Source: Clostridia bacterium (GTDB lineage: Bacteria; Bacillota; Clostridia; Monoglobales; Monoglobaceae). From it: a stretch of DNA of 64,000 nt. The notes under the pieces are model-generated. The model ran no database searches. It saw nothing but the letters and a program-made list of their open reading frames with translations, and was not told the origin of the DNA. Positions 1 through 64,000 of this stretch are shown piece after piece. Where the stretch lies: positions 1 through 64,000 of the forward strand of contig JAFQSM010000036.1 of assembly GCA_017409575.1 (NCBI GenBank). The letters run 5' to 3'. Numbering within the stretch: the stretch's first letter is position 1; the number at the start of each line of letters is the position of its first letter. Position numbers and translations under genes: made by a program.

Positions 1-294
1 GAATATGAAATTGCAAGAGAACAGTTTGAAGCAGAGTTGCGTACAGAAAATGATACTCTTGAAACTTGCAATAAGGCAAGAGAGAAATTCAACAAACTGT
101 TATCTGCTGAAAAATGGATTGCTGAGTTAAAGAAACATACAACTGCAAAAAGGTTAAATGCAGAAATTGTAAATGCCTTTATTAAGCAAATCAGAATTTA
201 TCTTGATAAACGCATAGAGATAGTATGGAAATATGACGAATGTTTTTCTGAATATCTGTCTATGCTGAACGGAGGTGAGAGCCTTGCAGGATAA
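1..294 (+). CDS. Large serine recombinase, C-terminal part (5' end outside window)
   Basis: The reading frame is open from base 1 and ends at the TAA at 292-294, so only the last 97 or so residues are present. They form a charged, helical, coiled-coil-like stretch followed by the motif IRIYLDKRIEIVWKYDE, which closely parallels IYVYNDKRIKIVWNFKE at the end of the next gene. That C-terminal signature is typical of large serine recombinases of clostridial integrative elements. The catalytic domain lies off the window. The gene runs into the next recombinase with overlapping ends, so the two are probably translationally coupled. Family is well supported by the paralogous neighbour; specificity is unknown. 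Confidence 0.8.
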   Translation, partial: EYEIAREQFEAELRTENDTLETCNKAREKFNKLLSAEKWIAELKKHTTAKRLNAEIVNAFIKQIRIYLDKRIEIVWKYDECFSEYLSMLNGGESLAG

Positions 295-1840
295 ATATGT
301 TATTGTGAAGTATCTTCGCCTTTCGCTTGAAGATGGGGATTGCCCTGAAAGTGACAGTATTAAAAATCAAAGGACATTGCTTGATAGTCATATATCATTT
401 GTGTTTAAGGATATAGATTATGAGGTAATTGAATTGATTGATGATGGATATACGGGAACGAATTTCAACAGACCTGATTTCAAGAAACTTTTGGTATTGG
501 CAGAAACACATCAAATTCAATGCGTAATCGTAAAAGATTTTTCGAGATTTGCAAGAGATTACATAGAGGTTGGGAGATATATGGATATAATATTTCCGAA
601 ATTGCAAATACGCTTTATATCCGTAAATAACAATTATGATAGTAAAGACTATGCAGGAACTACAGGCGGTTTGGATGTTGTAATAACAAACTTAACTTAT
701 GCTATGTATAGTCAGGACTTATCCGAAAAGATAAAGAGTGTTCGTAAAATGAAGTATCAGAGGGGGGAATATATCTCTAATTACGCAATTTACGGATACA
801 TGAAAAATCCTGAAAATACCAAGCAGTTGATTGTTGATCCCGAAGCTGCCGAGGTTGTAAAAAGGATATACCTGATGCGTTATCAGCAGATGCAGTATAA
901 AAAAATTGCTATTATTTTAAATCAAGAAGGCGTTTTGTCACCGAGTATGTATAAGAAAAGCAAGGGAATTACCAATCGTGATTGGACGGGCTTGAACACA
1001 ACAGCATATTGGTGTGATGCCGTTGTAAGAGTGATTTTAACTGACGAGCGATACACCGGAAAAATGGTGGCACGAAAAAGCAAACAACCTCTTGGCAGTA
1101 CAAAACGGATTTATGTTGATAAGGAGCAGTATTATATTGTCGAGAATACACATGAGGCAATTATCTCACAAGAGCTTTTCGATAGCGTACAACTTGTAAA
1201 TACGAATAAAACAACGAAAGTACATAACAAAAAGCTATTTACAGGATTACTTCGGTGTGGTGGATGTAGTCACCTTCTTACGCAATCAGGTAAAAACTAT
1301 TATTGCAGACATAATGATTATGTTGGTAGTGCAGATTGTCTATGTGAACGCATAAGTCATCAGGAGCTTGTGGATGTGGTTGGAAAAGCTGTTGAAACTG
1401 AGCTTTTAAAAACAGCAGATATTATAAAAGCCCAAAGCGAAATTGATGCAAAATCAAAAATGCACAGAAGCAAGGTACAACATATCCAAAATCAGATTGA
1501 CAGACTCAAGCGTAAGAAAGTAGATGGTTACATAAAGCTCACTAAAGGAGAAATATCAGACGAGGAATTTCAAGCGATTACAACTGATATTGAAAAGCAA
1601 ATTGCACTTTGTAATGAGCAAATGCAGATGCAACAGGAAAAAACATTGTCTGCCGAGGATTTATCAGTTTTACAGTTGTTTGGTAAGTATGTAGGCATGA
1701 AAGAATTGACAAATGAAATATTGTCTGATGTGATAAAAAGTATTTATGTGTATAATGATAAGCGTATAAAAATTGTATGGAACTTTAAGGAAAGGTTGGT
1801 CGAAAATGTTATTTGTGAAGAAAAAGAAACAAGTGCCTAA
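284..1840 (+). CDS. Large serine recombinase (integrase/transposase type)
   Basis: Site-specific recombinase of the resolvase/invertase superfamily, 518 residues. The N-terminal catalytic domain carries the nucleophile motif YLRLS near residue 10 and the conserved stretch VKDFSRFARDY near residue 85. A Recombinase domain follows, then a zinc-ribbon (CGGC near residue 325 with a second cysteine pair about 20 residues on), a long coiled coil and the C-terminal KIVWNF motif. The TTG at 284 is preferred over the GTG at 275 because GGAGG at 271-275 lies 8 nt before TTG but overlaps the GTG. It overlaps the upstream recombinase and is overlapped by the next gene, forming a three-gene recombinase cassette that probably excises or integrates the element to its left. 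Confidence 0.88.
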   Translation: MQDKYVIVKYLRLSLEDGDCPESDSIKNQRTLLDSHISFVFKDIDYEVIELIDDGYTGTNFNRPDFKKLLVLAETHQIQCVIVKDFSRFARDYIEVGRYMDIIFPKLQIRFISVNNNYDSKDYAGTTGGLDVVITNLTYAMYSQDLSEKIKSVRKMKYQRGEYISNYAIYGYMKNPENTKQLIVDPEAAEVVKRIYLMRYQQMQYKKIAIILNQEGVLSPSMYKKSKGITNRDWTGLNTTAYWCDAVVRVILTDERYTGKMVARKSKQPLGSTKRIYVDKEQYYIVENTHEAIISQELFDSVQLVNTNKTTKVHNKKLFTGLLRCGGCSHLLTQSGKNYYCRHNDYVGSADCLCERISHQELVDVVGKAVETELLKTADIIKAQSEIDAKSKMHRSKVQHIQNQIDRLKRKKVDGYIKLTKGEISDEEFQAITTDIEKQIALCNEQMQMQQEKTLSAEDLSVLQLFGKYVGMKELTNEILSDVIKSIYVYNDKRIKIVWNFKERLVENVICEEKETSA

Positions 1841-2243
1841 ATGTGCGATATATTGCAGGGTGGGTACATACGAACAGTTAAAATGTGCAGGGCTAAAGGT
1901 TGTTATCTACGCAAGAAGTTCAAATCGCAAGGAGTTAAAAAGGCAAATACGAAAACTTGTTAATTATTGCGAGAAAAACCGTTTTGAAATTGTTGCAATT
2001 AAATCGGAAGTCGGCAGAGGTAAATGTTATTTTAGAACACCATTGAATATTGCCATATCAAACAAAGAAGCAGAGGCGATAGTCATAACGGACTTATCGA
2101 GATTTTCGAGAAATATTCCTTTGGGTTTACAGTTGTTAAGCCGTGTCTATGATAATAATAAATTTTTGATAGGTGCAGATTGCGATAAGGTTATAGACTC
2201 AAGCATAGAACATACCTTGCGTGTGTCATCAATCTTTGAATAA
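1806..2243 (+). CDS. Small serine recombinase-like protein (catalytic domain only)
   Basis: A 145-residue protein restricted to a resolvase-type domain; no Recombinase domain, zinc ribbon or DNA-binding tail is present. The first motif reads AIYCRVGTYEQL, with glycine where the catalytic serine is expected. About 20 residues later comes a second copy, VVIYARSSNRKEL, which keeps serine. The later motif VITDLSRFSRN is intact. The ATG at 1806 is chosen because it overlaps the end of the preceding gene, the usual coupling in such cassettes, and AGGAAAGG precedes it. It may be an accessory subunit or a remnant of a third full-length recombinase; the sequence does not decide between these. Confidence 0.75.
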   Translation: MLFVKKKKQVPKCAIYCRVGTYEQLKCAGLKVVIYARSSNRKELKRQIRKLVNYCEKNRFEIVAIKSEVGRGKCYFRTPLNIAISNKEAEAIVITDLSRFSRNIPLGLQLLSRVYDNNKFLIGADCDKVIDSSIEHTLRVSSIFE

Positions 2244-2265
2244 AATCCAAAAGCCAAATGAACAG

Positions 2266-2310
2266 AAAAGAGTGCTGAAAGGTTAAATACCTTTTGGCAC
2301 TCTTTTTCTG
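2266..2310 (+). terminator. Terminator after the recombinase cassette
   Basis: The stem AAAAGAGTGC-GAAAGG pairs with CCTTTTGGCACTCTTTTT around a short TTAAATA loop and runs into a T-rich tract. It separates the recombinase cassette from the following unknown gene. Confidence 0.75.
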
Positions 2311-2330
2311 CGTGAAGGGAGTGAGAAAAG

Positions 2331-3155
2331 ATGTATAAGCATTGTTATTTTTATATTGAATCAGGCTATATGAGTGTATCTGCTGCACAGCAAGAAAAGT
2401 TTTATGATGAAATATTGGACTTGTTTGCTAAAAACGGTTGGGAAATAAAAACAGAACGCTCTACGGGTGTATGCCCGGAAATACGAAACGGAAAAAGCGA
2501 ATTGTATATTCATCCTCAATCTTTATCCGGCAATATTGATGTTGAGCTTATCGGAAAAATAAGCAATATTCTAAATAAAGGTACGCAGTTTAAATATTAC
2601 AGATTTACCGATTACGGAGAGGTATATGATTGGAGTGATGCACAGTATTTGGAATATCTGGAACAGAACAAATCGGATATTGAAAAAGATTTATTAAAAG
2701 CATTTCAAACCAAACGGCGAAATCTGTATATGCAAGATGGAGCGTTGAATGGCCCGTTGTGTGATGTGAGAGAAAAATACAAAAGGTATCGTCTTGGGTG
2801 TGACAGAGGTGGAAACAGCGACAACTTGGAATGGAAGTATGTGTCGGAGCGCTTTAAGGATTTAGTCCTATCAGGACAGATCCTTCCCGGCGAAACAAGA
2901 ATTGGGATGTGTTTCAGGACAGCGAAAAGTGATGAAACCGAAGCTATAAAAAATTATCTGGCTTGGTGCAAGGGAAATGATAAGCCCATAAATGATAGTA
3001 CGGTTAATGAATATTCAAGAGAAACCTTTAATTTCAGTAGTAAGCCTGATTGCGACAAAATGAATATTCTGTTTGGGTATTCAGCTTTTATTAAAGATTT
3101 ATCAGAAGAACAAAAGGGCAGAGTGAATGTCGAAGATGAAGAATTAGATTTGTAA
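2331..3155 (+). CDS. Uncharacterised mobile-element-associated protein
   Basis: A 274-residue soluble protein that I do not recognise. It has no signal peptide or membrane segment. The N-terminal part is alpha/beta-like with several aromatic residues; the middle has a charged helical stretch (SDIEKDLLKAFQTKRRN); the C-terminus is acidic (VNVEDEELDL). The start ATG follows AAGGGAGTGAG at about 8 nt. It sits directly behind the recombinase cassette, separated by a terminator, and base composition matches the element rather than the housekeeping genes, so I infer that it is cargo or an accessory gene of the mobile element. No function is proposed. Confidence 0.6.
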   Translation: MYKHCYFYIESGYMSVSAAQQEKFYDEILDLFAKNGWEIKTERSTGVCPEIRNGKSELYIHPQSLSGNIDVELIGKISNILNKGTQFKYYRFTDYGEVYDWSDAQYLEYLEQNKSDIEKDLLKAFQTKRRNLYMQDGALNGPLCDVREKYKRYRLGCDRGGNSDNLEWKYVSERFKDLVLSGQILPGETRIGMCFRTAKSDETEAIKNYLAWCKGNDKPINDSTVNEYSRETFNFSSKPDCDKMNILFGYSAFIKDLSEEQKGRVNVEDEELDL

Positions 3156-3567
3156 ATTATGGCGAAAAATTTATCAAATGATTGTGAAATCTTGATTATC
3201 AAAGCATTATATGTTATAATATATACCAAATGGATTAAAATAGCGTGATGAAAAATTTTCAAAAAAATATGAAAAAATTTTGTTCACTTACTTGACAAAA
3301 GAATACTATCGGATGCGGGAAAATCCAGTATTCTCGCGGGTTCTAGGGAAAAGTGGTTAAGGAAAACATAGTGAAAAAATAGTAGGTCCTAATACGAGCA
3401 TTGCGAGTATCAAGGCTCTCGGGTACCCAACAGAAATCTGTGATTTCGTGTTGGGTGATGGTTCTTATTATTCACTGTTCTCCTGACTTGACGCGAGTAT
3501 GGCAAAATAATAGACTGAAGGTCACAATCGTATTAGGTATAAAAAATTTAAAAAGGAAAAGGTTAAA
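3156..3567. other. 412-bp gene-free region with nested inverted repeats (candidate structured RNA or element boundary)
   Basis: No convincing reading frame is present. Three inverted repeats are visible. GAATAC-TATC-GGAT at 3301-3314 pairs with ATCC-A-GTATTC ending at 3333. ACCCAACA-GAAATC at 3425-3438 pairs with GATTTC-G-TGTTGGGT at 3442-3456. CCTAATACGA at 3388-3397 is perfectly complementary to TCGTATTAGG at 3528-3537, enclosing the second hairpin. AGTGAA (3370-3375) and TTCACT (3471-3476) are also complementary. GCGAGTAT occurs twice. The nesting suggests a folded transcript ending just before the next gene, or the end of a mobile element. Confidence 0.5.
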
Positions 3568-3963
3568 ATGAACAAACGAGAAAAAGCAGTAGAAAATCAT
3601 AAAAAAGGATACAACTGTGCACAAGCGGTGGCATGTGTATTTGCTGACAGATTAGGATGTAGTGAAGATGAGATATTCAGACTTACCGAAGCCTTTGGGG
3701 GAGGTATGGGCGGAACTCAAGGTGTTTGCGGTGCTGTAAGTGCTATGGTTTTTGTGGCGGGGGGAATTAAAAGTTATGGCATGCATAAACTTCCTGAAAC
3801 AAATAAAAAAGAAAGCTATAATTCTGCCCATGCGCTTATGGAAAGGTTTGGGTCCAAGATAGGAACAATTATGTGTGGAGAAATAAAAAGCAAGTGCCTT
3901 TGCTCTTGTGATGAATGTATAGAGAATGCCGTCGAATTATTAGAAGAATTTATTAAAGCATAA
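3568..3963 (+). CDS. C_GCAxxG_C_C family redox-type protein
   Basis: A 131-residue protein matching the C_GCAxxG_C_C family (split-Soret-like proteins of anaerobes). Visible signatures are GYNCAQAV near residue 14, the glycine-rich FGGGMGGTQGVCGAVSA near residue 46, and a C-terminal cysteine cluster (MCGEIKSKCLCSCDECIENA). The four conserved cysteine positions probably bind a metal or redox centre; the biochemical role of the family is not established. It lies between the structured intergenic region and a hairpin terminator, so it seems to be monocistronic. SD AAAGGAAAAGG precedes the ATG. Confidence 0.85.
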   Translation: MNKREKAVENHKKGYNCAQAVACVFADRLGCSEDEIFRLTEAFGGGMGGTQGVCGAVSAMVFVAGGIKSYGMHKLPETNKKESYNSAHALMERFGSKIGTIMCGEIKSKCLCSCDECIENAVELLEEFIKA

Positions 3964-3971
3964 AAAATTGG

Positions 3972-4000
3972 CTGTCACATTTTGGAACATGACAGTTTTG
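3972..4000 (+). terminator. Terminator after the C_GCAxxG_C_C gene
   Basis: CTGTCA (3972-3977) pairs with TGACAG (3990-3995), followed by TTTT. The stem is only 6 bp, so strength is uncertain. Confidence 0.5.
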
Positions 4001-4111
4001 ATTACATTGTTTAATTTTGACTTGACAAAGTCGTATAAGATACTTGGATATAATTGAAAGCAATAGCTCGGCATTTGACGCAGAGAAAATAGTATTAGAG
4101 GGTAAGCGATT

Positions 4112-4336
4112 ATGAGAAAATTAGAGATAGGTGCTATTTACAAACATTTTAAGGGTAATTTGTATAAGGTGGAAGATATTGCAAAGCATTCTGAAACAGG
4201 TGAAACCTATGTTGTATATCGACAGATGTACGGAGATAAATCATTATGGATCAGACCTGTTGATATGTTTTTGCAAGAGGTTGACCGTGAGAAATATCCC
4301 GAAGCCGAGCAAAAATACAGATTTGAAAAGCAGTAA
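4112..4336 (+). CDS. DUF1653 domain protein
   Basis: A 74-residue protein covering a whole DUF1653 domain: [22 protein letters not shown] near the N-terminus, [16 protein letters not shown] in the middle and MFLQEV before the C-terminal helix. The family is small, SH3-like in predicted fold and of unknown biochemical role. It stands alone, with GAGGGTAAGCG before the ATG. A second overlapping frame at 4131-4358 has no family resemblance and is not considered coding. Confidence 0.85.
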
Positions 4337-4411
4337 AAGCGTTATTCTTCTGTTATGACAATAACATATATGGCATTTGAATAAAAAAATATAATTTTTT
4401 ATAAAAAACTC

Positions 4412-4448
4412 TTGACTTTATCAATTTAGTGTGCTAAACTGATAAAGT
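4412..4448 (+). promoter_or_regulatory. Promoter of the ABC importer operon overlapped by a 34-bp palindromic operator candidate
   Basis: A -35 TTGACT (4412-4417), 17-nt spacer and -10 TAAACT (4435-4440) fit a sigma-A promoter. Superimposed is an inverted repeat: left arm ACTTTATCA-A-TTTAG (4415-4429), TGTG centre, right arm CTAAA-C-TGATAAAGT (4434-4448), with one A/C mismatch. A repressor bound here would cover both promoter elements. The cognate regulator is not recognisable. Confidence 0.75.
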
Positions 4449-4485
4449 AATTTAAAGAAAACATTACATAAAAGGAGTTTTTAAA

Positions 4486-5274
4486 ATGAAAAAGTTTACA
4501 AAAGTTATTTCAATCGTTCTTTCAGTTATGATGCTTGCAGTTGTTTTTGCAGGTTGCGGCGCCGAAAAGGCTGCATCAGACATCGAGTATGTTGAAAACA
4601 ATGGCAAGATGGTTATTGGTTACACAATTTATGAACCGATGAACTACGAAGAAAATGGCGAACTTACAGGTTTTGATACCGAATTTGCAGAAGCAGTTTG
4701 CGAAAAGCTTGGTGTAGAGCCCGAGTTTGTTGTTATTGACTGGGACAACAAGTTCCTTGAGCTTGATTCAAAGAGTATTGACTGCATCTGGAATGGTATG
4801 ACAATTACAGAAGAAGCAAAGCTTAATGCTTCTGTTTCAAAAGCTTATGTTAAGAATGCACAGGTTGTTGTAATGAACAAAGACAAGGCTGCTGATTACA
4901 AATCAGCTGAAGACATGAAGGAGCTTAAGTTTGTTGCTGAGGCAGGTTCAGCAGGTGAAGCTGCAATCAACGATAATGGTCTTAATGCAAACTACACAGC
5001 AGTTGCAGCTCAATCAGATGCACTTCTTGAAGTAATGAGCGGCAGTGCAGATGCATGCGTTATCGATATCACAATGGCAAATGCTATGACCGGCGAAGGC
5101 ACAAGCTACGCAGCTCTTACATCTGTTTGCGAGCTTACAACCGAAGAATACGGTATTGCATTCAGAAAGAATTCTGACATTACCGAAAAGGTAAATGCTA
5201 TTATAGATGAGCTAAAGAGTGATGGTACTCTTGAAGCTCTTGCAGAAAAGTACGCGCTTACACTCGCATTTTAA
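4486..5274 (+). CDS. Amino-acid ABC transporter substrate-binding lipoprotein
   Basis: Extracytoplasmic solute receptor of the polar amino-acid family 3 type, 262 residues. A short charged N-terminus and hydrophobic stretch end in the lipobox FAGC with Cys24 as the lipidated residue. The mature part has family-3 signatures: NGKMVIGYTIYEPMNY, GFDTEFAEAVCEKLG and WDNKFLELDSKSIDCIWNGM. The gene has AAAGGAG 7-8 nt before the ATG and is first of three (receptor, permease, ATPase). A hairpin after it probably raises receptor mRNA above that of the membrane parts. The exact amino acid cannot be stated. Confidence 0.9.
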   Translation: MKKFTKVISIVLSVMMLAVVFAGCGAEKAASDIEYVENNGKMVIGYTIYEPMNYEENGELTGFDTEFAEAVCEKLGVEPEFVVIDWDNKFLELDSKSIDCIWNGMTITEEAKLNASVSKAYVKNAQVVVMNKDKAADYKSAEDMKELKFVAEAGSAGEAAINDNGLNANYTAVAAQSDALLEVMSGSADACVIDITMANAMTGEGTSYAALTSVCELTTEEYGIAFRKNSDITEKVNAIIDELKSDGTLEALAEKYALTLAF

Positions 5275-5303
5275 TTAAAAGTTAACACAAAAACAAAATA
5301 CTG

Positions 5304-5329
5304 CCGGGATTGCGTTTTTGCAATCCCGG
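5304..5329 (+). terminator. Intercistronic hairpin between receptor and permease genes
   Basis: CCGGGATTGC (5304-5313) pairs perfectly with GCAATCCCGG (5320-5329). No immediate T-tract follows, so it is more likely an mRNA-stabilising or attenuating hairpin than a full terminator. Confidence 0.65.
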
Positions 5330-5385
5330 TATGTGTGCTTATTAATATTTTTTCATTTTAAGATATACAGAAAGGTAGCAGGACT

Positions 5386-6090
5386 ATGTTTGCAAATGTT
5401 ACACTCAGCTTATTTGAAGGATTTGGGACAACGCTGCAGATTTTTGCGTTAACCCTTTTGTTTGCTTTGCCTTTGGGCCTTATAATAAGCTTTGGTTCAA
5501 TGAGCAAAATTTCACCGATAAAATGGCTGATTAAAGTGTTTATATGGATAATACGCGGAACACCTCTGATGCTTCAGCTTATAGTTATATATTATGGCCC
5601 GGGGCTTATTGGTTCTGCGGCGACTTCAAGAGTTCTTGCCGGAAGTACAAATCCTATTGATTTATTCCTTTCAAACTGGGAATGTTTTGACAGATTTCTG
5701 GCGGTTATGATTGCGTTTGTAATCAATTATGCCTGCTATTTTTCAGAAATTTATCGTGGTGGAATCGAAAGTATTGCAAAAGGTCAGTATGAAGCCGGAC
5801 AGGTTTTGGGCCTTAACAAATCACAGGTATTTTTTAAGATTGTGCTTCCGCAGGTTATAAAAAGGATTATTCCGCCGATGAGTAATGAAATAATAACACT
5901 TGTTAAGGATACTTCACTTGCTAGAATTATTATGGTTTATGAGATTATCTGGAATGCCCAGAAATTCATCAAATCTGATGGTCTTTTGTGGCCTCTTTTC
6001 TATACAGCAGTATTCTATCTTGCATTCTGCGGATTGCTTACAATCCTTTTTGGTTATATAGAAAAGAAGTTCAACTACTACAAGGGTTAA
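5386..6090 (+). CDS. Amino-acid ABC transporter permease
   Basis: Integral membrane subunit of the HisM/GlnP type, 234 residues with several hydrophobic segments. The permease-ATPase contact loop is readable as YRGGIESIAKGQYEAGQVLGL followed by FKIVLPQVIKRIIPPM. FGTTLQIFALTLLFALPLGL at the N-terminus is typical of the family. It is the second gene of the importer operon, 13 nt before the ATPase. Pairing with a single permease gene implies a homodimeric channel. Confidence 0.9.
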   Translation: MFANVTLSLFEGFGTTLQIFALTLLFALPLGLIISFGSMSKISPIKWLIKVFIWIIRGTPLMLQLIVIYYGPGLIGSAATSRVLAGSTNPIDLFLSNWECFDRFLAVMIAFVINYACYFSEIYRGGIESIAKGQYEAGQVLGLNKSQVFFKIVLPQVIKRIIPPMSNEIITLVKDTSLARIIMVYEIIWNAQKFIKSDGLLWPLFYTAVFYLAFCGLLTILFGYIEKKFNYYKG

Positions 6091-6103
6091 GGGGGGTGCA
6101 AGA

Positions 6104-6850
6104 ATGTCTGTTATATCCGCAAAAAATATAGTAAAAAGCTTTGGAAAGCTTGAAGTAATAAAAGATGTCAGCATGGAACTCGAAGAGGGGGAGGTTGTTG
6201 CAATTATAGGTCCCTCGGGCTCGGGAAAAAGTACATTTTTGCGTTCGCTTATTAACCTTGAAACTATTGATAACGGAACCATCACAATAGACGGACAAAC
6301 TGTTGTAGAAAACGGTTTGTACAAAAAACCCGAAGAAAATCGTCAGGCTTATCAGAAGCTTGGAATGGTTTTTCAGAATTTTAATCTTTTCCCACACAAG
6401 TCGGTACTTGAAAATATTATTCTGTCGCCAATACTTGTAAACGGCAAAACACGCGAAAATGCGGTAAAAGATGCGGAAGACCTTTTGGAGCAGGTGGGAC
6501 TTTCGGACAAAATAAATTCATATCCATATCAGCTTTCGGGTGGTCAGCAACAGCGTGTTGCAATTGCCCGTGCTCTTGCTATGAATCCCAAAGTTATGCT
6601 TTTTGATGAGCCGACCTCGGCACTTGACCCTGAGCTTACCGGCGAAATTCTGAAAGTAATCCGTGACCTTGCCGCAAAGGATATGACAATGATTATTGTT
6701 ACCCATGAAATTGAGTTTGCAAAAAATGTTGCTGACAGAATAATCTTTATGGCTGACGGTTACATTGTTGAAGAGGGTACTGCAAGTGTGGTTGTAGACA
6801 ATCCACAGAATGAGCGTACTCAAAACTTCTTGAAAGGATTTAAAAGATAA
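6104..6850 (+). CDS. Amino-acid ABC transporter ATP-binding protein
   Basis: Cytoplasmic ATPase of the GlnQ/HisP type, 248 residues. Walker A is GPSGSGKST (about residues 35-43), the signature motif LSGGQQQRVAIARAL, Walker B VMLFDEPTSALDPE, and the switch histidine lies in IIVTHE. It powers the importer encoded by the two preceding genes. The SD GGGGGGTGC precedes the ATG at suitable spacing. A strong hairpin without T-tract follows at 6863-6889. Confidence 0.92.
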   Translation: MSVISAKNIVKSFGKLEVIKDVSMELEEGEVVAIIGPSGSGKSTFLRSLINLETIDNGTITIDGQTVVENGLYKKPEENRQAYQKLGMVFQNFNLFPHKSVLENIILSPILVNGKTRENAVKDAEDLLEQVGLSDKINSYPYQLSGGQQQRVAIARALAMNPKVMLFDEPTSALDPELTGEILKVIRDLAAKDMTMIIVTHEIEFAKNVADRIIFMADGYIVEEGTASVVVDNPQNERTQNFLKGFKR

Positions 6851-6862
6851 CTCTTTCTACAC

Positions 6863-6889
6863 GGCAGACGCGCTTGCCTTGCGTCTGCC
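6863..6889 (+). terminator. Hairpin at the end of the ABC importer operon
   Basis: GGCAGACGC (6863-6871) pairs perfectly with GCGTCTGCC (6881-6889). There is no T-run, so it may protect the 3' end rather than terminate; transcription could continue into the next gene. Confidence 0.55.
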
Positions 6890-6916
6890 AAAATTCATAA
6901 AAGGGGGTAAGATAAT

Positions 6917-8191
6917 ATGGCTGTCAAAATAAGCGCTGTCATTCCCAAGTCTGTTGCTGATAAGAATAAACTGAAGACAGGGGACATTATTTGCAAAATA
7001 AATGGCACAGAGGTTAATGATTATCTTGACTATATGTATCTTTCTGCCAACGAAAAACTTGAAATCGAGCTTTCAGACAGAAGTATTCTTATAAAAAATC
7101 CGGATTACGAACCGCTTGGCGCAGAGTTTGACACTCTTTTGATTGACAATCCGCGCTCTTGCCGAAACAAGTGTATATTCTGCTTTATTGACCAGCTTCC
7201 TCCCAATATGCGAGAGACTTGTTACTTTAAAGATGACGACTACAGACTGTCATTTTTGCAGGGAAATTATGTAACACTTACTAATATGTCGGATGAAGAC
7301 ATCGACCGCATTATCAAATATAATATCCCGCGAATAAATGTTTCGGTGCATACAACCAATCCGGAATTAAGGTGCAAAATGCTTAATAACCGTTTTGCCG
7401 GAAGAATAATGGAGCAGATGAAGCGTTTTTCGGGCAGCGGAATGCAGATAAACTGTCAAATTGTTTTGTGCCCCGGTTATAATGACGGTGCTGAACTGGA
7501 CAGAACAATAGGTGATATTTATTCACTTGGAGATGCTGTGGAAAGTCTTTCGATTGTCCCGGTAGGTCTTTCTGATTTCCGCGATAATCTGACTGAAATT
7601 CTGCCGTTTGACAAAGAATCTTCGCTTGCTGTTATCAGGCAAGTTTCCGAATGGCAAAAGAAAATAAAGGAAGAACGGGGTATAAATTTTGTTTATCTGG
7701 CTGATGAATTCTATATAGGTGCAGGTGAAGAAATTCCTTCGTGGGAAGAGTATGATGGCTTTCCTCAAATAGAAAACGGAGTTGGTCTTTGTGCATCCCT
7801 TAAAGAAGAATTTGAAGATGCTCTTTCTAAATGCAAAGATTTTGATGTAGTATCTCCCAAAACGGTGGTTACAGGAGTGCTTGCTTATGATTTTATAAAA
7901 GACCTTATTTCAAAACTTGACTCCGATAAAATCTCGGTTATGCCCATAACAAACAACTTTTTTGGCAAAAAAATAACCGTCAGCGGGCTTGTTACTGCAA
8001 CGGATATAATAAGTCAGCTTAAAGGAAAAGATTTGGGCAAATATTTGCTTATTCCGTCATCAATGCTCAGACACGATGATGATGTATTTTTGGATAATCT
8101 AAGTATATCAGATGTTGAAAGAGAACTTGATACAGAAGTTGTGGTTGTATCAAATGATGGAGATGAGTTTTTTGATACATTATTAAAATAA
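6917..8191 (+). CDS. DUF512 / TIGR03279-type radical-SAM-like protein with N-terminal PDZ-like domain
   Basis: 424 residues. The N-terminus resembles a PDZ domain (SVADKNKLKTGDIICKINGT). A cysteine cluster CRNKCIFCFIDQLP (about residue 83) follows and resembles a radical-SAM CxxxCxxC centre, then the barrel-like LQGNYVTLTNMSDEDIDRI and the conserved NVSVHTT. The C-terminal half corresponds to DUF512. The family is widespread in Clostridia and cyanobacteria as a putative FeS enzyme without an assigned reaction. SD AAGGGGG precedes the ATG. A strong bidirectional terminator follows immediately. Confidence 0.85.
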   Translation: MAVKISAVIPKSVADKNKLKTGDIICKINGTEVNDYLDYMYLSANEKLEIELSDRSILIKNPDYEPLGAEFDTLLIDNPRSCRNKCIFCFIDQLPPNMRETCYFKDDDYRLSFLQGNYVTLTNMSDEDIDRIIKYNIPRINVSVHTTNPELRCKMLNNRFAGRIMEQMKRFSGSGMQINCQIVLCPGYNDGAELDRTIGDIYSLGDAVESLSIVPVGLSDFRDNLTEILPFDKESSLAVIRQVSEWQKKIKEERGINFVYLADEFYIGAGEEIPSWEEYDGFPQIENGVGLCASLKEEFEDALSKCKDFDVVSPKTVVTGVLAYDFIKDLISKLDSDKISVMPITNNFFGKKITVSGLVTATDIISQLKGKDLGKYLLIPSSMLRHDDDVFLDNLSISDVERELDTEVVVVSNDGDEFFDTLLK

Positions 8192-8224
8192 AAAAACGGC
8201 AAGATTAATCTTGCCGTTTTTTTT
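8191..8224. terminator. Bidirectional terminator
   Basis: The palindrome ACGGCAAGAT-TA-ATCTTGCCGT is flanked by an A-run on the left and a T-run on the right. It serves both the rightward DUF512 gene and the leftward ROK kinase gene. Confidence 0.9.
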
Positions 8225-9167
8225 ACAAGAAATTTTTTGCAGCCATAGCCGCACCAACAATACCAGCATCATTATAAAGTTTTGCAGCTTCAATTTTTGC
8301 GGGTTCAAAAAATTGGTTATAATCATATTTTCTTACAAATTTGATTATAGGGTCTATAAGATATGAGCCTTCTTTACTTATGCCACCACCAATAACCACC
8401 TTTTCGGGCTGAAATATATTGACTATGCCCACAATTCCTGCAGCAACATATTCTATATATTTCTCTACAACTTCCAATGCGGATTTATCCCCTTGTTTGG
8501 CGGCATCAAATGCAGTTCTGCCGTTTACAACACTGGATTTTTGGGCAATTGTATTCATAAGGCTTTCGGGATGCTTGGTAATAGCAATTTTTGTCTGATT
8601 TATTAGAGCAGTGGCAGAGGCATAGGATTCCCAACAGCCTTTTTGTCCGCAACCACACTCAATCCCACCCAAAATAAGAGGTATGTGTCCAATTTCGGCA
8701 CCAACACCATTGCTGCCTTTAAAAATCTTCCCGTCAATAATAATTCCGCCGCCAACACCGGTGCCAAGGGTAACGGCTACAAAAACACCGGCATTATCAC
8801 CGTTTACGATATATTCACCATAAGCTGCTGCATTTGCATCGTTTTCAAGGTGAATAGGTGCATCAAAATACTCTTTAAATCTGTCAGAAATGGGATAATT
8901 TGAAAAAGGTATGTTTTCGGTAAAGATAATTGTGCCATTTTTGTTATCAACTGCACCCGGGCAACCGATTCCAATACCTTTTATCTTGTCTTTTGAAAGA
9001 TTTGCATCATAAATAACTTTTTCTGCAAGAGCAATCATATCGTCTATAATTTCGTCTGCAGATCTTTTGCCGAGAGTAGGAGTGGAGTCTTGCTTAAGAA
9101 TTTTCCCTTTTTCGTCAACCAAACCAATGGCAATATTTGTTCCGCCTAAATCAATTCCTACCAGCAT
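8223..9167 (-). CDS. glcK: ROK-family glucokinase
   Basis: Cytoplasmic ATP-dependent sugar kinase of the ROK family, 314 residues. It begins with the phosphate-binding motif LVGIDLGGTNIAIGLVD. The sugar-binding region LENDANAAAYGEY, the GTGVGGGII glycine-rich motif and the ROK zinc motif GIECGCGQKGCWES are all present. The start at 9167 is chosen because GGAGAA sits 7 nt upstream; the longer frame adds 39 residues without similarity to the family. It is divergent from lactate dehydrogenase, which fits a glycolytic context. Glucose is the most likely substrate, but ROK kinases for other hexoses or amino sugars cannot be excluded. Confidence 0.85.
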   Translation of the reverse strand: MLVGIDLGGTNIAIGLVDEKGKILKQDSTPTLGKRSADEIIDDMIALAEKVIYDANLSKDKIKGIGIGCPGAVDNKNGTIIFTENIPFSNYPISDRFKEYFDAPIHLENDANAAAYGEYIVNGDNAGVFVAVTLGTGVGGGIIIDGKIFKGSNGVGAEIGHIPLILGGIECGCGQKGCWESYASATALINQTKIAITKHPESLMNTIAQKSSVVNGRTAFDAAKQGDKSALEVVEKYIEYVAAGIVGIVNIFQPEKVVIGGGISKEGSYLIDPIIKFVRKYDYNQFFEPAKIEAAKLYNDAGIVGAAMAAKNFL

Positions 9168-9319
9168 AGTACATTCTCCTTTGATGTATGTGTTAATTCT
9201 GGGTAAAGTCTTTTTTACATATTTTAATACAAAAACAAGTATTTGTAAAGTTTTTTTGCGAATATAATAAATTAATTTACGCAAAATATAATAAGCATTT
9301 AATCTTGGAGGATTTAATT

Positions 9320-10267
9320 ATGTTTAAAGGCAAAATAACAGTTATCGGGGCAGGAGCAGTAGGGTCAACCACTGCATATACCCTTATGCTTAGCGGATTG
9401 GTATCAGAAATAGTTTTGATTGATATTAATAAAAAAATTGCGGAAGGCAATGCTCTTGATATGAATCACGGAATAAGTTTTGTTTCACCCGTAAAAATCA
9501 TTGCAGGTGATTATCCTGACATAAAAGATTCGGATATGGTGTTGATTACAGCGGGTGCAAGCCAGGAGCCGGGCGAAAGGCGTACAGATTTGCTGAAAAG
9601 AAATGCCAAAATAACTGAAAGTATAATCGAAAATGTTCTCAAGTACTGTCACGATGATACGATAATTATGATGGTAACAAACCCTGTTGATATTCTGACT
9701 TATATATGTTATAAAATATCAGGATTTTCTAAAAATCATATCATCGGTTCGGGGACAGTTCTTGATACATCAAGACTAAAATATTTGCTTGGCGAACACA
9801 CAAATATAGATGTGCGAAATGTCCACACTTATATAATAGGTGAGCACGGAGATTCTGAAGTGGCTGCTTGGAGCAGCACATCTGTTGCCGGAATGAGGAT
9901 TGATGATTTTTGCAAAAATACAAAAATGTGCGACACAAACAAGCTTTGCACAAATAGTATTTACGAAACAGTAAAAAATTCAGCATATGAAATAATAGAG
10001 AAAAAAGGTGCAACATATTACGCAATTGCACTTGCAGTAAAACGAATAACCGAGTCAATAATAGGTAATGAAAAGTCAATTTTGACCGTTTCCAGCATGC
10101 TTGACGGACAATACGGAATAAGCGGAATGTGCCTTTCGGTCCCGACAATAGTGTCAAGCGAAGGTGCAGAAAAAATAATTGAGATAGAATTAAGCGATGA
10201 AGAACTGACAGGACTGAGAAATTCTGCAGAAACCTTAAAAAAGCTGGCAAGAGAAATTGGATATTAA
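9320..10267 (+). CDS. ldh: L-lactate dehydrogenase
   Basis: NADH-dependent reduction of pyruvate to L-lactate; 315 residues, normal length. The N-terminal Rossmann motif is VIGAGAVGSTTAY. The substrate loop reads ASQEPGERRTDLL, with glutamine where malate dehydrogenases carry arginine, and the catalytic histidine lies in IIGEHGDSE. The ATG at 9320 has GGAGG about 8 nt upstream; an upstream TTG overlaps that SD and is unlikely. No fructose-bisphosphate dependence can be judged. Promoter between it and glcK is unclear, though TTTTGCG/CGCAAAA inverted arms are at 9254-9286. Confidence 0.92.
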   Translation: MFKGKITVIGAGAVGSTTAYTLMLSGLVSEIVLIDINKKIAEGNALDMNHGISFVSPVKIIAGDYPDIKDSDMVLITAGASQEPGERRTDLLKRNAKITESIIENVLKYCHDDTIIMMVTNPVDILTYICYKISGFSKNHIIGSGTVLDTSRLKYLLGEHTNIDVRNVHTYIIGEHGDSEVAAWSSTSVAGMRIDDFCKNTKMCDTNKLCTNSIYETVKNSAYEIIEKKGATYYAIALAVKRITESIIGNEKSILTVSSMLDGQYGISGMCLSVPTIVSSEGAEKIIEIELSDEELTGLRNSAETLKKLAREIGY

Positions 10268-10276
10268 AGTACAAAA

Positions 10277-10306
10277 ACCGGGCAAAATATTACAGCCCGG
10301 TTTTAT
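10277..10306 (+). terminator. Terminator of ldh
   Basis: ACCGGGC (10277-10283) pairs with GCCCGGT (10295-10301) and is followed by TTT. Confidence 0.75.
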
Positions 10307-10338
10307 ATTTACATTTTGGTTTACATAATATTATTATT

Positions 10339-11310
10339 TTATTCCTTTTGTTTTTTAACTCCGGCAAGGGGGTTGGAGGAGACAGCTTCTTTTAACTGTT
10401 CGTTGCTGATGTGTGTATAAATTTCAGTTGTCGAAAGTTGTTCGTGACCCAAAATTTCTTGTAAAGCTCGTATGTCAACGCCTGCCTGATACATAAGAGT
10501 TGCTGCCGTATGCCTGAGTTTGTGAGTTGTGTATTTGTGAGGGTCAAGACCCAGTTTTTTTACATTGATTTCAACTATATGCTGAACTGTGCGACGACTT
10601 ATGCGTTGATTTCGTGATGATAAAAAGAGTGCATTTTTGTCGTTTGCAACCGCCCTGATTGCCTGACGGATTTTCATATAATCGTCTATAGCCGAAATAC
10701 ATGCTTCATTTAGATATATTGTACGTTCTTTGTTGCCTTTGCCCACAACAGTAAGGGTTTCACCCCTGATATCTGTTATATTTATGCCTACAAGCTCGGC
10801 AAGACGCATACCGCAATTAAGGAATAAAGTAATGATACAATAGTCCCTGACGGCGTTTTTTCCGTCAATTTCCGAAAGCAATGCAATGCTGTCATCAAGT
10901 GTGAAATATGACGGAAGCTTTTTTCTGAGTTTTATTGTCTCAAGCTCTGCGGTTGGGTTTTCTTCTAAAATACCTGATTTATACAAATATTTAAAGTAAG
11001 AACGAAGAGAAGCAATTTTACGGGCTCTGGAAGTTGGTCCGTTTGCACGCTCACGGTTTAAAAAGTTCATATATTCATAAATAAGATTTAAATCAACCTT
11101 TTTTATAAAACTTAAATCAACATCCAAAATTTCAATATTATCAAATTCGATATCAGCAGGAATATTGGTGAATTTTGTTTTTAAAAATTTGTAAAACGCC
11201 CGCAAATCATAATAATAACTTTCGGCAGTTTTGGATGATTTGCCTTGAATGTTTTCGATATACATAAGGAAAGAAATCAGTGGTTCCGGTACATCAGCAT
11301 ACTTTTTCAC
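10339..11310 (-). CDS. Tyrosine recombinase of the XerC/XerD type
   Basis: Cuts and rejoins DNA via a covalent 3'-phosphotyrosyl intermediate; 323 residues. The N-terminal SAM-like core-binding domain includes KSSKTAESYYYDLRAFYKFL. The catalytic domain has Arg in LNCGMRLAELVG, the HKLRHTAATL box (His and Arg), LGHEQLSTTEIYTHI with the second His and the nucleophilic Tyr. It starts with GTG (CAC on the plus strand at 11308-11310), preceded by AGGAGG. It is last in the minus-strand uvrC cluster but has its own promoter. A chromosomal, dif-type resolution role is likely because no element genes surround it; phage integrase origin is less likely. Confidence 0.85.
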   Translation of the reverse strand: MKKYADVPEPLISFLMYIENIQGKSSKTAESYYYDLRAFYKFLKTKFTNIPADIEFDNIEILDVDLSFIKKVDLNLIYEYMNFLNRERANGPTSRARKIASLRSYFKYLYKSGILEENPTAELETIKLRKKLPSYFTLDDSIALLSEIDGKNAVRDYCIITLFLNCGMRLAELVGINITDIRGETLTVVGKGNKERTIYLNEACISAIDDYMKIRQAIRAVANDKNALFLSSRNQRISRRTVQHIVEINVKKLGLDPHKYTTHKLRHTAATLMYQAGVDIRALQEILGHEQLSTTEIYTHISNEQLKEAVSSNPLAGVKKQKE

Positions 11311-11331
11311 AATTTTGCCTCCTTTTAATTA

Positions 11332-11351
11332 CACATAATTTTTATTATGTG
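11332..11351 (-). promoter_or_regulatory. Palindrome in the 5' leader of the tyrosine recombinase gene
   Basis: CACATAAT-TTTT-ATTATGTG is a perfect inverted repeat lying between the promoter and the ribosome-binding site. It could be an operator or a leader hairpin. Confidence 0.45.
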
Positions 11352-11368
11352 CAATTTCCTATATCGAA

Positions 11369-11397
11369 ATTATATCATACTCTTTTCTCAAAATCAA
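11369..11397 (-). promoter_or_regulatory. Sigma-A promoter for the tyrosine recombinase
   Basis: Read on the minus strand: -35 TTGATT (11392-11397), 17-nt spacer, -10 TATAAT (11369-11374). Confidence 0.7.
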
Positions 11398-11404
11398 TAG
11401 TTTT

Positions 11405-12259
11405 TTATTTTTTTATACAAAATTCGCATCCGTTACATTCTGCAAATCTTTGCTCAAAAATTTCTTTTATACTATCCATAAGTGTTGTGTCTTCAAAAAA
11501 ACAATTGTTGTGCCAGATAATTCTTTTTGGATTAAGTGTCAAAAGCACACTTACAAGTTCTGTATCTTTTGAATAAACTCCATTGCATAAATCAAAATTT
11601 TGTCTTTCAAACGATACCTCGGCTTTTTTGAAATCATAAAGCAAAAAACTGCCGTCACAGTTAACCTTTATATGCAACAAGCCTAATTGATGCTGAGCTT
11701 TGGCGAGATATAATTTAATAAGCTGCAAAAATTCCTTATATTCTTGCTCGGCAAAAAACTCTTCTGTTGCATCAAACAAATACTCTTCTATCCGCCTCTC
11801 GTACGCTTTTGCCCTGAACCTCAAAAAGCCATCAATTGAGATGCTTTCATTCTCCTGCAAATATTGTGTTAATTTTTTAACAAGTATTTTCTTATCATAA
11901 AATTTTTCTGCCTGATATTTGCTTTCCAAGGCGGATTTTATTATTTTCTCTGCCTCGTCATCATAAAGAGTTAAAAACCGTTGGTTGAATATATATTTTG
12001 CAAATGAGTACTCAAAATCTTGTAAAATCCACTCAGAAATACAATTTGCAATACCATTAACTGAAATATTTCTTTTTGATTTAATTGATAAAAAATATCG
12101 CGGCTCATCCTCTCTTTTGCCGCTTTTTTCAAAACAAATATAGTCTACATCACTACAAGGAATTTCTTTTGTTATATCCGGCAAACAACCGGATATTGGC
12201 TGTCTTGAAATTATATTTAATGTATCCTCCAAAAAAAATACCCCTTCTTCCACAATCAA
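11405..12259 (-). CDS. ytxC: YtxC-like putative sporulation protein
   Basis: 284 residues with the arrangement typical of YtxC: a variable N-terminal half, then the conserved core DGFLRFRAKAYERRIEEY and the helical EEFFAEQEYKEFLQLIKLYL, and a C-terminal half ending in a cysteine pair (CNGCEFC). YtxC is a sporulation-associated protein of unknown biochemical function. It overlaps the upstream gene by 4 nt (ATGA), so the two are translationally coupled. The cysteine pair at the very end is unusual in my experience of the family and could bind metal, but this is inference. Confidence 0.75.
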   Translation of the reverse strand: MIVEEGVFFLEDTLNIISRQPISGCLPDITKEIPCSDVDYICFEKSGKREDEPRYFLSIKSKRNISVNGIANCISEWILQDFEYSFAKYIFNQRFLTLYDDEAEKIIKSALESKYQAEKFYDKKILVKKLTQYLQENESISIDGFLRFRAKAYERRIEEYLFDATEEFFAEQEYKEFLQLIKLYLAKAQHQLGLLHIKVNCDGSFLLYDFKKAEVSFERQNFDLCNGVYSKDTELVSVLLTLNPKRIIWHNNCFFEDTTLMDSIKEIFEQRFAECNGCEFCIKK

Positions 12260-12954
12260 AAATTCAAAATACTTCCATAATCACACAATTTTGTTGACGA
12301 TAATTGAATTATGTCAACATTTTTGCTTTTTACAAAATCAAATATTTTGTCAGAGTCCGGATGATTTTCCAAATTGCCGCAAAATGCCAGTTTGTTTTTT
12401 GAAACAAATCCCGATGCCCCGCCTAAAAAACCATTTTTAAAGCCGGGCAACATAACTGCCCCCGCTTGAATTTTTAAAACATCTATACCTGTTTTTGTTA
12501 GGGCATTGCAAAGTCCTTCATCCTCTGTTATTACAGAGTTTTCGTCAACAATGCAAAGGTTGCACTTTGCATAACCTTGCTTTACATCCACAAAGTCGTA
12601 GCCTTTTTGTGTATATATTTCTTTTATTACAACTTCTAAAGATGCATGTCTTCCTATTATTCTTTTGCCCACTTTTGCTACATTATATGCGGTATCTTCG
12701 GGATAGGTACGGCCCGGATTTTTTTTACCTTTTAAAATCATAATCCCTGCTGGCAAAAGATTTTTGTAATATTCAAAAACATCCGGGGCAACCACTGCGG
12801 TTGAATCATCAACAAAGTGAATTTGCATATCAGGATGGGTGTTTACAGGCTTGTAGAGATAATCCAAAGACGCTGTTTTATAATATGTTATATCATTTTC
12901 TTCCAAAGTTGATAAAATGGATTTATCGATAAATTTGTCTACAATTACCGGCAC
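12256..12954 (-). CDS. DUF6873-like protein (guanidino-modifying-enzyme fold suggested)
   Basis: 232 residues, no signal peptide. Conserved-looking blocks are VKQGYAKCNLCIVDENSVIT, EDEGL, QAGAVMLPGF and GFLGGASGFV. These resemble the DUF6873 family described as having a guanidino-modifying-enzyme (GME) fold, but the match is from memory and moderate. GTG start at 12954 with GGAGGGAGG just upstream. It lies between uvrC and the ytxC-like gene and shares a 4-nt overlap with the latter, so it may act in sporulation. Catalytic residues of arginine deiminase-type enzymes cannot be assigned with certainty. Confidence 0.55.
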   Translation of the reverse strand: MPVIVDKFIDKSILSTLEENDITYYKTASLDYLYKPVNTHPDMQIHFVDDSTAVVAPDVFEYYKNLLPAGIMILKGKKNPGRTYPEDTAYNVAKVGKRIIGRHASLEVVIKEIYTQKGYDFVDVKQGYAKCNLCIVDENSVITEDEGLCNALTKTGIDVLKIQAGAVMLPGFKNGFLGGASGFVSKNKLAFCGNLENHPDSDKIFDFVKSKNVDIIQLSSTKLCDYGSILNF

Positions 12955-12972
12955 AAACCTCCCTCCCTTTTT

Positions 12973-14832
12973 TTATTTCTGATTATTAAAATATTCTTGA
13001 ATATTTTTTGCAGTTTTTTCGCTGACAACCGTCTTCAACTCATCAAGCGAGGCGGATTTTACAGCCTTTATACTCTTAAAATGAGTAAGTAGTTTTTTTC
13101 GGGCAGCAGGCCCTACTCCCGGAATTTTTTCCAATGAAGAATGAATATTTGATTTTTCATGTTGTTTTCTGTGTGATTGAATGGCATATCGGTGAACTTC
13201 ATCCTGCATACATGCAAAAAAGTTGAACAGCTCAGAATTTTTTTCCAGAACAAGTTCCTGGGTTTCATCCATTATTCCCCGTGTTCTGTGAGAACCGTCT
13301 TTCACTATACCAAACAAAGGGATTTCCTCTCCAAACGTTTCAAGAAGAGGTTTTACTGCCGAAACATGACCCTTTCCTCCGTCTAATAAAATCAGGTCAG
13401 GTAAAGGCAAAAATTTAGCTTTTTCAGGCTTTAATTCGCCGTTTTTTATCATATCTTCTTCGCGATATGCCTCGTTTATTCTGCGGCTTAAGGTTTCGCG
13501 CATACTTTCATAATCATCAGCTCCGTCAACTGTCTTGATGTTATATTTTCTGTATAGGCTTTTTGCCGGAGATGCATTTTGATATACAACCTGAACACCT
13601 ATAGATGATTTACCTGAGATATTTGAAATGTCATAAGCCTCAATTCGTTTGGGCACTTCCTTAAGCGATAAAAATTCCTTTAATTGTGCCAGAATTCGAT
13701 TTTGATAAGACTCGTTGCGGTTTTTAAAAAGCCGTTCTTTATATAACGATTCTTGTGCGTTTTTTAAAACCATTTTCATTATATCAGCTTTTTCTCCGCG
13801 TTTTGGAATGCAAAATGCAACTTTGTGTCCGCAAAGCTCCGAAAGCCAAGCTTCTATTGAGCCCTTTTCGGACAGTTCATTTGACAGATAAATTGTTTTT
13901 GGAATATATGCTTTTGTAAAGTAAAACTGCTTTACAAACCCTTCTATAACTTCGTTTGCGTCACTTTTTTCGTTTTCAAGCGTAAAGTATTCTGACCTTA
14001 CGGTCTTGCCGTCGCGATAATAAAAAATCTGAACGCAATAACTTTCGTTTTCTTTATAAAGACCTATAAAATCCATATTTCCGTTTGATGCTGAGGACAC
14101 TTTTTGCTTTTCTGAAAAAGTTTTTATTGCGGAAATTTTATCTCTTAACTGTGCGGCTTTTTCAAAATCGAGTTCAACTGCTGCGTTGTTCATTTTTTCC
14201 TCAAGTTCTTTGAGTATATTTTTACAATTTCCATTAAGAACATCCACCAGTTGAAGGACCTGTTTTCTATACTCCTCTTCTGTTACTTTGTTGCAGCAAG
14301 GGGCACTGCATTGACCAATCTGATAATAAAGGCACGGTCTTGAATAAGAGGTTTTTGATATTTTTTTACTGCAACTGCGCACTTTAAAAAGCTTTCGCAG
14401 CTCCTCAACTGCTTCCTTAAGGTTTACTGCAGACATAAACGGACCCAGATAGAGGTTTCCGTCTTTTTTTATCTGTCTGGTCATAAAAACACACGGAAAA
14501 TCATCTTTTAAAGTCACCTTGATATACGGATATTGTTTGTCATCTTTTAAAAGTATATTATATTTGGGCAGATGTTTTTTTATTAAGTTACATTCCAGAG
14601 CAAGAGCTTCATTTTCGGTATCTGTTAAAATATACTCAAAATCCGCAATCTGACTTACCATTGCAATGGTTTTTGGCGAATGTGCGGCAGATTTCTGAAA
14701 ATACTGGCTTACACGATTTTTGAGAACTTTGCTTTTACCTACATAGATTATATTTCCATTAGAGTCTTTCATCAAATAAACTCCCGGACAAAGCGGCAAT
14801 GTTGCAAGCTTGTCCTTTATTTTTTTGAGCAT
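12973..14832 (-). CDS. uvrC: Excinuclease ABC subunit C
   Basis: Nucleotide excision repair endonuclease that makes both incisions around a lesion after UvrAB loading; 619 residues, full length. The GIY-YIG domain is at the start (CPGVYLMKDSNGNIIYVGKS). A cysteine-rich FeS-type block follows (CLYYQIGQCSAPC), then a UVR motif (ELDFEKAAQLRDKI), the RNase-H-like domain (AYDISNISG and LILLDGGKGH) and the C-terminal helix-hairpin-helix (KIPGVGPAARKKLLTHF). It is the first gene of the cluster uvrC, DUF6873-like, ytxC-like. Confidence 0.97.
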   Translation of the reverse strand: MLKKIKDKLATLPLCPGVYLMKDSNGNIIYVGKSKVLKNRVSQYFQKSAAHSPKTIAMVSQIADFEYILTDTENEALALECNLIKKHLPKYNILLKDDKQYPYIKVTLKDDFPCVFMTRQIKKDGNLYLGPFMSAVNLKEAVEELRKLFKVRSCSKKISKTSYSRPCLYYQIGQCSAPCCNKVTEEEYRKQVLQLVDVLNGNCKNILKELEEKMNNAAVELDFEKAAQLRDKISAIKTFSEKQKVSSASNGNMDFIGLYKENESYCVQIFYYRDGKTVRSEYFTLENEKSDANEVIEGFVKQFYFTKAYIPKTIYLSNELSEKGSIEAWLSELCGHKVAFCIPKRGEKADIMKMVLKNAQESLYKERLFKNRNESYQNRILAQLKEFLSLKEVPKRIEAYDISNISGKSSIGVQVVYQNASPAKSLYRKYNIKTVDGADDYESMRETLSRRINEAYREEDMIKNGELKPEKAKFLPLPDLILLDGGKGHVSAVKPLLETFGEEIPLFGIVKDGSHRTRGIMDETQELVLEKNSELFNFFACMQDEVHRYAIQSHRKQHEKSNIHSSLEKIPGVGPAARKKLLTHFKSIKAVKSASLDELKTVVSEKTAKNIQEYFNNQK

Positions 14833-14871
14833 AAATTAACACCTGCCTTTCTGTATAAACATTGATAACAG

Positions 14872-14899
14872 AAAATGCCTTACAAAAGTAAGACATTTT
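14872..14899 (-). terminator. Terminator of ptsH
   Basis: AAAATG-CTTAC and GTAAG-CATTTT arms flank an AAAA loop; on the minus strand the second arm runs into TTTTC. It separates ptsH from uvrC. Confidence 0.65.
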
Positions 14900-14925
14900 A
14901 AAACTTAAGCATATTAAAATCGAAA

Positions 14926-15186
14926 TTATTCAAAATCAGAGGAAACCAATGCAACCAAATCATTTACTGCTTGTTCTTCGTCGGGACCCTCAGCTATGAT
15001 ACTGATTGTCAAACCTTTTGTAATACCCAAAGATAAAACGCCAAGCAAACTTTTAGCATTAACCTTTCTTTCGTCCTTCTCAACCCAAATGCTTGATTTG
15101 TATTCATTTGCCTTTTGGATAAAAAATGTGGCCGGTCTTGCATGAAGCCCCACTTGATTCTGGACTAATACTTCCTTTACAAACAT
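14926..15186 (-). CDS. ptsH: Phosphocarrier protein HPr
   Basis: Small phosphocarrier of the PEP:sugar phosphotransferase system, 86 residues. The active-site motif GLHARPAT places His15 exactly where EI phosphorylates it, and KSLLGVLSLGI places Ser46 where HPr kinase acts in Firmicutes. Both residues together identify a true HPr rather than Crh (which lacks His15). The gene stands alone without ptsI next to it, so EI must be encoded elsewhere. AGGAGAA lies at normal distance from the ATG. Confidence 0.93.
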   Translation of the reverse strand: MFVKEVLVQNQVGLHARPATFFIQKANEYKSSIWVEKDERKVNAKSLLGVLSLGITKGLTISIIAEGPDEEQAVNDLVALVSSDFE

Positions 15187-15276
15187 ATATTATTCTCCTT
15201 TTGCCTGATATCTGCGGTTATATTATCATTTATGCCTTAAAACAAAAATCTGCCGATGATAATAAGATATACTAAT

Positions 15277-15305
15277 AGAATACTAAAAAATTCAGTATAA
15301 GTCAA
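15277..15305 (-). promoter_or_regulatory. Sigma-A promoter of ptsH
   Basis: On the minus strand: -35 TTGACT (15300-15305), 17-nt spacer, -10 TATTCT (15277-15282). Confidence 0.65.
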
Positions 15306-15322
15306 CACTTTTTTTTAAATTC

Positions 15323-15350
15323 GTGTTAATTTTGTAACAAAAATTAACAC
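15323..15350 (-). terminator. Weak hairpin after the pseudouridine synthase gene
   Basis: GTGTTAATTTT (15323-15333) and AAAATTAACAC (15340-15350) are perfect inverted arms. There is little T-run on the minus side, so termination is uncertain. Confidence 0.4.
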
Positions 15351-15352
15351 TT

Positions 15353-16255
15353 TTAATCTGAACTTAAAAGTTTTTTGATTTCTTCGGGGATTTCAGTGTC
15401 AAATACAAGCTTTTCTTTTGTTGCAGGATGAAGAAATTCTACTGTTTTTGCGTGCAAAGCTTGTCTTTTTATTAAATGACCTTCATTGTCACCATTGCCA
15501 TAGAGCCAATCGCCGACAAGAGGGTGTCCAATTGCAGAAAAATGTACTCGTATTTGGTGGGTTCTTCCTGTTTTAAGCAATATCTTTACCAGTGAATAAT
15601 TTTTGTCGTGTGATACAACTTCATACATTGTTTTTGCCAATTGTCCATCACTGCGGACTTCTCGTTTTATTATGCTGTCATCACTTCTTCCTATCGGGAG
15701 ATTGATTTCACCTTTGTCCAAATCCGGTTTCCCGTGTATTAATGCAACATAAAACTTTTTAAAGTCACCGTTTCTTGCTTGTCCTGCTATTACACTGTGT
15801 GCAAACGGATTTTTTGCGATTATGCAAATGCCCGATGTGTTTTTGTCAAGCCGATTTACAATATGACAATTATGATATTCCCCTTTTTGCAACCAAAAAT
15901 ACATCACTGCATTTGCAAGGGTTGACTCTCTGTTAGAATTGCAGGGGTGAGTCTCCATACCTCCCGGTTTGTTTACAACGAGAATAAATTCATCCTCATA
16001 AATTACATCGATTGGTGTGTTAAAAGGGCTTATTTTGTTGTTATTACAAAAGTCTTCACTTACATCCGCCAGAATAATATCACTGTTATTAACTTTATCC
16101 ACGCTCCTGCAAGGGTTATCATTCAAAAGAATGCCGTTTTTCTGTTTCATCTCTTTAAGGACACTAGCTGACATATCAAATCTTCTCCTCAGAATTTGTC
16201 CGACGTTCAGCGTCTCATCTGCTTTTCCAACTGTATATTTTAAATATGCCGGCAT
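15353..16255 (-). CDS. RluA-family pseudouridine synthase
   Basis: Isomerises uridine to pseudouridine in rRNA or tRNA; 300 residues. An S4-like RNA-binding region occupies the N-terminus (SASVLKEMKQKNGILLND). The catalytic motif HIVNRLDKNTSG contains the nucleophilic aspartate at about residue 137, and RTHQIRVHFSAIGHPLVGD is the conserved C-terminal block. The YEDEFILVVNKPGGM motif is also typical. Which RNA site is modified (RluD-, RluC- or RluA-type) cannot be decided. It is monocistronic. Confidence 0.9.
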   Translation of the reverse strand: MPAYLKYTVGKADETLNVGQILRRRFDMSASVLKEMKQKNGILLNDNPCRSVDKVNNSDIILADVSEDFCNNNKISPFNTPIDVIYEDEFILVVNKPGGMETHPCNSNRESTLANAVMYFWLQKGEYHNCHIVNRLDKNTSGICIIAKNPFAHSVIAGQARNGDFKKFYVALIHGKPDLDKGEINLPIGRSDDSIIKREVRSDGQLAKTMYEVVSHDKNYSLVKILLKTGRTHQIRVHFSAIGHPLVGDWLYGNGDNEGHLIKRQALHAKTVEFLHPATKEKLVFDTEIPEEIKKLLSSD

Positions 16256-16284
16256 CTATAACACCCTTTCCGGTTTATCTTTAT

Positions 16285-16338
16285 AAAGCCGCTTGGCTGC
16301 TTCTTTATATTTCTTTTTAGAAGAGCTAAGCGGCTTTT
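16285..16338 (-). terminator. Terminator of the asparagine synthetase-like gene
   Basis: AAGCCGCTT-GCT-CTTCT and AGAAG-GCT-AGCGGCTT form a long interrupted stem; on the minus strand it is followed by TTTAT. Confidence 0.65.
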
Positions 16339-16351
16339 GTAAAAATCAAAT

Positions 16352-18172
16352 CTAAACTTGCACTTTTATTTTATATTCTTTAAGCCACATATCAATCTGA
16401 ATTATATAGGCATAAAGCTGAGGTAAAGCCATAAGCTGACCAAACCATGGGCTTCCGTAGTTAGCGCGTTCTGACAAAAGGTTTCGTATATGTTTTTCGT
16501 TTACAATGCCCCAGACAGGCGAATTTTTATCGTCTAAAATCTCTGCAAGCCTATTTCGCACCATAACTTCATACTCAGGATTGTGAGTCTTTGGAAACGG
16601 GCTTTTTTTGCGCCACAGAACTTCCTCGGGCAAAAGGTCCGAAAAACACATTCTGAGAAGTCCTTTTTCTCTGTCATTATATGCCTTATAATCCCACGGA
16701 ACATTCCAAAGATACTCCACCAGCTTGTAATCACAAAACGGCATTCGTATTTCAAGACCCGAATTCATCCCGATTCGTTCACTTCTTGCGCCCAACGTAT
16801 ACATAAACCAGTTTAGGTTCAAATGCGAAATTTCGCGTCTGCGTTTTTCCTCGGCATTATCATCCCGGCAAACAGGGCACGAATTAATGCTTTCCCGGTA
16901 TTTTGAGTATATATAATCCGAAATTGTATCAGAAGACATTATATCCGGTGATACAAGATTTTTTCGGAGTTCGACGTTTTTGGACCACGGAAAGATATTT
17001 GCATCAAAATCTTCTTTGCGATGAAACCACGGATATCCGCCAAAAACTTCATCGGCACACTCGCCCGAAACCGCACCGTCAAAGTCCTTGCCCATTTCTT
17101 TGCACAAAAAGTAAAGTGACGAATCAACATCAGCCATACCTGGCAAGTCACGGGCTTTCATGGCATCGTAAAGTAAATCAAAAAGAGCATCGTTATCAAC
17201 AGTTATTGTTGTGTGTCGGGTGCCAAAGGTGTCGGACATAATCTGGATATAATAATCATCTGTCTCGGGCTGGTATTGATTTGGCACAAAAAATTCGTCA
17301 TTTCCCACATACTTAAGGGAAAATGTGTTTATAGGACTTTCTGATTTTTCTGCTGCCATTGCGGTAATGATGCTTGAATCAAGGCCTCCTGACAAAAAGA
17401 AGCATAAGTCTCTTCCTTTCTCGTCAACCTGAGAGGAAATTGCTTTTTGTGTTAATTCTTTTACATCTGTCAGACATTCTTCAAAGCTTGCATCATATCG
17501 TTTGGATACCAAATTCCAGTATTTGCTTTGATTAAATCCTTTTGAATTAAATGTTGCACAACATGCCGGCTTGATTTCAAAAATACCTTTGAAAACACCT
17601 GTCCCCTGTGTGTGTGCAGGACCAAGACCCAAAACTTCACACACTCCTTGCCTGTCGATTATGGCAGGTACAGAGGGATGACACAAAAGTCCCTTTATCT
17701 CCGATGCGAAAATCAATGAATCACCTGACAAAGTGTAATAAAGCGGTTTTATTCCAAAACGGTCACGAGCCAGGAAAAGCTCGTTGTTTTTTGAGTTCCA
17801 TATCGAAAATGCAAAAATTCCATTAAGACAGTGCAAACAGCCGGCGCCCAATTTTATGTAGGCTGCAAGAACAAGCTCTGCATCACTTACATTTCCTGTT
17901 TTAAGTTTTTCTTTGACTTCTTCACTGTTATATATAAGTCCGTCAAAGCAAATTACAAATTCGGCATCACTACTGCGCATCGAAAAAGGAATTTGAAAAG
18001 ATTTGTCCTCACACACATCGGATGCAACCGCTCCAAAAACACCAAATCCGCTGTTTTTTATTTTTTGCGAATTCTTTCCTCTGTGTGAAATTGCTTGTGT
18101 CATTTTTCTTATATTTTCAATTTCGTCGTCGATTTTTCGCCGCAGGTTTACAACGCCTGTTATTCCTGACAT
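16352..18172 (-). CDS. asnB: Asparagine synthetase B-like protein with degenerate glutaminase site
   Basis: 606 residues with the two AsnB domains. The C-terminal synthetase domain is intact: PP-loop LSGGLDSS, SGECADEVFGGY and the conserved LEIRMPFCDYKLVEYLWNVP, supporting AMP activation of aspartate. The N-terminal class II amidotransferase domain is altered. The start codon is followed by TCA (Ser), giving MSGITG, where the family needs Cys as the N-terminal nucleophile. HRGPDD reads HRGKNS and NGEIYN reads DGLIYN. The start at 18172 is fixed by GGAGGG 7 nt upstream. Glutamine hydrolysis is therefore probably lost, leaving ammonia-dependent synthesis or another amidation. Confidence 0.85.
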   Translation of the reverse strand: MSGITGVVNLRRKIDDEIENIRKMTQAISHRGKNSQKIKNSGFGVFGAVASDVCEDKSFQIPFSMRSSDAEFVICFDGLIYNSEEVKEKLKTGNVSDAELVLAAYIKLGAGCLHCLNGIFAFSIWNSKNNELFLARDRFGIKPLYYTLSGDSLIFASEIKGLLCHPSVPAIIDRQGVCEVLGLGPAHTQGTGVFKGIFEIKPACCATFNSKGFNQSKYWNLVSKRYDASFEECLTDVKELTQKAISSQVDEKGRDLCFFLSGGLDSSIITAMAAEKSESPINTFSLKYVGNDEFFVPNQYQPETDDYYIQIMSDTFGTRHTTITVDNDALFDLLYDAMKARDLPGMADVDSSLYFLCKEMGKDFDGAVSGECADEVFGGYPWFHRKEDFDANIFPWSKNVELRKNLVSPDIMSSDTISDYIYSKYRESINSCPVCRDDNAEEKRRREISHLNLNWFMYTLGARSERIGMNSGLEIRMPFCDYKLVEYLWNVPWDYKAYNDREKGLLRMCFSDLLPEEVLWRKKSPFPKTHNPEYEVMVRNRLAEILDDKNSPVWGIVNEKHIRNLLSERANYGSPWFGQLMALPQLYAYIIQIDMWLKEYKIKVQV

Positions 18173-18231
18173 ACAATCACCCTCCTTCAATACCCATAGT
18201 ATATGCAGTATTGAAGAAACTGTGAGTTTTT

Positions 18232-19170
18232 TTAATAAAATGTTGCAACAGGCTCGTCAGGAACAGATGTAACCGCATAGTCCCTGGTATGAAGCACCGG
18301 TCCTTCGCCTTTGTACATTTTGTGTTTTTCTATCCGTAGTTCAGCAGTAAGCGAAATCCAGTCTCCGTTTTGCATCAAAGGTTTTCTGCCAAGACACAGA
18401 ATTCCTTTGAAAGCAATATCATCAACACAACAGGTCATCACAGGCCTTCCTGCAATAAAGCAATTGTCCGGCATCCTGTTGTCAATCGCAATCACACCGG
18501 TAAACTTGACTGTTTTTCCATCGTATTTATGCATTTCTTCCAGCAAATCACGATACCATATTGCATAGTCACGAAGTCCTATATTTATAAAATCGGCATC
18601 GATATCAAACGGAAGCGGATCCTCGATATCATCATACTTTATGTCACCGGTTTCGCTTTCATAAATTATATTGCATTGTCGGTTTAAGCCCCGGACTATT
18701 TTGTGTATCATCTCTTTGTCGGTTGAATTGCTGCAGCGGTTAAACACAGCTAGCTCGCAATTTTGAAGCTTGTCAACGACGAGGCTTCGCATATTGGTAT
18801 TATATGTCAGGAAGCTTCTGCTGTCAGCAAAAGTCATTTCCTGATAAAGAACCCAGTCGCTTGGCATTGACCCATACAGGTCCGGAAGTTCCCACATACC
18901 ATTGTATTCGATTATGATTTTTTTTGGCTTATGTTTTTTCTGTAAAGCCTCTAATTTCGGGATGTTTATATCTTCTTTATCTTCGATAACCTCAACAAAA
19001 ATATTCTTTTCTGCAAGGCCGTTGAGTTCAACCTCAGTCTCGCCTTCTTCGCAAATCAGAACCAACGTCCGTTCTCCGTCGCAAAATCTCTTGTCATTTA
19101 GCGTTTCATTAAGAAAAGTTGTTTTTCCACTTTCAAGAAATCCTGTAAACAAATAAACTGCAATATCCAT
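18232..19170 (-). CDS. G3E-type P-loop GTPase fused to a YcgQ/DUF1980-like domain
   Basis: 312 residues. The N-terminal part is a CobW/G3E-like GTPase with Walker A TGFLESGKTTFL and the Walker-B-like KIIIEYNGMW, but it lacks the CxCC metal motif seen in the neighbouring paralogue. From about residue 215 comes KYDGKTVKFTGVIA, then FIAGRPVMTCCVDDIAFKGILC, resembling the C-terminal domain of the YcgQ/TIGR03943 (DUF1980) lipoproteins, which are linked to zinc. Fourteen nt separate it from the upstream His-rich G3E GTPase, so the two are an operon. I infer a role in metal (zinc) allocation; the partner protein is unknown. Confidence 0.75.
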   Translation of the reverse strand: MDIAVYLFTGFLESGKTTFLNETLNDKRFCDGERTLVLICEEGETEVELNGLAEKNIFVEVIEDKEDINIPKLEALQKKHKPKKIIIEYNGMWELPDLYGSMPSDWVLYQEMTFADSRSFLTYNTNMRSLVVDKLQNCELAVFNRCSNSTDKEMIHKIVRGLNRQCNIIYESETGDIKYDDIEDPLPFDIDADFINIGLRDYAIWYRDLLEEMHKYDGKTVKFTGVIAIDNRMPDNCFIAGRPVMTCCVDDIAFKGILCLGRKPLMQNGDWISLTAELRIEKHKMYKGEGPVLHTRDYAVTSVPDEPVATFY

Positions 19171-19184
19171 ATAAAACCTCTTTA

Positions 19185-20369
19185 TTAGTGATTCTCTGTT
19201 GTAAATAACTGTTCAATCCCGGATTTGTTGATTTTAGAACCGATTACACAAATTCTTCCGGTTATATCCGCTCCGCCAAATCTGACATCAGCTTTTTCGG
19301 GAATGTAATCGAAATGAATCCATTTTCCAGACTTCTCTGCTACAATTCCCTTAGCGCGCAAAATTATGCCGTATTTTTCGTTGTTTTCTAGCTGAGAAAG
19401 GGCATTTTCAATATAGTCTTTGCTGTACTTGGTTGTTGTTTCTATTCCCCAGCTTTCAAAAACCTCATCAGCATGATGGTTGTGTTGATGCTCGTGGTGG
19501 TGACCACATCCGCAGTGCTCATCATGATGGTGTTCATGATGATGTCCGCACTCACACTGCTCGCCGTGATGCTGATTATGATGTTCATCATTGCAATCAC
19601 AATGTCCATCGTGATGGTGTTCATGATGATGTCCGCACTCACAATGTTCGTCGTGATGATGCTCGTGGTTATGTTCACATTCACAGTGTTCTTCGTGATG
19701 ATGTTCGTGATGGTGATGTCTGCAATTGCAGTGTTCATCTTCATGCTCAAAGTTTTTTATATCTTTTTCAAGCGAGCGTGCACCTTCCATTGTTTCCAGT
19801 ATTACTTTGCCGTCAAGCTCGTCCCAATCAGTGGTAACAATTGTTGCGGTACTGTTTTTTTCTCTTATAAGGTCAACCGCTTGCGCTATTTTTTTGTTGT
19901 CGGCATCTTTGGTATGGCTCAAAACAATACATGCTGAATTTTCTATCTGATCATTATAAAATTCACCAAAATTTTTCATATACATTTTACATTTTTTTGC
20001 ATCAACAACGGTCGTGAAGCTGTTTAGCTTAACTTCGTCGCTTTCTGCAGTTTTTACAGCTTTTATAACATCGCTCAGTTTACCGACACCGGATGGCTCA
20101 ATAAGAATTCTGTCGGGAGAAAGCTCGGTAAGAACTTTCTTTAAAGCCTCAGCAAAATCTCCCACAAGACTGCAGCAAATACAACCCGAATTCATTTCGG
20201 TTATTTCGATTCCTGCATCTTTCAAAAATCCGCTGTCAATCCCGATTTCACCAAATTCGTTTTCAATCAAAACCACTTTTTCATCAGCCAACGCCTCTTT
20301 GATAAGCTTTTTGATGAGAGTAGTCTTTCCTGCGCCCAAAAAGCCTGAAAATATATCTATTTTTGTCAT
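19185..20369 (-). CDS. CobW/YjiA-type G3E GTPase with long His/Cys repeat region
   Basis: 394-residue metallochaperone-type GTPase. Walker A is FSGFLGAGKTTLIKKL; the metal-binding CxCC motif is SGCICCSL; the CobW_C domain closes the protein (GIILRAKGIVAEKSGKWIHFDYIPEK). Between the domains lies about 90 residues of tandem units of the form EHCECGHHHEHHHD, rich in His and Cys, a likely Zn/Ni/Co store or relay. ATG at 20369 is preferred because AAAGGG lies 10 nt before it but directly abuts an upstream ATG at 20378. Zinc is the most likely metal, nickel or cobalt possible. Confidence 0.9.
   Translation of the reverse strand: MTKIDIFSGFLGAGKTTLIKKLIKEALADEKVVLIENEFGEIGIDSGFLKDAGIEITEMNSGCICCSLVGDFAEALKKVLTELSPDRILIEPSGVGKLSDVIKAVKTAESDEVKLNSFTTVVDAKKCKMYMKNFGEFYNDQIENSACIVLSHTKDADNKKIAQAVDLIREKNSTATIVTTDWDELDGKVILETMEGARSLEKDIKNFEHEDEHCNCRHHHHEHHHEEHCECEHNHEHHHDEHCECGHHHEHHHDGHCDCNDEHHNQHHGEQCECGHHHEHHHDEHCGCGHHHEHQHNHHADEVFESWGIETTTKYSKDYIENALSQLENNEKYGIILRAKGIVAEKSGKWIHFDYIPEKADVRFGGADITGRICVIGSKINKSGIEQLFTTENH
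19470..19745 (-). repeat. In-gene tandem repeat encoding HCxC-HHHEHHH units
   Basis: Degenerate direct repeats of about 42-48 bp with units built on CATCATCATGAACACCATCA-like sequence (minus strand). They encode the His/Cys linker of the G3E GTPase and are a likely site of copy-number variation. Confidence 0.75.
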
Positions 20370-20424
20370 AGTTAACATGCCCTTTCGTTTGTAAATTTCT
20401 GTTAATAATTTTATCAAACAACCA

Positions 20425-23037
20425 TCAGTTTGTCAATTCATCGAGCTTTTCGCGAATCAGCGTCAAAAACTCAGCATTTTGCGGGCTCAGGTTGTTTGTT
20501 TCAATTATATTTCTTACCATTTTTTCGACATTCAAAACATCTTCCTGCAACGCCTTTGCCGAAAGTCTGAATGCTCCGCTTCCAAAAATTATCATCTGCT
20601 CCAAGAGGTCTGACGTTGCAACCGTAACCCTGTAATGTTTGCTTAATTCTTTGGCTGTTTTTTCGATGTAAGAATCCGCCGTCTGCGCTTCTTTTGTATA
20701 AACAACCGATATGCCGCCTACATTGTCAACTTCGCCGCGATTACCTTTGACACGATAAGCATCAAAAACAACTATTACCTCAAATTTTTTAAAAGCTTTA
20801 TATGACGAAATTCTTTCAACAAGGCTTGTTCGTGCAGCTTCCATATTTTCTTTAGCGATTTCCTTGAGTTCATCCCACGAAAAAATTATATTGTAACCAT
20901 CTATAAGAAGATATTCTTTTTCTGCCTTTTTCACAAGCTTTTTGTATGGTTTGACCGGCATCACATCTTTTGGCGTTCTCATAGTTTTGTTTGGATTTTT
21001 TTGTTCGATTTTTCCGTAAGTGTGCTCAAAGATTTTTAAAAGTTCTTCATCTGATATATCGCGTCTTGTTGATAACCTTGATGTTTTAACAACATCAGGA
21101 GCGGATTTTTGTTTAAGAATACTTTCAAGATGCATATGATCAGGAACTTCGTCCCACTTTACCGTAAATCCTGCGCCATGAGAACAAAATACCGAATCCG
21201 CCGTGTTTTCGATGTCAGAATCGCAATCGTAAGCTATCTTTTCTACTATGCTGTCCTGATTGAGGCACGGACCATATTTTCCAAATTTGCAGCTTAACTT
21301 TCCTTTTCCGTGGGTATATTCAATCAAATCACGCTGATAATTCTGGATTGCTGCGGCAGGTACAACTCCCGAAATTTTTGAGAAATCCCCTCGTGTCTCG
21401 GGTGCTGAAAATTCTGCTCCAAAACTGCTGAGGTCAGTCATTGCACGCCCGATATTTTCTGTCGGGACTTGGAGAGTAAATTCATAATACGGCTCAAGCA
21501 AAACGCTTTCTGCTCGCCTCAAGCCTTGTCTTACTGCACGATAAGTAGCTTGCCTGAAATCTCCGCCCTCAGTGTGTTTCAAATGTGCACGACCGGCTTT
21601 CAATGTTATTTTTATGTCCGTAATTGGTGAACCGGTAAGGACTCCTGAATGTTCTTTTTCCATCAGATGTGTCATTATAAGACGCTGCCAGTTTTTGTCA
21701 AGCTCATCTTCGGGACAATCACTTTCAAATTGCACGCCTGATCCCTCAGGGAGCGGTTCAAGCAGCAAGTGCACCTCGGCATAATGTCTTAAAGGTTCGT
21801 AGTGTCCTACGCCTTCAACAACATTTTTTATGGTTTCTTTATAAAGAATTCTGCCTTCCTCAAATTCTACCTCAAGATTAAATCGCTTGTATATAAGTTG
21901 TTTCAAAACTTCAAGCTGTACTTCTCCCATAATCCTGAGATTGATTTCCTTTGATTGCTCATTCCATGAAACAGAGAGCTGGGTCTCTTCCTCTTCCAAT
22001 TGCTTTAAAAGCGAAAAAGCAACCATACTGTCGGTGTTTTCCGGCAAAATAACTTTGTAATTAAAAATCGGTTCTGCCGTCAGCTTTTCGGAATTGCTTT
22101 CAAAACCAAGGCCTTGTCCCGAATAGGTTTTGCCAAGCCCGGTGACAGCACACACAGTTCCGACTTCTGCAACATCGATATTTTTATATTTTGCGCCCGA
22201 ATATACACGGATTTCATTTACTTTTTCAGATATTTCGCCGGTGTTTACACTTTCCTTTACCGAAAGGCTGCCACCGGTAATTTTCATAAACGTCAGGCGT
22301 TTGCCCTTGTCGTCCTGAGAAATTTTAAAAACCTTTGCTCCAAAAACCGGAAAAGCAGAAACTTGCTCGGTATACTCTGAAAAACCCTTCAAAAACTGCT
22401 CAATTCCAATCATTCTAAGAGCAGAACCCGAAAAGCAAGGGAAGACATTACGCAGCTTTATGCTTCGTCTTATGGAATTTGCAGAAATACTGCCGGTTTC
22501 CAGATATTCATTCATCAGTTTTTCATCACAGACAGCCAGATTTTCAAAAAGCTCAGCTTCTTCAGTTCCGCAAAAATCAACAAAATTCTCATTGAACTCT
22601 GCCCTCAGGTTATCTATAACCTTGTTTTTGTCTGCACCTTCAAGATCAAGCTTGTTGATAAAAACAAATGTTGGAATTTTGTGCGACGCCAAAAGGTCCC
22701 ACAAATTTTTTGTATGACTTTGCACTCCATCTGTCCCGCTGATTACAAGAATTGCGTAATCAAGAACCTGCAGAGTTCGTTCTGCCTCAGCGGCAAAATC
22801 CATATGACCGGGTGTATCAATAAGCGAAATCTCGGTATTTTGAGTTTTGAATACTGCCTGTTTAGAAAATACGGTTATTCCTCGTTTGCGTTCAATCTCG
22901 TCGGTGTCCAAAAAAGCATCTTGGTTGTCAACTCGTCCAAGGGTCCGTATTTCACCTGCTGTATACAAAAGAGCTTCCGAAAGAGTGGTTTTTCCAGCAT
23001 CTACGTGCGCCAGAATTCCTGTTACAATTCGTTTCAT
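20425..23037 (-). CDS. TetM/EF-G-like ribosomal GTPase fused to a C-terminal YacP/Rae1-type NYN nuclease
   Basis: 870 residues. Residues 1-640 match ribosomal-protection GTPases: P-loop AHVDAGKTT (10-18), RGITV (52-56), DTPGH (74-78), NKLD (128-131), and EF-G domains III-V including the VVPAAAIQNYQRDL block. After a linker, residues 710-845 are a YacP/Rae1-like NYN domain: LLIDGYNIIFSW, VVFDAYRVKGNRGEV, TADSYIEK and VATSDLLEQ, with Asp713, Asp759 and Asp788 as likely metal ligands. Rae1 cuts mRNA in the ribosomal A site, so the fusion suggests ribosome-associated mRNA cleavage or rescue. Tetracycline resistance is not implied. The nuclease part lies at 20425-20910. Confidence 0.87.
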   Translation of the reverse strand: MKRIVTGILAHVDAGKTTLSEALLYTAGEIRTLGRVDNQDAFLDTDEIERKRGITVFSKQAVFKTQNTEISLIDTPGHMDFAAEAERTLQVLDYAILVISGTDGVQSHTKNLWDLLASHKIPTFVFINKLDLEGADKNKVIDNLRAEFNENFVDFCGTEEAELFENLAVCDEKLMNEYLETGSISANSIRRSIKLRNVFPCFSGSALRMIGIEQFLKGFSEYTEQVSAFPVFGAKVFKISQDDKGKRLTFMKITGGSLSVKESVNTGEISEKVNEIRVYSGAKYKNIDVAEVGTVCAVTGLGKTYSGQGLGFESNSEKLTAEPIFNYKVILPENTDSMVAFSLLKQLEEEETQLSVSWNEQSKEINLRIMGEVQLEVLKQLIYKRFNLEVEFEEGRILYKETIKNVVEGVGHYEPLRHYAEVHLLLEPLPEGSGVQFESDCPEDELDKNWQRLIMTHLMEKEHSGVLTGSPITDIKITLKAGRAHLKHTEGGDFRQATYRAVRQGLRRAESVLLEPYYEFTLQVPTENIGRAMTDLSSFGAEFSAPETRGDFSKISGVVPAAAIQNYQRDLIEYTHGKGKLSCKFGKYGPCLNQDSIVEKIAYDCDSDIENTADSVFCSHGAGFTVKWDEVPDHMHLESILKQKSAPDVVKTSRLSTRRDISDEELLKIFEHTYGKIEQKNPNKTMRTPKDVMPVKPYKKLVKKAEKEYLLIDGYNIIFSWDELKEIAKENMEAARTSLVERISSYKAFKKFEVIVVFDAYRVKGNRGEVDNVGGISVVYTKEAQTADSYIEKTAKELSKHYRVTVATSDLLEQMIIFGSGAFRLSAKALQEDVLNVEKMVRNIIETNNLSPQNAEFLTLIREKLDELTN

Positions 23038-23069
23038 ATCTTTTCCTCAACGCATTCGTTAATAAACAC

Positions 23070-23118
23070 AAAATGAATAACCAGAAAAGGCAGAAAACCT
23101 CTCTGAATTATTCATTTT
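23070..23118 (-). terminator. Terminator after the amidohydrolase gene
   Basis: AAAATGAATAA and TTATTCATTTT arms flank about 27 nt. On the minus strand the right-to-left stem ends in TTTTG. Confidence 0.5.
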
Positions 23119-23127
23119 CGTTGTTTT

Positions 23128-23937
23128 TTATAGAGATAGACTAAATAATCTTTTTGCGTTTCCGCTGAATATTTTTTGATTATCCTCATGGGTAAGACCA
23201 AGAGAAATCATATTTTCAAGTTCGTCTTTTGCCCGCCACATTGGATAATCTGTGCCGAATAAAATTCTGTCGGTTCCGTACCTTAGGGCAATTTCCTTAA
23301 AGTCTATTCCGTCAGCAAAGCCAAAGCTTGACGAACAATCAACATAAAAATTTTCAATACCCGAAAGTTTTTTTACCGCTTCGTCCCACACAGACCAACC
23401 GCCAAAATGTGCCCCGATAAATGTGAGTTTTTTAAAAGTGTTTAAAACATTTAACACTCTGTCAGGGTTTGAATTGTCATAGCGTTTGTCGCCGGTATGG
23501 ACAAGCATAGCGAGATTTTGTTTTTCACAGATTTCATAAGCCACAAAAAGCTTCTCGTCATCAATCCTGAATCCCTGAATATCCGGATGAAGTTTAACAC
23601 CTTTAAGTCCAAGTTCTGCAAGGTGTTTTATATCTCCGGCAATGTCGTCACTGTCAGGGTGAAGTGTGCCAAGACCTGTCAAAAATCCATTACTGTTCTT
23701 TACTTCATCTGCGATAAACTCGTTGATGCTTTTTACTTGTTTTGGGGTTGTTGCAACTGATTGAACAATAGCGTGGTCTATTCCGTCTCTTTTGCACACT
23801 TTTTGAAGGTCTTTTACGGTACCTTTCCCGTACCCCTCAACATCATAAAATTTATCGGTTGCTCCCGACGCTTTTGCGGCAATTTTTTCGGGATAAATAT
23901 GGCAATGGGCATCAATTACAAAATAGTCATTAAACAT
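23128..23937 (-). CDS. Amidohydrolase-family (Amidohydro_2) TIM-barrel protein
   Basis: 269 residues. The family motif DAHCHIYPEK is at the N-terminus, with LKGVKLHPDIQGF and AMLVHTGD in the middle, FIGAHFGGW and the C-terminal DRILFGTDYPMW carrying the last metal-binding aspartate. It belongs to the ACMSD/Amidohydro_2 group of metal-dependent hydrolases or decarboxylases; substrate unknown. It follows ilvE by 39 nt and may be the last gene of the T-box-controlled operon, although an independent promoter cannot be excluded. Confidence 0.82.
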   Translation of the reverse strand: MFNDYFVIDAHCHIYPEKIAAKASGATDKFYDVEGYGKGTVKDLQKVCKRDGIDHAIVQSVATTPKQVKSINEFIADEVKNSNGFLTGLGTLHPDSDDIAGDIKHLAELGLKGVKLHPDIQGFRIDDEKLFVAYEICEKQNLAMLVHTGDKRYDNSNPDRVLNVLNTFKKLTFIGAHFGGWSVWDEAVKKLSGIENFYVDCSSSFGFADGIDFKEIALRYGTDRILFGTDYPMWRAKDELENMISLGLTHEDNQKIFSGNAKRLFSLSL

Positions 23938-23976
23938 CTGTTCTCACGATATCCTCTCTACCATATTTTTTCTGAA

Positions 23977-25041
23977 TTATTTTACAAGCTGAGTCCAACC
24001 GAATTTGTCCTCAATTTTGCCCCACTGAATGCCGGTAAGTGTATCATAAAGGTGTTGTGTAACTTCACCTATTTTTCCACCATTAACAGTGAAAATTTTA
24101 TCCTTATAAGCAAGTTCTCCAATCGGTGATACAACAGCTGCTGTACCACAGCCCCATGCTTCTTCCAAAGAGCCGTCTTCCATTGCCTTTTCAAGCTCTT
24201 CGATGCTCAGAAGTCTTTCAGAAACAGTATATCCTTCGCTCTTTAACACTTCTATACATGACTTTCTTGTTATACCAGGAAGAATTGAGCCGCTGAGAGC
24301 AGGTGTCACAATTTCGCCATTTATTTTAAACATAACATTCATTGCGCCAACTTCTTCGATGTACTTTCTTTCAACACCGTCGAGCCAAAGTACCTGCGAG
24401 TAACCCTTTTGTTCTGCTCTTTCGCCAGCGCGGTTGCTTGCTGCATAGTTTCCGCCGCATTTTGCATAACCTGTACCGCCGCGAACTGCACGGACATCGT
24501 CGGCTTCAATCATAATCTTAACAGGGTTGATACCCTCTTTGTAGTAACTTCCAACGGGAGATGCAATAATCATAAATGTAGCATTGTGAACTGCGTGAAC
24601 ACCCAATGTTTCGTCATTACCAAACATAAATGGTCTTAAGTAAAGCGAAGTTCCTTCTGCTGATGGTGTCCAATCCTTTTCACATTCAACAAATGTTGTA
24701 AGAATTTCCATTGCCATATCCTCGTCAATCTGAGGAAGACAAAGTCTGTCTGCCGAATTGTTCATTCTGCGGATATTTTCAATAGGTCTGAAAAGCTGAA
24801 CTTCACCATCTGCACGGCGATAAGCCTTAAGACCTTCAAAAATCTCTGAACCATAGTGAAGAACTGTTGAAGCAGGGTGAAGCTCAATTCTGCCAAACGG
24901 TACTATGCGGGCATTTTTCCAACCTTCTTCTCTTGAATAGTCCATTATAAACATATGGTCTGTAAATATTTTACCAAATCCCAAATTAGCACTGTCCGGT
25001 TTTTCTTTGGGAGCATTGGTTTTAATGATTTCTATATTCAT
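23977..25041 (-). CDS. ilvE: Branched-chain amino-acid aminotransferase
   Basis: PLP enzyme interconverting Val, Leu or Ile with their 2-oxoacids and glutamate; 354 residues, class II BCAT size. Visible motifs: LHYGSEIFEGLKAYRRADG, LYLRPFMFG, the PLP-lysine in GYAKCGGNYAASNRA, and the conserved EEVGAMNVMF and GSILPGITRKS. It lies 18 nt behind the VOR gamma subunit gene, so the oxidoreductase and aminotransferase are co-transcribed and share substrates. The T-box leader of this operon suggests biosynthetic use. Confidence 0.95.
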   Translation of the reverse strand: MNIEIIKTNAPKEKPDSANLGFGKIFTDHMFIMDYSREEGWKNARIVPFGRIELHPASTVLHYGSEIFEGLKAYRRADGEVQLFRPIENIRRMNNSADRLCLPQIDEDMAMEILTTFVECEKDWTPSAEGTSLYLRPFMFGNDETLGVHAVHNATFMIIASPVGSYYKEGINPVKIMIEADDVRAVRGGTGYAKCGGNYAASNRAGERAEQKGYSQVLWLDGVERKYIEEVGAMNVMFKINGEIVTPALSGSILPGITRKSCIEVLKSEGYTVSERLLSIEELEKAMEDGSLEEAWGCGTAAVVSPIGELAYKDKIFTVNGGKIGEVTQHLYDTLTGIQWGKIEDKFGWTQLVK

Positions 25042-25059
25042 TTTTTACACTCCTTAAAA

Positions 25060-25593
25060 TTAGTTTTCTGCACCGATTGTCATAGCCCTGAGGTTTGTCT
25101 CAAGCATATCTGCACGCTTTGCCGAAATTACCTTTTTAAGTGCAGCATTTACCGATTCATCCGAAAATCCATCGGTAACAGCCAAAACTTTGCCTGCAAT
25201 AATCATATTTGCAAGTGTTGGCATATCATTGTCTGATGCAAGCTGGGTTGCAGGGATGTAGTACACATCTACATCTGTGCGCTTTACCTTGCGGTCGATA
25301 AGAGTAGAATCAACAAAAATCTTTCCGCCCGGAACAACTGAATCTTCGTATTTGTCAAGAGACGGAAGATTCATAGCAATCAAAATATCGGGCGAAGATA
25401 CGATTGGCGAGCCAACCGGGGTATCGCTTGTAATTACGCTGCAGCTTGCTGTACCACCACGCATTTCGGGGCCGTACGAAGGAAGCCAACTCACCTCTTT
25501 GTCTTCAACCAGACCTTTGTAAGCAAGGAACTTTCCTGTAAAAAGAATTCCCTGTCCACCAAAGCCTGCAATAAGCATACTTGTTGTATTCAT
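25060..25593 (-). CDS. 2-oxoacid:ferredoxin oxidoreductase, gamma subunit
   Basis: 177 residues, complete gamma domain: [17 protein letters not shown] at the start and [17 protein letters not shown], the canonical gamma signature. With alpha, beta and ferredoxin subunits it forms a four-subunit VOR-type enzyme joining 2-oxoacids to acyl-CoA with ferredoxin. It overlaps the end of the beta gene by one base (25593), a typical coupled junction. Subunit identity is firm; substrate preference (branched-chain) is inferred from VorB and IlvE next door. Confidence 0.92.
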
Positions 25594-26354
25594 TATTTGC
25601 TCGCCTCCTCTTTTGCTGCACTTCTGTCCTTGTAAACTCCAAGAGGATAATAAGGCAGCATTTTTTCGTCAATCCATTCAAGTGCCTTCTTAGGTGTCAT
25701 ACCCCAGTTTGTGGGGCAGGTAGAAACAACCTCAACCAGAGAGAAACCCTTGCCGTCAAGCTGATTCTGAAATGCTTTTTTAATTGCTTTTTTTGCATTC
25801 TTAACAGCCTTTACATTGTTTACAGTAACTCTTTCGAGATATTCCGGTCCTTCAAGTGTCGAAAGCATTTCACACACTCTGATAGGGAATCCGCAATGGT
25901 CTGTATCTCTTCCGTAAGGTGATGTCTGTGTAACCTGTCCGGGAAGTGATGTTGGTGCCATCTGACCGCCGGTCATACCATAAATTGCGTTGTTTATAAA
26001 AATAATTGTTATATTTTCGTTTCTTGCAGCTGCATGAACTGTTTCTGCCATACCAATTGATGCAAGGTCGCCATCGCCCTGGTATGTAAATACGATATTA
26101 TTTTCGGGGTCCGAACGCTTAACACCTGTAGCAACAGCCGGTGCACGACCATGAGCCGCCTCAATCATATCACAGTTGAAATAGTTGTAAGCCATAACCG
26201 AGCATCCAACAGGAGCGATACCTATTGTTCTGCCTTCGATACCAAGCTCGTCTATAACCTCAGCTACCAGACGGTGAACAATACCGTGTGTGCAGCCGGG
26301 GCAGTAATGCAGCTGAACATCTGCAAGTGCTTTTGGTTTTTCAAATACTACCAT
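25593..26354 (-). CDS. 2-oxoacid:ferredoxin oxidoreductase, beta (TPP-binding) subunit
   Basis: 253 residues. It carries the thiamine pyrophosphate motif as [14 protein letters not shown] with the downstream [16 protein letters not shown], and HYCPGCTHG near the N-terminus. It supplies the TPP active site of the VOR complex. Start ATG at 26354 overlaps the stop of the alpha gene by one base; end overlaps the gamma gene. This arrangement implies tightly coupled expression of equal amounts of subunits. Confidence 0.92.
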
Positions 26355-27418
26355 TATTTTGTACCTCCTTTTGCAGCTTTCTTGATTGCTTCAAGAACTT
26401 GTTCGGGTGAAGGAATCATACCACCTGCACGGTTGCAAAGTGTAACCGGAACCTTGCACTCGGTTGCAAGCTTTACATCTTCAATCATCTGTCCCATATT
26501 CAGCTCAACCGAAATAACTTCCTTTACTTTTTCGGCAGCAGCTTTGTATGGTGCTTTGGGGAAGGGCCAAAGTGTAATCGGTCTTATAAGACCAACCTTG
26601 ATGCCCTGCTTTCTTGCTTCGTTGATTGCGTTCTTCGAAACACGAGCCGCAATACCAAATGCAGTAACGCAAATTTCTGCGTCCTCCATCATATATTCTT
26701 CATACATACACTCGGTTTCTTCGATTTTCTTGTATCTTTCGTATCTTTCAAAGTTAAGCTTTTCAAGCTCTTCGGGGACAAGTGACAAAGAATTTACAAT
26801 ATTGTGTTTTCTTTCCATTTTTGTTCCGGTTGTTGCCCAGGGCTTTTCAACAGGAGGTGCAATTTCATAATCAAGTGAAACAGGCTCCATCATCTGACCC
26901 ATTGTTCCATCTGCAAGAATCATTGTTGTCATCCTGTACTTGTCAGCAAGGTCAAAACCTTTAACAGTAAGGTCTGCCATTTCCTGAACAGAGCAGGGTG
27001 CCAGAACTATCATATGAAAATCGCCGTGTGCAGTACCTTTTGTTGCCTGGAAGTAGTCCGACTGTGAAGGCTGAATTCCGCCAAGACCGGGGCCGCCACG
27101 CTGTACATTTATCAAAAGAGCCGGAAGATCCGCACCTGCAAGGTACGAAATTCCCTCGCCTTTGAGCGAGATACCGGGGCTTGACGACGAGGTCATAACT
27201 CTTTTACCTGTCGAAGAAACTCCGTAAACCATATTAATTGCAGCAATTTCACTTTCTGCCTGAAGGAATGTACCACCGATTTTGGGCATCTTTTTAGCCA
27301 TATATGCTGCAACTTCTGTCTGGGGTGTAATCGGATAACCGAAATAGTGACGGCATCCTGCGATAATGGCAGCTTCGGCAATCGCCTCGTTGCCTTTCAT
27401 TAAAACTTTATCTGACAT
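26354..27418 (-). CDS. vorB: 3-methyl-2-oxobutanoate:ferredoxin oxidoreductase, alpha subunit VorB
   Basis: 354 residues. The start [19 protein letters not shown] and [20 protein letters not shown], followed by [14 protein letters not shown] and [14 protein letters not shown], match VorB-type alpha subunits of branched-chain 2-oxoacid ferredoxin oxidoreductase. Reaction: 2-oxoisovalerate (or the Leu/Ile analogues) plus CoA and oxidised ferredoxin to acyl-CoA, CO2 and reduced ferredoxin, reversible. It is preceded by a small ferredoxin gene and coupled to the beta gene. The reductive direction would make 2-oxoacids for IlvE. Confidence 0.92.
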
Positions 27419-27427
27419 AACTTATAC

Positions 27428-27634
27428 CTACCTTTCTACTGTTATAATGCAATCAGGACACATTGTGGCACAAAAAGCACAACCGATGCAGGCATCGGGG
27501 TTTACGGCTTCTACCGGGTGATGTCCCTTTTTGTTTATTTTGTCCTTCGCAAGAGCAATTACCTGCTTGGGACATGCGTCAACACAAAGGCCGCAGCCCT
27601 TGCAGTTGTCTGTTTTGAATGTTAGTTTTGCCAT
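27428..27634 (-). CDS. Ferredoxin-type (2x[4Fe-4S]) delta subunit of VOR
   Basis: 68 residues with two CxxCxxCxxxCP clusters: CKGCGLCVDACPKQV and CIGCAFCATMCPDCI. It feeds or accepts electrons for the VOR catalytic core. The start at 27634 is chosen because GGAGATG precedes it by 6-7 nt; a longer frame to 27652 would begin at the end of the upstream gene. It lies 9 nt before vorB. Confidence 0.9.
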   Translation of the reverse strand: MAKLTFKTDNCKGCGLCVDACPKQVIALAKDKINKKGHHPVEAVNPDACIGCAFCATMCPDCIITVER

Positions 27635-27651
27635 ATTTACATCTCCTATCA

Positions 27652-28314
27652 TTATATAATCTTTTTTTGTAAACTAAGTGAAAACAAATCCGGCACCTTT
27701 CCTGAAAGGGATTCATAAAGCGATTCCATAACCGAAGTCATAACAACGGGAAGTCCCGCTTGCTTTGAAACCTCTTTTGCATAAGGCAAAGAACTTAATA
27801 CATCTTCTGATGTCGTTTCGTTCCCCAAGTTTGAATTATTTATAATACCGGTAAACTTAATGCCACCGGCTGTTTCTATTTCGTGCATAACTTCGATGAC
27901 ATCCTGCGGATTTTTGGTAAGAGGCCTGAAGCAGTTTATTACAAAAAGCATTTCGTAATTTCCTTCTTCCAAAATCCCCGGGGCATATCTGCCAAGAGCA
28001 TAAGCACCACGGTCGTCGCCGCCTATGTCAACAATTGACATCATTGACTTGTCATCAATCACAGCATACATATCCTGCGGAAGTGCCGGGATATCCACAT
28101 TGGTATTTGCATAGTCCGAACAAATAAGCCGAATACCCTTATCTTCGAATTCAAGCATACTGTCCTTTGTTCTGAAATACGGATTTACTATATCAAGGTC
28201 CGCAACAGCAACATTATCATATTTTGTTTTCAAATCAAAAGCCATATTTACAGCAATATTGGTTTTTCCGCTGCCGTAATGTCCGGCTATCAAAGTAATT
28301 CGTTTATAATCCAT
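27652..28314 (-). CDS. MinD/ParA-like P-loop ATP-binding protein
   Basis: 220 residues. Begins RITLIAGHYGSGKTNIAVNMA, a Walker A with GSGKTN, and continues VAVADLDIVNPYFRT, a deviant switch region as in MinD/NifH-like proteins, with SIVDIGGDDRGAYALG. It is the first gene of the T-box-controlled VOR operon. A longer frame was rejected because it runs into the terminator of the leader; GGTGA sits 5 nt before the ATG at 28314. Its link to VOR (assembly or regulation) is suggested only by co-transcription. Confidence 0.78.
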   Translation of the reverse strand: MDYKRITLIAGHYGSGKTNIAVNMAFDLKTKYDNVAVADLDIVNPYFRTKDSMLEFEDKGIRLICSDYANTNVDIPALPQDMYAVIDDKSMMSIVDIGGDDRGAYALGRYAPGILEEGNYEMLFVINCFRPLTKNPQDVIEVMHEIETAGGIKFTGIINNSNLGNETTSEDVLSSLPYAKEVSKQAGLPVVMTSVMESLYESLSGKVPDLFSLSLQKKII

Positions 28315-28351
28315 TTTTTCACCATTTTTGTACAGATTTTCTAAAACAAAA

Positions 28352-28386
28352 GAAAAACCCATCTCAAAGAACAGCTTTGAGACGGG
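28352..28386 (-). terminator. T-box-controlled terminator
   Basis: On the minus strand CCCGTCTCAAAG pairs with CTTTGAGATGGG around a CTGTT loop and is followed by TTTTTC. It lies between the T-box sequence and the first gene, as expected for transcription antitermination. Confidence 0.88.
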
Positions 28387-28389
28387 TGA

Positions 28390-28650
28390 AATCACTCGCG
28401 GTACCACTCAAATTGCGGAGTTCTCCGCCACTCATCGGGTTCGACCAAGCCCTTTGCTTTAACGCAGCAATCACGGAAGGTATCTACTCACCTCTTAAGC
28501 AGAGGTTTTCTCACCTTCGGCTCGGAAGTGATGGGTACATTGAAGGGCGTACTGCCGGTTTTCACCAACCACCGGTTCTCTCAAAAGCAAACCTCTTCGC
28601 ACCGTCTTCGTCACAGCCTTTAAAATAATTAGCTATTATCCAATTACAAC
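28390..28650 (-). promoter_or_regulatory. T-box riboswitch leader, probable Ile (AUC) specifier
   Basis: On the minus strand the T-box core GAGTGGTACCGCGAG lies at 28395-28409 and the stem I apical region AGAGAACCGGTGGTTGGTG upstream. Following the 3' side of stem I, the triplet ATC at 28530-28532 precedes ACTTCCGAG, the usual place of the specifier, pointing to uncharged tRNA-Ile. GUA (Val) a few bases earlier is the alternative. Downstream are terminator and a P-loop/VOR/ilvE operon. When the tRNA is uncharged the operon should be transcribed. Confidence 0.85.
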
Positions 28651-28657
28651 ATCAACA

Positions 28658-28686
28658 ATTATACCACTCGTATTGGGCATTGTCAA
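28658..28686 (-). promoter_or_regulatory. Consensus sigma-A promoter of the T-box/VOR/ilvE operon
   Basis: On the minus strand: -35 TTGACA (28681-28686), 17-nt spacer, -10 TATAAT (28658-28663), a perfect consensus just ahead of the T-box leader. Confidence 0.88.
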
Positions 28687-28741
28687 TAGTTTTTCAAGAG
28701 TTTTTTGTGTGTTTTTACTTCCTTATTTTATTATTCTTTTT

Positions 28742-30004
28742 TTAAATTCCGTTTTTTGTAAATGCATTGAATGTTTTAAGGCCCAACAAAATAACTATTA
28801 TGGTTGCAACAATCAAAAGTGACCACAGCGAAATAGTTGCTCTCCATCCAAAGTTTTCGATGATAAGTGGGATTATGTAACCTGCAATCACATAACTGAA
28901 ACCGGCTCCACCGTTCAATATTCCTGCTGCAGTTCCGTTCAGTCCGTATTTGATAAAATGCATAGTGTAGTAATTTTTTGCCAAATTTGCTACGGATTCA
29001 AAACAAGCAACAAAACACATAGCAATAATCACAAAAGAAACCTGAATTTTTCCTACCAGTATACAGGCCGACAAAAACGGAAGCATTGCGGCATATATAA
29101 TTATCATAGTTTTCATTTCGTTTTTCATTTTTCCGGCAAATTTCTTTGCGATAATTGTAGCAAGAATTCCACATATAATAAATACAGAAGTCAAAATATT
29201 TCCAAGAGACGGAGATATATTGTCATAATTTTCAAAAAGCATTACCGAATTTAGCGAAGAACGGCTCTGGCTGACAATAATTGCTAAAAATGAAGAAATC
29301 AGCACAAAATAAAATCCACTTTTTGCAAAAATTTTGGTTGCCGGTATATCGGTTTTGGTCTTTGCCTCTACCTTTTCTATCTTATCCCATTTCATATAAG
29401 GATTAAGATGCTTTTCAAAAATATGCAAAAGAACTGCAAAAATCAAAAGGCTTGCAGCTGAAATAGAAAAATTGTATTCCCACGACGGAACAACAGCTGC
29501 AACAATATACGATAAGAAATAGCCAAATGAGGCTGCAAATGATATGTATGATGCCATTTGTGTACGTTCACTTCTAACAAGTTGCGACGAAACGATTTTA
29601 AATATTGATGGCCAGATTCCAAACTGAATAATTCCATTAAAAATCCACGCAGCAAGCATAACATAATAATTCTGATTAAAAAATATGATAATATTCGAAA
29701 TCGCTGCACCAATAAGACCTATTTTTATAATTCGTTCAGGGCTGAACTTATCTGCAACAAACCCACATCCTATTTGAAGTGGAGCATACACCGCAAAAAA
29801 CATAGCGGAAATAAACCCGGTTTGTGATTTTGTAAGAATCCCCTCCGAAACGATACTTGCCAAAGCTCCGTTATAGCAGTTTTTTGTCATGGATACAACT
29901 GCATAAAGTATCCACAAAAACCAAAAAAATGCACGGCTTTCGTATTTGTTTTCCAGATGGATATTCACATCTTTTTCTATATTGGGCATAACTGTATTTT
30001 TCAT
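28742..30004 (-). CDS. MFS transporter (OPA/GlpT-like)
   Basis: 420 residues with about twelve hydrophobic segments. A charged amphipathic N-terminus is followed by the first segment FFWFLWILYAVVSMTKNC and the MFS-like loop GCGFVADKFSPERIIKIG. The general arrangement is that of sugar-phosphate or organophosphate permeases, but motif evidence is not specific enough to name a substrate. ATG at 30004 has GGAGGA 9 nt upstream; a longer frame of 27 extra residues is rejected. It diverges from the pyrimidine operon. Confidence 0.8.
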   Translation of the reverse strand: MKNTVMPNIEKDVNIHLENKYESRAFFWFLWILYAVVSMTKNCYNGALASIVSEGILTKSQTGFISAMFFAVYAPLQIGCGFVADKFSPERIIKIGLIGAAISNIIIFFNQNYYVMLAAWIFNGIIQFGIWPSIFKIVSSQLVRSERTQMASYISFAASFGYFLSYIVAAVVPSWEYNFSISAASLLIFAVLLHIFEKHLNPYMKWDKIEKVEAKTKTDIPATKIFAKSGFYFVLISSFLAIIVSQSRSSLNSVMLFENYDNISPSLGNILTSVFIICGILATIIAKKFAGKMKNEMKTMIIIYAAMLPFLSACILVGKIQVSFVIIAMCFVACFESVANLAKNYYTMHFIKYGLNGTAAGILNGGAGFSYVIAGYIIPLIIENFGWRATISLWSLLIVATIIVILLGLKTFNAFTKNGI

Positions 30005-30172
30005 ACAACTTCTTCCTCCGTACAGATAAAATCGGTCAAAAGCACTATTCACTATAATAGAACATATAAAAATATAAGTCATCATTTTTATTTTTGTTTT
30101 TTATTCAAATTTTCCACAAAATTTTAACATAAAAAAAGATAATTTTTATTGGTAAATCTTTTGCATTAACTG

Positions 30173-30201
30173 TTGACACATTATTCAATTTGTGATAGAA
30201 T
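30173..30201 (+). promoter_or_regulatory. Promoter of the pyrimidine operon
   Basis: -35 TTGACA (30173-30178), 17-nt spacer, -10 TAGAAT (30196-30201). Only about 20 nt separate it from pyrC, too little for a PyrR-type attenuator leader. Confidence 0.8.
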
Positions 30202-30229
30202 ATATGAAAATGTCAGAAAGGAAAAAACA

Positions 30230-31519
30230 ATGAACTGTATTTTAACAAATGCAAAAGTTTATATAGATGGTAAGTTCACAAAGCAGGATATTTTAGTTGC
30301 TGACGGGAAGCTGTTTCTTGATTACACTCCCACTGTTTCTAATTTTCCTGTTTTTTCATTTGATAACAAGTATATTTTCCCCGGTTTCACAGATGTTCAC
30401 GTTCATTTGAGAGAACCGGGTTTTTTGTATAAAGAAACAATAAAAACCGGAACGCTTGCGGCGGCACATGGCGGATACACAGCTGTATGTTCTATGCCCA
30501 ACCTTAATCCCCCACCACATTCTGCCGAAAATCTCAAAATCCAGCTTGATGCAATCAAAGCTGATGCAGTTATAGATGTCGTTCCGTACGGGACCATAAC
30601 CGAATGCAGTCTTGGTGAAAATCTGTCTGATATGGAAGCTATGTCAAAAGATGTTGCAGGATTTTCGGATGACGGAAAAGGCGTGCAAAATTCTGAAATT
30701 ATGGAAGTCGCTATGCGAAAAACTAAAGCTTTGAACAAAATAATAGTTGCTCACTGTGAAGACAATTTGCTTTTAAAGGGTGGCTACATTCATGATGGCG
30801 AATATGCTGAAAAACATGGTCACCGCGGCATCTGTTCAGAAAGCGAATGGGGTCCTATAAAACGCGACCTTGAGCTTGTCAGAAAAACAGGTTGCAAATA
30901 TCATGTCTGCCATATTTCAACAAAAGAAAGTGTTGAACTTATCCGCAAAGCAAAAGCCGACGGGCTTGATGTAACATGCGAAACTGCACCGCATTACCTT
31001 GTATTTTCGGACAAGGATTTGCAGGAAGACGGGCGATTTAAAATGAATCCGCCTATCAGAAGTGAAGAAGACCGACTTGCTCTTATTGAGGGTATTAAAG
31101 ACGGTACAATTGATATGATTGCAACTGACCATGCTCCCCACTCTGCTGAGGAAAAGGGTCAGGGTCTTGAAAAAAGTCTTATGGGAATTGTTGGTATCGA
31201 AACTGCCTTTCCTGTGCTTTATACAAATCTTGTAAAAACAAATATCATAACTCTTGAAAAATTAATTACTCTTTTGTCGGACAACCCACGAAAGAGATTT
31301 AATCTGGGCGCAGAAATCAGGAATGGTGCATTTGCAGATGTCACCGTTTTTGACCTGGACAACCCTTATGAAATAAATACAGAGGACTTCCTTTCCAAAG
31401 GCAAAAGTTCGCCCTTTGTTGGTGAAACTGTATTTGGAAAGTGCTTGCTCACCATACATCATGGAAATGTTGTGTGGGAAGATAAAAATATACTGTCAGG
31501 AGGAAATTTTAATGGCTAA
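30230..31519 (+). CDS. pyrC: Dihydroorotase
   Basis: Third step of de novo pyrimidine synthesis: N-carbamoyl-aspartate to dihydroorotate; 429 residues, class I size. The metal-binding motif DVHVHLREPG is near residue 60, followed by CSMPNLNPPP, the histidine motif IVAHCED, HVCHISTKESVELI and TDHAPHS. The start at 30230 follows GAAAGGAAAAA at normal distance; the longer frame begins inside the promoter. It is first in the pyr operon and its end overlaps carB by 8 nt. Confidence 0.95.
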   Translation: MNCILTNAKVYIDGKFTKQDILVADGKLFLDYTPTVSNFPVFSFDNKYIFPGFTDVHVHLREPGFLYKETIKTGTLAAAHGGYTAVCSMPNLNPPPHSAENLKIQLDAIKADAVIDVVPYGTITECSLGENLSDMEAMSKDVAGFSDDGKGVQNSEIMEVAMRKTKALNKIIVAHCEDNLLLKGGYIHDGEYAEKHGHRGICSESEWGPIKRDLELVRKTGCKYHVCHISTKESVELIRKAKADGLDVTCETAPHYLVFSDKDLQEDGRFKMNPPIRSEEDRLALIEGIKDGTIDMIATDHAPHSAEEKGQGLEKSLMGIVGIETAFPVLYTNLVKTNIITLEKLITLLSDNPRKRFNLGAEIRNGAFADVTVFDLDNPYEINTEDFLSKGKSSPFVGETVFGKCLLTIHHGNVVWEDKNILSGGNFNG

Positions 31520-34500
31520 AAGAACAGATATCAAAAAGGTACTTATTATAGGCTCAGGTCCTATTGTTATAGGACAAGCTGCAGAGTTTGACTATGCCGG
31601 TACTCAGGCGTGCCTTGCACTTAAAGAAGAAGGCTATGAGGTAATTCTGGCAAACTCAAACCCCGCTACAATTATGACCGACACAACTATTGCGGACAAG
31701 GTTTATATGGAGCCCCTTACTCTCGAATATGTAGCTCGCATCATTCGCTATGAGAGACCGGACGCTATTGTTCCCGGTATTGGCGGTCAGACAGGTCTTA
31801 ATCTTGCTATGCAGCTTGAGAAAAAAGGTATTCTTAAAGAATGTGGTGTTGAGCTTCTTGGTACAAAGAGCGAAAGTATCGAGCGTGCCGAAGACCGTGA
31901 GCTTTTTAAAGAAATGTGTCTTTCAATTGGCGAGCCGGTAATTCCTTCTGAAATAACCTACTCTCTTGAAGAAGCAAAAGCTGCTGCAGAAAGAATCGGC
32001 TATCCCGTTGTTCTTCGCCCTGCATTTACCCTTGGCGGAACAGGCGGCGGTTTTGCTTACAACGAAGAAGACTTGATAGAAATCGGCACAAATGCATTCA
32101 AGCTTTCACCGGTTTCTCAGGTTCTTGTTGAAAAGAGTGTTAAAGGATACAAAGAAATCGAATTTGAGGTTATGCGCGATTCAAACGACACCGCAATAAC
32201 CATCTGCGGCATGGAAAACATTGACCCTGTCGGTGTTCACACAGGCGACTCGATTGTTGTGGCTCCTATTCTTACGCTCAATGACCATGACCTTAAAATG
32301 CTTAACGACAGTGCAATAAAAATCATTCGTGAACTCAAAATTGAGGGTGGATGTAATGTTCAGTTTGCTCTCAACCCCACCACTTCGGAATACTACCTCA
32401 TCGAAGTAAACCCCCGTGTTTCGCGTTCGTCAGCACTTGCTTCAAAAGCAAGCGGTTATCCTATCGCGCGTGTTACTGCAAAAATTGCTGTTGGTATGGC
32501 TCTTGAAGAAATTTCTATAGCAAATACAAATGCTGCATTCGAACCTCGTCTTGACTATATTGTTGCCAAATTCCCAAGATTTCCGTTTGACAAATTCACA
32601 TCTGCAAACAACAAACTTGGAACACAAATGAAAGCAACAGGCGAAGTTATGGGCATAGGCTCCACCTTGGAAGAATGTATGCTTAAATCTGTTCGTTCAC
32701 TTGAAATAGGTGTAAACCATCTTTGGATGGCGAAATTTGATAATATGTCAGAAACCGAACTTGTGGAATATATAAAAGAATTCCGCGATGATACAATATA
32801 TGCAATTGCACAGCTTATACGCCTTGGCAAAAGCATCGACGAGCTTCACAAAATCACAATGATTACCCCTTACTTCCTTGAAACAATCAAAAAGATTTGT
32901 GATTTTGAAAATGTTATCAAAGCTAATCCAAACGATGCGGTAACTCTTAAAGATGCAAAGGTTATGGGATTTAGCGATGCATTTATCGCAAAGCTTTGGA
33001 ATGAGCCCGAACTGCATGTTTTTGAAATGCGAAGAAAACACAAAATTATGCCTGTATACAAAATGGTTGACACTTGTCATACCGGGGCGTATATCCCCTA
33101 CTTCTACTCTACCTACACCGGTACCGGCGACTCAAGAATTACCGACAAGAAAAAGATTGTCGTTCTTGGTGCAGGTCCTATCCGCATAGGTCAGGGCGTT
33201 GAATTTGACTACTCCACCGTTCACGCAGTTACAACCATCAAAGATTCAGGTTATGAAGCAATAATTATCAACAATAACCCCGAGACTGTTTCGACAGACT
33301 ACACAACTGCGGACAAGCTTTATTTCGAGCCTCTTACAACCGAGGATGCAATGAATATTATCCTTTTTGAAAATCCTGATGGCACAATTGCATCACTTGG
33401 CGGTCAGACAGCAATCAACCTTGCACAACCTCTTACTGACCGTGGTGTAAAAATTATCGGTACAGACTGCGAAGCAATTGACCGTGCCGAAAACCGTGAT
33501 GCATTTGAAAAGATACTCAAAAAATTGGGGATTCCGCAGCCTCAGGGCAAAGCTGTTACAAAGATAGAAGACGGCATCAAAGCAGCAAAGGAAATCGGTT
33601 ATCCGGTACTTGTTCGTCCAAGCTTTGTACTTGGCGGCAGAGCAATGCAGATTGTTGCAAATGAGGATGCTCTTCGTCACTACCTCAAAACAGCTGTTGA
33701 GGTTGACGAGGATAAACCTGTTTTGGTTGACAAATATATCGTTGGCAAGGAAGTCGAAATTGATGCCATCTGCGACGGAAAGGATGTTTTTGTTCCCGGC
33801 ATTATGGAACTGGTTGAGCGTACGGGTATCCACAGCGGTGACTCAATCAGCGTTTACCCCTCGTTCAGTATTTCAAGCAAAGTTAAAAAGACAATTCTAA
33901 AATATGCAAAACAGCTTGGTCTGGGAATTGGCATCGTGGGACTTTACAACATCCAGTTCATTGTTGATAAAGATGAAAATGTTTATATAATCGAAGTAAA
34001 TCCGCGTTCTTCAAGAACTGTTCCCTTTCTTTCAAAAGCAACAGGGTACAGTCTTGCAGACATCGCAACCAATGTAATTTTGGGTAAGAGTCTCAAATCT
34101 CAAGGTCTTAAAAAATCATACCCCGAAGAAAAAGACCGCTGGTATGTAAAAGTACCCGTATTCTCATTTAATAAAATCCGCGGACTTGATGCATATCTGT
34201 CACCTGAAATGAAATCAACAGGTGAAGCAATCGGTTATGATGACAAGCTTAACCGTGCACTTTACAAAGCTCTTCAGGCATCTGGTATGAAGCTTCAGAA
34301 CTATGGTACAGTTCTTGCGACAATTGCAGACAAGGACAAAGACGAGGCACTTGAACTTATTCGCCGTTTCTACAACCTTGGATTTAATATTCAGGCAACC
34401 AAAGGTACTGCCGAATTCCTCAAAAAGAACGGAATCCGCACACATGTTCTTGGCAAAATCGGTAGCGGTAGTGAAGAAATCCCCGAAGCAATCCGTCAGG

Positions 34501-34688
34501 GACATATTTCATACCTTATCAATACAAGCGATATCAGCTCGTCATCGGATTCCAAGCATGATGGCCACGAAATCCGTATTCTTGCGACCGAGAACAATGT
34601 AAATCTCTTTACTGCACTTGACACAGTTTCGGTACTGCTTGATGTTCTGGAGGAAAACACAATAGGAATTTCTACAATTGACGCTTAA
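31512..34688 (+). CDS. carB: Carbamoyl-phosphate synthase large subunit
   Basis: Makes carbamoyl phosphate from bicarbonate, ammonia and two ATP; 1058 residues, full length. Two homologous ATP-grasp halves: N-half begins KKVLIIGSGPIVIGQAAEFD and C-half begins KKIVVLGAGPIRIGQGVEFD, a clear internal duplication. Ends with an allosteric MGS-like domain containing DALQ-less, THVLGKIGSGSEE. ATG at 31512 has GGAGGAA just upstream and overlaps the pyrC end. The glutaminase partner carA is not in this cluster and must be elsewhere, or the enzyme uses free ammonia. Confidence 0.95.
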   Translation: MAKRTDIKKVLIIGSGPIVIGQAAEFDYAGTQACLALKEEGYEVILANSNPATIMTDTTIADKVYMEPLTLEYVARIIRYERPDAIVPGIGGQTGLNLAMQLEKKGILKECGVELLGTKSESIERAEDRELFKEMCLSIGEPVIPSEITYSLEEAKAAAERIGYPVVLRPAFTLGGTGGGFAYNEEDLIEIGTNAFKLSPVSQVLVEKSVKGYKEIEFEVMRDSNDTAITICGMENIDPVGVHTGDSIVVAPILTLNDHDLKMLNDSAIKIIRELKIEGGCNVQFALNPTTSEYYLIEVNPRVSRSSALASKASGYPIARVTAKIAVGMALEEISIANTNAAFEPRLDYIVAKFPRFPFDKFTSANNKLGTQMKATGEVMGIGSTLEECMLKSVRSLEIGVNHLWMAKFDNMSETELVEYIKEFRDDTIYAIAQLIRLGKSIDELHKITMITPYFLETIKKICDFENVIKANPNDAVTLKDAKVMGFSDAFIAKLWNEPELHVFEMRRKHKIMPVYKMVDTCHTGAYIPYFYSTYTGTGDSRITDKKKIVVLGAGPIRIGQGVEFDYSTVHAVTTIKDSGYEAIIINNNPETVSTDYTTADKLYFEPLTTEDAMNIILFENPDGTIASLGGQTAINLAQPLTDRGVKIIGTDCEAIDRAENRDAFEKILKKLGIPQPQGKAVTKIEDGIKAAKEIGYPVLVRPSFVLGGRAMQIVANEDALRHYLKTAVEVDEDKPVLVDKYIVGKEVEIDAICDGKDVFVPGIMELVERTGIHSGDSISVYPSFSISSKVKKTILKYAKQLGLGIGIVGLYNIQFIVDKDENVYIIEVNPRSSRTVPFLSKATGYSLADIATNVILGKSLKSQGLKKSYPEEKDRWYVKVPVFSFNKIRGLDAYLSPEMKSTGEAIGYDDKLNRALYKALQASGMKLQNYGTVLATIADKDKDEALELIRRFYNLGFNIQATKGTAEFLKKNGIRTHVLGKIGSGSEEIPEAIRQGHISYLINTSDISSSSDSKHDGHEIRILATENNVNLFTALDTVSVLLDVLEENTIGISTIDA

Positions 34689-34703
34689 ACCGAGGTAAAT
34701 AAA

Positions 34704-35435
34704 GTGAAACAACAGATTTTTAAGATAACAAAAAACGAAAAAATTGCAAAAGATGTTATGCTTATGCACCTTTCGGGCGACACAAGTGACTTAACCACTC
34801 CCGGACAGTTTGTAAATATCAAGCTTGAAGGACAATTTTTAAGACGCCCTATATCCGTTTGCGATTATACTTTTGACTCTCTTACTCTTATATATAAGAT
34901 TGTCGGTGCCGGCACAGAAAAAATAAGCAAATATCAAACCGGGACTGATCTGGACATTCTTACAGGTCTTGGAAATGGTTTTGATACCTCAAAAAGTGGC
35001 ACTACTCCACTGCTTATTGGTGGTGGTGTTGGTGTTCCACCAATGTACAATCTTTGCAAAAAGCTGCTTACTGAAGGCAAAACCCCAACTGTTATTCTTG
35101 GCTTCAACAGCCGCGATGATGTCTTTTTCGAGAAAGAGTTCAAAGATTTGGGCGTTAATGTCATTATCACAACTGCCGACGGCTCATATGGAATAAAAGG
35201 CTTTGTTACTGATGTTATGAAGAATCTTGACTACTCCTACTTCTTCACCTGTGGTCCCGAAGCAATGTTCAAAGCTATTGAAAATATTGCCCAGACTTCG
35301 GGTCAGTACAGTTTTGAAGAGCGTATGGGTTGCGGTTTTGGTGCATGTATGGGTTGTTCGTGCAAAACCAAGTATGGAAACAAAAGAATTTGCAAAGACG
35401 GTCCTGTTCTTGAAAGAGAGGAAATCATATGGTAA
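34704..35435 (+). CDS. pyrK: Dihydroorotate dehydrogenase electron-transfer subunit PyrK
   Basis: FAD and [2Fe-2S] partner of PyrD (type 1B enzyme) that lets NAD+ serve as acceptor; 243 residues. FAD-binding motif RRPISVCDY, NAD-binding LLIGGGVGVPPMYNL, and C-terminal [2Fe-2S] ligands in MGCGFGACMGCSC and RICKDGPV. It starts with GTG at 34704 preceded by GAGGT. The end overlaps pyrD by 7 nt, so the two subunits are translationally coupled. Confidence 0.95.
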   Translation: MKQQIFKITKNEKIAKDVMLMHLSGDTSDLTTPGQFVNIKLEGQFLRRPISVCDYTFDSLTLIYKIVGAGTEKISKYQTGTDLDILTGLGNGFDTSKSGTTPLLIGGGVGVPPMYNLCKKLLTEGKTPTVILGFNSRDDVFFEKEFKDLGVNVIITTADGSYGIKGFVTDVMKNLDYSYFFTCGPEAMFKAIENIAQTSGQYSFEERMGCGFGACMGCSCKTKYGNKRICKDGPVLEREEIIW

Positions 35436-36340
35436 ATACAAAAGTAAATCTTTCGGGCATTGAGCTTTCAAATCCGGTAATTCCGGCAAGCGGAACCTTT
35501 GGTTTTGGATATGAATTTGCAGAAATTTATGATATAAACTGCCTTGGTACATTTTCTTTTAAGGGTACCACCAAAGACGCTCGTTTCGGCAACCCTACAC
35601 CAAGAATTGCCGAATGCCCAAACGGAATGATAAACTCTGTTGGACTTCAAAACCCCGGTGTCGAAGCTGTAAAATCCACTGAACTCCCAAAGCTTAAAGA
35701 GGTATTTCACAAGCCGGTAATGGCAAATGTAAGCGGTTTTTCAATCGAAGACTATACTTACACCTGTCAGGCACTTGACTCGGAAGAACAGATTGGTTGG
35801 TTTGAGGTAAATATTTCTTGCCCCAATGTTCATGGCGGCGGTATGAGCTTTGGTACATCGCCCGAATCTGCTGCAGAAGTTACAAAAGCCGTAAAATCAG
35901 TCACAACCAAACCGGTTTTTATCAAGCTTTCGCCCAATGTTACTGATATTGTATCTATCGCAAAAGCTTGCGAGGACGCCGGTGCTGACGGCATCAGCCT
36001 TATAAACACTCTTCTTGGTATGCGCATTGATTTAAAAACAAAAAAATGCGTAATTGCCAACAAAATGGGTGGTTTTTCGGGACCTGCAATTTTCCCGGTA
36101 GCACTCAGAATGGTGTACCAGGTATACGAAGCAGTTAAAATTCCGATTATCGGTATGGGTGGTGTTTCATCAGCTGAAGATGTAATCGAAATGATGCTTG
36201 CAGGTGCAACTGCTGTTCAGGTAGGGGCAGCAAACCTTGTAGAGCCATTTGCCTGCAAAAATATTATAGACAATTTACCTGCCGTAATGGAAAAATACGG
36301 CATTAAAGATTTAAATGAAATTATTGGAGGTGCACACTAA
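35429..36340 (+). CDS. pyrD: Dihydroorotate dehydrogenase catalytic subunit, type 1B
   Basis: Oxidises dihydroorotate to orotate; FMN TIM-barrel, 303 residues. Substrate motif NGMINSVGLQNPG, active-site VNISCPNVHGGG with the type-1 catalytic cysteine, KLSPNVTDI and GMGGVSSAEDVIEMMLAGA for phosphate binding. Type 1B is also indicated by the adjacent pyrK. The reading frame begins within the end of pyrK. Confidence 0.95.
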   Translation: MVNTKVNLSGIELSNPVIPASGTFGFGYEFAEIYDINCLGTFSFKGTTKDARFGNPTPRIAECPNGMINSVGLQNPGVEAVKSTELPKLKEVFHKPVMANVSGFSIEDYTYTCQALDSEEQIGWFEVNISCPNVHGGGMSFGTSPESAAEVTKAVKSVTTKPVFIKLSPNVTDIVSIAKACEDAGADGISLINTLLGMRIDLKTKKCVIANKMGGFSGPAIFPVALRMVYQVYEAVKIPIIGMGGVSSAEDVIEMMLAGATAVQVGAANLVEPFACKNIIDNLPAVMEKYGIKDLNEIIGGAH

Positions 36341-37039
36341 ATGGGTAAAGATGTAATAGTTGCTTGCGATTTTGCAACAAAAAAACAGGTTATGGACTTT
36401 CTTGATAAATTCAAAGAAGAAAAACCTTTCGTAAAAATAGGAATGGAGCTTTTTTATGCTGAAGGCCCCGAAATTGTTCGTGAAATCAAAAAAAGAGGGC
36501 ACAAGATATTCCTCGACCTCAAACTTCACGATATCCCCAATACAGTAAAAAAATCAATGTCTGTGCTGAAAAATCTTGATGTTGATATGACAAATCTGCA
36601 TGCTTCCGGCACAATTCCTATGATGCAGGCAGCACTTGAAGGGTTGACACGCGAAGACGGCACACGCCCCATTTTGATTGCAGTAACTCAGCTTACTTCA
36701 ACAAGTGAAGAAACAATGAAGTCTGATTTACTTATAAACGAGCCTATTGATAAAGTGGTTATGCACTATGCCGAAAATGCAAAAAAATCAGGTCTTGACG
36801 GTGTTGTTTGCTCACCCCTTGAAGCAGAAAAGGTACACAAAACATGTGGAGATAGTTTTATTACTGTTACCCCCGGTGTACGCTTTGCAGATGGCGACAA
36901 GGGTGATCAGGTAAGAGTTATGACACCTGCTCAGGCAAAAGAAATCGGCTCGGATTATATTGTGGTTGGAAGACCTATTACTGCAGCTGATGACCCTGTT
37001 GCAGCTTACAGAAGATGCGTTAACGAATTTATTGGATAA
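36341..37039 (+). CDS. pyrF: Orotidine 5'-phosphate decarboxylase
   Basis: Final step of UMP synthesis; 232 residues. Catalytic motif [13 protein letters not shown] contains the DxKxxD Lys/Asp tetrad, [16 protein letters not shown] and [15 protein letters not shown] bind phosphate. ATG follows the pyrD stop immediately, with GGAGG upstream within pyrD. Confidence 0.95.
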
Positions 37040-37051
37040 GGAGAATTTAAA

Positions 37052-37690
37052 ATGGAAACAAAAATCTTGATTGCAAAAGACTTACTTAAAATAAAGGCTG
37101 TATTCTTCCGTCCCGAAGAACCTTTCACCTGGGCAAGCGGAATAAAAAGTCCTGTTTACTGTGACAATCGCCTTACTTTGAGCGATGTTGATGTACGAAC
37201 AGATGTCGAAACAGCACTTGCCGAAACTATAAAAGAAAACTACCCCGAGGCTGAAGTTCTTATGGGAACATCAACTGCAGGTATTGCACATGCTGCAATC
37301 ACCGCACATCTTATGGGACTTCCTATGGGTTATGTACGCTCAGGTGCAAAAGACCACGGCAGACAAAATCAAATCGAAGGAAAGCTTCTCCCCGGTCAAA
37401 AGGTTGTTGTTGTTGAGGACCTCATATCGACAGGCGGCAGCGTTATTGAAGTTGTAAACATCCTACGCGAAGCCGGTGCTGAAGTTCTTGGCATTGTTTC
37501 AATATTTACATATGGTATGCAAAAAGGTCTTGATCGTCTTGCTGCTGCTGATGTAAAAAATGTCAGCCTTACAAACTTTGATGTAATTGCTGAAGTTGCA
37601 GCTGAAGAAGGCTATATAAAAGCCGATGACATCAAAAGACTGATTGCTTTCAGAAATAACCCTTCAGACGAAAGTTGGATTGGTGCATAA
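37052..37690 (+). CDS. pyrE: Orotate phosphoribosyltransferase
   Basis: Converts orotate and PRPP to OMP; 212 residues. The PRPP-binding motif reads VVVVEDLISTGGSVIE, with the orotate contact GTSTAGIAHAAI and the flexible-loop YVRSGAKDHGRQNQIEG. SD AAGGAGAA 6 nt before the ATG. A hairpin separates it from pyrB. Confidence 0.95.
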   Translation: METKILIAKDLLKIKAVFFRPEEPFTWASGIKSPVYCDNRLTLSDVDVRTDVETALAETIKENYPEAEVLMGTSTAGIAHAAITAHLMGLPMGYVRSGAKDHGRQNQIEGKLLPGQKVVVVEDLISTGGSVIEVVNILREAGAEVLGIVSIFTYGMQKGLDRLAAADVKNVSLTNFDVIAEVAAEEGYIKADDIKRLIAFRNNPSDESWIGA

Positions 37691-37702
37691 TACTGACAAT
37701 AT

Positions 37703-37729
37703 TTTCCCTGTCATAAAAAGGCAGGGAAA
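37703..37729 (+). terminator. Intercistronic hairpin between pyrE and pyrB
   Basis: TTTCCCTG (37703-37710) pairs with CAGGGAAA (37722-37729). No T-run; probably a processing or partial attenuation site. Confidence 0.5.
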
Positions 37730-37767
37730 TGTTGTAAAATTTTATCAAGAAAGGAAAATGATGTTTT

Positions 37768-38682
37768 ATGCGAAGTGTAATTGATATAAAAGACCTTTCA
37801 ACGCAAGAAATTGAGCAAATTATTACTGTTGCCGAGGATATAATCAAAAATCCCGACAAATACGCTCACAAATGCAGTGGCAAAAAACTCGCTACACTTT
37901 TTTTTGAGCCGTCAACCAGAACAAGACTCAGCTTTGAAGCTGCAATGTATGAGCTTGGCGGAAATGTTTTATCCATGTCCGATGCAGGTTCAAGCTCTGC
38001 ATCAAAAGGAGAAAGTGTTGCAGATACAGCCAAGGTAATATCCTGTTATGCTGATATAATTGCGATGCGTCACCCAAAAGAAGGTGCACCATTGGTTGCG
38101 GCAACAAATGCATCTGTACCGGTAATAAATGCAGGGGACGGCGGACACAACCATCCAACTCAGACACTTGCTGACCTGCTTACTATACATCGCGAAAAAG
38201 GTCATTTTGACAATCTGACTGTTGGTCTTTGCGGCGACCTTAAGTTTGGCAGAACTGTACACTCTCTTATCAATGCCTTAAGTCGCTACAAAGGAATAAA
38301 TTTTGTTCTTATCTCTCCTGAAGAATTGAAAATTCCGAGTTACGTAAAAAACGAAATTAAAAAATGCGGTCTTGAATATGTCCAGACAAAAGATTTGCTT
38401 GAGTATATGCCTAAGCTTGATATCCTTTATATGACAAGAGTACAGAAAGAAAGATTTTTTAATGAAGAAGATTATCTTCGCTTAAAAGACAGTTATATTC
38501 TCACTCCGGAAAAATTAGCAACTGCCAAATCAGACCTCTGCATTATGCATCCTCTTCCTCGTGTCAATGAAATCAGCGTAGCAGTCGACAAGGATCCAAG
38601 AGCATGCTATTTCAAGCAGGTACTTAACGGCAAATTTATGCGAATGGCTCTTATGCTTAAACTTTTGGGATTGGAGGATTAA
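37768..38682 (+). CDS. pyrB: Aspartate carbamoyltransferase catalytic subunit
   Basis: Condenses carbamoyl phosphate and aspartate; 304 residues. The carbamoyl-phosphate motif [15 protein letters not shown] and the mobile-loop [15 protein letters not shown] are complete, with [16 protein letters not shown] for aspartate. Located with pyrI, so a catalytic-regulatory holoenzyme of the E. coli type is expected. Confidence 0.95.
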
Positions 38683-38684
38683 TT

Positions 38685-39107
38685 ATGAACATAGATTCAA
38701 TCAAAAATGGAATTGTTATTGACCACATTGAAGCCGGCAAAGGAATGGAAATTTACAGCCTGTTGCATCTTGATTTGCTGGACTGTCCTGTTGCTATAAT
38801 CAAAAATGTAACAAGCCGCAAAATGGGCAAAAAAGATATCATAAAGATTGATGCAGAAATAAATCTTGATATGGATATACTTGGCTATGTAGCGCCGGAA
38901 GCGACCGTTGATATAATAAAAAACGGCGAGCTTTGCGAAAAGAAAAAGATGACCCTTCCTGAAAAACTTACTGATGTAATCTTTTGCAAAAATCCGCGTT
39001 GCATAACAACTACCGAACAAGAACTCCCCCACATATTCAACCTCACCAATAAAGCTGAAAAAGTTTATCGCTGTGCATACTGCGAATCAAGAGCGACTGA
39101 AAATTAA
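38685..39107 (+). CDS. pyrI: Aspartate carbamoyltransferase regulatory subunit
   Basis: 140 residues. N-terminal allosteric nucleotide domain (GIVIDHIEAGKGMEIYSLL) and C-terminal zinc domain with CKNPRCITTTEQ and YRCAYCESR, giving the four cysteines. Starts 2 nt after pyrB. Presence of PyrI means nucleotide feedback acts on ATCase; transcriptional control by PyrR is not visible at the promoter. Confidence 0.95.
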   Translation: MNIDSIKNGIVIDHIEAGKGMEIYSLLHLDLLDCPVAIIKNVTSRKMGKKDIIKIDAEINLDMDILGYVAPEATVDIIKNGELCEKKKMTLPEKLTDVIFCKNPRCITTTEQELPHIFNLTNKAEKVYRCAYCESRATEN

Positions 39108-39118
39108 TTAAAAACCAA

Positions 39119-39156
39119 AACAAGCTGTGCAATGACTATTGCTCAGCTTGTTTTTT
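39119..39156 (+). terminator. Terminator of the pyr operon
   Basis: ACAAGCTG-TGCAAT and ATTGC-CAGCTTGT form the stem; TTTTTT follows. Confidence 0.85.
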
Positions 39157-39194
39157 ATTGTTTTTCAGGCAACCTTAATTTTAACAGAATCATC

Positions 39195-39230
39195 AAAAAA
39201 AGAGCCGCATTATGCGGCTCTTTTTTCTAA
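39195..39230. terminator. Bidirectional terminator between pyr operon and SLH gene
   Basis: Palindrome AAAAAAGAGCCGCAT-ATGCGGCTCTTTTTT. On the minus strand it terminates the SLH protein gene. Confidence 0.88.
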
Positions 39231-41141
39231 TTACTCTTCAACAGTTTCTGTTTCTTCAACTACTTCTTCAGTTTCTTCAGTAGCTTCTGTTTCTTCAATT
39301 ACTTCAGATTCCTCTGTTACTTCTGATTCTTCAGTTGTTTCTGTTTCCTCAGCAGCTTCGGGTTCTTCGGTAATTTCAGGCTCTTCTGTTTCTTCCGTTA
39401 CATCAGCATCTTCTGTTGGGTCAATTTCTTCTGTCTCTTCGGGAGCTTCAACCTTCAATGATGCCTCGAGTTCTGCCCAATCTCTGTTTTCAATAATTTC
39501 TGTCCATTTCTTGTATACACTGTTTGGACGCTCATACTCAGTGCTGTTTGTTGCTTCCTGAACCGCAATGTAGAACCATGCTGACTGGTCCATATTGTCA
39601 GACCAGATTGCCATACTCTCGTGAATCAAATCTTCAGCCTTTCTTGGAATACGATTGAGAACTCTGTTAATGAGTGTCATAGCCTCGGCACGAGTGATAA
39701 ACTGATCGGGACGGAATGTATTGTCACTGTATCCTTCTATCCAGCCATAAGCTGAAGCTCTCTTTATGTATTCTTCTGCCCAGTGGCCTTCGATATCATT
39801 TAATGTACCTTCATACTCTATCTCGGTATCATCAAATCTTGCACAGATTGCAGTAAATTCTGCACGAGTAATGTTTGCATCCGGAACAAACGCGTTTTCA
39901 AAACGTCCGTTTATTATGCCAAGCTTTGCCATGGTTGAAATAGCAACATTATGCCAATCATCATCATTTACATCATCAAATGTATTTTCTGCTGTGAGAT
40001 TTGCATTTCTTACTTCGTCTTTCAGAAGTCTGAAGAATATTGTTGTTACTTCTGCACGGGTGATGTTGTCATTGGGACGAACTGTTCCATCAGGATATCC
40101 TATAACATAAGCGAAGTGGTCAACACCGTTAAGTGTTTCCGGAACTGGATGTCTTTCTTTTACCCATTTAGCATAAACAAAGGTGTCTTCTGCTATTGTA
40201 ACAGATGTAATTTCTTCGGTAAGAGCAGCATCCGCATACCATCCGTCAAAAATATAACCCTCTTTTACAGGAATCTTATCTTCAAGAGATACCACCTGAC
40301 CTTTTTTATAGGATTCAGCTTCAAAAGCAGAACCTCCGTTTGCATCTAATACAAGAGTATATTTGGGGTTGGTTACAGCGGCACCACCGCCTCCGCCGCC
40401 ACCTGCACCGCCACCGGGGCCGGTATATTCTGTGATTTTTACTTCATTAACAATTGAAGGAGGTTCTGTAAATCTAACCTCTGCAAAAATTTCATTGTCT
40501 TCAATGTTTCTGATAGCTGTATAGGGATTAGCAACCTCTGCTGTCAAAATCGCAGTTCTTGATGTATACTTAACACCTTTTTGTTCTATCATAATAGTGT
40601 CAGGACATTCAGCCAGAAAAGTCTCAATTGTATTGCCTTCCTTCAAAGTCAATATAACGCTGACTACCGAATTTTCAACCACTCTGGAACTGAGCTTGAA
40701 AAGATTATTTTCTTCAGCAACAACTTCGGGTGTTCCATCTTTTATAAATGTAACAGTTGCGGGAGCAAAAGTTTCCGGTGCAACAAATTTTTCACCCAAA
40801 TTAACTCTGAGTTCAAAACTACCTTCTACTTTTTTGAGTTTAAACTCGCTCTCGTATACATCAGGAGCAAGTGTCTTAGCAGTAACCAACTTGTTGGTAA
40901 TATCTGTCATATCAACAGACGCTCTTACATCAATAGGAGCGTTTGCATACGAAGTTATCTGCTTGCCCCATTCGCCCGAACCGCTTTTTGCTTCAAGATT
41001 AACATTAAAGCAAACAGCATTATTTTCTCTTGTAAACTGATCCTTAAGCCAATCGCTGGACAATCCTTCTGCACTTACTGCGCAAAAGCTACTTGTTACA
41101 AGAGTCAAAACAAGCAGAAGTGATACTAAAATTCTTTTCAT
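39231..41141 (-). CDS. Surface protein with three SLH domains and acidic Thr/Glu tail
   Basis: 636 residues. A Sec signal (KRILVSLLLVLTLVTSSFCAVSAEG) starts the protein. A large uncharacterised N-terminal ectodomain follows, then a polyglycine hinge (GPGGGAGGGGGGGAA), an InlB-type Flg_new repeat (LVLDANGGSAFEAE to YAKW), three SLH modules (IGYPDGTVRPNDNITRAE; INGRFENAFVPDANITRAE; IEGYSDNTFRPDQFITRAE) and a final 70-residue tail made almost only of E, T, V and P. SLH modules bind secondary cell-wall polymers. ATG at 41141 sits 8 nt from GGAGG; an ATG at 41147 is too close. Confidence 0.88.
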   Translation of the reverse strand: MKRILVSLLLVLTLVTSSFCAVSAEGLSSDWLKDQFTRENNAVCFNVNLEAKSGSGEWGKQITSYANAPIDVRASVDMTDITNKLVTAKTLAPDVYESEFKLKKVEGSFELRVNLGEKFVAPETFAPATVTFIKDGTPEVVAEENNLFKLSSRVVENSVVSVILTLKEGNTIETFLAECPDTIMIEQKGVKYTSRTAILTAEVANPYTAIRNIEDNEIFAEVRFTEPPSIVNEVKITEYTGPGGGAGGGGGGGAAVTNPKYTLVLDANGGSAFEAESYKKGQVVSLEDKIPVKEGYIFDGWYADAALTEEITSVTIAEDTFVYAKWVKERHPVPETLNGVDHFAYVIGYPDGTVRPNDNITRAEVTTIFFRLLKDEVRNANLTAENTFDDVNDDDWHNVAISTMAKLGIINGRFENAFVPDANITRAEFTAICARFDDTEIEYEGTLNDIEGHWAEEYIKRASAYGWIEGYSDNTFRPDQFITRAEAMTLINRVLNRIPRKAEDLIHESMAIWSDNMDQSAWFYIAVQEATNSTEYERPNSVYKKWTEIIENRDWAELEASLKVEAPEETEEIDPTEDADVTEETEEPEITEEPEAAEETETTEESEVTEESEVIEETEATEETEEVVEETETVEE

Positions 41142-41285
41142 GTCCATATCCTCCTTGAAAAATTCTTTGATATGTAATACACTACACCCAGTGTATCTAA
41201 TTTTATGATATCTATAATAACACAATCTAATTTGAGTGTCAAGTTTAATCACTAATTTTTAACAAATATTTGCAAAATTTTTTTG

Positions 41286-43604
41286 TTAATTTATAGTTAT
41301 TACCCGCACAAGACCGCCACTTGTTATCGCTTTGTCTGCGTACAAATTAGCAGCTTTGCCAACAAGATATTCGGCATCTGATACCGAAACACTTGTATAT
41401 CCGCCTGATTTTTTCTTTAAAATCTGAACATCACTCGCAAGACTGTAAATATCATTTCCAACCTTTATTCTTTTAAAATCAATTGCCGAAATAGTTGTTC
41501 CGGTTTTAACACTTACCAATTCCTTAAGCGAGACCAGGCTGTTTCCGCTAATTGTTGCTGCAACTGCAGTTCCTGCTTTAATGTTTGATGCAAAGTTTGC
41601 GGAATATGTTAACTCGCGTCCGCCTGAAAATATCGTATATGTTCCGTTTGCACTTGATGAGGTGATGTTGGATTTGTTTGTCGTTAAAACTCCGTAAGTA
41701 TACTGACTTCCACTTATATTTTCAACAATCAAAAGAGAAATATCTCCAAAACTGCCCGAGGTGACTGAATAAAGAACATTGCGTGCCCTGAGTTCAGCAT
41801 CTGAGATCTCATTTAAATCTATAACCCTTGCCGTCGCTGTACCTGTTCGTGTTTCAGGAGCATAAGTTCTTTCAAGAATAACGCAGTCATCAGTCAGCCA
41901 TCTTTCACCGATTTTTCGATTATTCTTATCGATTTTTCCGCTGACAACACTATTACTTTCTCTGATGCTTACAAAGGTTGCATAACCATCCGCATCAAAC
42001 GAGATTTTCCCTATATCACCTATTCTCATGCTGTAATCACCGGTCGTTTTGTATTTTATTGTATTCCCTTCGCCGTTAAGAACATTGATATATCTGTACT
42101 GCTGTCCTTTTTCAAACATATCTTCAGACATTTCGGTTGTGTACGACAAAAGAATTCCATAATTAGCTCCGCTTGAATGGTTTATGTCAACAACATCTAC
42201 AATTTTTCCGTTTCTGCCAAGCAAAGCCGTTATGCTAGAATTGATTTTATAACTGTTTGTTCCATTCCCCAGCTTGTAGGCAGCAGACTGGGTCTCAAGC
42301 TCCAGAATATTGCCCGAAATGTCTACACTTTGAACATTTGCTTTACTGGGAATTGCCTCATTGTAAATCCCCGAAATCTTGTCACAATAAAGATAAATCG
42401 TGTTACTGTCCTTAAGATAATAAACAACATCATATTTTTGTGCATCTGAAAGCCTTGCCGTTTCACCATCACGAATTACCTTTGCAGTGTCTGCAACTTC
42501 TTTTGAAACACCAATTGACTCAAGCGCAGAATATATATCTGTCCGTATAGCAACTGCCTCACTGTAGCTTGCATCGTTGAATACAAGATATCCAACTCTT
42601 CCGCTTTCGTCATATAAAATCGAAACAGCTGCTCCGTCCTCTACACTTTCTTTAAAGCTGCCATAATTTGTGAGAACACCCTCATTGTAAACGATAGTAT
42701 TGTCGGTCACTCCCAGGCTTCGGGTACTTGAGCCGTTTTCAAAATAAACCATACCATCAACGACTCCGTCTACTGTTGTTGTTAACTTTTTTGGCGTATA
42801 GGTTAAATTGAAATTTATTACCTTTCCGTTATTATCAAGCACGAGCTCAGCTTTTGTAAGCGGTTCAAAATCAAGATTGGTATTTGCAAGGGTATATGTC
42901 CCTCCGCTTGTTTTGACTTCGTCAGCCTGCAAGCTTGAATCTTCGTCCTTTGTTGCAACAATCAGGACTTCATCAGTTATTTTTATATCCATTTTCGAAA
43001 TCAGCTTCTGGTCCGATCCATTTATTTTTGACTGCAAAGCCCGGTTGATTACAATTGCCAAATCCCCTCTTGTGATATAGCTGTTGTCCGAGAGGTTTAT
43101 GCCGTCAGTAATTCCAAGCCCTTTTGCTTTTGTCATATAGGCACACGGCCAGTTGTCCCCCAAATCTGCGCTTTGATAATTCATTGCCCTCAAAAGTACA
43201 GTTACCGCTTCGGCAAATGTAATTTTCTTTTCAGGCATAAAAAGGCCGTTTGGATATCCTACAATAAGCTTATTTTCTGCTGAAGTATTGATATATCCGT
43301 TTCCCCAGTGGTCTACAAAAACATCATCAAATCTTCGTTTTGCGGCATTGCTGTAAACCTCATCTTCAAGTCCCGATGCCAAAGTCACCATTTTTGCAAA
43401 TTCTGCACGTGTAACATACGAATCCGGATTAAAATATCCTGCATATCCCGACACAATTCCATAGGTAGTGAGAGCCTCTACTGAATCAGCATAAGCTGCT
43501 GTCTCATCCACATCCTTATAACTTGATGCATTTACCGAAAAACTTGAAACAAGGAGTATAAGAATAATAGCTGTAAATCTTTTTAAAGTATTCATAATAT
43601 ACAT
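41286..43604 (-). CDS. S-layer-homology domain protein
   Basis: 772 residues with an N-terminal Sec signal (LKRFTAIILILLVSSFSVNA), then three SLH modules (SGYAGYFNPDSYVTRAEFAK; VGYPNGLFMPEKKITFAEAV; TDGINLSDNSYITRGDLA) and a long Ser/Thr/Val-rich region with many repeated beta-strand-like segments. Likely a cell-wall-anchored surface protein. It is N-terminal-SLH, unlike the neighbour at 39231 with C-terminal SLH. GAAAGG precedes the ATG at 43604 by about 5 nt; the internal ATG at 43595 is the other choice. It may be co-transcribed with the upstream ABC permease gene, 20 nt away. Confidence 0.85.
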   Translation of the reverse strand: MYIMNTLKRFTAIILILLVSSFSVNASSYKDVDETAAYADSVEALTTYGIVSGYAGYFNPDSYVTRAEFAKMVTLASGLEDEVYSNAAKRRFDDVFVDHWGNGYINTSAENKLIVGYPNGLFMPEKKITFAEAVTVLLRAMNYQSADLGDNWPCAYMTKAKGLGITDGINLSDNSYITRGDLAIVINRALQSKINGSDQKLISKMDIKITDEVLIVATKDEDSSLQADEVKTSGGTYTLANTNLDFEPLTKAELVLDNNGKVINFNLTYTPKKLTTTVDGVVDGMVYFENGSSTRSLGVTDNTIVYNEGVLTNYGSFKESVEDGAAVSILYDESGRVGYLVFNDASYSEAVAIRTDIYSALESIGVSKEVADTAKVIRDGETARLSDAQKYDVVYYLKDSNTIYLYCDKISGIYNEAIPSKANVQSVDISGNILELETQSAAYKLGNGTNSYKINSSITALLGRNGKIVDVVDINHSSGANYGILLSYTTEMSEDMFEKGQQYRYINVLNGEGNTIKYKTTGDYSMRIGDIGKISFDADGYATFVSIRESNSVVSGKIDKNNRKIGERWLTDDCVILERTYAPETRTGTATARVIDLNEISDAELRARNVLYSVTSGSFGDISLLIVENISGSQYTYGVLTTNKSNITSSSANGTYTIFSGGRELTYSANFASNIKAGTAVAATISGNSLVSLKELVSVKTGTTISAIDFKRIKVGNDIYSLASDVQILKKKSGGYTSVSVSDAEYLVGKAANLYADKAITSGGLVRVITIN

Positions 43605-43624
43605 CTGTACCTTTCTAAAATATT

Positions 43625-44800
43625 TTAATCTGCGCGAAGTGCCTCAATTGGATTAAGTTTTGCCGCCTTATTTGCCGGTGCCCAGCCAAAAAATATCCCA
43701 ATGACTGCCGAAAACAAGAATGCACCAAACATAACAAATATACTAGGGAAGGCGTTTATTCCCATCGCATTTCCAAGTATTGCTGTCCCTATAATAGACA
43801 GGAAAATACCAGCCAGTCCACCCATACAACTGACGACTGCTGCTTCTATCAAAAATTGTGCCATTATGCTGGAGCGCTTTGCACCTATGGCTTTTCTTAT
43901 CCCTATTTCCCTTGTTCTTTCGGTTACCGAAACAAGCATTATATTCATGATGCCGATACCACCAACAACAAGTGAAATTCCTGCAATTCCCGCAGTAAGC
44001 AGACTCATCATACCTGTAATATCATCAAGTACATCCATCATACTTGCAACGCTTACTACATTGTATTCATCTTCGTCCTGAAATTTAGAGTAAAGAAATT
44101 TTTCAAGCCGCTCACTGGCCGCGTCTACCAGTTCTGCAGTTGCTGCCCATACTGTATATGACCTGATTTTGTTAGTTTTAAAAACCATTCTCCCAGATGA
44201 ATATGGAATAATAATTACATTATCCTCAGAGCTTTCCTGAGAATTGGAAATCGCCTCAAGTACGCCTACTACCGTAAAAAGCTCATTGTTTATTTTTATC
44301 TGCTTGTCAATCGGGTCTTCAAATCCAAACAACTCCTGAGCATTATAACTGCCTATTACCGCCACCTTGCGTCGCCTTTCTACATCAATATCTGTTATAA
44401 ACCTTCCATTTGATACATCGCGGTTTTTTACTGTAAGATAATCAGGTGTTGTTCCAGTGACCGAGCCACTGAGATTTGTTGAGTGATATTTTACTGTGCC
44501 ATAACCACTCATGCTCGGTACAACATACGAAACATATTCAGAATTTTCCTCCATAAAAGTTTTCATTTCGTCATAGGATACCGATTTGGTACTGTTCCTG
44601 CCGGTAAATGAAACTGTAATGCTATTTGCGCCCAAAGATTCGATAGACTCGGTAATACTTCCTGTTGAGCCCTGCACAACGCTTACCAGAACAATTACGG
44701 CACAAACACCGATTATAATCCCCAGCATTGTTAGAAAGGTGCGCATTTTGCTTGCAGTTATACTTTTCATTGCCATTTTAAAGGCTTGCTTAAAATTCAT
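43625..44800 (-). CDS. MacB-type ABC transporter permease
   Basis: 391 residues, four predicted membrane segments: one near the N-terminus (MRTFLTMLGIIIGVCAVIVL), a large extracytoplasmic MacB_PCD domain, then three at the C-terminus beginning GISLVVGGIGIMNIMLVSV, with the conserved ERTREIGIRKAIGAKRSSI cytoplasmic loop of the FtsX family. Works with the ATPase and the HlyD-like adaptor upstream as an exporter or mechanotransmission complex. Substrate unknown. Confidence 0.92.
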   Translation of the reverse strand: MNFKQAFKMAMKSITASKMRTFLTMLGIIIGVCAVIVLVSVVQGSTGSITESIESLGANSITVSFTGRNSTKSVSYDEMKTFMEENSEYVSYVVPSMSGYGTVKYHSTNLSGSVTGTTPDYLTVKNRDVSNGRFITDIDVERRRKVAVIGSYNAQELFGFEDPIDKQIKINNELFTVVGVLEAISNSQESSEDNVIIIPYSSGRMVFKTNKIRSYTVWAATAELVDAASERLEKFLYSKFQDEDEYNVVSVASMMDVLDDITGMMSLLTAGIAGISLVVGGIGIMNIMLVSVTERTREIGIRKAIGAKRSSIMAQFLIEAAVVSCMGGLAGIFLSIIGTAILGNAMGINAFPSIFVMFGAFLFSAVIGIFFGWAPANKAAKLNPIEALRAD

Positions 44801-44811
44801 CGTTTGCCTCC

Positions 44812-45546
44812 CTATACATTAACCTGTGACTTGTCGCCATCGGTTGCTGAGTCAAATACAATCTCTCCATCCATAATTCTAACAATCCGTTCTGCTTCGT
44901 GTGCGATTTTATTGTCATGGGTAATGAGTATAACCGTTTTTCCCTCCTGATGCAGTTCCTTTAGCATATTAAGCACCTCTGTACCGGTTTTCGAATCCAG
45001 CGCACCTGTCGGCTCATCTGCGAGTATAATTGGAGGTCGTGCCGCAAGTGCCCTTGCTATTGACGCTCTTTGCTGCTGTCCGCCCGAAAGCTCCGTAGGC
45101 TTGTGAAATCTTCTGTCATAAAGGTCCACCCTCTCAAGTGCATCTTTTGCCAACTCTTTGCGTTTTTCTGGCGAAATCCCTGCGTATATAAGAGGAAGCT
45201 CCACATTTTCTTCTACTGTAAGCTTCTGAAGCAAGTTATATTGCTGAAAAATAAAGCCTATTTCCTTATTTCTGATTACTGCCTGCTCATCTTCACCAAG
45301 AGTTGATGCCTCATGTCCGTCGATATAATATTCACCCGAAGATGGTGTGTCAAGGCAGCCTATCATGTTCATAAGAGTCGATTTTCCCGAGCCGGAAGGT
45401 CCTATAATAGCCACAAATTCCTTAGGTTTTATTTTGAGGTTTATACCATTTAAGGCACGCACCTCGTTTTCGCCCATTTTATAAATCTTATACATATCCC
45501 TGATTTCAACTATATATTCAGAGGTCTTGTTTTCGTTGCTTTTCAT
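44812..45546 (-). CDS. MacB/LolD-type ABC transporter ATP-binding protein
   Basis: 244 residues. Walker A GPSGSGKST, signature LSGGQQQRASIARALA, Walker B IILADEPTGALDSKTG and the H-loop ILITHD. ATG at 45546 has GGAGG at about 9 nt; the longer frame extends into the upstream gene's end and is rejected. Middle gene of adaptor-ATPase-permease. Confidence 0.93.
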   Translation of the reverse strand: MKSNENKTSEYIVEIRDMYKIYKMGENEVRALNGINLKIKPKEFVAIIGPSGSGKSTLMNMIGCLDTPSSGEYYIDGHEASTLGEDEQAVIRNKEIGFIFQQYNLLQKLTVEENVELPLIYAGISPEKRKELAKDALERVDLYDRRFHKPTELSGGQQQRASIARALAARPPIILADEPTGALDSKTGTEVLNMLKELHQEGKTVILITHDNKIAHEAERIVRIMDGEIVFDSATDGDKSQVNV

Positions 45547-45559
45547 AACCCAGGTCCTC

Positions 45560-47365
45560 CTATCTGGTGCCAGACATACCGCTCCTGTTGCCACCTGTCA
45601 TACTTCCGTGTGGCATTCCTCCCGACATCATACCGCCCCCCATCATCATGGCAGGAAATCCCATTTGACCTGAGCCTGCTGCAGATGGTATATAAAGAAC
45701 TGTTTCGCCATCAGAAAGACCATCTAATACTTCCACATTTCTTCCATCAGAAATCCCTATTGTTATTCTTCTTATTTCATAACCATCCGGAATTGATGGA
45801 TTTTTGTTTCCTTCAGGCATTTGTGGCATATCCCCACTTTCGTTCCACTGTTTGCTTCTGTTTGTATCGTTACCTGGGGCAACCTCTTCTGATTTCTCCT
45901 CAGGCATTTCTTTGGTTTCCTTTTGATTTTTCTTTGCTTCTCTATTAGATTTTGTAAGCACGGTTGCAGAGTTCCCTCTTACACTCATAAGAGCTTCTTC
46001 TGGTATCGTGAGCACATCATATGCCTCACTAATAAGAATATTTGCATTTACATTCATGCCAGATTTAAGCTCACCCGGCTCGTCAATTGTAAGTTCAACA
46101 GTAAAAGTGGTAACTCCATCACCGCTTGACACACCTTCGCTTGCAATTGAAGTGACGCGTGCTTCAAATGTCGAATCTGGTATAGCATCGGCGTCAACAA
46201 TTGCTATTTGTCCCAGCTTTATGTCTGCAATATCAAGTTCATCAACTGTGATGGTAAATTTCATCTTACTCATATCAGCAACCACCATCATAACTGTCTG
46301 AGAATTTGAATTGTCAATTTTGTCTCCCACTTTGCTGTTTTTGGTGATTACAGTTCCTGCTATTGGCGATGTAATATTGTAGTTGTCAAGAGTTTTTTGG
46401 TTTGACCGCACATTAAGCTGATTCGTTTTGTATGCATTAAGAAGTGAATTGTTTTTAAGGCATACAATAAGCTGACCTTTTTGAACATAATCACCATTTT
46501 TTACCCCGACATAGTAAACCTCGCCCGAAACCTCAGCTCTTATATCTGTAGTAGTTCCGTCTTCAATTATTCCCGAACCGGCAGAGTTTACATCTCCGGA
46601 CCGGGTATGCACTGTCGCTGCAAAGGTTGTACCTGTTGCCAATGCTCCCGGGTTTTTCAGCTCGATTTCTATATTTCGCACAACACTGCCAGCCTCGCTA
46701 ATGTTTGAATTGGCAGTATATTTGTGTGTTACCGTTCCTGAAATAGTTGTCATATAAAGTGAACTTGTTGCACTGACTCTGTCGCCTACCGAAATTTTAT
46801 TGTAATCGCTAAGCGAAAACGGAATATCTATATTAAGCTTGTCTGTATTTATTATTTTCCCTATTGTGCTTGCACCGACGTTGTCACCTGTTTTGATTGA
46901 AAAATCTGTAAGATTACCGCTTGCAGGTGCATAAATATTTAAGCTGTTTACATTTTCGTTTGATTCTTCAAGGCTCATTTGTGCTTTTTCCATATTTAGC
47001 TGAGCATCCTCATCATCAATCTGATACAAAGTATCTCCCTCTTCGACCAAATCGCCCTCTTCAAAAGGGGATGAAATTATTTCGCCTTTTACCAAAGAGG
47101 TTATCTCATAACGTTCATATGGTTCAACAACGCCGCTTTGCTCTATTGTTTCGGTTATATTTCCAATTTTAGCAACTGCTTCTATGTAATTTTGCTGTTT
47201 TTCATCATTTTTGCCGCCAAAAACAAGACTTCCCAACAACACTAATATCAAAATCACAGAAATTAAAATTGCTATTTTTTTCTTTTTGCTCAGATTTCCA
47301 AATTTACCCCAAAGACTCATCACTGTTGAAGAAACTGATTTTTTTAAATTCTGTAAAAAATTCAT
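45560..47365 (-). CDS. HlyD-family/MacA-like efflux adaptor
   Basis: 601 residues. One N-terminal membrane anchor (KIAILISVILILVLLGSLVFGG), a lipoyl/biotin-like half-motif followed by a coiled coil (DDEDAQLNMEKAQMSLEESN), and a barrel region. The tail from about residue 570 is methionine- and glycine-rich (MMMGGGMMSGGM), possibly metal-binding or disordered. A basic stretch KKKKK lies just before the anchor. First gene of the exporter set; a charged QKETKEMPEEK linker interrupts the C-terminal half. Confidence 0.9.
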   Translation of the reverse strand: MNFLQNLKKSVSSTVMSLWGKFGNLSKKKKIAILISVILILVLLGSLVFGGKNDEKQQNYIEAVAKIGNITETIEQSGVVEPYERYEITSLVKGEIISSPFEEGDLVEEGDTLYQIDDEDAQLNMEKAQMSLEESNENVNSLNIYAPASGNLTDFSIKTGDNVGASTIGKIINTDKLNIDIPFSLSDYNKISVGDRVSATSSLYMTTISGTVTHKYTANSNISEAGSVVRNIEIELKNPGALATGTTFAATVHTRSGDVNSAGSGIIEDGTTTDIRAEVSGEVYYVGVKNGDYVQKGQLIVCLKNNSLLNAYKTNQLNVRSNQKTLDNYNITSPIAGTVITKNSKVGDKIDNSNSQTVMMVVADMSKMKFTITVDELDIADIKLGQIAIVDADAIPDSTFEARVTSIASEGVSSGDGVTTFTVELTIDEPGELKSGMNVNANILISEAYDVLTIPEEALMSVRGNSATVLTKSNREAKKNQKETKEMPEEKSEEVAPGNDTNRSKQWNESGDMPQMPEGNKNPSIPDGYEIRRITIGISDGRNVEVLDGLSDGETVLYIPSAAGSGQMGFPAMMMGGGMMSGGMPHGSMTGGNRSGMSGTR

Positions 47366-47667
47366 TTTTAACCTCCGGTATATAATTGCATTCTTCTACT
47401 TAAAATAATACTACTTATTTGTTAAGAAAATATGAAGAAAATAATAAAAAAGTATTATTTTTATATATGAACAAAAGGGTTCATTGTTTGTGAACTCTGC
47501 TTTGCAGTTTTGGTTATTATTTTTTAAGAATTTTGTATTTAAATTTAACTTTTTTATATTTTGTGTTGATTTTTGTCATTTTAAAGTGTAAAATGTAATT
47601 TAGAGTATGCATAGTATGTAAATATATTGATTTATAGTTTGACATATACTTAAGGAGGTATGACTAT
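47366..47667 (+). other. Gene-free intergenic region upstream of pfkA
   Basis: About 300 bp of strongly AT-rich DNA between divergent genes. Repeated poly-T and poly-A tracts are visible, but no clear hairpin or known RNA. It probably contains the promoters for pfkA (plus strand) and the adaptor operon (minus strand). GGAGGT precedes the pfkA start. Confidence 0.5.
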
Positions 47668-48768
47668 ATGAACAAAGTCAAAAAAATTGCAGTTATGACC
47701 GGTGGCGGCGACTGTCCGGGGCTTAATCCGGTAATCAGAGCGGTTACAAAGACTGCCATTATGAAATATGGACTTGAGGTTGTAGGAATCAAGCACGGAT
47801 ATCGCGGTCTTTACCTTGGGGGAGACGAATTTATTCCTCTTACTCTTCAGTCTGTCGAAGAAATCATTTCAAAAGGCGGAACTATTCTTTTTAGTTCAAA
47901 CAAAGATAATCTTTTTGATTATACTTATGAAGATGAAAATGGCAACGAATGCCACGGAGATGTTTCGGATATCGGTATCAAAAATTTAAAAGACTCCGGA
48001 ATTGACGCACTTATCGTTATAGGCGGAGACGGAACCCTGACCAGTGGTCGCGACTTTTCACGCAAAGGCGTTAAAGTTGTGGGTGTCCCCAAGACAATAG
48101 ATAACGACCTTGCAGCAACCGAAACAACTTTTGGATTTGACACAGCTGTTTCAAATGCGGTTGATGCGATTGATAAGCTTAAAACAACAGCCGAATCACA
48201 CGGCCGTATCATTGTTGTTGAAGCAATGGGCAGATATGCAGGATTCCTTGCACTTTCAATGGGTGTTGCCAGCGCAGCTGATGCAATACTTATCCCCGAA
48301 ATTGAATATGATATAAATAAGGTTGCCGAAAAGATAAAATCAAATTTTGCCAATGGGAAAAATTATTCTATTGTAGTTGTTGCCGAGGGTGCAAAACCAA
48401 AAGATGGCAAAGTTATTGTTTCGAAAATTGTAGAAGACAGTCCTGACCCAATCCGACTTGGAGGAATCGCAAAGGTTGTTGCAGAACAACTTGAAAAGTT
48501 GGTTGACAATGAAGCAAGAGCAACTATTCTAGGCCACGTTCAACGAGGCGGATCGCCCACAGCAAATGACCGAATTCTATCCACAAGATATGGTTCGTAC
48601 GCCGTTGAACTTTTAATGCAAGGTAAGTTTGGTAATATGGTAACACTTTCGGGAAGCAGTATGTCTTATGAATCTCTTGAAAATGTAATAGGAACAAACA
48701 AAGCCGTAGACCCCAACGGAGAGCTTGTGACTATTGCCGAAGCTACAGGCGTTTCGTTTGGACGATAA
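47668..48768 (+). CDS. pfkA: 6-phosphofructokinase
   Basis: Glycolytic phosphorylation of fructose-6-phosphate; 366 residues. GGGDCPGLNPVIRA at the start, GGDGTLTSG for nucleotide binding, PKTIDNDL catalytic loop, EAMGRYAGFLAL and GHVQRGGSPTANDR. The residue after GGD is Gly (typical of ATP enzymes), while Lys precedes TIDND (typical of PPi enzymes). The combination occurs in group-III ATP-PFKs; donor preference therefore needs testing. SD AAGGAGGT 9 nt from the ATG. Confidence 0.9.
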   Translation: MNKVKKIAVMTGGGDCPGLNPVIRAVTKTAIMKYGLEVVGIKHGYRGLYLGGDEFIPLTLQSVEEIISKGGTILFSSNKDNLFDYTYEDENGNECHGDVSDIGIKNLKDSGIDALIVIGGDGTLTSGRDFSRKGVKVVGVPKTIDNDLAATETTFGFDTAVSNAVDAIDKLKTTAESHGRIIVVEAMGRYAGFLALSMGVASAADAILIPEIEYDINKVAEKIKSNFANGKNYSIVVVAEGAKPKDGKVIVSKIVEDSPDPIRLGGIAKVVAEQLEKLVDNEARATILGHVQRGGSPTANDRILSTRYGSYAVELLMQGKFGNMVTLSGSSMSYESLENVIGTNKAVDPNGELVTIAEATGVSFGR

Positions 48769-48773
48769 TTTTA

Positions 48774-48836
48774 AAAGGGGATATTAAAATAGTCCAGACC
48801 GCAAAAAGACCGGAAAGCAAAGGATATCCCTTTTGA
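48774..48836 (+). other. Hairpin or small RNA candidate downstream of pfkA
   Basis: AAAAGGGGATAT and ATATCCCTTTT are complementary arms about 50 nt apart, enclosing GTCC-AGACCG-AAAAAGACCGG. It is followed by a second terminator, so it might be a 3'-end structure or a small RNA. Confidence 0.4.
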
Positions 48837-48866
48837 AGCGGCAATAAAAAGCTATTATAAATGTAG

Positions 48867-48894
48867 AAAAATCGCATAGCTATGCGATTTTTCT
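48867..48894 (+). terminator. Terminator downstream of pfkA
   Basis: Perfect palindrome AAAAATCGCATAG/CTATGCGATTTTT. Confidence 0.82.
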
Positions 48895-48914
48895 GTTTTT
48901 ATATTCTTTTTGCT

Positions 48915-48994
48915 ACGCACAAACCTCACCTCTCGGTGTACACAAGTACACCTTCGGATACCCCAAAGTCTTGACTTTGGCTCGGTTTGTGTGT
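48915..48994. repeat. Three-way-junction palindromic element
   Basis: Outer stem ACGCACAAACC (48915-48925) with GGTTTGTGTGT (48984-48994), one G-U. Inner stems are GGTGTAC/GTACACC (48935-48941, 48946-48952) and CCAAAGTC/GACTTTGG (48963-48970, 48973-48980). Structure is cloverleaf-like but has no tRNA consensus. Possibly a dispersed intergenic repeat. Confidence 0.5.
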
Positions 48995-49026
48995 TCTGAA
49001 TCAATTTTACCTATCCCCTAATGGAA

Positions 49027-49065
49027 GGCTGTTTAAAAACTATGTTTTTAAACAGCCCCTTTTTC
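49027..49065 (+). terminator. Additional hairpin terminator facing pfkA
   Basis: GGCTGTTTAAAAA pairs with TTTTTAAACAGCC and is followed by CCTTTTTC on the plus strand; it lacks a T-run on the minus strand. Confidence 0.65.
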
Positions 49066-49067
49066 TT

Positions 49068-49382
49068 TTAAATATTAAGTGCTTCCAAAAGTTGATCTTT
49101 TGGTCTGACTCCGACAGATGTTGCCGTCACAGCACCATTTTTAAAAAGCAAAACTGTCGGTATGCTCATTATCTGATATTTTGCAGCGAGCTCGTTTTGC
49201 TCGTCAACATTAACTTTGCCCACCTTAACCTTTCCTTCAAGGTCTTTTGCGAGTTCCTCAATAACAGGTACAAGCATTTTACACGGACCACACCAGCTTG
49301 CCCAAAAATCAACTATTACCGGCAAGTTTGAATTTAAAACTTCGGCATCAAAATTTTCTTTTGTAAGAATCAGCTCAGACAT
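49068..49382 (-). CDS. trxA: Thioredoxin
   Basis: 104 residues. The active site [13 protein letters not shown] is complete; the cis-proline is in [10 protein letters not shown]. Thiol-disulfide reductase of the cytoplasm. Follows rubredoxin by 27 nt, so the pair forms a redox operon likely for oxidative stress or reductant supply. Confidence 0.94.
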
Positions 49383-49409
49383 AATAGTCCTCCTTTGTAA
49401 AATTAAGCA

Positions 49410-49568
49410 CTATTCTTCTTCAAACATATCTTTGCCTACGCCGCAAATCGGACATGCAAAATCTTCGGGCAAATCCTCAAATTTTGTTCCGGGAGCTATA
49501 CCCATATCCGGTGCGCCCTCCGCCTCGTCATAGGTCCAACCGCAAGGTCCACATACATATTTTTTCAT
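49410..49568 (-). CDS. Rubredoxin
   Basis: A 52-residue protein read from the sequence, too short for long-ORF lists. Two iron-binding cysteine knuckles: [11 protein letters not shown] near residue 6 and [12 protein letters not shown] near residue 39. The single iron carries electrons in anaerobes. ATG at 49568 is preceded by AAAAGGAGG; stop TAG at 49410. First gene of a two-gene unit with trxA. Confidence 0.92.
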
Positions 49569-49639
49569 AATTAGTCCTCCTTTTATATTTCATATTTTTA
49601 TTTTATACATCTTTTACAAAAAAATACAGTATTTCAAAT

Positions 49640-50461
49640 TTAAATCAGATATTTTCCATTTTCTAAATCATAAATAACCTGAGCTATTGCGTGTTCTTCG
49701 TTGCTTACTGTTGTAAAATCAGCCGCTTTAAGCGCAGCTTCACAAGCGTTTGAAACTGCTATTCCGACTTTTGCAGCCTTGAACATTGAAATATCGTTGT
49801 CGTAATCGCCTATTGCGATTGTTTTATTTATATCGATATTCAAATATTCCGCAAGCTTTACAATCGCCGTGCCCTTTCCAATTCCGCCCGGAAGCATTTC
49901 ATACAAATATTTTTCTGTGCGGACAAAATCAAATTTTTTCGACGCCGGATTTTCATCAAGGCGTTTTTTTATTTCCAGGACATCTTCTTCTTTTTCTATT
50001 AGAAAAACTACCTTTGCAACAGGTTCTTTTACATTCTTATAATCACAAAATTTTTGGGGCAGATTCGTTATTTTCCTGTAAAACGGCGTTATCGAATTTT
50101 CTTTGCAAAAATAAGCTTCATAAAAAGTGTTTATAACAATCCCTACATCCGGAAGTTCTTTTTCAATACATTCAATAAGTTCTTCAAATCCTCCGGACAT
50201 ATTGCTTGTCCATAAATACTCGTTTTTAAAGCTGTCATAAAGTCCTCCGCCATTATTGCATCCAAAGGGCGCATTGGGTTTTACTTTTTCGCAGGTGTCC
50301 GAAATATAAAACGGCATTCTTCCTGTAACGAAGGTAAATTTTCCGCCTTCTTTTTTAAAAAATTCTATTGCCTCTTTGTTCTCCAATGATATACTTTTAT
50401 CATTTTTAAACAAAGTTCCGTCAAGATCGGTGCATATCAAAATCCCGTCAAACTTTCCCAT
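49640..50461 (-). CDS. Cof-type HAD-IIB family phosphatase
   Basis: 273 residues. Motif I DLDGTLFKND, motif II VTGRMP, motif III lysine GIGKGTAIVKL, motif IV IGDYDNDISMF. Mg-dependent haloacid dehalogenase fold with IIB cap, presumably a sugar- or nucleotide-phosphate phosphatase; substrate unassigned. Monocistronic. Confidence 0.87.
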   Translation of the reverse strand: MGKFDGILICTDLDGTLFKNDKSISLENKEAIEFFKKEGGKFTFVTGRMPFYISDTCEKVKPNAPFGCNNGGGLYDSFKNEYLWTSNMSGGFEELIECIEKELPDVGIVINTFYEAYFCKENSITPFYRKITNLPQKFCDYKNVKEPVAKVVFLIEKEEDVLEIKKRLDENPASKKFDFVRTEKYLYEMLPGGIGKGTAIVKLAEYLNIDINKTIAIGDYDNDISMFKAAKVGIAVSNACEAALKAADFTTVSNEEHAIAQVIYDLENGKYLI

Positions 50462-50546
50462 AAAGTGTTATATTCCTTCCCAAAAATCTTGCATCATTTA
50501 ATTTTAAATATTATAACACAAAACTCCCAAATAGTCAATTTAAAAG

Positions 50547-50582
50547 TAAAAACGAAGCCATACAGAATGACTTCGTTTTTTA
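50547..50582 (-). terminator. Terminator of the CofE-like gene
   Basis: AACGAAG-CAT and ATG-CTTCGTT arms; on the minus strand the stem is followed by TTTTTAC. Confidence 0.75.
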
Positions 50583-50587
50583 TAAAA

Positions 50588-51778
50588 TTAGTCTGTTAAA
50601 TTGTCAAAGTAGCCTTGTACAAGTACAATCGGAGTACCTTTATCACCGGAACCGCTTGTCAAATCACAGAGCGAACCAATAAGATCGGTAAGTCGGCGGG
50701 GTGTTGTTCCCTGAGATGCCATATTTCCAACCAGGTCATCATCTTTTTTGCGAATAGCACCTTCGATTGCCTTTTTTAATTCCTCACCGCTTAAATCTGC
50801 AAAATCATTATCTGCAAGGTATTTGAGCTTAAGTTCATTTGGAGTACCCTCCAGACCGCTTGTATATGCAGGCGAAACTACCGGGTCAGCCAGTTCCCAA
50901 ATCTTTCCTACGGGGTCTTTAAATGCGCCATCTCCGTAAACCATAACCTCTATATGTTTGCCACAACGCGCCATAAACTGTGCCTGAATATCTTTAACCA
51001 TATCAAAACATTCGTGCGGGAAAAGTTTAACGGTATCTTCTGTGGATTTGTTAGAACCAAGCAAACCATATTTCTCGTTATAACCGCTACCGTCAACAGA
51101 TTGCGAAAGTATTTCATCAAGACCTACAACACGCTTTGCGCCGGCATCACGCAGAATCCGTTTTGTGCGGACACGGCTGTGTATATCACAATTGAGAACA
51201 CTGTCTGTATATTTAAGAATAACGCGTGGGTCATTTGCAAGAATTATCTCTGCCTCTGCGCCGCAGGAACGGATTAAATCACCATAATATTTTATATAAT
51301 CAACACCGGTAAAAGGATGTGGATTTTCACCAAAAAGCTCACGATATTTTGCCTCGGTCAGCACATCACTATAGGGATTGATTCCTGCTTCATCTAGCTG
51401 ATCCAGTGAAACAAGAGCGTTACCAACCTCATCACTTGGGTAGTTAAGCATCAATACAATCTTTTTTGCACCCTTTGCAATACCACGCAAGCATATAGCA
51501 AAACGATTGCGACTGAGTATTGGAAAAATAACACCGATGGTTTCGCCACCGAGCTTTGCTTTAACATCACTTGCAATCGCATCAACAGAAGCATAATTGC
51601 CCTGAGAACGAGCTACAATAGATTCGGTTATTGCCACTACATCACGGTCACGGAGTTCAAATCCCTCTTCTGTAGCTGCTTCTATAACACTGTCAACTAC
51701 TATGTTAACCAAATTATCGCCCTCGCGAATAATAGGACAACGTACACCTCTTGAAACCGTACCTGTTCTTCTTGCCAT
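50588..51778 (-). CDS. CofE-like (coenzyme F420-0:L-glutamate ligase family) protein
   Basis: 396 residues. N-terminal RGVRCPIIREGDNLVNIVVD and DVVAITESIVARSQGN match the F420 ligase domain; GVIFPILSRNRFAICLRG and the later VYGDGAFKDPVGKIWELADP are further conserved blocks. F420 itself is not known from this group of bacteria and no F420 genes are visible here, so substrate and product are unknown; related proteins act as gamma-glutamyl ligases. ATG at 51778 with GGAGGG at 9 nt. Divergent from a LysR regulator. Confidence 0.8.
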   Translation of the reverse strand: MARRTGTVSRGVRCPIIREGDNLVNIVVDSVIEAATEEGFELRDRDVVAITESIVARSQGNYASVDAIASDVKAKLGGETIGVIFPILSRNRFAICLRGIAKGAKKIVLMLNYPSDEVGNALVSLDQLDEAGINPYSDVLTEAKYRELFGENPHPFTGVDYIKYYGDLIRSCGAEAEIILANDPRVILKYTDSVLNCDIHSRVRTKRILRDAGAKRVVGLDEILSQSVDGSGYNEKYGLLGSNKSTEDTVKLFPHECFDMVKDIQAQFMARCGKHIEVMVYGDGAFKDPVGKIWELADPVVSPAYTSGLEGTPNELKLKYLADNDFADLSGEELKKAIEGAIRKKDDDLVGNMASQGTTPRRLTDLIGSLCDLTSGSGDKGTPIVLVQGYFDNLTD

Positions 51779-51797
51779 AATAAATCCCTCCAAAAAC

Positions 51798-51826
51798 TTG
51801 ACATTTTATTACTTTATTATTATAAT
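51798..51826 (+). promoter_or_regulatory. Promoter of the LysR regulator
   Basis: TTGACA (51798-51803), 17-nt spacer, TATAAT (51821-51826), perfect consensus. It lies in the same short intergenic space as the promoter of the divergent CofE-like gene. Confidence 0.75.
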
Positions 51827-51884
51827 ACAATTGTTGTTATTAGTAAAATAGATAATACTTACTACTGTAATAAGGAGCGCTTAT

Positions 51885-52784
51885 ATGAAAACAAAACTGG
51901 ATTATTATCGCATTTTCTACGAAACTGCAAGATATTCTTCATTTACAACCGCTGCCAAACATTTATATATTTCCCAGTCTGCAATATCACAATCCATACA
52001 GCAGCTTGAAACCGATTTGAACTGCATTCTTTTTACCCGCTCAAGACGTGGTGTAACCTTAACAAACGAAGGAAAATTATTATTTCAAAAAGTTGAAAAT
52101 GCCTTACAATCTATTGAACAAGGCGAAACATTGCTTGCCCGTCTGCATCATTTAGACAGCGGCTCTTTAACAATTGCAGCCAGTGACACAATTACCAGTC
52201 ATTTTCTTCTTCCATATCTGGAACAGTTTCATTCTGCCTACCCCAATATTCGTATAGAAGTAGCAAATTCTTACTCTTATCAAATGCTGCAACTTGTTAA
52301 AGAAGGCAAAGCCGAACTTGCTTTTGTAAATATGCCGATGGCAGATGACGAACTTTGCATAGAGCCGTGCTTTGAAATTCACGATATGTTCGTATGCGGA
52401 CCAAAGTACGATACAAAAGCAAGTTACACCTGGGAAGAAATTTCACAGGAACCTCTTATCTTGCTTGAAGAAAATTCTTCATCCAGGCATAATCTGAATA
52501 AGCAATTTCAAAATAAAGGCATATCTTTAAAACCACAAATTGAAATAGCTGCACATGATTTACTGATACGTTTTGCCTCCATACATCTTGGAGTTGCTTG
52601 TGTCATTGAAGAATTTTCAAAAAAAAGTTTAGACCGCGGAATAATTCTACCTATGCAGCTTGACCCTCCACTTCCTGCAAGAAATATTGGATACGCATAT
52701 TTGCGCAATACTCCTCTTTCTCTTGCTGCACAAACTTTTTTAAAACTTATCAAGCAAAATAATTATTTCCAAAAACCACTATAA
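51885..52784 (+). CDS. LysR-family transcriptional regulator
   Basis: 299 residues. Winged HTH at the N-terminus: FYETARYSSFTTAAKHLYIS and SAISQSIQQLETDL; ligand-binding domain of periplasmic-binding-protein fold from about residue 90. Divergence from the CofE-like gene suggests it controls that gene. Effector unknown. Confidence 0.9.
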   Translation: MKTKLDYYRIFYETARYSSFTTAAKHLYISQSAISQSIQQLETDLNCILFTRSRRGVTLTNEGKLLFQKVENALQSIEQGETLLARLHHLDSGSLTIAASDTITSHFLLPYLEQFHSAYPNIRIEVANSYSYQMLQLVKEGKAELAFVNMPMADDELCIEPCFEIHDMFVCGPKYDTKASYTWEEISQEPLILLEENSSSRHNLNKQFQNKGISLKPQIEIAAHDLLIRFASIHLGVACVIEEFSKKSLDRGIILPMQLDPPLPARNIGYAYLRNTPLSLAAQTFLKLIKQNNYFQKPL

Positions 52785-52818
52785 TTCATACAATAAACCT
52801 CTGCAAATTAAATTGTCG

Positions 52819-52860
52819 ATAAAGAAAAAGCGGGATTTTAGAAGCCCGCTTTTTCTTCTT
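52819..52860. terminator. Bidirectional terminator
   Basis: AAGAAAAAGCGGG and CCCGCTTTTTCTT are perfect arms. Confidence 0.82.
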
Positions 52861-53215
52861 TTTCAAATGATAATACTTCGCCGGTATCGGCTTTGATATC
52901 AATATCATATTCAACATCACCGGATCTGAAATCTACCTCGTACTGCCATATACCATTGTCTCGGTCAAGCTCAATACGGTCAAACTTCACACCATCAGCA
53001 CCTACTCCCGCTTTTTCCAAAGCAAGCTCTTTAGCTTTTTCCTCGTCTATAAATTTTGAATCATCCTTCTGTGATGTTTCGGAACCTTGCGGCATTTTTC
53101 CCACCCCCATCATATCTACATCCGGAGTTGGTACAACATTTTCTCTGAAACCACATGCAGTAAACGACAGCATTGCAAGCAAAAATATTATAATATTTGC
53201 TAAAATCTTTTTCAT
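52838..53215 (-). CDS. PepSY-domain lipoprotein
   Basis: 125 residues. Lipobox FTAC in MLSFTACGFREN; the linker has two Met/Pro-rich segments; the C-terminal PepSY domain spans IDEEKAKELALEKAGV to IDIKADTGEVLSFEKEE. PepSY domains inhibit peptidases or bind in the cell wall. ATG at 53215 with GGGAGA upstream; 18 extra residues from 53269 are rejected. Monocistronic. Confidence 0.85.
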   Translation of the reverse strand: MKKILANIIIFLLAMLSFTACGFRENVVPTPDVDMMGVGKMPQGSETSQKDDSKFIDEEKAKELALEKAGVGADGVKFDRIELDRDNGIWQYEVDFRSGDVEYDIDIKADTGEVLSFEKEEKAGF

Positions 53216-53311
53216 AATAATTCTCCCTTCTTTATAATTACTATAACAATTTTGCATGGTTTTATGCAATCAGGCACAAACGAAGCTATGTTTAAATCAA
53301 TATCAACAAAA

Positions 53312-53344
53312 AACAGAGCTTATGCAAAACACATAAGCTCTGTT
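53312..53344 (-). terminator. Terminator of the aldolase gene
   Basis: AACAGAGCTTATG and CATAAGCTCTGTT arms; on the minus strand TTTTTTG follows. Confidence 0.85.
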
Positions 53345-53357
53345 AGTTAACTGATAT

Positions 53358-54311
53358 TTAGTTTTTCAAATATTTTGCAACTTCAGCTGCCACCAATTTT
53401 GTAATCTTTTCGAGATCGTCAGCAGACATTGGTGTATTGCCCTGTGATGTCAAGTCAGCCTTGCCATCACTGCTAAACAATTTCATTTTTTCAAGTGTAG
53501 CAAGCTTTACAGCCTCAACTGCTGCAGGAATCAAGTCAATAAGACCCTTTTCCATGCTTGAGAACTTTTTAAATTCTGCTTCTACTGCAGCAACATTGAT
53601 ATCAGTAAAGATGTTTACCTTGCTGATACCATCTTTGATAGCCTGTCTGAAGTCAGCATTTGTAAGGCCCGAACCGCCATGAAGTACCAACGGTACATCG
53701 ACAGTTTTTGCGATTGTACGGATTCTTTCAAAATCGAGTTTCGGCGGCAATTTGTATGCACCGTGAGCGTTACCGACAGCGATAGCCAAAGCATCAACAC
53801 CTGTTTTGTCAACAAAGTCTTTTGCAAGACTTGGATCAGTGAAATATTTTGAAGGATCTTCAAGGTGTGAACTACCTTCCGCCGAACCTTCATTGTCACC
53901 TACATGACCAAGCTCACCTTCAATTGTTGCACCATAAGAATGTGCAAGATCAGCCATTTCTTTTACTTTGCGAACATTTTCCTCGTATGTATCGGTCGAG
54001 CAGTCATACATAACTGAACTGAAACCGAGTCTGAGTGCTTTTTCGCATATGTCAAATGTCAGACCATGGTCAAGGTGTACAACAACCGGAACGGATGCCT
54101 TTTTTGCCATAGGTAATAAGTAATATGAAACTTCTTCAAGCGGACCATAGGGCAAAAGAACTTCTGCTGTACCCATAATTACAGGCGAACGGCTTGATTC
54201 TGCCGCATTAATAATACCGCGTGCGAGTTCAAGGTTAACTGCATTGAACAATCCAACCGCATACTGATTTTTCTTAGCGGGTCTGAGGACTTCATTTAAA
54301 TTAACTAACAT
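53358..54311 (-). CDS. Class II fructose-bisphosphate (or tagatose-bisphosphate) aldolase
   Basis: 317 residues. Zn-binding HLDHGLTFDICEKALRLGF, catalytic region YDCSTDTYEENVRKV and GEIEGELGHVGDNEG-like block (EGELGHVGDNEG), the later AIAVGNAHGAYK and VLHGGSGLTNADF. Glycolytic or tagatose pathway cleavage of bisphosphate to DHAP and an aldehyde; exact substrate not decided. GGAGGAAAA before the ATG. Confidence 0.88.
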   Translation of the reverse strand: MLVNLNEVLRPAKKNQYAVGLFNAVNLELARGIINAAESSRSPVIMGTAEVLLPYGPLEEVSYYLLPMAKKASVPVVVHLDHGLTFDICEKALRLGFSSVMYDCSTDTYEENVRKVKEMADLAHSYGATIEGELGHVGDNEGSAEGSSHLEDPSKYFTDPSLAKDFVDKTGVDALAIAVGNAHGAYKLPPKLDFERIRTIAKTVDVPLVLHGGSGLTNADFRQAIKDGISKVNIFTDINVAAVEAEFKKFSSMEKGLIDLIPAAVEAVKLATLEKMKLFSSDGKADLTSQGNTPMSADDLEKITKLVAAEVAKYLKN

Positions 54312-54472
54312 TATTTTTCCTCCTTACAAACAGCTGCAACGACTTTGAAAATTTCAAAAAATCGGCTGTGTTTTATCAAACTAACCTCATTTTACAACAA
54401 AATCCAAAAAAAGTCAAGACTTTTCACAGAAAAATACAAATTTTTTCTGTGTTTTTTTCTGTTTTTGAATAA

Positions 54473-55606
54473 TTAGTCTATAACTTCTACTGTTTTGTTG
54501 TAGAACGACTTGAGTGCAGCTGTAGCAAGTGTATGAGAAAGAACAGTTTCTTCAGGTCTAAAAAGTCCAAAGGGAACTTCAACCCCCGAGTATTCAAGCA
54601 TAAATGCGGCAATCTGCTGCTGAATAGCATCTGTAAAGCCAAATTCGAATATAGGACCGGTAATTGTAGGAATCATCGGCTTGTAACCAATGATAATACG
54701 GTTCCATGACTGTTCTTTGCCCCATGAAGATGTGTAGTGGAATGCATTTGCATCATCACTCGAGAAACGAGCGCTGCATTCTGTTCCATAAATTTCAAAG
54801 TACCAACGGTTGGTTGAACCCGGTTCCATACGCTTTGTCTCAAATGTAATCGGAATTTCGTCTCCGTCTGCATTTAAGGTTGTACAGAAGATGGTACAGT
54901 TATCAAATGTATCGCAAACTGCTGTTCCGCCTTTTCCGTCAGGACGCTCTTTAACGATATTGCTGAAGTGAGCTCTTACTGTCTTCGGTTTGAAGCCAAG
55001 TCTAAAAGGAACATGTTGTGTGTGAATTCCAAGGTCACCAAGACAACCATATTCACCATTGAACTTAACCATTCTCTTCCAGTTTATCGGCTTTGTAGTA
55101 TCCATATCGCTGCAGTGATTAAATCCGCACTTAACCTCCAAAACCTTACCGAATTTACCTTCGTTAAACCAATTTATCATTGTCTGCATAGCGGGATAAT
55201 AAGGGAACTCACTGCAGCAACGAACAAAAGTATCGGGATTTTCTTCCAATGCTTTCATTATGTTTTCGTTTGCTTTTTTGTCAATACCAAACGGTTTTTC
55301 TCCCAAAAGTGCTTTTCCGCTCTTGATTATATCAATATAAAACTGTTCGTGAAGGTTGTGAGGAACTGCGCAGTATATTGCATCTATATCTTCCTTCTCC
55401 AAAAGTTCTTTATAATCCGAAACGGCATATTTGATTTCAGGGAAGTTCTTTTTGAACCACTCCATCTCTGCCGGAACAACCGAGCAGATACCAACTATCT
55501 CAGGTTTCGGAACATCTTCGGTAAGATGACACCAACGAGCAGCAGCCGAAGCAAACTCTCTTGCCATAAGACCGCAGCCAACCAATCCAAACTTAACTGT
55601 CTTCAT
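54473..55606 (-). CDS. Gfo/Idh/MocA family oxidoreductase
   Basis: 377 residues. N-terminal dinucleotide motif KFGLVGCGLMAREFA, conserved LLGEKPFGID in the middle and an alpha/beta C-terminal domain. NAD(P)-dependent sugar or inositol dehydrogenase; substrate unknown. It stands between the aldolase and a class III aminotransferase, but terminators separate them. Confidence 0.87.
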   Translation of the reverse strand: MKTVKFGLVGCGLMAREFASAAARWCHLTEDVPKPEIVGICSVVPAEMEWFKKNFPEIKYAVSDYKELLEKEDIDAIYCAVPHNLHEQFYIDIIKSGKALLGEKPFGIDKKANENIMKALEENPDTFVRCCSEFPYYPAMQTMINWFNEGKFGKVLEVKCGFNHCSDMDTTKPINWKRMVKFNGEYGCLGDLGIHTQHVPFRLGFKPKTVRAHFSNIVKERPDGKGGTAVCDTFDNCTIFCTTLNADGDEIPITFETKRMEPGSTNRWYFEIYGTECSARFSSDDANAFHYTSSWGKEQSWNRIIIGYKPMIPTITGPIFEFGFTDAIQQQIAAFMLEYSGVEVPFGLFRPEETVLSHTLATAALKSFYNKTVEVID

Positions 55607-55651
55607 AACTAAAACTTCCTTTCTTTATATCTTTGATAAAAGTTTAAATTA

Positions 55652-55678
55652 AGGGCTGTTGGTTTAAGCAACAGCCCT
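55652..55678 (-). terminator. Terminator of the class III aminotransferase gene
   Basis: AGGGCTGTTG and CAACAGCCCT pair perfectly; on the minus strand followed by TTAATTT. Confidence 0.75.
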
Positions 55679-55688
55679 CAGGTTAATA

Positions 55689-57059
55689 TTAATAACCAAA
55701 ATGTTTCTCTGTTTCTGCAACAGCTTCTTCGATGATTTCAAGACCCTTAAGAGCAGCTGCATCGTCAAGAATCATAGGAGGTGACATACGGAGAATGTGA
55801 CCCGACGGTACCCAAGCAAGACCCTTTTCGAATGCCTTCTGGTAAATCATTGTACCAGCTTCTGCAAACGGTTCTTTTGTATCACGATCCTTAACAACTT
55901 CAATTGCCTGCAAGCAACCGATAGCACGAACATCACCAATAATGGGATGAGCTGCCTTCATTTCTTCCATCTTCTTAAGCATAATTTCGCCAAGATGAGC
56001 TGCGCGTTCGTTGAGCTGTTCTTCTTCAATAACCTTGATTGATTCAAGAGCAGCAGCACAAGCCATCGGGTTTCCGCCGTAGCTTGAAGATGCAGAAATC
56101 TTTTCGATAGCAGGAGCAAGATCCTTTGATACTGCAAGAGCAGTTACAGGGAAGCCGTTACCAAAGCCCTTACCAAGTGTGGTAATGTCAGCAGTAACAT
56201 CCCAGTGATCCATAGCAAGGTACTTACCTGTTCTTGCCATACAGTTAAGAACTTCGTCCGCGAAAAGGAGAATGCCTCTCTTGTTGCAAAGTTCACGAAG
56301 TGCAGGGATAAAGTCTGCGGGAGGAATAATTGTACCGCCCCAACCCTGAATCGGTTCAAGAACGATTGCTGCAACATTGTTGCCGCCCGATGCACAAGCA
56401 TTGTCAAGAGTACCTTCAATCATCTTGATGTAGGGTGTTGAATCCTTCCAAGCTTCTTCGGGAGTTCTGCCGAAAGCGTCACGATACGGATTTGGTCTGG
56501 GAACCAGCATAAATCCAGGAGCTCTCATATGTGTATCAGGTCCTACAACAGCAAGTGAGTTAGCACCATATGTCTTACCATGGAAGTCTCTCCAGAATGA
56601 GATAAATTCCTGCTTGCCGGTAGCAGCACGAGCGCAACGGAGACCAGCTTCAACAGCGGTAGTACCCGAATCATAGAACTGGAAACCGCCAAAACGGCCG
56701 CCGGTAATCTCATGAAGCTTTTCAACAAGTTCCATCTTTACTTTTGTAGTAAAGTCATGGCAGTTCATAAGATTTTTTGCATGGAATGCAACAGCTTCGC
56801 TGATTTTAGGATGGCAATGACCAAGACCTGTTACATAAATACCTGACGAGAAATCAAGATATGTATTGCCGTCAACGTCCTTAAGGGTGTATCCGTAACC
56901 TGATTCAAATGTTACAGGGAACAATTTAACCTGGCTTGAATAACCTTTCATGTATTTTGCGCATCTTTCATGATACTCAATTGACTTGGGTCCCGGAACG
57001 GTAGCCGAAACCATGTTTGGTACAGTAGATAAATCCACAGTTGCCCAATTTTTGCTCAT
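55689..57059 (-). CDS. Class III (aspartate family) aminotransferase
   Basis: 456 residues. PLP-type III signature: YLDFSSGIYVTGLGHCHP, YDSGTTAVEAGLRCARAATG, LFADEVLNCMARTG and the PLP lysine in TTLGKGFGNGFPVTAL. It resembles omega-aminotransferases such as 4-aminobutyrate or acetylornithine types; the specific amine is not determined. ATG at 57059 with GAGG at 9 nt. Confidence 0.88.
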   Translation of the reverse strand: MSKNWATVDLSTVPNMVSATVPGPKSIEYHERCAKYMKGYSSQVKLFPVTFESGYGYTLKDVDGNTYLDFSSGIYVTGLGHCHPKISEAVAFHAKNLMNCHDFTTKVKMELVEKLHEITGGRFGGFQFYDSGTTAVEAGLRCARAATGKQEFISFWRDFHGKTYGANSLAVVGPDTHMRAPGFMLVPRPNPYRDAFGRTPEEAWKDSTPYIKMIEGTLDNACASGGNNVAAIVLEPIQGWGGTIIPPADFIPALRELCNKRGILLFADEVLNCMARTGKYLAMDHWDVTADITTLGKGFGNGFPVTALAVSKDLAPAIEKISASSSYGGNPMACAAALESIKVIEEEQLNERAAHLGEIMLKKMEEMKAAHPIIGDVRAIGCLQAIEVVKDRDTKEPFAEAGTMIYQKAFEKGLAWVPSGHILRMSPPMILDDAAALKGLEIIEEAVAETEKHFGY

Positions 57060-57275
57060 TGTAAAAACCTCTCTTTTCTTAAAATTTACAAGCAAATACA
57101 AAACGAAGTTAATAAATCTCATTTTACGAGTTTTACTTTCGTTTTGCTTTCACTTTATTGTGCAAAAATTTTCATCTGTTTACTTTTTGCAATACAATTA
57201 TATAACATTTCGCAAAAAAGTCAATAGTTATTGCAAATTTTTTTAAATTTCTGCTTATTTTTTTACTCCATAAAA

Positions 57276-57300
57276 AAATCCGACCTTTAGGGTCGGATTT
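57276..57300 (-). terminator. Terminator of the dapA-lysA operon
   Basis: AAATCCGACC and GGTCGGATTT arms; on the minus strand TTTTTT follows. Confidence 0.88.
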
Positions 57301-57302
57301 CA

Positions 57303-58601
57303 TTAGATATCATTCTTTGCTACATCTTCAAAAGTTTCTCTCTTAACTGCAATATATTCATTGTCTTTGCCAAGCATAACAATCGGCGGTCTTGGCACTC
57401 TGTTGTAGTTTGAAGACATAGAATAATTGTATGCACCAGTTGTCATAACTGCAACGATGTCACCTCGCTGCACACTTTGTGGAAGGATAACATCCTCTTG
57501 CAGCACATCACCGCTTTCGCAGCAACGGCCTGCAACTGTGCAGGCAAAGTCCTGTTCTTCTTTCATTTTATTCGCCAGGACAACAGTATATTTTGAGCCA
57601 TAAAGTGCATAACGCGGATTGTCGGTCATGCCTCCGTCAACCGAAACATAGTTTTTGTATTCCGGAATTTTTTTAACCGAACCAACAGTATAAAGTGTCA
57701 GCCCCGCATCAGCAACAATGCTTCTGCCCGGCTCCATACGAACAGCAGGAACCTCCATTCCAAGTTCATGGCATTTCGCCTTAACTTTTTCGGCAACAGC
57801 TTTGATGTTTTCGGGTATATCTATCACCGGATCGGATTCTTCATACCTTACACCATAACCGCCGCCAAGATTCAGTATCCTGATTTTAACTTTGTAATTT
57901 TTCTGAACAAAATTTGCAAACTCAAGCATTATATCAGAAGTTTTGAAATAAACATCCGAATCAAAAACCTGCGAACCAACATGGCAATGGATTCCGTAAA
58001 GTTCAAGGTTATTTTTGGATAAGGCAAATTCCACAGCAGCATAAGCAGCATTGGTTTCAATTGCAAAACCAAATTTAGAGTCAACTTTTCCGGTTGCAAC
58101 CGCCGCATATGTATGCGGGTCAATACCGGGTGTTATTCTCAGCAAAATTTTTTGACATATTCCAAGTTTTTTTGCAATATTGTCAATTGCTTCAATTTCT
58201 TCCATACTGTCAGCAACAATGTAGCCTGTTTTATTTGAAAGTGCATACTCTATCTCGCTGTCAGTCTTGTTGCTTCCGTGAAAAAATATCTTTTCGGACG
58301 GAAAATCTGCAGAAAGTGCAGTGTAAAGCTCGCCAGCCGAAACAACATCTACACCCATTCCCTCTTCTCTGACGATTCTGTAAATACTTTTGAAGGATGC
58401 TGCCTTACTTGCAAACAGTGGAAACGAATCCTCTCCAAAGTATTTCTTCATCGAATCAACATAAGCTCTGCAGTTGTGACGAATCCTTTCTTCGTCCATC
58501 AAATACAGTGGGGTTTTGTACTTTTCGGCAAGAACCTTTACATCGCGGTTCGCAAAAGTCAAATTTCCATCTGGATTAATCCCCAAATTTTCACAAATCA
58601 T
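57303..58601 (-). CDS. lysA: Diaminopimelate decarboxylase
   Basis: Last step of lysine synthesis, 432 residues. PLP-binding lysine region FPLFASKAASFKSI, glycine-rich LNLGGGYGVRYEE and ESGDVLQEDV-containing CCESGD active-site motif. Thirty nt after dapA, so the riboswitch upstream of dapA governs it as well. Confidence 0.93.
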   Translation of the reverse strand: MICENLGINPDGNLTFANRDVKVLAEKYKTPLYLMDEERIRHNCRAYVDSMKKYFGEDSFPLFASKAASFKSIYRIVREEGMGVDVVSAGELYTALSADFPSEKIFFHGSNKTDSEIEYALSNKTGYIVADSMEEIEAIDNIAKKLGICQKILLRITPGIDPHTYAAVATGKVDSKFGFAIETNAAYAAVEFALSKNNLELYGIHCHVGSQVFDSDVYFKTSDIMLEFANFVQKNYKVKIRILNLGGGYGVRYEESDPVIDIPENIKAVAEKVKAKCHELGMEVPAVRMEPGRSIVADAGLTLYTVGSVKKIPEYKNYVSVDGGMTDNPRYALYGSKYTVVLANKMKEEQDFACTVAGRCCESGDVLQEDVILPQSVQRGDIVAVMTTGAYNYSMSSNYNRVPRPPIVMLGKDNEYIAVKRETFEDVAKNDI

Positions 58602-58631
58602 CTGTAATTTCTAACCTTTCCTTAAGTTGTC

Positions 58632-59519
58632 TTATTTGATCAGGTTGTTCTTTCTCATTATATCAAACAAAACTTTTTCGTTCTTTTCTTCCATAGGTGT
58701 AAGCGGCAATCTGAGATAATTTTCGCAAAAGCCCATTGCCGAAACAGCAGCTTTTGCAGGGATTGGATTAACCTCAGAGAACAATGCATCAACAAGGTCG
58801 ATATACTTAAGCTGAAGCTGTCTGCTTTCCTCTATTTTACCTTCAAAAAAGCTTGAACAAATTCTTGATGTTTCTTTTGGAAGAACATTGGAAAGAACAG
58901 AAATAACTCCCTTTCCGCCAAGTGACAATATCGGCACAATCTGGTCATCATTACCGGAGTATATATCCATATCATCACCAACAAGCGATGCAATCTTCGC
59001 AATCTGCGAAATGTTTCCGCTTGCCTCTTTTATCGCAACAATATTTTTGTGTTTTGCCAAAACCGCACAGGTCTCGGGAGTGATATTACAACCTGTTCGA
59101 GACTGAACACTGTATAAAATAATCGGTTTTGTACTTGCATCAGCGATTGCTGTAAACGATTTGATAAGACCATTTTGTGTAGCTTTGTTGTAGTATGGTG
59201 TAACAACCAGCATTGCGTCTGCACCAATACTGCAGGCATACTTAGTAAGTTCAATTGCATAGCTTATATCATTCGAACCTGTTCCTGCAATAACCGGAAC
59301 TCTGCCTGCAATTTTATCAACTGCAAATTTAAGAACTTCGCGATGTTCGGCATCGCTTAAGGTTGAACCTTCGCCTGTTGTTCCTGCAATAACAAGGGCA
59401 TCTATACCCTCGCTTATCTGCCATTCAATAAGTCTTTCAAAGCTTTCGTAATCAACACCCTTTTCATTCATTGGTGTAACTATAGCTGTCGCAGCACCGG
59501 TAAATACAGTATTTTTCAT
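58632..59519 (-). CDS. dapA: 4-hydroxy-tetrahydrodipicolinate synthase
   Basis: First committed step of lysine and diaminopimelate synthesis; 295 residues. AGTTGEGSTLSDAEH contains the catalytic Thr pair, the Tyr proton relay is in ILYSVQSRTGCN, and Schiff-base Lys is in VAIKEASGN. First gene behind the lysine riboswitch. GGAG before the ATG at 10 nt. Confidence 0.95.
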   Translation of the reverse strand: MKNTVFTGAATAIVTPMNEKGVDYESFERLIEWQISEGIDALVIAGTTGEGSTLSDAEHREVLKFAVDKIAGRVPVIAGTGSNDISYAIELTKYACSIGADAMLVVTPYYNKATQNGLIKSFTAIADASTKPIILYSVQSRTGCNITPETCAVLAKHKNIVAIKEASGNISQIAKIASLVGDDMDIYSGNDDQIVPILSLGGKGVISVLSNVLPKETSRICSSFFEGKIEESRQLQLKYIDLVDALFSEVNPIPAKAAVSAMGFCENYLRLPLTPMEEKNEKVLFDIMRKNNLIK

Positions 59520-59554
59520 TTTAAACGCTCCTTATTTAAATATTTGTATTTCAC

Positions 59555-59586
59555 AAAAAAAGTGATAGCCGAGATTCAGCCACCAC
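59555..59586 (-). terminator. Lysine riboswitch terminator
   Basis: On the minus strand GTGGTGGCTGA pairs with TCGGCTATCAC around an ATC loop, then TTTTTTT. Its 5' arm is shared with the antiterminator. Confidence 0.83.
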
Positions 59587-59637
59587 ATCATATGCAAAAT
59601 TCAAAAACCAACAATAATATATGCATAGTATGATAGC
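59579..59637 (-). promoter_or_regulatory. Antiterminator of the lysine riboswitch
   Basis: On the minus strand the 3' strand of aptamer P1, GCTATCATA-TATGC (59623-59637), can pair with GCATA-TGTGGTGGC (59579-59595). The latter is the 5' arm of the terminator, so P1 and terminator formation are mutually linked and lysine turns the operon off. Confidence 0.65.
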
Positions 59638-59797
59638 TCTCCGCATTTGCGACAACAAACAAGATATTATTCCTGTTTGCCAGACCAATCCTTTGCCACG
59701 AATTGTCTTCGGCGTCTGCCCCTTTCGGCAAATCCCGCTTTTGGCACAAGCGTATATGGATTTTCTTACTTTTGACACAACGCGCCTCTATCTAATA
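59630..59797 (-). promoter_or_regulatory. Lysine riboswitch (L-box) aptamer
   Basis: On the minus strand the hallmark AGATAGAGGCGCG (59781-59793) is followed by AAGTAAG, GCCGAAAGGGG, CAGACGCCGAAG, and the closing GGAGAGCTATC, with GATAG and CTATC forming P1. The arrangement agrees with the lysC leader of Bacillus. It lies directly upstream of dapA-lysA. Confidence 0.9.
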
Positions 59798-59801
59798 TAT
59801 G

Positions 59802-59830
59802 ATTATACTTTAATATATGTTTTTTGTCAA
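59802..59830 (-). promoter_or_regulatory. Consensus promoter of the lysine-riboswitch transcript
   Basis: On the minus strand: TTGACA (59825-59830), 17-nt spacer, TATAAT (59802-59807), perfect consensus. Confidence 0.88.
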
Positions 59831-59869
59831 TAGAAATTTTTAAACCTTAGCTTCTTTTTTTTCAAAAAA

Positions 59870-60877
59870 TCAGTACGAACTTTTTCTGAAAATTTTTGCC
59901 TTTATCTGTGCGCATAGTACCGACAAAACTACTGATATTATATATGCCGAAAAGAATGTTATAAAAAATCTTTGAGGCGTTGATGCGATATTTAAATTTT
60001 CCATTATATGCTCGGTCTCAAAAATAACCAGGCAGTGTATCAGATATATATAAAATGTTGCCGGTGATAAAATATCTGCCCCCTCATGCTGATACATGGG
60101 CATTATTGCAAGCCACATAACCGATGCAACTGCCGCAAATATCATCTTTAATATCTCGGTCGAAAAAAGATGGAAAAAATCCAAAAATTCAAGATATGCA
60201 ACAACCGAATAAAGTAGCGTCAACAAAAGTCCGGAAATGACCAAAGGAAGCTTTTTCCGGCGTATACGTTCAAGATTCATATCAAAGTTTATTCCAAGGT
60301 AACACCCAATTATCCAATACACAAAATATGCCAGAAACACTCTGTCCGAATATTGGAAATCAAGCATAAGATATTTTGACACAACTGTTATAATCCCTGC
60401 AAGCAAAATCCCAAACACAGGTGTTATGTTTTTGCAAAAGCCAAGAGTAATTGGAGCAAGTATATACATCTGCATTATTACAACAATAAAATAAAACGGC
60501 GCTGCAATTGTTCCAAGTGACAAGTGCCTTCCAAGAACTGCCCAGCTGAAATCAAAATAATGACGATGAAAAACAAAATATAAATAGTAAATTGTCGCCA
60601 TAATAAGATAAGGAATATAAATTTTTGTTATGCGCCTTTTAAGAAAAGAAAAGTAATTAAACGACCCCTCTGAGAATGTATGTGCAAACTTGATACCCGA
60701 AGACATAATGAACGCAGGAACTGCGAAAGTCAAAAACCGCTAAAAAATAAACGAAACTGCCGACAAAACGGAGCCCTTTGGATAGCTCGCTATACTGTCG
60801 GAAAGAACATGAATCATTACAACAAACAAACATAAAATCGTTTCAAAAGACGAAATTTCTTCTAATTTTCTTCTCAT
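59870..60877 (-). pseudogene. Acyltransferase 3 family membrane protein interrupted by an in-frame amber codon
   Basis: Continuous reading from ATG at 60877 (GGAGAG 9 nt upstream) gives MRRKLEEISSFE, a first membrane segment LCLFVVMIHVL, and then TAG at 60740-60742 (codon 46). The same frame continues RFLTFAVPAFIMSSGIKF and about ten hydrophobic segments to the normal end, so only one nonsense codon breaks a 335-residue acyltransferase-3. Such enzymes acylate sugars or cell-wall polymers. The downstream part could be made from the TTG at 60733 but would lack the first membrane helix and its catalytic-region histidine (MIH). Confidence 0.8.
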
Positions 60878-61002
60878 ATCAAAGGCTCTCCTTTAGACAA
60901 AATTATTATCTTTTTTATAATATTACCCCAAACTGCAAAAAAAGTCAATAAATATAATAATTCAGGCAGTTTTTATACAATAAAAATAGCAAAAATTTCA
61001 TT

Positions 61003-61034
61003 GAGTATTTATTCGGCAAGCGGTTACAATATTA
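61003..61034 (+). promoter_or_regulatory. Possible sigma-G-type promoter of the spore protein gene
   Basis: GAGTAT (61003-61008), 18-nt spacer and CAATATTA (61027-61034) resemble sigma-G elements. This fits the SASP gene downstream, but similarity is only partial. Confidence 0.35.
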
Positions 61035-61091
61035 ACGAAGACAGATAAACATTTGATGTTGTTTATCTCAAAGAAATGGAGGTGAATTTAA

Positions 61092-61301
61092 GTGTCTGAT
61101 AATTCAAGAAACAAAACAATGGTACCTGAAGCAAAGGCTGCTATGAACAGATTTAAGATGGAAGCTGCAAACGAAGTTGGCGTTCAGCTTAAAGATGGTT
61201 ACAATGGTGAACTTACTTCAAGACAGGCCGGTTCTATCGGTGGTCAGATGGTAAAGAAAATGATCAAGAAGTACGAACAGGACTTGGCTAATGGTCAGTA
61301 A
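61092..61301 (+). CDS. Small acid-soluble spore protein, alpha/beta type
   Basis: 69 residues. The two family motifs are present: FKMEAANEVGVQLKDGYNG (containing the germination-protease cleavage region) and GELTSRQAGSIGGQMVKKMI. It coats spore DNA to protect it from damage. Start is GTG at 61092 with GGAGGTGA 6 nt before it. Monocistronic. Confidence 0.94.
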   Translation: MSDNSRNKTMVPEAKAAMNRFKMEAANEVGVQLKDGYNGELTSRQAGSIGGQMVKKMIKKYEQDLANGQ

Positions 61302-61340
61302 TCCAAAAACAACAATATAAATATTGTTTTTAAATAAAAT

Positions 61341-61374
61341 CCGCAAATCAACAGAAGTTTGATTTGCGGGTTTT
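61341..61374 (+). terminator. Terminator of the spore protein gene
   Basis: CCGCAAATCA and TGATTTGCGG arms followed by GTTTTAT. Confidence 0.83.
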
Positions 61375-61461
61375 ATCTTTAAAAATTTTTTAATAAATAA
61401 ATTTTAACTAAAAGAGAATACTATAACAGAAGACAATCAATTATAATCGGGAGGACTTAAT

Positions 61462-61620
61462 ATGTGTAATTTTTCAGCAGGTCTTGTTCTGGGTACAGTA
61501 ATGGGTGCAAGTATTATTATTGCGCTTCATCCGATGAACAAAAGGGATATGCGAAAAGCTTATCATCGTGCCGAAAGAATGATGGACAAAATGAGTCATC
61601 GTCTTAGGGACTGGACCTAA
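61462..61620 (+). CDS. Small membrane-anchored protein (YtxH-like)
   Basis: 52-residue protein read from the sequence. ATG at 61462 follows GGGAGGAC. The N-terminal hydrophobic stretch FSAGLVLGTVMGASIIIAL forms one membrane span; the C-terminus is basic (NKRDMRKAYHRAERM). It resembles small YtxH-like membrane proteins. A terminator closes it at 61621-61657. Function unknown. Confidence 0.7.
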   Translation: MCNFSAGLVLGTVMGASIIIALHPMNKRDMRKAYHRAERMMDKMSHRLRDWT

Positions 61621-61657
61621 AAAATATGGGATGCAAAAAAAGTGCATCCCATATTTT
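61621..61657. terminator. Bidirectional terminator
   Basis: AAAATATGGGATGC and GCATCCCATATTTT arms flank a 9-nt loop; serves the small membrane protein gene and obg. Confidence 0.83.
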
Positions 61658-61662
61658 AATAT

Positions 61663-62934
61663 TTATTTGATATAGTCAAACTCCACGCCATACATATGAA
61701 CAGTATCGCCTTCCTGGATTCCTTTTTCTTCAAGCATTTCGATTATCCCCGACTTACGCAGAGCGCGTTGGAAGTACTGAAGCGATTCGTAATCGTCAAA
61801 ATTTGTAGACCCTACAATTTTGCGGACATACATTCCTTCAACAATATAAACACCGTCTTCAATCGTGATTTCGATGCTGTCTATCTTGCGTTCTTCATCA
61901 AGGTCAAGATAATCATAATCATCCTCTTCGTCTTCGGGAAGATTTGAAAGAAGTCTTGAAGCATAGTTTATTACATCCTCGACGCCTTTGTGTGTTGCTG
62001 CCGAGATAGCCATAACGGTATATCCCTCTTCCTCCATAGCTTCTTTAAATTTTTTGAAGTTTTCTTCAAAAGACGGAATATCCATTTTGTTGGCAACAAT
62101 GACCTGCGGTTTTTCAGCAAGCTTCTCACTGTAATTTTTCAGTTCATTATTGATGATGTGAACATCTTCTATCGGGTCGCGTCCTTCACATCCCGAAACA
62201 TCAACAAAATGCAGAATAACCCTCGTCCGTTCAACATGGCGCAAAAAATCATGTCCAAGACCTACGCCCTGGTGTGCTCCCCCAATAATGCCCGGAATAT
62301 CTGCAATAACAAAGGATTTACCCTCACCGATTTTTACAACTCCAAGATTGGGGACAAGTGTTGTAAAATGATAGTTTGCAATTTTGGGGCGCGCATCGCT
62401 GACAACAGACAAAAATGTTGACTTTCCAACATTAGGAAATCCCAAAAGTCCAACATCCGCAATAAGCTTAAGTTCAAGAGTTATCTCTCTTTCGTCACCA
62501 GGAAGTCCTGCCTTTGCAAACTTTGGTGTCTGGCGTGTTGCGGTCGCAAAATGCGAATTCCCCCAACCGCCGTTGCCGCCTTTTGCAATTACAAAGCGGT
62601 CACCATCTGCTTTCAAGTCGCATATTACTTTTCCGGTTTCCGAATCGCGGATTACCGTACCGCAAGGAAACTTTATTATCAAATCTTCACCATTTTTTCC
62701 GCTTCGATTGCCGTCGCGACCATTTGCGCCATCTTGTGCACAATATTTTTTCTTATAACGAAAATCCAGAAGTGTGCTTACATCTTTGTCTGCCAAAGCT
62801 ATAACATTTCCACCATTTCCGCCGTCACCACCGTCGGGACCGCCTGCTGCGACATACTTTTCGCGGTGAAAAGTGACCGCTCCGTCTCCGCCTTTGCCTG
62901 CCTGTATAAAAATCTTCGAAGTATCCTTAAACAC
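61663..62934 (-). CDS. obg: Obg-family GTPase (ObgE/CgtA)
   Basis: Ribosome-assembly and stress GTPase; 423 residues. Obg domain glycine-rich at the start (AGKGGDGAVTFHREKYVAAGG, split by GGDGGNGGNV), G1 GFPNVGKST, G3 DIPGIIGGAH, G4 NKMD and a C-terminal OCT-like domain. The start is GTG at 62934 (VFKD) because GGAGGG precedes it by 7 nt; 10 extra residues from 62964 are not supported. Follows rpmA. Confidence 0.95.
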   Translation of the reverse strand: MFKDTSKIFIQAGKGGDGAVTFHREKYVAAGGPDGGDGGNGGNVIALADKDVSTLLDFRYKKKYCAQDGANGRDGNRSGKNGEDLIIKFPCGTVIRDSETGKVICDLKADGDRFVIAKGGNGGWGNSHFATATRQTPKFAKAGLPGDEREITLELKLIADVGLLGFPNVGKSTFLSVVSDARPKIANYHFTTLVPNLGVVKIGEGKSFVIADIPGIIGGAHQGVGLGHDFLRHVERTRVILHFVDVSGCEGRDPIEDVHIINNELKNYSEKLAEKPQVIVANKMDIPSFEENFKKFKEAMEEEGYTVMAISAATHKGVEDVINYASRLLSNLPEDEEDDYDYLDLDEERKIDSIEITIEDGVYIVEGMYVRKIVGSTNFDDYESLQYFQRALRKSGIIEMLEEKGIQEGDTVHMYGVEFDYIK

Positions 62935-62964
62935 GGTAATTCCCTCCTTTTCTCGGATATACAA

Positions 62965-62987
62965 AGTGCACGCGAAATGCGTGCACT
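62965..62987 (-). terminator. Intercistronic hairpin between rpmA and obg
   Basis: AGTGCACGC and GCGTGCACT are perfect arms with a short loop; no T-run, so likely processing or partial attenuation. Confidence 0.5.
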
Positions 62988-63008
62988 GAATGTTTTATTC
63001 GGCTTTAA

Positions 63009-63269
63009 TTACTGAACGATTTCGTAAACAGAAACCTGCTTCTTATCCTTACCTTTGCGTTCAAACTTAACCTGACCGTTTACCAAAGCAAACAAAGTAT
63101 CATCGCTGCCTTTGCCTACGTTTGTTCCGGGATATATTTTAGTTCCGCGTTGTCTTACCAAGATGTTGCCTGCCAACACGTGCTGACCGTCACCCTTCTT
63201 GGCGCCTAAGCGTTTGGACTCAGAATCTCTGCCGTTCTTAGTACTGCCGACACCTTTCTTATGAGCCAT
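63009..63269 (-). CDS. rpmA: 50S ribosomal protein L27 without N-terminal extension
   Basis: 86 residues: [19 protein letters not shown] and the conserved [19 protein letters not shown]. Firmicute L27 normally carries a short hydrophobic N-extension cut by the protease Prp; here it starts directly as in E. coli. ATG at 63269 with GAGGTGA upstream; no prp gene lies in the 44-nt gap to rplU. Confidence 0.95.
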
Positions 63270-63313
63270 TATATTCACCTCTCTTAGTAAATTTTTGAAG
63301 TAAAAATCAACAA

Positions 63314-63625
63314 TTAGCCATTGATTTTCTTGATTTCGAGCTTTGTGTAGGGTTGTCTGTGACCCTGCTTTTTGTGGTAGCCCTTTTTAGCTTTGTACTT
63401 GTAAACGATAATCTTCTTGTCTTTGCCGTTTTTAACAGCAGCAGCTTCAACAGTTGCGCCATCAACATAAGGAGCACCAACTTTGATATCATCGCCATTT
63501 GCCAAAACCAATACTTTGTCAATTGTAACTGTGCTTCCGGCTTCAACATCAAGTTTTTCAACAAAAACGAAATCGCCTTCTGAAACCTTGTACTGCTTTC
63601 CGCCAGTTTCGATAATTGCGTACAT
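63314..63625 (-). CDS. rplU: 50S ribosomal protein L21
   Basis: 103 residues: [17 protein letters not shown] at the start and [20 protein letters not shown] at the end are L21 hallmarks. GGAGGG upstream. Leader RNA upstream probably allows autoregulation. Confidence 0.95.
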
Positions 63626-63708
63626 AATCGTAATCCCTCCTATTACCCAAGACTCGCCAAGTCAGGTGCTGTAAAACAGACTTCAAAAAACCTTTTTTGC
63701 GCGGTTAC
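63626..63708 (-). promoter_or_regulatory. Ribosomal protein L21 leader
   Basis: On the minus strand ACC-T-GACT pairs with AGTC-TT-GGGT around a TGGCG loop, just before GGAGGG. The surrounding CAGCACCTGACTTGGCGAG resembles the L21 leader motif of Firmicutes. Confidence 0.6.
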
Positions 63709-63714
63709 CGTAAT

Positions 63715-63743
63715 ATGATAACACAATTCACCATATTTGTCAA
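63715..63743 (-). promoter_or_regulatory. Promoter of rplU-rpmA-obg
   Basis: On the minus strand: TTGACA (63738-63743), 17-nt spacer, TATCAT (63715-63720). Confidence 0.75.
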
Positions 63744-63796
63744 CAAAATTTTTATATTTTCTCAAATTATTTTTCCATTTTCGGACAAACGCGTTT

Positions 63797-64000
63797 TTAG
63801 CAAAAAGTTGCAATATTACTACCTTTTGTATAAAAAATCTCTGTTCTGTGAATTTCTGCATTTTCACAAACACCATCACCCAAAAATTCGCAAAGCTTTG
63901 AAACAAGAATATCAGGCTTTATATTTGTTTCGCCACCTGCAGAAAGTATAACCTCAAATTCTGCAGAGCTCTCGGTCGAACCTTTCAATTTGTAAGAACC
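63797..64000 (-). CDS. C-terminal end of a DUF2344/TIGR03936-like protein (5' end outside window)
   Basis: The frame is open to the window edge and supplies the last 67 residues, ending in TKGSNIATFC. The stretch LSAGGETNIKPDILVSKLCEFLG and IHRTEIFYT resemble the end of the radical-SAM-linked DUF2344 family, usually found upstream of rplU in Clostridia. Position supports this; sequence alone is only suggestive. Confidence 0.65.
   Translation of the reverse strand, partial: GSYKLKGSTESSAEFEVILSAGGETNIKPDILVSKLCEFLGDGVCENAEIHRTEIFYTKGSNIATFC

Follow-up and report, generated by a model that had tools for sequence, protein, structure and literature searches.

Why would an operon for a VOR, a 2-oxoacid:ferredoxin oxidoreductase of a type commonly annotated as catabolic, lie behind a T-box leader, and one with an isoleucine specifier? 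The question is raised by a locus of Clostridia bacterium (Monoglobales; Monoglobaceae), assembly GCA_017409575.1, contig JAFQSM010000036.1, of which positions 1 to 64,000 of the forward strand were analyzed; this whole stretch of 64,000 nucleotides is referred to as the window. That branched volatile fatty acids act as growth factors of ruminococci was recognized in the early 1960s, and labelling has shown that they are converted to amino acids. To our knowledge, the genes for this conversion and their control have so far been only loosely assigned. The original prediction for this locus, made from its sequence, was that VOR runs reductively and that the aminotransferase IlvE aminates its product to isoleucine.

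The T-box leader and the VOR operon are all encoded on the minus strand of the window, and the genes follow the leader in the order P-loop protein, ferredoxin, VorB, beta, gamma, and IlvE (Table 1). The promoter, the Stem I features, the T-box core, the ATC specifier, the terminator, and the operon order that had been proposed are all present.

Table 1. Features of the T-box leader and the VOR operon, with positions in the window
Feature	Position	Strand	Details
Sigma-70 promoter TTGACA-17-TATAAT, extended -10 TG	28658..28686	-	12/12 matches
T-box leader RNA (Rfam RF00230)	28375..28623	-	83.6 bits, model 1-219, E 8.5e-19 genome-wide
Stem I of the T-box	28519..28618	-	Three helices with compensatory changes
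Specifier triplet AUC (isoleucine)	28530..28532	-	Rfam alignment; alignment columns 100-102; flanking helix 100% paired
T-box core GAGTGGTACCGCG (GAGUGGUACCGCG as RNA-feature entry)	28397..28409	-	Bulge UGGU can pair with tRNA ACCA
Intrinsic terminator, 13-bp stem and T-run	28357..28387	-	5' arm of the stem shares sequence with the 3' arm of the antiterminator
P-loop ATPase-like protein, 220 aa	27652..28314	-	Present in each of the VOR operons seen
2[4Fe-4S] ferredoxin-like (delta) subunit, 68 aa	27428..27634	-	
VorB, alpha subunit of 2-oxoacid:ferredoxin oxidoreductase, 354 aa	26354..27418	-	NF005507 539.9 bits, cut-off 399
Beta (TPP) subunit, 253 aa	25593..26354	-	
Gamma subunit, 177 aa	25060..25593	-	
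IlvE, branched-chain amino-acid aminotransferase, 354 aa	23977..25041	-	TIGR01123 402.7 bits, cut-off 250; NF009897 486 bits, cut-off 307
Amidohydrolase-2 family protein	23128..23937	-	Possibly the final gene of the operon

The window leader falls short of the RF00230 gathering score (93) and is therefore passed over by Rfam's default scan; a permissive scan of the stretch detects it. Orthologous leaders pass this score (congener L011, 95.1; L018, 94.0), so the T-box nature of the window leader is not in doubt. The register of the specifier was examined by aligning Stem I of 45 orthologous leaders and counting the pairs of a hand-named structure. Standard pairs made up 96.1%, with two-sided changes in 12 of the 13 pairs, and pairing fell to 21–49% when the structure was slid by 1–3 columns. 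The helix flanking the specifier (columns 18–21 with 104–107) was paired in 100% of the cells, in the variants GAAG/CUUC, GGAG/CUCC, GAAA/UUUC, and others. Both the Rfam alignment and the pairing in the orthologues thus place a branched-chain codon, AUC, in the specifier loop, as the covariance-model fold proposed with the original prediction would have it. The same rule yields the expected codon elsewhere: UUC at pheS and, in related genomes, AAC, ACC, and UGG at asparagine (asnS/asnB), threonine (thrS), and tryptophan (trp) genes, respectively, all of these genes being identified by eye from their translations. For the orthologues read as GUA (Val), the alternative UGU (Cys) was discarded: GUA is constant but can be preceded by T, C, or G, and the flanking helix fixes the register on GUA. 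The leader is confirmed as a genuine T-box with an AUC (Ile) specifier, lying between promoter and terminator, and its response is predicted to be to uncharged tRNA-Ile. Antitermination by uncharged tRNA is established for T-boxes (reviewed in PMC7583486). Six further T-boxes are found in the genome of the window.

Among the encoded proteins, VorB scores above the VorB cut-off and not above those of the 2-oxoglutarate models. In the same family-model search, the beta and gamma subunits matched no specific family above cut-off, and for beta, gamma, and delta the 2-oxoglutarate models score about as high as the VOR models. With no specific family assignment for beta and gamma, and with the ligases of the regulon reaching about half the MbcS cut-off, the substrate range of the VOR cannot be read from the sequence. 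The P-loop protein, which is kept in VOR operons both with and without a T-box, may be an ATP-dependent factor that matures or activates VOR. Downstream of IlvE, the amidohydrolase-2 gene may belong to the pathway, because the start of a similar gene is seen in genome G009 (locus L221) after a TIM-barrel/ligase fusion that lies behind a Leu T-box.

A VorB search of named genomes gave 80 loci, nearly all of them in MAGs of herbivore-gut or rumen Clostridia. The original prediction had proposed looking for T-boxes before vorB in related genomes, and a T-box core was found upstream in all 69 of the loci with a visible leader, along with linked, T-box-controlled ligases resembling MbcS. In the other 11 loci, the available sequence reaches no further than the upstream ligase gene, stopping within it or at its start. 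The specifiers scored in the VOR operons are all branched-chain: GUA (Val) in 59, CUC (Leu) in five, and AUC (Ile) in three. Three leaders fell outside the scoring by script: by eye, L078 reads AUC; the visible part of L066 is consistent with GUA; and L068 is without a recognizable Stem I. Within the genus of the window, CUC is found in all seven other operon-bearing genomes and AUC in the window genome only, so that this Ile specifier is known from a single genome assembly. The two codons are one base apart, and positions 28530–28532 are a natural single-base change of T-box specificity. Because the orthologues carry Val, Leu, or Ile specifiers, the operon would answer to the branched-chain amino acids as a group. 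An anabolic VOR working with IlvE is supported in substance, with reduction as its probable direction, and the restriction of the product to isoleucine was too narrow. Nested in the same wider VorB clade, a group of five loci (L126–L130) keeps IlvE and has no T-box core, which makes the T-box not indispensable; an ACS-like gene is within reach in three of the five, and no RF00230 match was found near VorB in two of these genomes, G009 and G011.

In most relatives an acyl-CoA ligase gene lies upstream of the P-loop gene, and the usual order along the string is Ile T-box, ligase A, Val T-box, ligase B, VOR genes, and IlvE. Two ligase paralogues were found in 26 of the 28 genomes searched and one in the remaining two. 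In the window genome the two paralogues are on other contigs, one behind AUC and the other behind GUA; other gut Clostridia have both ligases in one gene string with VOR. One paralogue invariably follows an Ile T-box and the other a Val T-box, a match between ligase and specifier that is also seen in a tree of 74 T-box-led ligases, where a single change (SH-aLRT 99) splits 22 ligases with an Ile specifier from 51 with a Val specifier. The leader of the Ile ligase at L245 was read as AUC from its sequence. The base 3' of the specifier, usually a purine, is C in about half of the Ile T-boxes that precede ligase A (L239, L243, L245, L247, L249, L250, L254, L257, L259, L261, and L264).

The ligases of the VOR regulon carry N-terminal helix-turn-helix and cupin domains (XRE-cupin ligases), and both paralogues score best against MbcS (NF047394), with 456 and 440 bits for an NCBIfam cut-off of 850. 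Judged by these scores, MbcS is the nearest characterized ligase family for both ACS paralogues, and they are relatives of MbcS rather than members of the NF047394 model. The MbcS of Staphylococcus aureus prefers 2-methylbutyrate and isobutyrate, the precursors of isoleucine and valine (PMC10026030). Besides their lower scores, the regulon ligases differ from it in the extra N-terminal domains and in being tied to amino-acid and not to lipid synthesis.

The presence or absence of other pathway genes was judged by family searches. The complete ilv pathway that would speak against an anabolic VOR is not encoded: no match to ilvB, ilvC, or ilvD was obtained in the window genome or in its eight congeners (9/9 genomes of the genus). 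Chorismate synthase (aroC) and prephenate dehydratase (pheA) were detected in all nine, so it is not credible that ilvBCD went missing through incomplete assembly in every one of them. Over a wider range, ilvC is present in only eight of the 50 genomes with the T-box operon. The VorB of most relatives bearing ilvC/D forms a separate clade (branch 0.45, SH-aLRT 100), whose neighbors are NadK, RecN, and an RseC-like gene (named by eye), and the VOR operons of these relatives are mostly without T-box, ligase, or IlvE; the plain ones checked for T-boxes had none. One genome, G023, in the IlvE-keeping group of five, has ilvC and ilvD alongside the IlvE-linked type of VorB.

Taken with the T-box, its specifier, and the conserved gene order, we put at about 85% the probability that the T-box-controlled VOR-IlvE operon serves the reductive carboxylation of branched acids to isoleucine, valine, and leucine, replacing ilvBCD. 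We infer the reductive direction of VOR, its acyl-CoA substrates, and the regulatory control in the cell as follows. When isoleucyl-tRNA is low, the leader would sense uncharged tRNA-Ile and antiterminate, and VOR and IlvE would be made. Branched acids from the surroundings would be converted to acyl-CoA by ligases encoded elsewhere in the genome under their own T-boxes, namely, the MbcS-like ligase (Ile T-box), its paralogue (Val T-box), and the TIM-barrel/ligase fusion (Leu T-box). With reduced ferredoxin and CO2, VOR would turn 2-methylbutyryl-CoA, and also isobutyryl- and isovaleryl-CoA, into 2-oxoacids, which IlvE would aminate to isoleucine (valine, leucine). The pathway would in this manner stand in for the lost ilvBCD route.

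Because both enzymes can work in either direction and some relatives have plain VOR operons, VOR and IlvE could in principle degrade isoleucine, valine, and leucine for energy or for branched-chain fatty-acid primers, the T-box being incidental or misread. This is improbable, since a T-box turns genes on at amino-acid scarcity, which is the wrong sign for breakdown; moreover, the linked acid-activating ligases under Ile and Val T-boxes would be needless for degradation, and ilvBCD is missing. We give an equally small chance to auxotrophy, in which the branched-chain amino acids would be imported, VOR-IlvE would balance redox or interconvert them, and the ligases would feed branched-chain fatty-acid synthesis. 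Separate Ile and Val T-boxes on the ligase paralogues, followed by VOR-IlvE in one string, suit amino-acid synthesis better, even though auxotrophies are frequent in small gut genomes and the S. aureus MbcS does feed fatty-acid synthesis (PMC10026030). Slighter still is the prospect that the oxidoreductase uses another 2-oxoacid (e.g., 2-oxoglutarate from succinyl-CoA) and that the T-box is there for IlvE alone: the subunit make-up is like that of 2-oxoglutarate oxidoreductases and the scores of beta, gamma, and delta fit either enzyme, but VorB passes only the VorB cut-off, in most lineages the enzyme is flanked by MbcS-like ligases and IlvE, and with ilvBCD lost there would be no branched 2-oxoacid for an IlvE acting alone.

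Beyond the scope of the original prediction, the VOR operon carrying out this proposed reductive synthesis is one member only of a larger regulon. Also in this genome, a Tyr T-box (UAC) is followed by genes for a symporter, an acyl-CoA ligase, and an indolepyruvate oxidoreductase (IOR), the IorA of which exceeds its cut-off (TIGR03336, 754 bits for 651). Behind a Phe T-box (UUC) lie a relative of phenylacetate-CoA ligase (PaaK-like) and an ACT-domain protein, and behind a Leu T-box (CUC) a LeuA-like gene and the TIM-barrel/ligase fusion. The Tyr, Leu, Ile, and Val links are found repeatedly across the genus. It seems reasonably likely that these form a dedicated regulon, in which the CoA ligase for each branched or aryl acid is under the T-box of the amino acid formed (Val, Ile, Leu, Phe, or Tyr) and feeds reductive carboxylation by VOR and IOR. 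It would take the place of the ilv route in many uncultured Clostridia of gut and rumen, the specifiers would reveal the substrates of the ligases, and a dead LeuA homologue would be kept, perhaps as a leucine sensor.

The fusion protein (L123, 11175–13634, minus strand) joins a xylose-isomerase-like TIM barrel to an AMP-forming ligase behind the Leu T-box, and is a candidate isovaleryl-CoA ligase. The LeuA-like protein (L123, 13636–15042, minus strand, on contig C61 of the window's own genome), also behind the Leu T-box, retains the dimerization (allosteric) domain of LeuA, and the RDGEQ (catalytic) and HxHND (metal-binding) motifs are kept in none of 41 sequences (L123 and 40 homologues). 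These features suggest a conserved pseudoenzyme. The production of 2-isopropylmalate by this gene was considered and dropped, since the catalytic motifs are gone in all 41 and no separate LeuC (~425 aa) was found in the genus. Aryl-acid salvage as the only route to phenylalanine was also dropped: with aroC and pheA in the genome, the aromatic arm would supplement synthesis by salvage, and the case for it is weaker than that for the branched-chain arm. In G030, a genome of another family, a 9-kb contig (C50, locus L235) carries LeuA-like, TIM-ligase, and Ile-ligase genes that are 75–93% identical, through either recent transfer or bin contamination.

The leader resembles the known T-boxes of the Ile/Val/Leu type (RF00230) in the K-turn region of Stem I, the apical AGAGA/GGUGNAA, the specifier, the UGGU bulge, and the overlap of antiterminator and terminator. 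Its targets differ: known T-boxes control synthetases, ilv-leu operons, and transporters, whereas here they precede VOR-IlvE, XRE-cupin ligases, a PaaK-like ligase, and IOR. In many of the genomes here, moreover, an Ile and then a Val T-box occur along one string, each before its own ligase paralogue. Likewise, the oxidoreductase is like the VorB family (NF005507) in having an alpha subunit above cut-off and alpha, beta, gamma, and ferredoxin-like delta subunits, and is set apart by its T-box control, its linkage to ligase and IlvE, and a clade distinct from the VorB of most ilvC/D-bearing relatives.

The conversions themselves have a precedent in the rumen, where isobutyrate is converted to valine, 2-methylbutyrate to isoleucine, isovalerate to leucine, and phenylacetate to phenylalanine (Robinson and Allison 1969; Allison and Peel 1971, both as cited in PMC7356843). 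They are known as physiology and labelling, while candidate genes and regulation are named here. The T-box regulon surveys searched by text leave VOR unmentioned, and a full-text literature search gave no paper linking T-boxes with VOR, IOR, or XRE-cupin ligases. The chemistry is old (Allison, 1960s); the T-box control and the code linking ligase to specifier seem not to have been described in the searchable literature, with priority unproven.

Together with its relatives, the locus offers a defined set of candidate genes (two ligases, VOR, and IlvE) for the rumen nutritional habit described in the 1960s, and suggests a route to valine, isoleucine, and leucine in gut Clostridia without ilvBCD. 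The T-box signature may separate anabolic from catabolic VOR by sequence, and the specifier in the T-box of each ligase paralogue predicts the substrate of that ligase. The proposed route would also tie cross-feeding on the products of protein fermentation to amino-acid supply in herbivore guts.

Elsewhere in the window, positions 20425–23037 of the minus strand encode an 870-aa GTPase resembling EF-G and ribosomal-protection proteins, which scores below the resistance cut-offs and whose C-terminal tail, by eye, resembles an NYN nuclease domain. Rfam also detects a lysine riboswitch (59626–59798) and an L21 leader (63640–63716), both on the minus strand.
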